A DNA stretch of 32,021 bases from Coriobacteriia bacterium (lineage in GTDB: Bacteria > Actinomycetota > Coriobacteriia > Anaerosomatales > Kmv31), in the NCBI GenBank assembly GCA_014859305.1, contig JACUUM010000031.1, positions 1-32,021 of the forward strand, given 5' to 3'. A program made the position numbers and the translations under genes. Shown here piece after piece: positions 1 through 32,021 of this stretch. Positions within the stretch are counted from its first letter, which is position 1, and each line of letters opens with the position of its first letter. The notes beneath the pieces are model-generated. The model worked only from the letters and a program-made list of their open reading frames with translations. It did not search any database and had not been told where the DNA came from.

Positions 1-2182
1 CGCCGCCCTCTCGCGGGCCGCCCTCTCGCGGGCCGCCCTCGCGGCGCGGACCGCCGCCCTGCGGGCGGCCGCCCTCGCGGCGCTCGCCGCCGCCGGCGGA
101 CGGGGGCGCCGGCGGCTTGTCGAGGCGGTCGAGGCTGACCTTGCCCCGCTCGTCCACGTCGATGATCTCGACCTCCACCTCGTCGCCCACGTTGAGCACG
201 TCCTCGACCTTGTCGATGCGGCCCTGGGCCACGCGGGAGATGTGCAGCAGCCCGTCCTTGCCCGGGATGAGCTCGACGAACGCCCCGAAGCTCTGGACGG
301 AGACGACGCGGCCCCTGTACTTCTCGCCTATCTCGGGTTCCTTCACGATCATCCTGATGCGACGCGCCGCCTCCTCGCCGCCCTGGTCCCGGGCCGCGAT
401 GAAGACCGTGCCGTCGTCCTCCACGTCGATGTCGGCCCCGGTGGCCTCGATGATCCCGCGGATGATCTTTCCGCCCGGGCCGATCACGTCGCGGATCTTG
501 TCGGTCGGGATCTTCAGCGTCAGGATCGTCGGCGCGAACTCGGAGAGGCTGTCGCGCGGCGCGGAGATCGCCTCGAGCATGCGCTCGAGTATCCAGGCCC
601 GCCCGGTCTTGGCCTGGGTGAGGGCCTGGCGGAGGATCCCGATCGAGAGACCCTTGGCCTTGTTGTCCATCTGCAGGGCGGTGATCCCGGACGGCGTGCC
701 CGCCACCTTGAAGTCCATATCGCCGAGGAAGTCCTCGAGGCCCTGGATGTCGGTGAGCACGGCCACCTGGTCGCCCTCCTTGATGAGGCCCATCGCCACG
801 CCGGAGACCGGGGAGGAGATCGGCACGCCGGCGTCCATCAGCGCCAGCGTCGAGCCGCAGACCGAGCCCATCGACGAGGAGCCGTTGCTCTCCAGCACCT
901 CGGACACGATCCGGATGGTGTACGGGAACTCCTCCTCGGCCGGGATCACCGGCAGGAGCGCGCGCTCCGCGAGGGCCCCGTGCCCGATCTCCCGGCGCTT
1001 CGGGCCGCGCATGAAGCCGGTCTCGCCCGTGGAGAACGGCGGGAAGTTGTAGTGGTGCAGGTAGCGCTTGCCCTCGGCCACGTCGATCGTGTCGATGCGC
1101 TGCCACTCGGACAGCATCCCCAGCGTGAGCGCGGAGAGCACCTGCGTCTGGCCCCTGGTGAACAGCCCCGAGCCGTGGGCGCGGGGGATGTAGCCGACCT
1201 CGGCCGTGGTCGCACGCACCTCGTCGACCTTGCGGCCGTCGGCCCGCTCGCCCTCCTCCAGCACCATCCGCCGCATCGTCCGCTTCTCGAGCTCCTTGAG
1301 GAGAGTCTTGACGTCGCGGCCGTACGCCAGGAGCTCCTCTTCGGCGAAGGAGTCGGTGATCTCCTTCTTCACCTGCGTCACGGCGTCCATACGGGCGTGC
1401 TTGTCCGGGTTGTGCAGCGCGGCGCGCATGCGGTCGGAGGCGGCCTCGAAGACCCGGCGGCGAAGCTCCTCGTCGACCCCAGCCATCTTGACCTGCATGG
1501 GCTGGATGTCCAGGCGTGCCAGCAGGCGCTCCTGTGCTTCGCAGAACGCCGAGATGGCCTCCATCGCGAACGCGAGCGCGTCGAGCATGTCCTCCTCGGA
1601 GACCTCCGCGGCTCCCGCCTCGATCATGAAGACCGCGTCGCGGGAGCCGGCCACGACGAGGTCCAGGTCGCTGCCGTCGCTCTCCGCGAACGTGGGGTTG
1701 ACGAGGAACTCGCCCCCGACTCTCGCGACCCGCACGCCGGCGAGCGGCCCCTCGAACGGGATGCCGGCGGCCATGACCGCGGCCGAGGCGCCGGTGACGC
1801 TGATGATGTCCGGCTGGTGCACCTGGTCGGCCGAGAGGACGGTGGCGATCACCTGCACGTCGTTGCGGAAGCCCTCGGAGAACGCGGAGCGCAGCGGCCG
1901 GTCGATCATCCTCGCGGTCAGTATCGCCTTCTCGGATGGCCGCGCCTCGCGCTTGATGAAGCCGCCGGGCAACTTGCCGGCAGCGTACATCCGCTCCTCG
2001 AAATCCACGGTGAGCGGGAAGAAATCGAGGTCCTTGGGCTCGCGCGAGGCGGTGGCCGTGACGAGCACCATCGTGTCGCCCTGCCTGACGACGACCGCCC
2101 CGCCGGCCTGCTTGGCCAGCTCGCCGGTCTCCAGCGTGTAGGTCTTCCCGTACAGCTCGAAGCGTTCGGTTACCTTCTCCAT
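1..2182 (-). CDS. pnp: polyribonucleotide nucleotidyltransferase (PNPase), C-terminus cut by window edge
   Basis: Phosphorolytic 3'-5' exoribonuclease, a core enzyme of cytoplasmic mRNA decay. About 727 codons are visible. They show two RNase PH-type domains (around residues 10-230 and 310-545), a KH domain with DVIGPGGKIIR, and an S1 domain beginning GEKYRGRVVSVQSFGAFVE. The last visible residues are a Gly/Arg/Glu-rich tail of PREGG-like units, and no stop codon is reached before base 1. The ATG at 2182 follows a GAGG motif 5 nt upstream and gives the usual MEKVTERFELYGKT-type N-terminus. The gene lies downstream of rpsO, the order seen in many bacteria, with a 180-nt spacer containing three hairpins. 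Family assignment is very secure; only the length of the tail is unknown. Confidence 0.96.
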   Translation of the reverse strand, partial: MEKVTERFELYGKTYTLETGELAKQAGGAVVVRQGDTMVLVTATASREPKDLDFFPLTVDFEERMYAAGKLPGGFIKREARPSEKAILTARMIDRPLRSAFSEGFRNDVQVIATVLSADQVHQPDIISVTGASAAVMAAGIPFEGPLAGVRVARVGGEFLVNPTFAESDGSDLDLVVAGSRDAVFMIEAGAAEVSEEDMLDALAFAMEAISAFCEAQERLLARLDIQPMQVKMAGVDEELRRRVFEAASDRMRAALHNPDKHARMDAVTQVKKEITDSFAEEELLAYGRDVKTLLKELEKRTMRRMVLEEGERADGRKVDEVRATTAEVGYIPRAHGSGLFTRGQTQVLSALTLGMLSEWQRIDTIDVAEGKRYLHHYNFPPFSTGETGFMRGPKRREIGHGALAERALLPVIPAEEEFPYTIRIVSEVLESNGSSSMGSVCGSTLALMDAGVPISSPVSGVAMGLIKEGDQVAVLTDIQGLEDFLGDMDFKVAGTPSGITALQMDNKAKGLSIGILRQALTQAKTGRAWILERMLEAISAPRDSLSEFAPTILTLKIPTDKIRDVIGPGGKIIRGIIEATGADIDVEDDGTVFIAARDQGGEEAARRIRMIVKEPEIGEKYRGRVVSVQSFGAFVELIPGKDGLLHISRVAQGRIDKVEDVLNVGDEVEVEIIDVDERGKVSLDRLDKPPAPPSAGGGERREGGRPQGGGPRREGGPREGGPREGG
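2..46 (-). repeat. 15-bp tandem repeat in the pnp tail
   Basis: Two perfect 15-bp units (2-16 and 17-31) and a degenerate third copy each encode a PREGG-like pentapeptide at the PNPase C-terminus. Further GGR/RREGG units continue to about position 80. Basic, glycine-rich tails are typical of RNA-binding extensions. The array is cut by the window edge, so its copy number is unknown. Confidence 0.7.
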
Positions 2183-2195
2183 CCCGTCCTCTTCC

Positions 2196-2216
2196 CGCCG
2201 AGGGCCCTCCTCGGCG
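2196..2216 (-). promoter_or_regulatory. 8-bp hairpin just upstream of the pnp ribosome-binding site
   Basis: Inverted repeat 2196-2203 / 2209-2216 (CGCCGAGG with its perfect complement, 5-nt loop) ends 13 nt before the pnp start codon at 2182. It directly abuts the Shine-Dalgarno region. In E. coli the pnp leader is controlled by RNase III and PNPase acting on a stem-loop. A similar role here is inference from position. Confidence 0.45.
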
Positions 2217-2224
2217 CGTTTCGC

Positions 2225-2242
2225 GTCCCGCCCCAGCGGGAC
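2225..2242 (-). promoter_or_regulatory. 7-bp hairpin in the rpsO-pnp spacer
   Basis: Perfect inverted repeat GTCCCGC (2225-2231) and GCGGGAC (2236-2242) with a 4-nt loop. It has no U-tract on the minus strand, so it is more likely an mRNA-processing or stability element than a terminator. Confidence 0.4.
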
Positions 2243-2318
2243 TTCTCGTCGGCCGCGGTCACTCCGCAGCCCTCCCGGGGCGCCGTGCTCGCGTGAACGC
2301 GGACGCCCACATGCGGCA

Positions 2319-2343
2319 AGGCGGGAGCCGTGAGCTCCCGCCT
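2319..2343 (-). terminator. strong hairpin after rpsO (weak terminator or processing site)
   Basis: Ten-base-pair inverted repeat, 2319-2328 against 2334-2343, with a 5-nt loop, starting about 20 nt after the rpsO stop. On the minus strand the stem is followed only by TTGCC, a poor U-tract. It may partly terminate rpsO transcripts while allowing read-through into pnp, as at the E. coli rpsO-pnp junction, or it may serve as an RNase III-type cleavage site. Confidence 0.5.
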
Positions 2344-2362
2344 CGTAGCATTCCCGTATCGG

Positions 2363-2632
2363 CTATCCGCGGATGCCGAGTTTGGCGACGATCGTCCTGT
2401 ACCGGTCGATGTCGCTCTTCTTGAGGTAGTTGAGCAGCCGGCGCCGCTGGCCGACGAGCTTCAGCAGGCCGCGCCGGGTGTGGTGGTCCTGCTTGTGCAT
2501 GCGCAGGTGCTCGGTCAGGTCGCCGATCCGCTTGGAGAGCAGCGCGATCTGGACCTCGGGCGAGCCCGTGTCGCCGTCGCGCATGGCGTGCTCGCCGATG
2601 ATGCTCGCCTTCGTGTCCTTGGACAGAGGCAT
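2363..2632 (-). CDS. rpsO: 30S ribosomal protein S15
   Basis: Primary 16S rRNA-binding protein of the small subunit platform. The 89-residue product [20 protein letters not shown]... has the normal S15 length. It contains the conserved [16 protein letters not shown] and [12 protein letters not shown] segments and ends [12 protein letters not shown]. An in-frame upstream ATG at 2752 would add 40 residues with no S15 resemblance and lies upstream of the promoter candidate, so the ATG at 2632 is chosen. GGTGAGA precedes it. It is transcribed with pnp, and S15 genes are often autoregulated through their leader. The roughly 85-nt leader here could serve that purpose, but I cannot identify a specific S15 site. 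Confidence 0.97.
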
Positions 2633-2723
2633 CAGTCTCACCGTTCCTCTCGCATTCGCCCCGCGCCGAGAACCCCGCTGGTGAGGAGCGAAGGTCCAAG
2701 CCCGGGGTAGGGGCAACCCGTGG

Positions 2724-2732
2724 AGTATAGCA
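2724..2732 (-). promoter_or_regulatory. extended -10 promoter for rpsO-pnp
   Basis: On the minus strand the bases read TGCTATACT, an extended -10 element (TG, one base, then TATACT). No good -35 hexamer is found 16-18 nt upstream, as is normal for extended -10 promoters. The predicted start near 2717 gives a leader of about 85 nt before rpsO. The site lies in the 180-nt gap after ribF. Confidence 0.6.
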
Positions 2733-2812
2733 CGGAGCGGCGTGACCGCCATCGGGCGAGGCCGAGCGAGGGCCGGCCGACGAGGTCCGCGGCCGCGCGC
2801 CGCTGGGACGCG

Positions 2813-3760
2813 TCAGTCCGGTCCCTCCCCCTCCTCGGCGACCTCGCCCGCCCGCTCGAGGTCGTCGCGCAGGGCGTCGGCGAGGTCCGCCTCCGCCTCG
2901 AAGGCGTGCAAGTCCCGGAGGCGCTCGAGGAACTCGAGAGTGAGCGTCCGGCCGTACAGCCCGCCGGAGAAGCCGACGAGCGCCGCCTCGAGCACGTGGC
3001 GGGAGTCCGGGAACGTCGGCGGATGCCCGACGGAGATCCCCGCGGCGTACGTGCGGTCCTCCAGCCTGACCCTGCCGGCGTAGACGCCTTCGGCGGGCAG
3101 GGCCGCGTGCTCGACCGGCCGGAGGTTCGCCGTCGGGGTCCCCAGGCGCGACGAGCCGTCGCCGCGACCGTGCTCTACGACGCCCCGGACGCGGTGCGGC
3201 CTGCCGAGGAGGCGGCGGGCCTGGGACACGTCGCCCTCGGCGACGAGGTTCCGTATGCGAGTGGACGTGACCGGCTCGCCGCCGACGCGGACGAGCTCGT
3301 GGCCGACGACCTCGAAGCGGTGCGACTGCCCGAAGAGCCGCAGTGTCTGGAGGTCGCCGCGCGCCCGGTGGCCGAAACGGAAGTCCTCCCCGACCATGAC
3401 GGTGAGAGGCTCCATCGAAGCGAGCACCACGCGCGCGAGGAACCGCTCGGGGGTCATCCGGGACACGTACTCGTCGAAGGGGACCACCAGCACGGTGCGT
3501 GCACCGAGGTCGGCGATGAACGCCAGCTTGTCGTCCACGGGGAGCAGCTGAGGCGCCGCTGACTCGGGGGTGAGGACCTGGTCAGGGTCCCGGTCGAATG
3601 TCACGGCCACGGGCCGGGCGCCGGCGAGCTCCGCGGCCGAGACGGTGGCGCGGATGAGCGCCTGGTGCCCGACGTGCACCCCGTCGAAGACCCCGATGCA
3701 GGTCACGGCCGGGCCGAGCGAGGGCATCTCAGGGTCCCAGTAGCGAACGATCGCGCTCAC
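2813..3760 (-). CDS. ribF: bifunctional riboflavin kinase / FAD synthetase
   Basis: Converts riboflavin to FMN and then FAD in the cytoplasm. The N-terminal adenylyltransferase domain has the nucleotidyltransferase signature GVFDGVHVGH at residues 23-32 and an STRIRN motif near 165. The C-terminal flavokinase domain contains GTPTANL near residue 208 followed by VYAGRV. At 315 residues it has the normal length. The GTG start at 3760 overlaps the truB stop by 4 nt (GTGA) and has AAGGGA upstream. The C-terminus is acidic (EVAEEGEGPD). It closes the rimP-nusA-infB-truB cluster, as ribF commonly follows truB. A gap holding the rpsO promoter follows. Confidence 0.95.
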   Translation of the reverse strand: MSAIVRYWDPEMPSLGPAVTCIGVFDGVHVGHQALIRATVSAAELAGARPVAVTFDRDPDQVLTPESAAPQLLPVDDKLAFIADLGARTVLVVPFDEYVSRMTPERFLARVVLASMEPLTVMVGEDFRFGHRARGDLQTLRLFGQSHRFEVVGHELVRVGGEPVTSTRIRNLVAEGDVSQARRLLGRPHRVRGVVEHGRGDGSSRLGTPTANLRPVEHAALPAEGVYAGRVRLEDRTYAAGISVGHPPTFPDSRHVLEAALVGFSGGLYGRTLTLEFLERLRDLHAFEAEADLADALRDDLERAGEVAEEGEGPD

Positions 3761-4743
3761 GCCCGTCCCTTCTTGCCGTGGCCGCAGGAGGCCGCGGCCT
3801 CCGGGGCGCTCGCCGGCGAGGGCAGCACCACCGCCGGTGACAGCGTGTCGCCCTGGCGCCGGTGGACGGCGACCAGGTGCGCTTCGGCCACGATCGCGGC
3901 GTACCCGCCGTCGGGAACGTCCGTCTCGGAGCAGCGTAGCGCATCAGCGTCCAGTGATGCTCCCGCCGCGACCCGTGCGGCCGCGCGAGCGTCGACGGAG
4001 ACCGCCGGCAGGCCGAGGGAGACCACCGGGTCCGCGAAGAGCTCGGCGACCCTGCCGGCCCGCCCCGCCTGGGCGACGTCCTCCAGGGTGAGCGCGCCGG
4101 CCAGCCCCAGGCCGCCGCTGGCGGTGCGCACCAGCCCGCCGAGGTGAGCCGCCGTGCCCGTCCGCCTCCCCAGGTCGCGGGCGAGCGCGCGCACGTAGGT
4201 GCCGCTCGTGACGGTGAGCTCCGCGTGCCAGACCAGCGGCGGTCCGGGCTCGACGCCCAGCAGCTCGGCCTCGTACACCTCGACGGACCGCGGGCGGAGG
4301 CGCGCCTCGCCGCCCCGGCGCGCGATCTCGTAGGCCCTGCGGCCGGCGAGCCTGACGGCCGAGTACGCCGGCGGCGTCTGCTCCTGCGGGCCGATGAGGC
4401 CTGCCAGCGCGCGGCGCGCCTCGGTCTCGTCGGCCAGCGCCGCGGGGACCTCCGCGGTCCGCACGACCTCGCCCTCGGCGTCGTCGGTGTCGGTCTCGGA
4501 GCCGAAGGCGATCGCGGCGTGGTACGTCTTGGGGTGGTCCGTGAAGAAGCGCGCGAGCCGCGTCATCGGGCCCACGAGGACCACGAGCAGTCCGGTGGCG
4601 AGCGGGTCGAGCGTGCCCGCATGGCCCACCCGCCTCTCGCCGGTCGCGCGGCGTACCACGTTGACGACGTCGTGGCTCGTCATCCCTAACGGTTTGTCCA
4701 GGGGCAGGATGCCGCACAGCGAAGTCGCGCCGCGCTTGCTCAC
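3757..4743 (-). CDS. truB: tRNA pseudouridine(55) synthase TruB
   Basis: Isomerises U55 to pseudouridine in the T-loop of tRNAs. The 328-residue product opens with GILPLDKPLGMTSHDVV and carries the catalytic motif GTLDPLATGLL at residues 43-53, with D46 as the nucleophile aspartate. Later motifs are KTYHAAIAFG, PPAYSAVR and SGTYVRALARDLG. The GTG start at 4743 overlaps the nrnA stop as GTGA. Upstream in-frame sequence belongs to the nrnA reading region and was not used. The last ~20 residues (after VVLPSPAS) are a low-complexity basic tail. It is translationally coupled to nrnA and ribF. Confidence 0.95.
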   Translation of the reverse strand: MSKRGATSLCGILPLDKPLGMTSHDVVNVVRRATGERRVGHAGTLDPLATGLLVVLVGPMTRLARFFTDHPKTYHAAIAFGSETDTDDAEGEVVRTAEVPAALADETEARRALAGLIGPQEQTPPAYSAVRLAGRRAYEIARRGGEARLRPRSVEVYEAELLGVEPGPPLVWHAELTVTSGTYVRALARDLGRRTGTAAHLGGLVRTASGGLGLAGALTLEDVAQAGRAGRVAELFADPVVSLGLPAVSVDARAAARVAAGASLDADALRCSETDVPDGGYAAIVAEAHLVAVHRRQGDTLSPAVVLPSPASAPEAAASCGHGKKGRA

Positions 4744-5717
4744 GCCGCCTCGCCGCCGGGCAGCATCGGCAGGACCCTGCCGAGGAACGTCCGCAGGTCG
4801 CCGTTGCGGTAGGTGAGCCCCGCGGCGGCGGTGTGTCCGCCGCCGCCGAAGGTACGCGCAACGGAACCCACGTCGAAGCCCCGTTTGGCCCTCAGGTTCA
4901 CGCGCAGCTCGCCGCCGCGGTCGCGGACGAACACGACCACGTCCACACCGCCGAGCATGCGCAGCATGTCCACGAGGTGCTCGGTCTCCTCGGGCAGTGC
5001 GCCGGTCTCGGAGAAGTCGCGGTCGTCGATCCAGGAGTACGCCACGTGGCCGCGGTTCGTCACCGTGAGCCGGTCGAGCGCGCGTCCGGTGATGGTCAGC
5101 GCACCGGGGGAGCGGCTCTCGTACACGTTGCGCGCGACCCAGGCGGCGTCCACGCCGATCTCCAGCATCTCCGCCGCCGCGCGGAAGGCGGCAGGCGTTG
5201 TGTTGCCGTAAGCGAAGCGGCCGGTGTCCGTGAGCAGCGCCGTGTACAGGCAGGTGGCGATGTCCGGGTTCGGCTTCACCCCGAGGTGCGGCAGCAGCCT
5301 CCATACGATGCAGGCCGACGCGGGTGCGTCCGCGTCGACGAGGTTCACCGTGCCGAAGCGGCGGTTGTCCGGATGGTGGTCGATGACCAGTCTCGCGTCC
5401 GCTCCTGCGGCGAGCCGCTCCGCCACGCCGAGGCGGTCGAGGTTCGGCGCGTCCAGGGAGACGAAGACCGCGGGGGGGTCCAGGTCCGCCGCGGGGATGT
5501 AGCCCTCGAACCCGGGCAGGAACGCGTACGTGGCGGGGGCGGGACGCTCGTCGGCCAGCGTGGGAACGGCAGCCGTGCGGGTCTCGCGCAGGGCATGGAC
5601 GAGAGCCAGCACGGATCCGACCGCGTCGCCGTCGGGCCGTACGTGCGACGCGCATACCACCGAGGGCGCTCCCCTGAGCAGCGCCGCGGCGGCCGTGAGG
5701 TCGCTCTCCGCGATCAC
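4740..5717 (-). CDS. nrnA: DHH-family bifunctional oligoribonuclease / PAP phosphatase
   Basis: Predicted to degrade nanoRNAs left by exonucleases and to dephosphorylate 3'-phosphoadenosine 5'-phosphate. The 325-residue protein has the DHH-family signature: SHVRPDGDAVGS (residues 24-35), SLDAPNLDRLG, and VIDHHPDNRRFG with DHH at 113-115. A C-terminal DHHA1 domain bears the substrate motif GGGGHTAAAG. The start is GTG at 5717, overlapping the rbfA stop as GTGA. Its place between rbfA and truB is typical for Gram-positive and actinobacterial genomes. Activity towards c-di-AMP or pApA is possible for some family members and cannot be separated by sequence reading alone. Confidence 0.92.
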   Translation of the reverse strand: MIAESDLTAAAALLRGAPSVVCASHVRPDGDAVGSVLALVHALRETRTAAVPTLADERPAPATYAFLPGFEGYIPAADLDPPAVFVSLDAPNLDRLGVAERLAAGADARLVIDHHPDNRRFGTVNLVDADAPASACIVWRLLPHLGVKPNPDIATCLYTALLTDTGRFAYGNTTPAAFRAAAEMLEIGVDAAWVARNVYESRSPGALTITGRALDRLTVTNRGHVAYSWIDDRDFSETGALPEETEHLVDMLRMLGGVDVVVFVRDRGGELRVNLRAKRGFDVGSVARTFGGGGHTAAAGLTYRNGDLRTFLGRVLPMLPGGEAA

Positions 5718-6085
5718 TCGGCCTCCTCGTCCGGCTCCTCCGCACGCGGCGGGGCGTGTTTGAGCGCCTCGGCGATGCGCATCCCCTCGTCCACGCTCTG
5801 GTCGATTCGGAACTGCAGCTCGGGAAGGTACTTCATCCGCACGCGCCGGCCGAGGCCGCTCCGGATACGGCCCGACGCCGACCGCAACCCTTCGAGCGCG
5901 GCCTGGTAGCGCTCCTCGTCACCGTGCGCGATGACGAACACCGTCGCGTGGCGGAGGTCGGGGCTGACCTCGACGCCCGTGACCGTGACGAGCTCCACGC
6001 GCGGATCGGAGACCTCGTCGACGAGCGTGTCGGCGAGCGCCTCCTTGACCGTCTCGTTCACCTTGCGCATGCGTCCGGTCGTCAC
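5714..6085 (-). CDS. rbfA: ribosome-binding factor A
   Basis: Late 30S maturation factor that binds near helix 1 of 16S rRNA. The 123-residue protein includes RMRKVNETVKEALADTL and SDPRVELVTVTGVEVSPDLRHATVFV, characteristic of RbfA, in a single KH-like fold. A Glu-rich tail (EEPDEEAE) follows. The GTG at 6085 has GAGG 5-8 nt upstream. An ATG at 6070 (MRKVNETV) is an alternative without a good ribosome-binding site. It lies 46 nt after infB and overlaps nrnA by 4 nt. Confidence 0.93.
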   Translation of the reverse strand: MTTGRMRKVNETVKEALADTLVDEVSDPRVELVTVTGVEVSPDLRHATVFVIAHGDEERYQAALEGLRSASGRIRSGLGRRVRMKYLPELQFRIDQSVDEGMRIAEALKHAPPRAEEPDEEAE

Positions 6086-6131
6086 GAGCCCTCGCTCCCG
6101 AGGCGCGGTTGTGTCGGACTCGCCGGAGTCC

Positions 6132-8549
6132 CTACGCCTCTCGGGCCACCTCGACCGTCTTGAAGGCCTCTATGACGTCGCCTTCCTTGATGTCCTGGAA
6201 GCCCTCGATGCCTATACCGCACTCGTAGCCGGCCTTGACGGACTTGACGTCATCCTTGAAGCGGCGGAGCGAGGCCATACGGCCCTCGAAGACCACCGCT
6301 CCGTCGCGCACGACACGCACCTGATCGTCCCGGTGCACCTCGCCCTCCTGGACGTAGCAGCCCGCGACGACACCCTGCTTGGGCACGCGGAACAGCTCCC
6401 GGATCTCGATGCGGGCGGTGTCCCGCTCCTCGATCGTGGGGGCGAGCATGCCGACGCGGGCGGCGTTGATCTCCTCGATCGCCTGGTAGATGACGCGGTA
6501 CAGGCGGATGTCCACGCTCTCCTCCTCGGCCAGCGCGCGGGCCTTGGGTTCCGGGCGCACGTTGAAGCCGATGACGATGGCGTCGGACGCGTCCGCGAGC
6601 ATGACGTCGGTCTCGGTGACCGCGCCCACGCCGGAGTGGATGACGTTGATGCGGACCTCGGTCTGGTCCATCTTGTTCAGCGCGTCCTTCAGCGCCTCGA
6701 TCGAGCCTTGTACGTCGGCCTTCACGATGAGGTTCAGGTCCTTGAGCTCGCCCTCCTGGATGCGCGCGAACAGGTCGTCGAGCGTGACGTGCGTCTTCTT
6801 CTCCTGTGCGAGGAGGCGCTTCTTCAGCGCCCGCTCCTCGGCGAGCTGGCGCGCGGCGCGCTCGTCGTGCATGACCTTGAACTCGTCTCCCGCGGCCGGC
6901 ACCGAGGACAGACCGAGGACCTCGACGGGGTCCGCGGGACGTGCGGTCTCGACCATCTCGCCCAGCGGGTTGACCAGCGCCCGGACACGCCCGTGGCTGG
7001 TGCCGGCGACCAATGCGTCTCCGACGCGCAGCGTGCCGCGCTGCACGAGCACCGTGGCGACCGGTCCTCGCCCGCGGTCGAGCTTCGCCTCGATCACCAC
7101 GCCGGAGGCCGACGCACTCGGGTTCGCCTGGAGCTCCTGCATGTCCGCCGTGAGCAGGATCATCTCGAGGAGGTCCTCTATGTGGAGGTTCTTCTTCGCC
7201 GAGACGTCCACAAACGTGTTGGTGCCTCCCCACTCCTCGGGGACGACCTCGTGCTCGACCAGCTCCTGGCGGACCCGGTCGGGGTTCGCGTTCTCCTTGT
7301 CGATCTTGTTCACGGCCACCACGATGGGGACACCGGCCGCCTTGGCGTGGTCTATCGCCTCCACCGTCTGCGGCATGACGCCGTCGTCCGCTGCGACCAC
7401 GAGCACGGCGACGTCGGTGACCTTCGCGCCGCGTGCCCTCATGGCGGTGAAGGCCTCGTGTCCGGGCGTGTCGATGAAGGTGATCTGCCGGTCGTTCTTC
7501 TGCACGACCGACGCGCCGATGTGCTGCGTGATGCCGCCGGCCTCGGTGGCCGCCACCCCCGTGGACCGGATCGCGTCGAGGAGCGACGTCTTGCCGTGGT
7601 CGACGTGGCCCATGACGGTGACGACCGGCGCCTTGGTGACGAGGTCCTCCGGCCGGTCCTCGTAGACCTCGGCGATCTCCTCCTCGGGCGCTAGGACGGT
7701 GACCGGCCGGCCCATGTCTTCGGCGATGACCTCGATCGCCTCGCGGGACATCGCCTGGTTCACCGTCAACGGGGCGCCCAGGAGCATCAGGCGCTTGATG
7801 ATCTCGTTGTGCGGCACGCCCAGCGCGTCCGCGAACTCGCCCACCGTCACGCCCTCGTTGACGGCGACCGGCTCGGCGGGCGCCTCGGCGGCGGCCTCGG
7901 CGGGCGCCTCGGCGGGCGCCTCGGCCTGCCGGGCCTTCCTGCCCTTCTTGCCGCGGCGGGCCTGCGGCTGCTGGACGGCGGCGGCCTTGGCGGCCTCGGC
8001 GAGGATCCGTTCACGCGGGACGACGGGGGCCGTCGCGGCAGCCGCGGCCTCGGCCTCGCGGGCCATCCGGCGGTAGCGCTCCTCCTCCTCCTTCTCGAGG
8101 CGGGCGGCCTCCTCGGCCTCGCGCGCGAGGCGTGCCTCCTCCTCGGCCCGCAGGCGCTCCTCGGCCTCGCGCCGAGCGGCCTCGGCGGCCTCCTCGGTCT
8201 CGCGCCTGGCTCGCTCCTCGGCCTCGCGCCTGGCTCGCTCCTCGTCCTCGGCGCGCCGGGTCTCCTCCTCCTCGGCCCGCAGGCGCTCCTCGGCCTCGCG
8301 CCGGGCCGCCTCCTCGGCCTCGCGCCGGGCCGTCTCCTCGGCCTCCTTGCGCGCGCGCTCGGCTTCCATGGTGGCCTGCCGTTCGGCGATCTCGGGCCCC
8401 AGCGCCTTGCGGATCTTGTCGACGTACGCCTCCACCAGGGTGGATGCGTGGTTCTTCGCCGGGATCCTCATCTCGGCGAGCCTGTCGAGGAGCTCTTTCG
8501 AGCTCATGCCGAACTCCTTGGCGAGCTCGTGGACTCTCATCGCGGGCAT
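6132..8549 (-). CDS. infB: translation initiation factor IF-2
   Basis: GTPase that delivers fMet-tRNA to the 30S subunit and promotes subunit joining. The 805-residue product has an IF2-N helical module ([20 protein letters not shown], residues 5-24), a highly charged Glu/Arg/Ala region (about 56-170), and an Ala/Pro/Glu linker. A second IF2-N module follows near 233-280. The G domain has G1 GHVDHGKT at 314-321, DTPG at 360-363 and NKID at 414-417. Domains II-IV include [13 protein letters not shown]. Two start codons compete. The ATG at 8549 has GGTGA upstream. The ATG at 8540 forms an ATGA overlap with ylxR and matches the usual [10 protein letters not shown]-terminus. Either changes only three residues. 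Confidence 0.96.
8039..8384 (-). repeat. charged heptad-like repeat region in infB
   Basis: The DNA here is built from near-repeats of TCCTCGGCCTCGCGCC and relatives, encoding residues about 56-170 of IF-2 as [14 protein letters not shown]-like units. The region predicts a long single alpha helix or coiled coil between the two IF2-N modules. Such linkers vary in length between strains by repeat expansion or contraction. Confidence 0.6.
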
Positions 8550-8851
8550 CGCGTCACCGTCCTTGCGTCGAGGCCGCCTCCGAGCAGCGCCTCGAGATCT
8601 CGTCTCAGCCTGTCCACGTCCTCTTCAGTGAGGTTGACCCTGAGTGCCGACGCCAGCCGGCCGCGCCTCACCGCGGCCTCGAAGCACTCCATCCGCGCGC
8701 ACACGTACGCGCCCCGTCCGTTGGCCTTGCCCGTCGGGTCGAGCTCCACGTCGCCCTCGGGAGTACGGACGAAGCGCACGAGCTCGCGCTTGTCGTCGGG
8801 CTCGCGGCACCCCACGCAGGTCCGCGTCGGCGTCTTGCGCGCCTTGGGCAT
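8537..8851 (-). CDS. ylxR: YlxR-family RNA-binding protein (DUF448, RnpM-like)
   Basis: A small basic protein of the nusA-infB operon. The 104 residues include [19 protein letters not shown] (conserved CVGC and ELVR motifs) and [11 protein letters not shown], both hallmarks of the YlxR family. In B. subtilis the homologue has been linked to RNase P modulation and nucleoid or RNA binding; that role is carried over by homology. The ATG at 8851 abuts the nusA TAG with no spacing, and the stop overlaps the ATG at 8540 in infB. The ribosomal L7Ae-like ylxQ that often follows ylxR is absent here. Confidence 0.92.
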
Positions 8852-9985
8852 CTACTCGGAGTCCTCCTTCGTATGCACGCCGCAGTACACGCTGCCCGGC
8901 CTGGCCTGGTTGCGGCAGCGGATGCCCGAGGACGTGACGGCCACGCAACGGCCGTCGAACTCCGCCTGGGCGCCCTTCTCCGCCTGCACCGCGGCGATGC
9001 CGGCATCGATGGCCTGGCTCGCGCTCTTGATGTCGATCCTCCAGCCGGTGAGCTTCGCGGCGAGGCGGGCGTTCTGCCCCTCCTTGCCGATGGCGAGGCT
9101 GAGCTGGTCGTCGGGGACGATGACGGTGGCCGTGTGGGTGTCATCGTCCACGAGCACGGAGGAGACCTTCGCCGGCGAGAGGGCGTTGCCCACGTAGGTG
9201 GCCGGGTCCTCGTTGTGGGGGACCACGTCGATGCGCTCGCCACGCAGCTCGCTCACGATCATGCGCACACGGCTGCCCTTCGGCCCCACGCAAGCGCCCA
9301 CCGGGTCCAGCCCCGGCTCGCGGCTCGCGACCGCGACCTTGGAGCGCAGGCCGGGCTCGCGAGCGACGCTCTTGATCTCCACGACGCCGTCGTAGATCTC
9401 GGGCACCTCGAGCTCGAAGAGCCGGCGGATGAGCCCGGGGTGTGTGCGCGAGACGACGATGGCGGGCTCCGTGGAAGTCTTGCGGACCTCGGTTATGTAG
9501 GCCTTGATGCGCTGGTTGTGGTCGTAGCGCTCGCTGTGAGGCTGCTCGGACGGCGGCAGGAGGGCCTCGACGCCCTCGCGCAGCTTGATGAGCGTGTAGC
9601 GGGAGTCCGACTGCTGGACGGTGCCGGTGACCGACTCGCCCACCCGGTCCGCGTACTCCTCGTAGATCTTCTCGCGCTCGGCCTCGCGGATCGACTGCAT
9701 GATCACCTGCTTGGCCGCCTGCGCCGCTATCCGCGACACGTCGGCAGGCGTGATGTCGCGGTCCTCGGTGACCGGCTCCTCCTCGGTGCCACCCACGGGC
9801 ACGAGCTCGTAGACGTGGATGCGGCCGCTCTCGCGGTCGATCGTCACCCGTGTCTCGTTCTCGAGGTCCATCATGCGTCTGTACGTGCTCGCCAGCGTGC
9901 TCTCGAGCTTGTCGAGCATCTCGTACTCGTCGATGCCCTTCTCCCGTGCGAGCTGGCGGAGGGCCTCCATCAGTTCCGAGCTCAT
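8852..9985 (-). CDS. nusA: transcription termination/antitermination factor NusA with Cys/His tail
   Basis: RNA polymerase-associated factor controlling pausing, termination and antitermination. The 377-residue protein has the N-terminal polymerase-binding domain ([19 protein letters not shown]), an S1 domain starting [10 protein letters not shown], and two KH domains. [19 protein letters not shown] lies in KH1 and [20 protein letters not shown] in KH2. After residue ~340 comes an unusual tail with C347, C357, C368 and H371 (CX9C-X10-CX2H) around TSSGIRC and GSVYCGVH, resembling a small zinc-binding motif. The ATG at 9985 overlaps the rimP stop as ATGA. A GTG at 9991, closer to an AAGGAG motif, is an alternative. 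Acidic C-terminal repeats of the proteobacterial type are absent. Confidence 0.95.
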
Positions 9986-10470
9986 CGGCACCCCGCTCCT
10001 TCCTCACCGAAATCGATCTCCGCCTTCAGCCGCGCCTTCGCGATGGCCGAATGCGGCAGGCGGTACGTCGTCCCGTCGATCTCGAGCAGCACGTCTCCGC
10101 CGTCCATCCCCAGCAGCGTGCCGGTGAAGTTCGCGCGCCCCTCGATCGGGCGCGCGGTCTTGACCGCGGCCACCTTCCCGGCGAAGCGCTCGAAGTCCGC
10201 CGGCTTGACCAGCGGACGGTCGATGCCCGGTGAGGAGATCTCCAGCGTGTACGCTCCGGGCAGCACCTCGTCGACGGCCGGCGCGACCCAGCGGTTCGCC
10301 TCGGCTATCGCGTCGAGGTCGATCCCGCCTTCCCTGTCCAGGAACACGCGCACGACCGGTCCGCCGCCCGCGCCGCCGCCTGCGGCCTCGACGGCGACGA
10401 GCTCGTATCCGTGGCGGCCGGCGAGCGCGTCGAGCGTCTCGGCGAGCCGTCCCGCCAGGTCCTGCGCCAT
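9982..10470 (-). CDS. rimP: ribosome maturation factor RimP
   Basis: Assists 30S assembly. At 162 residues it has the family motifs GYELVAVE, VRVFLDREGGIDLDAIAEANR, YTLEISSPGIDRPL and FAGKVAAVKT. A C-terminal SH3-like domain contains TGTLLGMDGGDVLLEI. A Gly/Ala stretch (AAGGGAGGGP) sits in the first domain. The ATG at 10470 is preceded by GGGAGG about 6 nt upstream. It is the first gene of the nusA-infB cluster, behind a good promoter and a leader carrying an attenuator-like hairpin. Confidence 0.94.
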   Translation of the reverse strand: MAQDLAGRLAETLDALAGRHGYELVAVEAAGGGAGGGPVVRVFLDREGGIDLDAIAEANRWVAPAVDEVLPGAYTLEISSPGIDRPLVKPADFERFAGKVAAVKTARPIEGRANFTGTLLGMDGGDVLLEIDGTTYRLPHSAIAKARLKAEIDFGEEGAGCR

Positions 10471-10503
10471 CTCCGGCCTCCCTTCACCACGTCTTGCGTG
10501 CCC

Positions 10504-10535
10504 AGAACAAAAGAAGCGGGAGCAAGCCCACTTCT
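10504..10535 (-). terminator. intrinsic-terminator-like attenuator in the rimP-nusA leader
   Basis: On the minus strand a 9-bp stem (10527-10535 with 10512-10520, one G-U pair, 6-nt loop) is followed immediately by the U-rich run TTTGTTCT. This is a textbook intrinsic terminator, yet it lies between the promoter at 10572-10600 and rimP, so it would act as an attenuator. An upstream segment at 10544-10550 (AGAAGCG) is perfectly complementary to 10512-10518 and could form a competing structure. In B. subtilis, nusA expression is autoregulated by NusA-dependent termination in its leader. An analogous control is inferred here. Confidence 0.65.
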
Positions 10536-10571
10536 CGCAGGAACGCTTCTTCCGACCTGTTCGGTCGAGTG

Positions 10572-10600
10572 ATTCTAGCAGTATGCCGCGCCCTGGTCAA
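10572..10600 (-). promoter_or_regulatory. sigma-70-type promoter for the rimP-nusA-infB operon
   Basis: Minus-strand -35 TTGACC (10600-10595) and -10 TAGAAT (10577-10572) are separated by exactly 17 nt. A TG dinucleotide one base before the -10 makes it also an extended -10. This is the best promoter match in the window. Predicted initiation is near 10565, giving a leader of about 95 nt before rimP. Confidence 0.8.
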
Positions 10601-10648
10601 AGCCGCTTCCAGGGGAGATGACCGGCCGCGGCGAGCGCGGACGCGGCG

Positions 10649-12382
10649 TCAGACGGAGGCCGTGCGCGCCTCGCCGACCAGGTCCGCCACGCGGTCCGCT
10701 GCCTCGGCGAGCGTGAGCGTGGAACGTGCGCCGCCGGCTCGCTCCTTCAGCTCCACCGCCCCCTCGGCGAGGCCGCGCGCCCCGACGACCACCTGGTACG
10801 GGAACCCGATGAGGTCGGCGTCGGCGAACTTCACCCCCGCGCGCTCGTCGCGGTCGTCGATGACGGTCTCGACCCCCGCGTCGGCCAACGCCGTCCAGAC
10901 GTGCTCGGCGGCCTCCGCCGGTTCGCCGCCGCCCAGCGGGATGACCGCGACCTCCAGAGGCGCCACCGAGACCGGCCAGGATATCCCCGCGTCGTCGTTG
11001 TGCTGCTCGATCACCGCGGCCAAGGAGCGCGTGACACCGACGCCGTAGCAGCCCATCACGAACGGCCGCTCGGTGCCGTCCTCGTCGGCGAAGGTGGCGC
11101 CCATCGACTCGGAGTACTTCGTCCCGAGCTGGAAGACCTGACCGACCTCGATGCCGCGGGCTCCCATGAGCGTACCGGCGCAACGCGGGCACGCATCCCC
11201 CGGCTGAGCCACGACGAGGTCCTCCCAGCGATGCACGGCGAAGTCGCGCCCGGGCATGGCGCCCTTGAGATGGCCGTCGCGCTCGTTGGCCCCGACGATC
11301 CAGCTCGTGTCGGCCTCCAGCGACCGGTCCGCGACCACCAGGGTGGCTTCGGGCGGGTCCGCTGGTCCGAGGGAGCCTTTGGGGATGCCGAAGACGTCGA
11401 ACTCCTCCTCGGCCAGCAGGCGGACGCCGGGGACGGCTCGTCCCGCCTTGACGGGATTGAGCTCCCGGTCGCCGGGCAGGCAGAAGTAGACGAGCCGCGC
11501 CTCCCCCTCGTCGTCGACGACGCCCGCCATGGTCTTGACCACGTCGGCGGGCCCGATCCCGAAGAACTCCGCGACCTCGGCGATGGTGCCCGCGCCGGGC
11601 GTGCGCACGCGCTCCATCGCGACCGGCTCCGATGTCGAGGGCGACCGCGGGATCACGGTCGAGGCGGCCTCCACGTTGGCTGCGTAGTCGCAGCCCTCGC
11701 AGTAGACCAGCGCCGCCTCTCCGCTGTCCGCCAGCGCCATGAACTCCGTCGTCACGCTGCCGCCGATCTGGCCGCTCTCCGCTTCGACGGGGCGGTAACG
11801 AAGCCCGAGGCGCTCGCAGATGCGGCCGTAGGCGCGGCTCATCGCCTCGTAGTGCTCCTGCAGCGAGTCCTGGTCGGCGTGGAAGGAGTACGCGTCCTTC
11901 ATGATGAACTCGCGTCCGCGGAGCAGCCCGAAGCGCGGCCGGACCTCGTCGCGGAACTTGACCTGGATCTGATAGAGCGAGACCGGCAGGTCCCGGTAGG
12001 AGCGCAGCTCGTGGCGGACGAGCGCGGTGATGAGCTCCTCGTGCGTGGGCCCCAGGGCGAAGTCGCGCCCGTGGCGGTCGGTCAGGCGCATCAGCTCCGG
12101 CCCGTACAGGTCCCAGCGGCCGGACTCCCGCCACAGCTCGGCGGGCTGGACCGCCGGCATGAGCATCTCCTGGCTCCCGACGGCATCCATCTCCTCGCGC
12201 ACGATACGCTCCACCTTGCGCAGCGCGCGCAGCCCCAGCGGCAGGAACGTGTAGATCCCGCCGGCCGCCTTCCGCATCATGCCGGCTCGGAGCAGCAGCC
12301 GGTGGCTCGCGATCTCCGCCTCGGCGGGTACCTCCTTGAGGGTGGGCGCGTACAGCCCGCTCATCCTGAGAGCGACTCTCAT
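10649..12382 (-). CDS. proS: prolyl-tRNA synthetase (bacterial type with INS domain)
   Basis: Class II synthetase charging tRNA-Pro. The 577-residue product starts MRVALRMSGLYAPTLKEVPA, followed by EIASHRLLLRAGMMRKAAGGIYTFLPLG. Class II motif 2 is seen around KFRDEVRPRFGLLRGREFIMKDAYSF. The long insertion between motifs 2 and 3 (about 225-380) is the bacterial editing (INS) domain. Motif 3 is around VMGCYGVGVTRSLAA, and an anticodon-binding domain ends the protein. The ATG at 12382 has GGGAGA upstream. The longer open frame to 12847 overlaps the preceding gene in another frame and was rejected. The preceding gene ends 38 nt upstream. Confidence 0.96.
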   Translation of the reverse strand: MRVALRMSGLYAPTLKEVPAEAEIASHRLLLRAGMMRKAAGGIYTFLPLGLRALRKVERIVREEMDAVGSQEMLMPAVQPAELWRESGRWDLYGPELMRLTDRHGRDFALGPTHEELITALVRHELRSYRDLPVSLYQIQVKFRDEVRPRFGLLRGREFIMKDAYSFHADQDSLQEHYEAMSRAYGRICERLGLRYRPVEAESGQIGGSVTTEFMALADSGEAALVYCEGCDYAANVEAASTVIPRSPSTSEPVAMERVRTPGAGTIAEVAEFFGIGPADVVKTMAGVVDDEGEARLVYFCLPGDRELNPVKAGRAVPGVRLLAEEEFDVFGIPKGSLGPADPPEATLVVADRSLEADTSWIVGANERDGHLKGAMPGRDFAVHRWEDLVVAQPGDACPRCAGTLMGARGIEVGQVFQLGTKYSESMGATFADEDGTERPFVMGCYGVGVTRSLAAVIEQHNDDAGISWPVSVAPLEVAVIPLGGGEPAEAAEHVWTALADAGVETVIDDRDERAGVKFADADLIGFPYQVVVGARGLAEGAVELKERAGGARSTLTLAEAADRVADLVGEARTASV

Positions 12383-12420
12383 GGGTCTCCCGTTCGCGCT
12401 GGCCTTCGATCCCGCCGCGA

Positions 12421-12882
12421 TCATCCCGCCGCGTCGGCGTCGTCGTCCTCGATCTCGCAGGGGCCGAGCTCGCTCCACTCGTCGATCCTGACGCCGATCC
12501 CGACGTCCGTCGGGTGCATCGTCGGGACGAGGGTGTGCGCATCGGCGGCGAGGCTCAGGATGAGCCGCGCCACGAGGTCGTGCACGATGATCGTCGTGTC
12601 GTTGCCCTGCTCCAGCAGCGCTTTCTTCAGGTGTGGCTTGACGTCCGGGTTCCCCGTCACCTCGATGATCAGGTCGTGCTCGGAGGACCGGGCGACGAGG
12701 TCGTCCAGCCGTGTCACGAACGGGATGCCGAACTGGGCGGCCTTCTTCGCTCCCGGGCTGTCCGGGTCGCGGTCGCACACGGCCATGACGTCGATGAACG
12801 GACGCGTGGCGAAGTCGACGAGCAACGCGCTGCCCTCGCGGCCGCACCCTACGATCGCCACACGCACCCTGTCCTCTGACAT
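12421..12882 (-). CDS. small stand-alone Rossmann-fold (NAD(P)-binding) protein of unknown role
   Basis: The 153-residue product MSEDRVRVAIVGCGREG... carries a dinucleotide-binding loop GCGREG at 12-17. It continues with VMAVCDRDPDSPGAKKAAQFGIP and LIIEVTGNP, and an acidic tail (EIEDDDADAAG). This matches the N-terminal NAD-binding half of homoserine dehydrogenase or dihydrodipicolinate reductase-like proteins, but no catalytic C-terminal domain follows. Similar Rossmann segments are, to my knowledge, found fused in front of PAS/histidine-kinase sensors. The ATG at 12882 has GGGAGG at good spacing. An in-frame ATG at 13008 would overlap ispG and lacks support. It has its own -10 candidate. 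Function is unknown; a redox or nucleotide sensor role is a guess. Confidence 0.82.
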   Translation of the reverse strand: MSEDRVRVAIVGCGREGSALLVDFATRPFIDVMAVCDRDPDSPGAKKAAQFGIPFVTRLDDLVARSSEHDLIIEVTGNPDVKPHLKKALLEQGNDTTIIVHDLVARLILSLAADAHTLVPTMHPTDVGIGVRIDEWSELGPCEIEDDDADAAG

Positions 12883-12961
12883 CGCAGCCTCCCGTCGCCT
12901 CCCGTGGTCACGGACACCGGACGCGGCACCGCGAGGCTCGTGAGCGGCGGCGCCAACGGCA

Positions 12962-12970
12962 AGCATAGCA
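12962..12970 (-). promoter_or_regulatory. extended -10 element before the Rossmann gene and proS
   Basis: Minus-strand TGCTATGCT fits the TG-N-TANNNT extended -10 pattern also seen before rpsO, rpsB, rimP and rplS. No convincing -35 hexamer is present. It lies between ispG and the Rossmann gene, with a predicted leader of about 70 nt. Confidence 0.4.
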
Positions 12971-12995
12971 GAGCGCATGGCGCTCGAAGGGCGCG

Positions 12996-14063
12996 CTAGG
13001 TGAGGCACCCCTCCCCGAGGCGGCGGACCTCTTCCATGAGCGCGTCGACGATCTCGGCCTCGGGTACCTTGCGTACCGGCTCGCCCTTGGCGAACACGAG
13101 TCCGACGCCCGCGCCGGCGGCCACTCCGACGTCCGCGTCGCGCGCCTCGCCGGGGCCGTTCACCACGCAGCCCATCACCGCCACCTTGAGGGGCGTGCGG
13201 ACGTCACGGAGCCTGCGCGAGACCTCCTCGGCTATGGGTATCAGGTCGACCTCGCAGCGCCCGCACGTCGGGCAGCTCACGAGCTCCGGCGCGTTGCGGC
13301 GGATGTCGAGAGCGCCGAGGATCTCCCAGGCCACCAGGACCTCGTCGACGGGATCGGCGGTCAGCGAGACGCGGAGCGTGTCACCGATGCCCTCGGCGAG
13401 CAGCACCCCCAGGCCGACGGAGGACTTGACCGTCCCCGCGACGGAGGTCCCGGCTTCGGTGACGCCGAGGTGGATCGCGTAGGGCACCTCCTCGGCCAGG
13501 CTCCGGTACGCGTCGACGGTCGTGACCACCGAGGAGGCCTTCGCCGAGACCACGATGTCGGTGAAGCCGCGCTCCTCGAAGTGTCCGCAGAAGGCCACCG
13601 CGCTGGCCACCAGCTTCTCGGCGAGCGGCCAGTCGCGGTCGCGGTACTCCTCGGCCAGCGAGCCCGCGTTGACGCCGATCCTGATCGGGACGCCCGCCTC
13701 GCCGGCCGCCTCGATCACCGCGTCGACCCGCGCGGCCGCTCCGATGTTGCCGGGGTTGACGCGCAGCTTGGCCGCGCCGAGGCGGCACGCCTCCATCGCG
13801 AGGCGGTGGTCGAAATGCACGTCGGCCACGACCGGCAGCGGGGAGCGAGCGCAGACGCGCGCGAAGCCGGGAAGCGCGTCGGCGTGCGGGACGGCCACGC
13901 GGACGATCTCGCACCCGGCGTCCGCCAGCCTGCCGATCTGGGCGAGCGTGGCCTCGGCGTCGCGCGTGTCGGTGTTCGTCATGGACTGGACGGCGATGGG
14001 CGTCATCCCCCCTATCGGGACGTCGCCGACCATCACCGGCCGGCTCTCGCGGCGATCGCGCAA
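12996..14063 (-). CDS. ispG: (E)-4-hydroxy-3-methylbut-2-enyl-diphosphate synthase IspG
   Basis: A [4Fe-4S] enzyme of the MEP pathway that converts MEcPP to HMBPP. The 355-residue protein has a TIM-barrel N-terminal part (VGDVPIGGMTPIAVQSMTNTDTRD; LRVNPGNIG). The cluster-binding C-terminal part shows CPTC (C264, C267) and MGCVVNGPGE (C299, E306), the expected ligands. The start is TTG at 14063, which has a strong AGGAGGT 7 nt upstream; no better ATG exists nearby. With dxr, uppS and cdsA in the same stretch it supplies isoprenoid precursors for undecaprenyl carrier lipid. It follows rseP by 73 nt. Confidence 0.95.
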   Translation of the reverse strand: MRDRRESRPVMVGDVPIGGMTPIAVQSMTNTDTRDAEATLAQIGRLADAGCEIVRVAVPHADALPGFARVCARSPLPVVADVHFDHRLAMEACRLGAAKLRVNPGNIGAAARVDAVIEAAGEAGVPIRIGVNAGSLAEEYRDRDWPLAEKLVASAVAFCGHFEERGFTDIVVSAKASSVVTTVDAYRSLAEEVPYAIHLGVTEAGTSVAGTVKSSVGLGVLLAEGIGDTLRVSLTADPVDEVLVAWEILGALDIRRNAPELVSCPTCGRCEVDLIPIAEEVSRRLRDVRTPLKVAVMGCVVNGPGEARDADVGVAAGAGVGLVFAKGEPVRKVPEAEIVDALMEEVRRLGEGCLT

Positions 14064-14111
14064 GCCTGGGACCTCCTCTCCGGGGATGCGACGGGGCGCA
14101 GCGGGGCGAGC

Positions 14112-14127
14112 GGCGCCGCCCGGCGCC
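14112..14127 (-). promoter_or_regulatory. 6-bp GC hairpin between rseP and ispG
   Basis: Two copies of the palindrome GGCGCC (14112-14117, 14122-14127) with a 4-nt loop lie 10 nt after the rseP stop. There is no U-tract, so it is not a convincing terminator. It might affect read-through or mRNA stability. Confidence 0.25.
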
Positions 14128-14136
14128 GGTCCTCGC

Positions 14137-15402
14137 CTAGCCGTTGGCGAGCCGGAGGACGTCAGCGTACACCAGGTAGCCGATCAGCGAGAACAGCAGC
14201 ATCGCCCCGGCTATGCTCAGCCCGAAGGAGACCTCGCGGCGCAGGGGGTGCCCGATGACACGCTCGACGGCCTCGACGGCGATCTTGCCGCCGTCCAGTG
14301 GCGGTATCGGCACGAGGTTCAGCGCGCCCAGCGAGAGCGAGAGCAGCGCGACTATCCACGCGTAGTCGATCGGGCCGGTCCTGGCGGCCTCGGCGACGAT
14401 GACGCTCGCCCCCACCACGCTGCTCGCGCCTTGCAGCGAGGCCCGGAACGTCTCGGGGTTGAAGAACCCCGCGATGGCCCGGAAGACCAGCCCCACGAAC
14501 CGCAGGCTCTCGACGAACGCGCCGCCCAGCCCGAACTCCCGCTTCACGAGCGAGGGCTGCACGCCCAGCAGCGGCTGTCCCTGGTCGCCCTCACCGAGCG
14601 TGACCTCGGCCTGCATGGGCCGGCCGTCCCGCACGAACTCCACCGTCACGATCCCCCCGGGCTCCCAGCCCCCGACGCGCATCACGAGGTCCTGGAACGT
14701 GCGGACGCGCTCGTCCTCGACGGCGACGATCTCGTCGCCGGCTTCCAGGCCCGCGGCCTCGGCGCCGGAGCCGGGCACGACGGAGTCCAGCTTCAAGGAC
14801 AGCTCGAAGTACCCGAAGACCGACAGCACGGCGGTGAAGACCAGCACGGCGGTCACGAGGTTGACGACGACGCCCATGGAAAGGATGGTCACGCGCTGCC
14901 AGGTCTTCTTGCCTCGGTAGGTCTCGGACCGGAGGCGGGCGAGGAGCTCGTCGGCGGACTCGCCCGCCTCGAGGCGGGCGACCGGCAGGTAGGAGACCTT
15001 GTCGTCCGGCGCCGCTTCGAGTGCCGCGTAGTCCTGGAGAGTGACGAGGAGCCTGGCCGCGTGCGTCTCCTCCACGGCGATCGCCGATGCGAGCGAGCGG
15101 GCGTCGACGCGCTCGGAGGTCACCGCCGCTCCCAGCGCCCGTGCCAGGAGCGGATCCTCCGGGCCGGGCTCCATCCCCGCTATGCGGACGTATCCGCCCA
15201 GCGGGACGGCCGTGACGCCGAACGTGGTCTTGCGCCCCCGGAACCGGATCGCGGGGCCGGGCAACCCGATCATGAACTCGTGGACCTTCACGCCGAAGGC
15301 CCGGGCGGCGAGGAAGTGGCCGCCCTCGTGGAGCACCACCAGCAGCGAGAACGTGATGACACCCCAGATCACCGCGTCGGCGACCGGAAGTCCCAGCGAC
15401 AC
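14137..15402 (-). CDS. rseP: RseP-family membrane zinc metalloprotease (site-2 protease, M50)
   Basis: Intramembrane protease of the RseP/YluC type. The 421-residue protein has a first membrane segment containing the zinc motif HEGGH (25-29). A PDZ domain spans about 200-270 (VVPGSGAEAAGLEAGDEIVAVED). The third-ligand motif LNLVPIPPLDGG (361-372) lies in a late membrane segment, and a last membrane helix ends the protein. Between GGYVRIAGMEPG (about 80) and KKTWQRVTIL (about 165) lies an insertion of roughly 80 residues that is much longer than the short linker in E. coli RseP. The GTG at 15402 has AGGGG 7 nt upstream. The frame extends 39 codons further but without membrane or family sequence. 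The dxr-rseP-ispG order is classic. Confidence 0.93.
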   Translation of the reverse strand: MSLGLPVADAVIWGVITFSLLVVLHEGGHFLAARAFGVKVHEFMIGLPGPAIRFRGRKTTFGVTAVPLGGYVRIAGMEPGPEDPLLARALGAAVTSERVDARSLASAIAVEETHAARLLVTLQDYAALEAAPDDKVSYLPVARLEAGESADELLARLRSETYRGKKTWQRVTILSMGVVVNLVTAVLVFTAVLSVFGYFELSLKLDSVVPGSGAEAAGLEAGDEIVAVEDERVRTFQDLVMRVGGWEPGGIVTVEFVRDGRPMQAEVTLGEGDQGQPLLGVQPSLVKREFGLGGAFVESLRFVGLVFRAIAGFFNPETFRASLQGASSVVGASVIVAEAARTGPIDYAWIVALLSLSLGALNLVPIPPLDGGKIAVEAVERVIGHPLRREVSFGLSIAGAMLLFSLIGYLVYADVLRLANG

Positions 15403-15595
15403 GCGCGTACCCCTCTCACCCGGCCAGCCGCCGGGAGTCGTCTCGGTCGTTCGGCGCCGGGTCCTCCCGTAGCCGAAAGGGCTTATGCCCGCGGCGGCGG
15501 CGCCGCTGACATCGAGCAAACCACGGACCAGCGCTTGAAGCGCCTTCCAGGGGCCCGCTCCGCTGTCGTTCGAGCGGGAAGGGACGCGTGCGGCG
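15403..15595. other. 193-nt spacer between dxr and rseP
   Basis: No gene is supported here. It holds a 7-bp inverted repeat (15554-15560 / 15572-15578) shortly after the dxr stop, without a U-run, and a small palindromic GCGCTT-AAGCGC element near 15535. A promoter for rseP-ispG may lie here, but I see no hexamer pair worth calling. Confidence 0.4.
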
Positions 15596-16807
15596 CTACG
15601 GCAGCCCGAGCGCCTCGCGTGCCGCGCGGCGCGCCCAGCCGTCGGCGGCCTCGACCTGCTCGATGGAGCGCAGCGGCTCGGGCGAGTGCTCGCCCATGAC
15701 CCGCTCCACGGTGCGGTCGATGTCGGTGATCGGGCACGCTCCTGCGAGGAACGCCGCCACGGCGACCTCGTTGGCGGCGTTCATCACAGCCGGCATCGTC
15801 CCTCCCGCGCGGCCCGCCTCCAACGCCAGAGCCAGGCAGCGGAAGGTCTCCGCGTCCGGCTCCTCGAAGCCCAGCGTGCCGGCTGCCTCGAACCGGACCG
15901 GCGCGACCGGCGCCTCCCACCGGCCGGGGTGGCTCAGCGCGTACTGTATCGGGATCCGCATGTCGGTGGGTCCGAGGTGCGCCTTGACCGAGGCGTCGGC
16001 GAACTCGACCATCGAGTGGACCATCGACTGCGGGTGGACCACGATCCGGACACGGTCGTAGGGCAGCCCGAAGAGGTGGTGGGCCTCGATGGCCTCCAGC
16101 CCCTTGTTCATCAGTGTCGCCGAGTCCACCGTGATCTTGGGTCCCATCGTCCAGCGAGGGTGGCGCAGCGCCTGGTCGGCGCTCACCCGCTCGAGCTCCG
16201 CGCGCCCCATGCCCCGGAACGGTCCGCCCGAGGCTGTGAGCCACAGGCGCGACACGTCCTCGGGCATCTCGCCGAGGAGGCACTGGAAGAGCGCCGAGTG
16301 CTCGCTGTCGACCGGCACGAGCTGGCCGGCCGGTGCAGAGGTGACCAGTTCGCCGCCGGCGACGAGGGATTCCTTGTTCGCCAGCGCGAGACGCTTGCCG
16401 CTGCGCAGGGCGCGGAGCGTGACCCTCAGCCCCGCGGAGCCGACCAGGGCGTTGAGCACCACGTCGGCCTCGTCGCCGCCGGCCAGCGACTCCACGGCCT
16501 CCGGCCCGTGCGCGACCGGCCGGCCGAGGATCCGCGACGCCTCCTCAGCGGCCTCGGCGTCGGTGAGCGCGACGCGCTCCACCTGCGACGCCGAGGCCTG
16601 CTCGGCGAGGGCGGCGCCGGAGGTTCCCGCGGCGAGCGCGACGACCCGCACCCGCTCGGGGAAGCGCTCGGCGACCCGCAGGGCCTGACGCCCGATGGAG
16701 CCGGTGGAGCCGAGGACCGCCAGGCGGAGCGGCCGATCCGGCGGCGGGGACGCCAACGCGCGTCGCACCGGCCCCGGCAGGCAGGCTCCTCCCGGCACGG
16801 CCGTCAC
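15596..16807 (-). CDS. dxr: 1-deoxy-D-xylulose 5-phosphate reductoisomerase
   Basis: First committed enzyme of the MEP pathway (DXP to MEP, NADPH and Mg/Mn-dependent). The 403-residue product has the NADPH loop LGSTGSIGRQALRV near residue 25 and LANKESLVAGG. The active-site block PVDSEHSALFQCL is followed by LTASGGPFR. The substrate/metal region contains ATLMNKGLEAIEAHHLF, and VHPQSMVHSMVEF and MNAANEVAV follow. The GTG at 16807 overlaps the cdsA stop as GTGA. Sequence upstream in the same frame is shadow of cdsA. The location after cdsA and before rseP is the conserved order. Confidence 0.96.
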   Translation of the reverse strand: MTAVPGGACLPGPVRRALASPPPDRPLRLAVLGSTGSIGRQALRVAERFPERVRVVALAAGTSGAALAEQASASQVERVALTDAEAAEEASRILGRPVAHGPEAVESLAGGDEADVVLNALVGSAGLRVTLRALRSGKRLALANKESLVAGGELVTSAPAGQLVPVDSEHSALFQCLLGEMPEDVSRLWLTASGGPFRGMGRAELERVSADQALRHPRWTMGPKITVDSATLMNKGLEAIEAHHLFGLPYDRVRIVVHPQSMVHSMVEFADASVKAHLGPTDMRIPIQYALSHPGRWEAPVAPVRFEAAGTLGFEEPDAETFRCLALALEAGRAGGTMPAVMNAANEVAVAAFLAGACPITDIDRTVERVMGEHSPEPLRSIEQVEAADGWARRAAREALGLP

Positions 16808-17673
16808 GGCGAGCCCCCCAGCGAGAGTATCCAGAACGTGACGACCGAGACGGTGATGAGGCTGTCGAAACGGTCGAGGACGCCGCCATGACCGGGGATC
16901 AGAGTGCCCGAGTCCTTCACTCCCGCGAGGCGCTTGACGCGCGACTCGGCCAGGTCTCCGAGGAGCCCGGCGAGGGCCGCGGCGACGCCGACGGCCGCCA
17001 TGAGCACCGCGGGCTGCGGCAGCGCCAGGAAGGCGGCGAACCCCACCCATGCGCCGACGGTCGCCAGGAGTCCGGCGGCGAACCCCTCCCACGACTTGCC
17101 CGGTGAGAGCCGGGGCGCGAGCTTGTGCCGGCCTATCGCGACCCCGATGACGTATCCGGCCACGTCACCGGCCCACACGCCCAGCACCGCCACCAGCGCG
17201 AGCCCGGGGCCACCACCCTCCAGCCCCTGCAGGAAGACGAGGTGCGCGAGTCCGAGACCGACCCAGGCGACCGCGAGCGCGGCCGATGCCGCGCCCGTGG
17301 CGGTCGACCCCACGGCGGCGGCCAGCCACAGCAGAAGAGCCGGCACGAAGACGGCCATCGCCGCGACGGCGACGAGGACCGCGGCCGTGGACACACCGGC
17401 CGGTTCGCCGGCGGCCACCATGGAGGAGGCTCCCGCGCCGGCGGCCAGCGGGAGCGCGGCGGCGCCGATCCCGCCCAACGCCACGCTGCCGCGGGTCGCG
17501 CCGGGAAGCAGGCGGCAGAGCTCCGCGGCGGCGAGGCCCGCGGCGGCCGAGAGCAGCGCGCCGAGCCCGAGCGGGCCGCCGAAGAGCACGGCGGCCAGGA
17601 ACACCACCCCGAAGACCAGCGCGCTGGCCAGGCGCACGCCGAGCTTGGCGAACCCCTCCTCCCACCCGGACAC
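16804..17673 (-). CDS. cdsA: phosphatidate cytidylyltransferase
   Basis: Integral membrane enzyme that makes CDP-diacylglycerol from phosphatidic acid and CTP. The 289 residues are largely hydrophobic, with about seven or eight membrane segments. The C-terminal family signature reads SRVKRLAGVKDSGTLIPGHGG, followed by VLDRFDS. VAIGRHKLAPRLSPGKSWEGF is also characteristic. The GTG start at 17673 shares one base with the uppS stop (TAGTG) and has GGAGG 6 nt upstream. The first ~15 residues are cytoplasmic. It is coupled with uppS and dxr. Confidence 0.94.
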   Translation of the reverse strand: MSGWEEGFAKLGVRLASALVFGVVFLAAVLFGGPLGLGALLSAAAGLAAAELCRLLPGATRGSVALGGIGAAALPLAAGAGASSMVAAGEPAGVSTAAVLVAVAAMAVFVPALLLWLAAAVGSTATGAASAALAVAWVGLGLAHLVFLQGLEGGGPGLALVAVLGVWAGDVAGYVIGVAIGRHKLAPRLSPGKSWEGFAAGLLATVGAWVGFAAFLALPQPAVLMAAVGVAAALAGLLGDLAESRVKRLAGVKDSGTLIPGHGGVLDRFDSLITVSVVTFWILSLGGSP

Positions 17674-18446
17674 TACGTGCCTCCGTAGCGTCGCACGCGG
17701 CGCTGGTAGTCGACGACGGCGCGGAGCAGGTCGTGGCGGCGGAAGTCGGGCCAGAGCGAGCCGGTGACCCACAGCTCGGAGTAGGCCATCTCCCACAGCA
17801 GGAAGTTCGACAGCCGCATCTCCCCGCTCGTGCGGACGACCAGGTCCGGGTCGGGGACGTCCGGCGCGTAGAGCCGGGCCGCGACGGCGTCCTCGGTGAC
17901 GTCCTCGACGGCGATGCGGCCGGCCGCGGCCTCGGCGGCAAGCGCGCGGGCGGCGTCGGCGACCTCGGCGCGTCCGCCGTAGTTGAGCGCCACGAGGAGA
18001 GTCACGCACTCCCGGTCCGCCGTGCGCGCCTCGGCGCGGTCGAACGCCTCGCGCGTCTTGCGCGGCAGGCCCTCTCGGCGGCCGAGGACCCTCAGGCGCA
18101 CGCCTTGCTCCTCGAGCTGGCCGACCTCGCGCTCGAGCACCTCGGCGAAGAGCTGCATGAGCCCCGAGACCTCCTCGGGCGGCCGCCGCCAGTTCTCGGA
18201 CGAGAACGAGAAGATGGTGAGGTAGCGGATGCCCAACTCCAGCGCCGATGAGATGAGCTCGCGGACGGCCTTGACGCCGGCCTTGTGACCGGCGATGCGC
18301 GGCAATCCGCGACGCCGCGCCCAGCGCCCGTTGCCGTCCATGATCACGGCCACGTGCGCGGGGACGCGATCGAGGTCGAGCTCGCCGAGGATCCCGGCGT
18401 CACGCTTGCTCGAGAAGAATGCGGCGAGAGAGGACCGGTCGGGCAC
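17673..18446 (-). CDS. uppS: isoprenyl (undecaprenyl) diphosphate synthase
   Basis: cis-prenyltransferase making the long-chain carrier lipid for cell-wall synthesis. The 257-residue protein contains MDGNGRWARRRGLPRIAGH (catalytic D37), FSFSSENWRRP and the C-terminal RTSGEMRLSNFLLWEMAYSE block. Actinobacteria may have more than one such enzyme with different chain lengths, and length specificity cannot be read here. The GTG start at 18446 lies 5 nt after the frr stop, with GGAGGT overlapping the frr terminus. It is followed by overlapping cdsA. Confidence 0.94.
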   Translation of the reverse strand: MPDRSSLAAFFSSKRDAGILGELDLDRVPAHVAVIMDGNGRWARRRGLPRIAGHKAGVKAVRELISSALELGIRYLTIFSFSSENWRRPPEEVSGLMQLFAEVLEREVGQLEEQGVRLRVLGRREGLPRKTREAFDRAEARTADRECVTLLVALNYGGRAEVADAARALAAEAAAGRIAVEDVTEDAVAARLYAPDVPDPDLVVRTSGEMRLSNFLLWEMAYSELWVTGSLWPDFRRHDLLRAVVDYQRRVRRYGGT

Positions 18447-18451
18447 GAGGC

Positions 18452-19009
18452 CTAGACCTCCATTATCTCCGCTTCCTTGCGCGCGAGCATCTCGTCGATC
18501 TCCTTGACGTGCGCGTCGGTGAGCTTCTGGACCTCGGCCTCGGCTCTGCGCATGTCGTCCTGCGAGATCTCGTGGTCGCGCTCGGCGTGCTTGAGCCTGT
18601 CGTTCGCCTCGCGGCGGATGTTGCGCACGGCGACGCGGGCGTCCTCGGCGTAGTGCTTGGCGAGCTTCACGAGCTCGCGTCGGCGCTCCTCGGTGAGCGG
18701 CGGGAACGGGACCCGGACGACCTGCCCGTCGTTGCTCGGGTTCAGCCCGAGGTCGGAGGTGCGGATCGCCTTCTCGATCGCGCCCATGGCGCTCCTGTCG
18801 TACGGGCTCACGACCAGCATCTGCGGCTCGGGCGCGGTGACGGAGGCGAGCTGGAGCAGCGGCGTGGGGGTACCGTAGTACTCGACCTTGACCGGCTCTA
18901 GGATCTGAGCCGCCGCACGCCCGGTGCGGATCGTGCCGAACTCGTGCCCGAGCGCGACGGCGGCCTTCCCCATTCGGCCGTCGGCGTCCTTGATGATGTC
19001 GGTGATCAT
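18452..19009 (-). CDS. frr: ribosome recycling factor
   Basis: Splits post-termination ribosomes together with EF-G. At 185 residues it has the exact family length. It includes FGTIRTGRAAAQILEPVKVEYYG, SNDGQVVRVPFPPLTEERR and a C-terminal helical stretch (DEMLARKEAEIMEV). The ATG at 19009 has GAGG 5 nt upstream and lies 5 nt after the pyrH stop. The pyrH-frr pair is almost universal in bacteria. The upstream in-frame extension belongs to shadow translation of pyrH. Confidence 0.96.
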   Translation of the reverse strand: MITDIIKDADGRMGKAAVALGHEFGTIRTGRAAAQILEPVKVEYYGTPTPLLQLASVTAPEPQMLVVSPYDRSAMGAIEKAIRTSDLGLNPSNDGQVVRVPFPPLTEERRRELVKLAKHYAEDARVAVRNIRREANDRLKHAERDHEISQDDMRRAEAEVQKLTDAHVKEIDEMLARKEAEIMEV

Positions 19010-19014
19010 CTGCC

Positions 19015-19872
<858 letters not shown>

Positions 19873-20496
19873 CTATCCGGCCGATCCCGCCGGCTCCCGG
19901 GACGACTCCCCGAGCACGTATCGAGTGAACCGCGAGATGACGATGTTCTCTCCCAGCTTCCCGACGAGCTCACCCAGGTACCGCTCGATCGTGATGTCGG
20001 GGTTCTTCACGTAGGCCTGCTCCATGAGACAGACCTCCTTGAAGAACTTGTCGAGACGGCCCTCGGCGATCTTGGCCTGGATCCGCTCGGGCTTGCCGGT
20101 GGCGGCCGCCTGCGCCATGTAGATGCCGCGCTCGTGCTCGACGAGCTCCGCGGGGACCTCCTCGCGCCGGACGAACAACGGCGCGGCGGCCGCGACGTGC
20201 ATCGCGACGTCCTTGACGAATGCCTGGAAGTCCGCGTTACGGGCGACGAAGTCGGTCTCGCAGTTCACCTCGACGAGCACGCCGATGCGGCCGCCCGCGT
20301 GTATGTAGGAGCCGATGACGCCCTCGTTGGCGGCCTTGCCCGCCCGTTTGGCGAGGTCGGCGAGCCCCTTGGTACGCAGGATGTCGACGGCCTTCTCCAC
20401 GTCCCCGCCGGCCTCGGCGAGGGCGGCCTTGCAGTCCATCATGCCCGCGCCCGTACACTCGCGCAGGTCCTTGACCATCTTGGCGGTGATCTCCAT
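19873..20496 (-). CDS. tsf: elongation factor Ts (short form)
   Basis: Nucleotide exchange factor for EF-Tu. The 207-residue product has both family signatures, LRECTGAGMMDCKAAL near residue 11 and EVNCETDFVARN near 78. It keeps an abbreviated C-terminal domain like the Thermus-type short EF-Ts, compared with about 283 residues in E. coli. The ATG at 20496 follows an AGGAGGA run at about 7 nt. It lies 90 nt after rpsB, the normal partner gene, and is followed by a strong hairpin. Confidence 0.95.
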   Translation of the reverse strand: MEITAKMVKDLRECTGAGMMDCKAALAEAGGDVEKAVDILRTKGLADLAKRAGKAANEGVIGSYIHAGGRIGVLVEVNCETDFVARNADFQAFVKDVAMHVAAAAPLFVRREEVPAELVEHERGIYMAQAAATGKPERIQAKIAEGRLDKFFKEVCLMEQAYVKNPDITIERYLGELVGKLGENIVISRFTRYVLGESSREPAGSAG

Positions 20497-20586
20497 CGTC
20501 GTCCTCCTCCTGTGAGCGGCCCTCCTCGGGCACGGCGAAGGGCGGGTCCTTGACTGGATACCCGCACGAAGCGCAGGACGCACGCT

Positions 20587-21429
20587 CTACTCTGCCGGCG
20601 CCTGCTCGGCCTCGGGCGCGGCAGCCTCCGTTTCCGGGCTCTCGGCCGCCGCCGCCGGCTCGGAGGGCTCCGGCTCCCGCGCCTCGACGATCGGCTCCTC
20701 GGGCGCCGGGGCCGCGGGCGCGGGCTCCTCGGCGGCCTCGGGGCCTTCGAGCGCCGCGCGCCCCTCGGCGGCGGCATCCGCTATGACGCGGCACATCAAA
20801 CCGACGGAGCGGATGGCGTCGTCGTTGCCGGGGACGACGAAGTCCACTTCATCCGGGTCGGCGTTCGTGTCGACCACCCCGATGATCGGGATCCGCAGCC
20901 GTCTCGCCTCGGCCACGGCGATGGCCTCGCGCTTGGTGTCGATCACGAACAGCGCGCCGGGCAGCTCGCGCATCTCCCGGACGCCGGCGAGGTTGCGCAG
21001 GAGCTTCTCGTACTCCCCACGCAGCTTGAGCGCCTCCTTCTTGGGGAGCGCGGCCATGGAGCCGTCCTCCTCCATGCGCTCCAGCTCCTCGAGCCGCGAC
21101 ACGCGGGTGCGCATGGTGACGAAGTTCGTGAGCATCCCGCCGAGCCAGCGCTGATTCACGTAGGGCTGCCCGGAGCGGACGGCCTCGGCCGCCACAGGCT
21201 CCTGGGCCTGTTTCTTCGTCCCGACGCAGAGGACCTTCTCGCCGCGTGCCGTGAGCTCGCGCACGAACCGGTAGGCCGCGTCCAGCTCGCGCAGAGTGCG
21301 CTGCAGGTCGAGTATGTAGATCCCGTTGCGCTCGGTGAAGATGTACGGCTTCATCTTCGGGTTCCAGCGGCGCGTCTGGTGCCCGAAGTGGACCCCGGCT
21401 TCGAGCAGGGTCTTCATGGAGACGGTCAT
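20587..21429 (-). CDS. rpsB: 30S ribosomal protein S2 with acidic C-terminal tail
   Basis: Small-subunit protein at the head-body junction. The 280 residues contain [44 protein letters not shown], and [22 protein letters not shown], all diagnostic for S2. From about residue 228 to the end is an Ala/Glu/Pro-rich extension ([13 protein letters not shown]...). The ATG at 21429 has GGGAGGT 9 nt upstream. An extended -10 promoter lies about 130 nt upstream, leaving a long leader that might bind S2, although I cannot identify a known autoregulatory fold. Confidence 0.96.
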
Positions 21430-21559
21430 GGCGGTGGTACCTCCCGGTCCTCGGTTGTCCCTCCGCCCGCCTCTACCTCCCGCCACGACCCGGCGCCTGC
21501 CTGCTGCGTCGGGCACCCCGCGCGGGAGTCCGCGGGCGTGTGTGATGAAGAGCCGGTGT

Positions 21560-21568
21560 AGTGTATCA
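21560..21568 (-). promoter_or_regulatory. extended -10 promoter for rpsB-tsf
   Basis: Minus-strand TGATACACT fits TG-N-TACACT. No -35 match stands out. Initiation near 21553 would give a leader of about 124 nt containing a possible GC hairpin (CCCGCG...CGCGGG). Similar elements precede rpsO and rplS. Confidence 0.5.
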
Positions 21569-21619
21569 CAGGCGGCCCGGCGAACAGGTCGTCCTCGCGC
21601 CGATGCACCCGCTGGTGCG

Positions 21620-22246
21620 TCATCCCTTGAACGACCCTACGCGGACGGATCGCCCCCGGCTAGAGACTCCTCTGGCAGGCGGTGCAGACGAGGTGCGCGT
21701 CGAACCAGCTCGGCCTGTCCTCCTTGGGCAGCAGCTCGATCGCGAGCTCCGCCTGACAGGCCGGGCACCAGAACCTCCGCTGGAGCTTGAGGTGCTCGAC
21801 GAGGGCGTCCGCGCCGGCTCATGGTCCCGTACGGACAGCGTGAACGCCGGCTGTCCGCTGGCACGTCCCGAGATGTAGTCGAGCGTCAGCCGGATCTTCG
21901 TAGCGACGGCGGCCGGTTTCGCCTGGTTCTTGATCAGGTAGTCGACCGCCCCGAGGGACAGGCCGCGCTCGACGTCGGCCTCCTGTCCGAGGTTCGACAG
22001 GATGATGACCGGGATGTGCTCGGTATCCGGTTCCTGCTTGAGGGTCTCGAGTACCTCCAGCCCCCCGACCCTCGGCATGATCAGGTCGAGCAGCACGAGG
22101 TCCACCGGCTCGGAGCGGACGATATCGAGGGCCTCCAAGCCGTCGGAGGCCGTCGTCACCTCGTATCCCTCCTGTGCGAGCTTGTCCGCGTAGATGCGTC
22201 GAAGGAGCTCCGTGTCCTCGACCACGAGTATCCGTTCTCCGGCCAA
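21620..22246 (-). CDS. CheY-like response regulator, C-terminus apparently frame-disrupted
   Basis: Receiver domain of a two-component system. Residues 1-125 show the acidic pocket E10/D11, phosphoacceptor D54 in LLDLIMP, S84 and K106, so phosphorylation is expected. The uninterrupted frame runs to 208 residues. After SVRDHE (about 143) it turns into Ser/Arg/Pro-rich sequence with no domain character. In the -1 frame the same DNA encodes a convincing zinc ribbon ending at 21660, so a one-base deletion, a sequencing error or a recent frameshift is likely. The restored product would be about 195 residues. The start is TTG at 22246, with GGGAGGGAGG just upstream. It lies 58 nt after a WhiG/FliA-type sigma gene. 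No DNA-binding output domain is visible. Confidence 0.85.
21660..21818 (-). other. out-of-frame zinc-ribbon tail of the response regulator
   Basis: Read in the -1 frame relative to the receiver, this stretch encodes [19 protein letters not shown], continuing to [11 protein letters not shown] and a TAG at 21660-21662. The CX2C-X23-CX2C pattern is a typical zinc ribbon. The frame is closed upstream by a TGA at 21819-21821 and has no ATG, GTG or TTG before the ribbon, so it cannot be an independent gene. Inserting one base after E143 joins it in frame to the receiver. Confidence 0.75.
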
Positions 22247-22304
22247 AGCGCCTCCCTCCCGTCGACGCCCGGCGGGCCTCCCTCGACGGATCCGGCACCC
22301 CGCC

Positions 22305-23102
22305 CTAGGCTCGCGGCACCCGGCCCTGCGCCGAATGCAGTCGCGCCCGCAGGCGAAGCACGGACTTCGTGTGCAGCTGGCTCACCCGAGACTCGGTCAC
22401 TCCGAGGACCTCACCGATCTCCTTGAGCGTCAACCCTTCGTAGTAGTAGAGCGCGATGACGATCTTCTCGCGCTCGGGCAGCCGCTCTATCGCGCCGGCG
22501 AGGATGTCCTTGATCTCCTCGCTCTCGAACGCGGCCACCGGGTCCTCCGCGGACTCGTCCTGGATGGATCCGATGATGCTCGACCGCTCGTCGCGGTCGC
22601 CTGCCGTCCAGAGCTCCTCGAAAGAGACCACCGACGCGTAGGAGAGCTTCGCGAGGACGCCCTGGAGCTCCTTCATCGAGATCCCCATCTCCTCGGCGAC
22701 CTCGGCGTCCTCCGGGACACGGCGGAGGCGGTTCTCGAGGGTGATGTAGGCCTGCTCGATCTCTCGCGCCCTCGCGCGGACGGAGCGGGGGACCCAGTCC
22801 ATCGCCCGGAGCTCGTCGATGATCGCGCCCTTTATGCGGGCGATCGCGTAGGTCTCGAACTTGATCCCGCGCTCGGGCTCGTACTTCTCGATCGCGTCGA
22901 TCAGGCCGAAGATGCCGTAGCTGATCAGATCGGCGGTCTCGACGGTCTGCGGGAGGTTGGAGGAGAGGCGCCCGGCGACGTACTTCACCAGCGGCGAGTA
23001 GTTGAGGATGAGCTGCTCCCGCGCGGCCGGGTCCGCCGTCTCCTTGTATGCCGCCCAAAGGGTGGCCGTGTCGGTGCGAGCGTCCTGCTTCAAGTACAAC
23101 AA
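22305..23102 (-). CDS. whiG: RNA polymerase sigma factor, WhiG/FliA (sigma-28) family
   Basis: Group 3 sigma factor. The 265-residue product has region 2 sequence [16 protein letters not shown] and [40 protein letters not shown]. Region 3 follows with [17 protein letters not shown]. Region 4 is [41 protein letters not shown]. The match to Streptomyces WhiG and flagellar FliA is strong, but which regulon it controls (motility, sporulation or other) cannot be told. The frame begins with TTG TTG TAC TTG, so the exact start (23102 or 23099) is uncertain; GAGGGG lies just upstream. Location between a xer recombinase and rpsB recalls both whiG-rpsB in Streptomyces and sigD-rpsB in Bacillus. Confidence 0.92.
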
Positions 23103-23176
23103 CGCCCCTCTGTCGCCGCACCCTCCGTCCGGCGCCGTCGGGTACCGGCCGACGACAGCGGCGGAACCGCGAGGAT

Positions 23177-24076
23177 TCAGGCCCGAGGGTGAGCTCTGTG
23201 ATGCACGTCACGTAGCCGCTTGGTGCTCAGATGAGTATAAATCTGGGTGGTAGACAGCGCAACGTGACCGAGGAGTTCCTGCACGGTGCGCAGGTCGGCG
23301 CCGCCTTCGAGCAGATGGGTGGCGAAGGTGTGGCGCAGCGAGTGCGGTGTCAGGCCGAGACCGACGGCGGCGGAGTCAAGGTGTCGCGCCATCATCCGGC
23401 GCGCGCCTCCGGCGGAGAGCCGCCCGCCGAGACGGTTGAGGAACAGCGCATCGACGTGCTTGTCCTTCAGCAGGGCCGGCCTGCCCTCCGACAGGTACGC
23501 TGCGACCCTCGCGCAGGCCGCGCGGTGCAGCGGCACGATGCGCTCCCGGGACCCCTTGCCGAAAGCGCGCAGTTGCCCAGCCGCCAGATCGACGTCGCCG
23601 ACGTCGAGCCGCTCGAGCTCACCGATCCGCAACCCGGCGGCATAGAGGAGTTCGAGGATGGACCGGTCGCGAAGGCCGAGCGGTCTGGCCGGGTCGGGGG
23701 AGTCGAGCAGCGAGGCGAGCACGACGCCAGGGACGACGCGCGGGAGGCGTGCCGGCTGCTTCGGCGCGGAGAGCACGGTGGCGGGGTTGGCGTCGGTCTC
23801 ACCGCGCAGCACCAGGAAGTCGAGGAACGAGCGGACCGCTGAGAGCCGCCGCGCTATGGTGCGGCGCGAGTAGCCGGCGCGGTCGAGCTCGCCGAGGAAG
23901 AGCCGGAGACGCTTGTGGCCTGGCGCGACGGGGTCGACCTCTGTCCGCGAGGCCCAGTCGAGGTAGGCTGCGAGGTCCGAGGCGTATGCGGCGACGGTGT
24001 GCCGCGAGGCGGCACGCTCGACCCGCAGGTGCTCGAGGTACGCGTCGACGAGCGCCTCGCCCCGCCGGCCGGTCAT
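23177..24076 (-). CDS. xerC: tyrosine recombinase XerC/XerD
   Basis: Site-specific recombinase, most likely for chromosome-dimer resolution at dif. The 299-residue protein has an N-terminal SAM-like core-binding domain and a catalytic domain. R150 (AGLRIGE), K174, H245 and R248 ([12 protein letters not shown]), H271 ([13 protein letters not shown]) and nucleophile Y280 are all present. The ATG at 24076 overlaps the trmFO stop as ATGA. The trmFO-xerC order matches Firmicutes. No dif-like site is evident in the window. XerC versus XerD naming is by synteny. Confidence 0.93.
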
Positions 24077-25416
24077 CGGGGTCCCCCCGGCAGCATGTCC
24101 GCGCTCTCGGCGATACAGGTAGCCATCGCGAGCCTCGCTCGCTCGGCGTACGCGGCGCAGCGGGCACGCTTGCCCTTCACCGGCGGGTCCAGCGGGGGGA
24201 GCAGGCCGAAGTTGGCATGCATGGGCTGGTAGTCGACCGTGTCGGGGTCGGTCGCGTATCGGACGAGGGCCCCCAACACGGTCTCCGGAGGCAGGACGAT
24301 CGGAGGGCGGCCGGCGAGCGCCGCGTGGACGTTCACGGCGGCGAGCAGTCCGGTGCCCGCGGCCTCCAGGTACCCCTCCGTGCCGACGAGCTGGCCGGCG
24401 AACCAGATGCCGGGGTGTCCTCGCAGCTCGAGCGAGGGATCGAGGAGACGGGGAGCGTCCACGAACGTGTTGCGGTGCATGACCCCGTAGCGCAGGAACT
24501 CCGCCCGCGCGAGGCCCGGCAGCGTCCGGAACACGCGCCGCTGCTCAGCGAAGGTCAGGTTCGTCTGGAAGCCGACGAGGTTGTAGGCGGTGCGTCCGCG
24601 GTTCTCGGCCCTCAGCTGGACGGCGGCCCACGGCCTGGCGCCCGTGCGCGGGTCCACGAGCCCCACGGGCTTCATCGCACCGAAGCGAGGGGCATCGGCT
24701 CCCTTCCTGGCGACCTCCTCGATAGGCTGGCAGGCCTGGAAGAGCTCCGCCGGCTCGAACTCCTTGGCTCGTACCCGTCGGGCGGCGAGCAGTTCGCCGA
24801 TGAACGCCTCGTACTCTTCACGCGACAAGGGCAGGTTCAAGTAGTCGTCCCCTGCTCCCTTGCCGTAGCGGGAGGCGGCGAAGGCGACGCGGCGATCCAC
24901 CGAGGCGGCGTCCACGATCGGCGCGGCCGCGTCGAAGAAGGAGAGCCGAGCCGGACCGATGAGGCCGGAGAGCGCGCTTTCCATGGCAGGGCTGGTGAGC
25001 GGCCCCGTCGCCACGATCGTGGCCTCCGTCTCGGGAAGGGACTCCGCCTCGCGACGGTCCACCTCGACGAACGGGTGTGACTCGACGGCCTCGGTGACTC
25101 CTCGTGCGAACCTCTCGCGGTCGACGGCGAGCGCGGCTCCGGCGGGGACGCGGTGGAGCCGGGCGGAAGCCATGACCAGGCTCCCGAGGTCCTCCAGTTC
25201 GCGCTTGAGGAGCCCGGCGGCCGTGTCCGGGTCGTCGCTCTTGAGCGAGTTGGAGCAGACGAGCTCGGCGAAGGAACCACCGTGGTGCGCGGGGGTGTGC
25301 CGAGCCGGGCGCATCTCGACGAGACGGACGCGCAGGCTGCGGGTCGCGAGCTGCCAGGCCGCCTCCGCGCCGGCCAGGCCGGCACCGATCACGGTCACGC
25401 AGGCTCCTGGGGACAC
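24073..25416 (-). CDS. trmFO: methylenetetrahydrofolate-tRNA-(uracil-5-)-methyltransferase TrmFO
   Basis: Folate- and FAD-dependent enzyme forming m5U54 in the tRNA T-loop, complementary to TruB at U55. The 447 residues start with the FAD-binding loop VTVIGAGLAGAEAAWQLA. They contain FAELVCSNSLKSD (conserved Cys), GPLTSPAM, YGKGAGDDYLNLPL, FQACQPIEEVA, MKPVGLVDPRTG, LRAENRGRTAYNLVGFQTNLT and GQLVGTEGYLEAAGTGL. All are diagnostic of TrmFO rather than GidA. The GTG at 25416 has AGGAGG 4 nt upstream. TrmFO is common in Firmicutes and uncommon in well-studied Actinobacteria, which informs the lineage guess. Confidence 0.94.
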   Translation of the reverse strand: MSPGACVTVIGAGLAGAEAAWQLATRSLRVRLVEMRPARHTPAHHGGSFAELVCSNSLKSDDPDTAAGLLKRELEDLGSLVMASARLHRVPAGAALAVDRERFARGVTEAVESHPFVEVDRREAESLPETEATIVATGPLTSPAMESALSGLIGPARLSFFDAAAPIVDAASVDRRVAFAASRYGKGAGDDYLNLPLSREEYEAFIGELLAARRVRAKEFEPAELFQACQPIEEVARKGADAPRFGAMKPVGLVDPRTGARPWAAVQLRAENRGRTAYNLVGFQTNLTFAEQRRVFRTLPGLARAEFLRYGVMHRNTFVDAPRLLDPSLELRGHPGIWFAGQLVGTEGYLEAAGTGLLAAVNVHAALAGRPPIVLPPETVLGALVRYATDPDTVDYQPMHANFGLLPPLDPPVKGKRARCAAYAERARLAMATCIAESADMLPGGPR

Positions 25417-25448
25417 GTCGCCTCCTGACGGTTGCAGCCGGCGCCGCC

Positions 25449-25454
25449 ATTGTA
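25449..25454 (-). promoter_or_regulatory. -10 candidate for trmFO-xerC
   Basis: Minus-strand TACAAT within CGTACAATGGC lies 33 nt before the trmFO GTG, in the 84-nt gap after dprA. There is no strong -35. The element matches the one before pyrH over nine bases. Confidence 0.4.
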
Positions 25455-25500
25455 CGTCAGGCCCCGGCGCCCGAAGCGAACGCGACCGGTGGCGCACGGC

Positions 25501-26403
25501 TCAGCACGGCCCGTACCTCCCGTCGCGGTACCGGGCGACCGCCCCGGACGCCTCCAGGGCGCCGAGGATGCGGATGAGGGTGACGATATCGAGGTCGAGT
25601 GCCCGGGCCGCGTCGTCGGGCTTCATCGGGTCCGCCAGTAGCGCCGCGAGCACTCGAGAGGAGACCTCGTCGGGTGGCTGGAGGGAGCGGGACGCCCCGG
25701 GGGACGACCGTTCGGCACCGGCGGTGCCGGACGGCGCGGCGATCGCGAGTCCGGCGTCGGCGACCGCCGCGGCGAGCTCCGATACATCGGTCACCGGTGT
25801 GGCGCCCTGCCTGATGAGCCGGTTGGAGCCGCGGCATCCGGGAGCGAATATCGATCCGGGCACGGCGAGGACCTCCCTGCCGGCCTCCAGCGCGAAGTCG
25901 GCGGTCGAGAAGGTCCCGCTGGGAAGTCCGGCCTCCACGACGAGGAGCGCCGCCGAGAGCGCCGCGATGAGCCGGTTCCGCTCGACGAACGCCCAGCGGG
26001 TCGGCTCGCGGCCCCATGGAAGCTCGGAGACGCACGCGCCTCTTCGGCGTATCTCGTCGAGCAGCGCGCCCGCGCCCCGCGGGTAGTCCACGTCGGCCCC
26101 GCAACCCAACACGGCGACGGTCGTCCCGGCAGCCTCCAGAGCGGCGCGGTGCGCCTCCTGGTCGCACCCTATGGCGCCGCCCGAGACGACCGTTATCCCG
26201 CTTCGAGCCGCCCATCCGGTGAAGCGCCGAGCGCAGGCGAGTCCGTAGGGGGTGGCCTTGCGAGAGCCGACGACGCCCAGACCCAGACGGAGCGCTGCGG
26301 GGTCCCCGATGCCGTAGAGGACCTCGGGGGGCCGGGGGGAATCCTTCAGGCACCGGGGGTACTCCGGGTCCGTGGGGCGCAGCTGCCAGCCTCGCACGGC
26401 CAT
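25501..26403 (-). CDS. dprA: DNA-processing protein DprA (short form)
   Basis: Single-strand-DNA-binding recombination mediator that loads RecA during transformation. The 300-residue product begins directly at the Rossmann-like DprA core: DPEYPRCLKDSPRPPEVLYGIG, VVGSRKATPYG, VVSGGAIGCDQEAH, SELPWG and FVERNRLIAALS. PSGTFSTADFALEAGREVLAVPG follows. It ends with a winged-helix-like domain (ALLADPMKPDDAARALDLDI). The N-terminal SAM/HhH domain of longer DprA proteins is missing. The ATG at 26403 shares one base with the comM stop (TGATG). The longer frame upstream is comM shadow. It is paired with comM as a competence or recombination module. Confidence 0.93.
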   Translation of the reverse strand: MAVRGWQLRPTDPEYPRCLKDSPRPPEVLYGIGDPAALRLGLGVVGSRKATPYGLACARRFTGWAARSGITVVSGGAIGCDQEAHRAALEAAGTTVAVLGCGADVDYPRGAGALLDEIRRRGACVSELPWGREPTRWAFVERNRLIAALSAALLVVEAGLPSGTFSTADFALEAGREVLAVPGSIFAPGCRGSNRLIRQGATPVTDVSELAAAVADAGLAIAAPSGTAGAERSSPGASRSLQPPDEVSSRVLAALLADPMKPDDAARALDLDIVTLIRILGALEASGAVARYRDGRYGPC

Positions 26404-27893
26404 CACACGGCTCCCGACACGCGGTAGCCGAGGGCCTCGAGGATGTGCGGGGCGCCCACGCTTCTCGTCCCCTCGAGGTCGGCGAGGGTGCGGGCGACGC
26501 GCAGGACGCGCGTCACCGCACGGCCCGAGAGCCTCCCCCGCGAGGCAGCCGCGGCGAGCGTCTCGCGGGTGGCGGGGGTGAGACCGCACGCCGCCAGCAG
26601 CGCCGCGCCGGAGAGCCGGGCCGCGCCTCCTCTCTCGGCCGCTCGGCGGCGTGCGGCCAGGACGCGCCCGCGCAGGACGGGGGACGGCTCCCCCGCCGGG
26701 ACGGTGGACACCAGGACACGGGGATCGACGCGGTCGACGCGGATGGATATGTCGACCCGGTCCATGAGCGGCCCGCCGACGCGCGACGTATAGCGCGCGA
26801 CCAGGGCGGGCGGGCATCGGCAGGGCGTGGCGGCGTCGCCGAAGTGACCGCAGGGGCAAGGGTTCATCGCCGCGACAAGCATGAAACGGGCTGGATAGCG
26901 CAGTCGTCCCTCGGCCCGGACCAGCGTCAGACACCCGTCCTCCATCGGTTGTCTCAGCGCCTGCAGCGCGGCGGGGCCGAACTCCGGCAGCTCGTCGAGG
27001 AAGAGCACGCCGTTGTGCGCGAGGCTCGCCTCCCCGGGTCTGGGCGGGCTGCCTCCTCCCACCAGGCCGGCCACCGAGCATGTGTGGTGCGGCGAGCGGA
27101 ACGGTCGCACGCCCGCCAGAACGGGTGCGACGTCCAGGCCGGCGACCGAGTGGACGAGTGCGGTGTCCAGACGCTCTTCGGCGGTGAGCGGCGGGAGGAT
27201 ACCGGGAACGCGGCGCGCGAGCATCGTCTTGCCCGACCCGGGCGGGCCGACGAGCAGGATGTCGTGACCGCCGGCCGCCGCGACCTCCAGGGCGCGCTTG
27301 GCGGCTTCGTGGCCGGCCACCTCCGCGAGATCGGGAGCGTGGTCCGGCCGGCGTTCGCCGGTTGCCTCGCGGTGGGCCTCGCGGTGCCGTCGTCGCCCCT
27401 CCCCGCGAAGCGACGACAAGTCGCGCAGCCCGTGGAAGCTCAGCCCCTCCATCCACGCGAGGTCCGGCCCCGCCTCCGACGGGCCGAGGAGGCCTTCGCC
27501 GGCCCTGAGTGCGCGGAGGGCGTGCGCGAGCAGCCCGGGAACGGCGCGGACCGTGCCGTCGAGCGCGAGCTCCCCGACCGCGGCGCGCCCCTCCGCGACA
27601 CGGGCGGGAACCTGGCCCGTGGCCAACAGTATCGCCAGCGCGATCGGCAGGTCGAAACCGGTGCCGTGCTTGCGCAGCGGAGCGGGAGCCAGGTTCACGA
27701 CGACTCGCCTGTCCGGGAAGTCGTATCCGCTCGCGCGAAGCGCCGACCGCACACGCTCGCGCGCCTCCATCACCGCGGCGTCGCCGAGCCCGACGATGGC
27801 GAAGGACGGCAGTCCCCTGGCCACATCGGCCTGGACCTCTACGCGCAGCGCCTCAACGCCCGAGAGCGCCGAACTCGAGACGACCGACTGCAT
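26403..27893 (-). CDS. comM: ComM/YifB-family Mg-chelatase-like AAA+ ATPase
   Basis: Hexameric helicase-type ATPase that promotes branch migration during natural transformation in characterised species. The 496-residue protein has an N-terminal ChlI-like domain (GLPSFAIVGLGDAAVMEARERVRSAL). The AAA+ core carries Walker A GPPGSGKT at 216-223, Walker B GVLFLDELPEF, and the insert RPFRSPHHTCS. A Cys-rich NPCPCGHFGD...CRCPP segment and a C-terminal Mg-chelatase-like domain follow. The ATG at 27893 abuts the yraN stop with no spacing. Lon-type protease activity is not implied despite some database names. Confidence 0.94.
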   Translation of the reverse strand: MQSVVSSSALSGVEALRVEVQADVARGLPSFAIVGLGDAAVMEARERVRSALRASGYDFPDRRVVVNLAPAPLRKHGTGFDLPIALAILLATGQVPARVAEGRAAVGELALDGTVRAVPGLLAHALRALRAGEGLLGPSEAGPDLAWMEGLSFHGLRDLSSLRGEGRRRHREAHREATGERRPDHAPDLAEVAGHEAAKRALEVAAAGGHDILLVGPPGSGKTMLARRVPGILPPLTAEERLDTALVHSVAGLDVAPVLAGVRPFRSPHHTCSVAGLVGGGSPPRPGEASLAHNGVLFLDELPEFGPAALQALRQPMEDGCLTLVRAEGRLRYPARFMLVAAMNPCPCGHFGDAATPCRCPPALVARYTSRVGGPLMDRVDISIRVDRVDPRVLVSTVPAGEPSPVLRGRVLAARRRAAERGGAARLSGAALLAACGLTPATRETLAAAASRGRLSGRAVTRVLRVARTLADLEGTRSVGAPHILEALGYRVSGAV

Positions 27894-28259
27894 CTACCCG
27901 CTCACCAGGAACGCTCCCGCGTGATGACGGAGCAGTGCGCGGTCGCCGGCGAGCACCGTGATGGCGACGACGTCGAAGCGGACGCGCTCGGGCGGCGACG
28001 GCATGTCTTGCGCGTAGGCGGCGGCGAGCCGGGCCAGTCGGCGCTGCTTCGTGGCCCCCACCGCCGCTTCCGGCGAACCCGCTCGCGTGCTCCGCCGGGT
28101 CTTGACCTCGCAGAGCACGAGCGTGTCGCCGTCCTGCGCGACCAGGTCCACCTCACCCACCGGACATCGCCAGTTCCGCTCGAGGAGACGCATCCCACGC
28201 CGCTCCAGGAAAGCGGCGGCCGCATCCTCGCCCCGGCGTCCCAACTCCTTGCTGTCCAT
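27894..28259 (-). CDS. yraN: YraN family protein (UPF0102, endonuclease-like fold)
   Basis: The 121-residue protein MDSKELGRRGEDAAAAFLER... carries the predicted nuclease core: GRRGEDAAAAFLERRG, GEVDLVAQDGDTLVLCEVKTR (E-x-D and E-V-K catalytic-like residues), and a C-terminal beta segment. Cellular function is unsettled, and its association with comM and rnhB is widespread. The ATG at 28259 has GGGAGGGAGG 4 nt upstream. That Shine-Dalgarno sequence is complementary to an upstream CCTCCCTCC, so initiation could be modulated by a hairpin. Confidence 0.9.
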   Translation of the reverse strand: MDSKELGRRGEDAAAAFLERRGMRLLERNWRCPVGEVDLVAQDGDTLVLCEVKTRRSTRAGSPEAAVGATKQRRLARLAAAYAQDMPSPPERVRFDVVAITVLAGDRALLRHHAGAFLVSG

Positions 28260-28262
28260 GGG

Positions 28263-28298
28263 TCCTCCCTCCCGTCGAGGACCAGCATGGAGGGAGGA
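28263..28298 (-). promoter_or_regulatory. hairpin able to sequester the yraN ribosome-binding site
   Basis: A perfect 10-bp inverted repeat, TCCTCCCTCC at 28263-28272 and GGAGGGAGGA at 28289-28298, has a 16-nt loop. On the minus-strand RNA the downstream arm contains the yraN Shine-Dalgarno. Pairing would hide it, suggesting coupling to rnhB translation or structural regulation. Confidence 0.4.
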
Positions 28299-28307
28299 GG
28301 TTAACCG

Positions 28308-28344
28308 GTTCTGACCAAGACCTTGCCGCGCATCGGTTCAGAAC
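28308..28344 (-). repeat. 7-bp inverted repeat overlapping the rnhB stop
   Basis: GTTCTGA (28308-28314) is the perfect complement of TCAGAAC (28338-28344), separated by 23 nt. The high-coordinate arm contains the rnhB TGA. There is no U-tract, so it is probably not a terminator. It may be fortuitous or an mRNA 3' structure. Confidence 0.25.
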
Positions 28345-29132
28345 AACGGGGGCGTCCCTTCACACGGGTGGAAGGAGCGCCTGTGGAGCGGGCAGAGGCC
28401 GTGGACGGCGATGGCGGCGAGGTGCTCCGGCGTGCCGTACCCCTTGTTCTCCTCGAAGAGGTACTCGCGGTGGTCAGCGGCGTGAGCGACCATGAGCGCG
28501 TCTCGGGTGACCTTGGCCACCACCGAGGCGGCCGCGATCGCGGCGACCTTGGCGTCGCCGCCGACGACCGCGGTCTCCGGGATGCCGAGACCCACACCGA
28601 GCCCGTCCACCACGACGTGGTCGACGGGGCATCCGATCGAGTCGAGCGCGCGGCGCATCGCTTCTCGGACGGCCCAGGACATGCCCTTCGCATCGATCTC
28701 GCCGGGGTCCACGTGGGCGACGGCACACGCGTGGCAGCGCTCCCTGACCGCCGCCGCGATGTGCTCGCGGCACTCGGGCGTCAGGCGTTTCGAGTCGTCC
28801 AGGCCCTCGATGCGCAGACCGGCAGGCAGCACGACCGCCCCGGCGGTCAGCGGGCCGGCGAGCGCCCCGCGGCCCACCTCGTCGATGCCGGCCACGACCG
28901 CGTAGCCGCCTCGCCGCAACTCCTCCTCGAGCGCTGCCAATCCCTCCAGGCGCGCGGCCTCGGCCTCGCGGGCGCGGAGCCTGTTGCGGGCGACGGCGAC
29001 GGCCTCGCGGACGCCCGCCCTGCGGTCTCCGGCCAGCGAGCGCAACAAAGCGGGCAGCGCCGCCGTGTCCGCGGTCTCGAGGAGTTCACGGCACTGCTGC
29101 AGGGAGAGCGAACGCACACCTCGCGGCGTCAT
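28338..29132 (-). CDS. rnhB: ribonuclease HII
   Basis: Removes ribonucleotides from DNA and RNA primers. The 264-residue protein has an N-terminal helical extension of about 75 residues, followed by the catalytic domain AGIDEVGRGALAGP (D84, E85), D176 in VDHVVVDGLG and D211 in VVAKVTRD. The terminal HRRSFHPC block is also conserved. The extension resembles that found in Gram-positive RNase HII. The ATG at 29132 has GAGGA upstream at about 8 nt. It follows rplS by 108 nt, in the conserved rplS-rnhB-yraN order. Confidence 0.95.
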   Translation of the reverse strand: MTPRGVRSLSLQQCRELLETADTAALPALLRSLAGDRRAGVREAVAVARNRLRAREAEAARLEGLAALEEELRRGGYAVVAGIDEVGRGALAGPLTAGAVVLPAGLRIEGLDDSKRLTPECREHIAAAVRERCHACAVAHVDPGEIDAKGMSWAVREAMRRALDSIGCPVDHVVVDGLGVGLGIPETAVVGGDAKVAAIAAASVVAKVTRDALMVAHAADHREYLFEENKGYGTPEHLAAIAVHGLCPLHRRSFHPCEGTPPLF

Positions 29133-29240
29133 GTCCGGTCCTCGGGGTGTCGTCGCAGGGAAGCGCCCGGCGCACTCCTCTTCATCGGAGCGGCAACGGG
29201 CGGACGTTTGAGCGGCATGGCGGGCTCGTGCGCCGCGGAG

Positions 29241-29582
29241 CTAGCGGCGCTCCTTCAGGCGGGCGGCCTTGCCCACCTTGTCGCGCAGGAAGTAGAGCTT
29301 GGCGCGACGTACCTTGGCGCGGCTGACGACCTCGACGCCGGCGATCTTGGGCGAATGAACGGGGAACGTGCGCTCGACGCCGACGGCGAAGGAGATCTTG
29401 CGGACGGTGAAGGTCTCGCGGCTGCCCGATCCGTGACGGCGCATGACCACTCCCTGGAAGACCTGCACTCGCTCACGGTTCCCCTCGACGACGCGGTAGC
29501 TGACCTTGACCGTGTCCCCCACGTCGAACCGAGGCAGGTCTTCGCGGATCTGCTGCTGCTCGATCGCACGGATCCTGTTCAT
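29241..29582 (-). CDS. rplS: 50S ribosomal protein L19
   Basis: Protein at the 30S-50S interface. The 113 residues [19 protein letters not shown]..., with [50 protein letters not shown] and a basic C-terminal [24 protein letters not shown], are typical of L19. The ATG at 29582 is in the expected position. It has its own promoter in the gap after lepB, consistent with higher expression than lepB or rnhB. Confidence 0.97.
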
Positions 29583-29605
29583 GGCTTCTCGTCCTCATCC
29601 CTCGC

Positions 29606-29625
29606 CGCCGCGTGGCGCAGCGGCG
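29606..29625 (-). promoter_or_regulatory. hairpin in the rplS leader
   Basis: Six-base-pair inverted repeat CGCCGC/GCGGCG (29606-29611, 29620-29625), 8-nt loop, about 24 nt upstream of the rplS ATG and within its short leader. L19 leaders that bind their own protein are known in Firmicutes. Whether this is one is unknown. Confidence 0.3.
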
Positions 29626-29657
29626 TTCGCGATCCTCGTCGACGGACACGGTGCGAC

Positions 29658-29685
29658 AGTATAACAGCTCTCGACGCCCCCGCAA
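29658..29685 (-). promoter_or_regulatory. promoter for rplS
   Basis: Minus-strand -35-like TTGCGG (29685-29680) and -10 TATACT (29663-29658) are spaced by 16 nt, with a TG one base before the -10. Predicted initiation near 29651 gives a leader of about 69 nt to rplS. Confidence 0.65.
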
Positions 29686-29743
29686 CGACGCCCCGCCGAG
29701 GGCATCGGCCGAGATCCGCCGCCGAGGTCAGCCGTCGTTCCGG

Positions 29744-30391
29744 TCAGCGAAGCCGCCCGATCCTTCCCGGAGGCCAGTACGTCATGAACGCCTCGCCCTC
29801 CACGACCGAGAGAGGCTGCGGGCCGATCCAGCGGCTGTCGGCGCTGTTGGTGCGGTTGTCCCCCATGACCCATACGTGGTCCGGAGGGATCGTGACGGGG
29901 AGCTGGACCGGCCCGGGTTGCGTCTCCTGACCGTCGACGTACGGCTCGGAGAGGCGTTCGCCGTCCACGTAGACCCCTCCGTCCAGGATGTCCACCTCCT
30001 GGCCCTCCGTCGCCACCACCCTCTTGATGAGCGTGGGCGTGCGGCCGGTCAGATCGTCGAAGACGATGATGTCCCCCTGCGAAGGGTCCCGGAACCGGTA
30101 GACGAACTTGTTGGCGAGCACGCGGTCGCCGATCCCAATCGTCGGGATCATCGAGCCCGTGGGCACGACGTAGGGCTGCACCACGAAGGTGCGTATCAGC
30201 TGTGCGAGGACGAACGCGGCGAGCAGGAGCGCAGCGGTCTCCACCACCCAGCGCAGGATCCCGCCCTCGCTGCGGCGCTCGGCGGTGCGCCCCGTCTCGT
30301 CGGACATGCCTTCGTCCGGGCGCCGCGTATCGGCCGCCGGATGCCCCCCGGCGTCGCGTGTCGTATCGTTGTGCCCTCGTCCGCCTTCCAT
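29744..30391 (-). CDS. lepB: signal peptidase I
   Basis: Membrane serine protease that removes Sec and Tat signal peptides. The 215-residue protein has a polar cytoplasmic N-terminus of about 44 residues and one membrane helix (ILRWVVETAALLLAAFVLAQ). The catalytic Ser80 is in VPTGSMIPT and the general base Lys123 in LIKRVVATEG. GDIIVF and the terminal GDNRTNSADSR block are also present. The ATG at 30391 has GGGAG at 4-5 nt. An internal ATG (residue 29) is a less likely start. It lies 9 nt after trmD, so it is probably cotranscribed. Genomes can hold further copies. Confidence 0.95.
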   Translation of the reverse strand: MEGGRGHNDTTRDAGGHPAADTRRPDEGMSDETGRTAERRSEGGILRWVVETAALLLAAFVLAQLIRTFVVQPYVVPTGSMIPTIGIGDRVLANKFVYRFRDPSQGDIIVFDDLTGRTPTLIKRVVATEGQEVDILDGGVYVDGERLSEPYVDGQETQPGPVQLPVTIPPDHVWVMGDNRTNSADSRWIGPQPLSVVEGEAFMTYWPPGRIGRLR

Positions 30392-30400
30392 TCGCTCCCT

Positions 30401-31147
30401 CTACTCCGGGTCCTCGGCGGCCTCGTCCAGCACGCGCCGGGCGAGCAGCCGCTCGTCGTCGGTCAGGTCGGCGCGCTCGAGCAGGTCCGGACGCTGGCGA
30501 GCTGTCCTCTCGACCGCGCGGTCACGGCGCCACTTCGCGATGCGAGCGTGGTCCCCGCTGAGCAGCACATCGGGTACCTGCATACCCTCGAACTCCGCCG
30601 GCCGCGTGTACTGAGGGTACTCAAGCAGTCCCCAGGAGAAGGACTCCTCGGCCGAGGAGTCCTCGTGCCCCAGCACGCCGGGCAGCAGCCTGGTCACCGC
30701 GTCGATGAGCACCATGGCCGGCAGCTCGCCGCCGGTGAGCACGTAGTCGCCGATGGACACCTGGAAATCGGCCAGCGAGCGGACGCGCTCGTCGAAGCCC
30801 TCGTACCGGCCGCACACGAGCAGCAGACGCTCCTTCCCCGCGAGGTCCTCGACGAGCCGCTGATCGAGCAGGCGGCCCTGCGGTGTGAGGAGCACGACGA
30901 CGGGCTCGCGCGCGTCCAGCTCGCCGAGGGCGCGGACGGCTCGGAAGACCGGTTCCGGCTTCACGACCATGCCGGGGCCCCCGCCGTACGGGTAGTCGTC
31001 GACCTGCCGGTGCACCCCTTCGGCCCACTGGCGGAGGTCGTGGACGGACAGCTCGAGCACGCCGCGCTCCTGGGCCAACCCGACCATCGAGGCCGACATG
31101 GGGCAGGAGACCACCTCGGGGAACATCGTGACGACGTCTATACGCAC
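30401..31147 (-). CDS. trmD: tRNA (guanosine(37)-N1)-methyltransferase TrmD
   Basis: SPOUT enzyme that makes m1G37, preventing +1 frameshifting. The 248 residues include [40 protein letters not shown], and the knot segment [38 protein letters not shown] lies in the C-terminal domain. The GTG at 31147 is 2 nt after the rimM stop, with AGGGG 7 nt upstream. The rimM-trmD pair is near universal. Confidence 0.96.
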
Positions 31148-31149
31148 GC

Positions 31150-31665
31150 CTACCCCTCGTCGATGAGTCCGGGCAGCGGGCGGACGAGGGCGCGGCGCGC
31201 GTCCTCGTCCACGTCCAGCACCACCTCCGGGATGACCGGAAGGAGCAGCTCGCCTCTCGGGCCGTGGACGACCCAGACGTCGTTCGCTCCCGTCGCGATG
31301 ACGCCCGTGACGCTTCCGAGCTCCGAGCCGTCCTCCAGCAGGACTCCGAGGCCGACGGGGTCGGGCTCCTCCTCCGCCCACCCGGCCGGGAGGTCGTCGG
31401 CGAGCGCGACGAGCTCGCGGCCGGCCAGCGAGCGAGCGGCCTCTATGCCCTCGACGCCGGAGATCTTCACGAGGGGCCCCTTCGGTCCTCGGCGGACGGC
31501 TTCCACCACCCCTTCACGGACGCCGGAAGGCGGTGGGACGACCCACACGCGCAGCCCCTCGGGGAGCTCGAAGGGAAGGCCGGTGAGCGGAAGGACCGAG
31601 ACCTCCCCCTTCAGGCCGTGGGCCTTGACGATCCGCCCTATCGGGACGAAGCGGTCCTGATCCAT
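31150..31665 (-). CDS. rimM: ribosome maturation factor RimM
   Basis: 30S assembly factor that binds S19. The 171-residue protein opens [20 protein letters not shown], and a PRC-barrel domain carries [26 protein letters not shown] and [14 protein letters not shown]. The ATG at 31665 shares one base with the khpA stop (TGATG). The rpsP-khpA-rimM-trmD order is standard. Confidence 0.95.
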
Positions 31666-31913
31666 CAGCCGAGGACCTCGACGTCCACCTGCTCCCCGTG
31701 GACGGAGGCCGCCGCACGGGCGAGCACGCGGATCGCCTTGATGATGCGCCCCTGGCGGCCGATGACCTTGCCCACGTCGTCGTCGGCGACCGTCACCTCG
31801 AAGAGGGTCTCGCCGTCACGTGGCGACCTGCTCTCCACGCGAACGGCGTCCACGTCGTCGACGAGCGAACCGACGACGTACCTGACGAGGCGCTCCACGT
31901 CGGCCCCTGCCAC
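31665..31913 (-). CDS. khpA: KH-domain RNA-binding protein KhpA (YlqC)
   Basis: Small RNA-binding protein of 82 residues with a single KH domain (VTVADDDVGKVIGRQGRIIKAIR, GXXG loop GRQG). In other Gram-positive bacteria KhpA acts with KhpB in RNA regulation of cell division. That role is taken from homology. The GTG at 31913 lies 3 nt after the rpsP stop. It is coupled to rimM by a 1-nt overlap. Confidence 0.93.
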   Translation of the reverse strand: MAGADVERLVRYVVGSLVDDVDAVRVESRSPRDGETLFEVTVADDDVGKVIGRQGRIIKAIRVLARAAASVHGEQVDVEVLG

Positions 31914-31916
31914 GAG

Positions 31917-32021
31917 CTACTCGCCCTCCCCCGCCGGCTCCTCCGCGGGAGCTTCCTCGGCGGCGGGCTCCTCCGGGGCGGCTTCCTCGGGTGCGGGAAG
32001 CTCCTCGGCGGCGGGCTCCTC
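31917..32021 (-). CDS. rpsP: 30S ribosomal protein S16, C-terminal tail only (partial)
   Basis: Only the last 34 codons are inside the window; they encode EEPAAEELPAPEE-type sequence ending EGE and a TAG at 31917-31919. The S16 body lies outside. The identification rests on position directly before khpA-rimM-trmD and on the known Ala/Glu/Pro-rich tails of actinobacterial S16. The S2 protein in this window has a tail of the same composition. Confidence 0.75.
   Translation of the reverse strand, partial: EEPAAEELPAPEEAAPEEPAAEEAPAEEPAGEGE

Follow-up and report, generated by a model that had tools for sequence, protein, structure and literature searches.

The window, the whole 32,021-nucleotide stretch of DNA analyzed here, comes from a 2.13 Mb draft genome (G000; 76 contigs, 98% complete), and the relatives with which it is compared belong to other families of the same order. 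A response-regulator gene lies in it between genes for a sigma factor and a ribosomal protein. The features of this locus, from upstream to downstream, are the following:

23177–24076, minus strand: xerC/xerD-type tyrosine recombinase, preceding the sigma gene (Pfam Phage_integrase, E = 1.4e-41; synteny)
22305–23102, minus strand: WhiG-type sigma factor, directly upstream of the regulator (NCBIfam NF004935 WhiG, 387 bits vs a cut-off of 343; Pfam)
21620–22246, minus strand: response-regulator open reading frame (ORF), 208 amino acids plus stop, TTG start (Pfam Response_reg match)
21821–22246, minus strand: receiver domain and linker, 142 amino acids (active-site residues and conserved columns in relatives)
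21808–21827, minus strand: junction at which the frame is offset by one base from that of every relative (frameshift-tolerant alignment)
21663–21818, minus strand: zinc ribbon, CX2C-X23-CX2C, in the −1 frame, ending at TAG 21662–21660 and with its own start codon absent
21623–21817, minus strand: Ser/Arg-rich, out-of-frame tail in place of the ribbon, with its stop at 21622–21620
20587–21429, minus strand: rpsB (ribosomal protein S2), directly downstream of the regulator (Pfam Ribosomal_S2, E = 1.3e-94; synteny)

The order xerC-whiG-regulator-rpsB is fixed across the bacterial order, and the window's gene sits at the same position between whiG and rpsB. The sigma protein of the window exceeds the curated cut-off for WhiG. 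If the order is OPB41/Anaerosomatales, as we infer, its two cultured members have been described as non-motile and non-sporing (PMC9686372). The elongation factor Ts encoded in the window (19873–20496, minus strand) is a short form of about 207 amino acids; that of relative G012 is a 300-amino-acid form with an extra middle segment, and two forms of this factor thus occur within one order.

The N-terminal part of the regulator is a complete receiver. Pfam PF00072 (Response_reg) matches residues 6–110 of the ORF (E = 1.7e-26; 93 bits vs a gathering score of 30.2), and the acidic pair E10/D11, the phospho-acceptor D54, S84, Y103, and K106 are all present. The original prediction held that this frame loses its protein character after residue 143, and we place the change at about residue 142, past which the frame runs into the Ser/Arg-rich tail. 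As assembled, the gene does not encode a receiver and a ribbon in one open frame; four cysteines with CX2C-X23-CX2C spacing are present in the window, but in the −1 frame. No kinase gene adjoins the regulator at this locus, and neither a partner kinase nor a target was identified.

Translation and a start-codon scan agree with the earlier description of a clean, startless ribbon in the −1 frame that ends with a stop at 21660. This frame is shut upstream by a TGA at 21821–21819, and ATG, GTG, and TTG are all absent between that TGA and the ribbon; only ATC and CTG occur, inside the ribbon itself. The ribbon frame therefore cannot be translated alone in the ordinary way. A ribbon-only profile built from 29 relatives nonetheless matches exactly the 21818–21663 stretch, at 87.6 bits (E = 9.5e-25). 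The GC content of the three codon positions in the −1 frame is 0.67/0.47/0.96, a coding pattern similar to the 0.71/0.37/0.87 for the receiver, 0.73/0.46/0.94 for rpsB, and 0.65/0.42/0.93 for the sigma gene. Judged from its sequence, the ribbon in the −1 frame is more than a chance motif. A search of the rest of the window's genome yielded no second copy of the ribbon.

We searched 248 genomes of the class and found the gene in 51 others, all of the same order. The receiver and ribbon lie in a single stop-free open frame over the full profile in 50 of these 51 relatives, and in the remaining one (G116) the gene is cut by a contig edge. Relatives that lack an in-frame ribbon were not found, and among genomes with the gene only that of the window stops at residue 142. 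This outcome favors the original prediction, which had listed such relatives among the things that would refute it. The four cysteines, the receiver active-site residues, and several other ribbon positions are invariant or conserved across the relatives. Aligned to its G012 orthologue with frameshifts allowed, the window's gene requires exactly one break and no gaps; the break falls after ...VRDHE and before AGADALVEH..., where the window lacks one base. It is very likely that the locus holds a conserved receiver-plus-zinc-ribbon gene and that, in this assembly, its frame breaks where the two domains meet. One homologue was also found in another class of the phylum (genome G527, locus L249:1501–2229, minus strand). 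Its neighbors, judged by eye, are an acetyl-CoA-synthetase-like gene and a polysaccharide-deacetylase-like ORF rather than whiG or rpsB.

The profile score of the ribbon downstream of the break has not decayed. The ribbon score minus the receiver score, calculated with leave-one-out profiles, is −0.27 for the window's gene, which ranks 12 of 38 and lies inside the spread seen among intact copies in relatives (−0.52 to +0.35). The window's ribbon departs from its relatives at two near-fixed positions, where an invariant Gly is replaced by Ser and a near-invariant Pro by Thr. These substitutions could hint at relaxed selection, although they are too few to claim decay. Because the ribbon still reads as normal, conserved, and undecayed, the break is either very recent or not real.

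We also took a census of frameshifts in the assembly. Genes called by codon-position GC in 800 kb of G012 (675 genes) were compared with 1.23 Mb of the window's genome, giving 403 orthologues and 133,797 aligned codons. Nine raw frameshift candidates emerged. Those re-aligned with frameshifts allowed, the window's gene aside, were traced to junctions between genes, to antisense ORFs, or to poor alignment at the N-terminus, and two N-terminal overlaps (C1 and C17), very short or weak, were judged by pattern alone. Among the 403 orthologues, a convincing frameshift is left only in the window's gene, and we reject the idea of a generally indel-ridden assembly. That the draft is largely free of frameshifts makes an isolated error at this locus less likely but does not eliminate it. 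A second assembly of the same species was also sought; no contig matched at more than 68% identity, and the nearest genomes in the comparison are related at the level of the order.

The regulator is missing from the whiG-rpsB gap in 15 genomes of the order (loci L218, L221–L224, and L227–L236), a recurrent loss that, like the conserved position itself, the original prediction did not note. In these genomes whiG, xerC, and rpsB are still in place, and the gap from whiG to rpsB is about 180–380 nt vs about 760–880 nt where the regulator is present. Mapped on a sigma-protein tree, presence and absence of the regulator require six changes, at least three of them forced by well-supported branches. 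The gene has thus been lost repeatedly while the sigma factor was kept, which indicates that it is dispensable and makes an early stage of natural loss credible at the locus in the window. Strict coupling of the regulator and the sigma factor, in the sense of co-loss, is rejected, as genomes that lack the regulator still have the sigma factor.

We consider two of the possible explanations to be highly improbable. Programmed −1 ribosomal frameshifting could yield a receiver-only and a receiver-ribbon product from one gene; −1 is the usual direction of such events, and the GC-rich downstream sequence can fold. No X-XXY-YYZ slippery heptamer occurs between 21860 and 21770, however, and programmed frameshifting is not needed, because in all relatives the ribbon already shares the receiver's frame. 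The ribbon could also form an independent small gene that follows a gene for the receiver alone, as it occupies a frame of its own. This arrangement has scarcely any probability given the lack of an ATG, GTG, or TTG after the upstream TGA and the fusion of receiver and ribbon in all relatives.

The weight of probability falls on two other readings, both put forward in the original prediction. A real and very recent natural frameshift, which would mark the onset of gene loss or a variant reduced to its receiver, in the lineage or in part of its population, is slightly better than an even proposition. It is in keeping with a dispensable gene that relatives have repeatedly lost at exactly the whiG-rpsB slot, and with an assembly that is otherwise clean in the census of orthologues. 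On the other hand, a disrupted copy is found in none of 50 relatives, and the undecayed ribbon means that the mutation would have to be very young. An assembly or consensus error, in which the gene is whole in the organism and the assembled sequence lost one base in a GC-rich stretch, is a serious contender at somewhat under an even chance. The absence of decay in the ribbon, the intact coding composition, the integrity of the gene in every other genome that carries it, and the draft state of a genome in 76 contigs are all consistent with such an error. Against it, indel errors are rare in this draft, in which no other convincing frameshift was found, and the junction contains no homopolymer longer than two bases. 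Overall, we lean slightly toward a natural mutation over a consensus error. The further claim that the frameshift is both real and retained, such that a two-domain regulator has turned receiver-only and its loss is caught in the act, is improbable.

A predicted model of the protein from the relatives has a mean pLDDT of 81.5 and comprises a receiver fold, a flexible, low-confidence linker at residues 127–138, a short helix at residues 143–153, and a ribbon of two strands; the ribbon modeled alone gives a pLDDT of 81.4. The receiver model is best matched by CheY/RR468-like structures. Foldseek returned no significant match for the ribbon fold, the best having E = 0.2 and the weak ones being mainly Rpb9/TFIIS-type ribbons. 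In sequence, the ribbon is weakly similar to PDB 6zxw chain H, a 60-amino-acid ribbon protein (E = 0.0011) that appears to be Trm112-like in our reading of the chain's sequence. The pattern of the four cysteines and the two strands predicted for the ribbon suggest that these residues would bind zinc.

The ribbon is likewise not covered by curated families. No Pfam zinc-ribbon family scored above its gathering score, the best being PF23548, PF25164, and PF05129, all below threshold, and no NCBIfam model for an output domain exceeded its cut-off (Trm112_arch NF038101, 15.7 bits vs a cut-off of 77). TackOD1 (PF18551) gave no match at E ≤ 1 in one search or at E ≤ 0.01 in another, and the ribbon has only four cysteines. 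The view that a receiver joined to a zinc ribbon without a DNA-binding domain is a nonstandard layout holds insofar as the architecture is unusual and no family covers the ribbon above cut-off; it is not unique, however, as comparable proteins exist in the archaeal REC-TackOD1 proteins, in two receivers of Patescibacteria with a different ribbon, and in the one homologue from another class.

The archaeal REC-TackOD1 proteins carry a receiver followed by a Cys-rich output domain with 11 conserved cysteines and of unknown function (PMC5847659). They resemble the present family in this arrangement, in the presumed zinc binding of the output domain, and, in their simplest form, in the lack of a helix-turn-helix (HTH) domain; TackOD1 itself spans about 200 amino acids with its 11 cysteines, whereas the present ribbon has about 50 amino acids and four. 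Stand-alone receivers such as CheY, Spo0F, and Thermotoga RR468 share the receiver fold, the phosphorylation residues, and the absence of a DNA-binding domain. CheY and Spo0F have no zinc ribbon, in contrast to the relatives of the window's gene, which carry a C-terminal ribbon on a linker. The two Patescibacteria proteins (L077:1–639 and L080:5001–5633), found among 58 receiver matches inspected, also combine a receiver, a linker, and a CxxC..CxxC ribbon, but the ribbon is a different one (FCPNCGAHLKSNYKFCPKCGY; FCPNCG...FCPKCG) and the linker is longer. Trm112-like and Rpb9/TFIIS-like ribbons share the four-Cys ribbon, with the weak sequence resemblance to 6zxw chain H and the Rpb9-type Foldseek resemblance described above; the scores lie far below curated cut-offs and the Foldseek match is not significant. 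The receiver-ribbon family represents a small new variation on response-regulator architecture.

By domain logic, the family could tentatively be viewed as a phosphorylation-gated protein-binding adaptor, a reading to which we assign somewhat less than an even chance. Phosphorylation of D54 would change the receiver, and the changed receiver may expose or position the ribbon, which could then bind a protein partner, possibly the transcription machinery. Transcription is the first guess for the partner because WhiG adjoins. As the gene is read in the window, only the receiver and the Ser/Arg-rich tail would be made, and the ribbon output would be lost. If the frameshift is real and retained, it would remove a regulator that may otherwise couple a phosphorelay to transcription by WhiG or to the neighboring translation genes.

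By itself, the frame break is an ordinary matter of local annotation; automatic annotation here would yield a 208-amino-acid receiver with a nonsense tail, and the ribbon would be missed. The family consists of orphan response regulators whose output domain is a short zinc ribbon and whose genes have a fixed whiG-rpsB address in an almost uncultured order of Coriobacteriia. It offers a small case, open to testing, of response-regulator action that does not involve DNA binding by an HTH domain.
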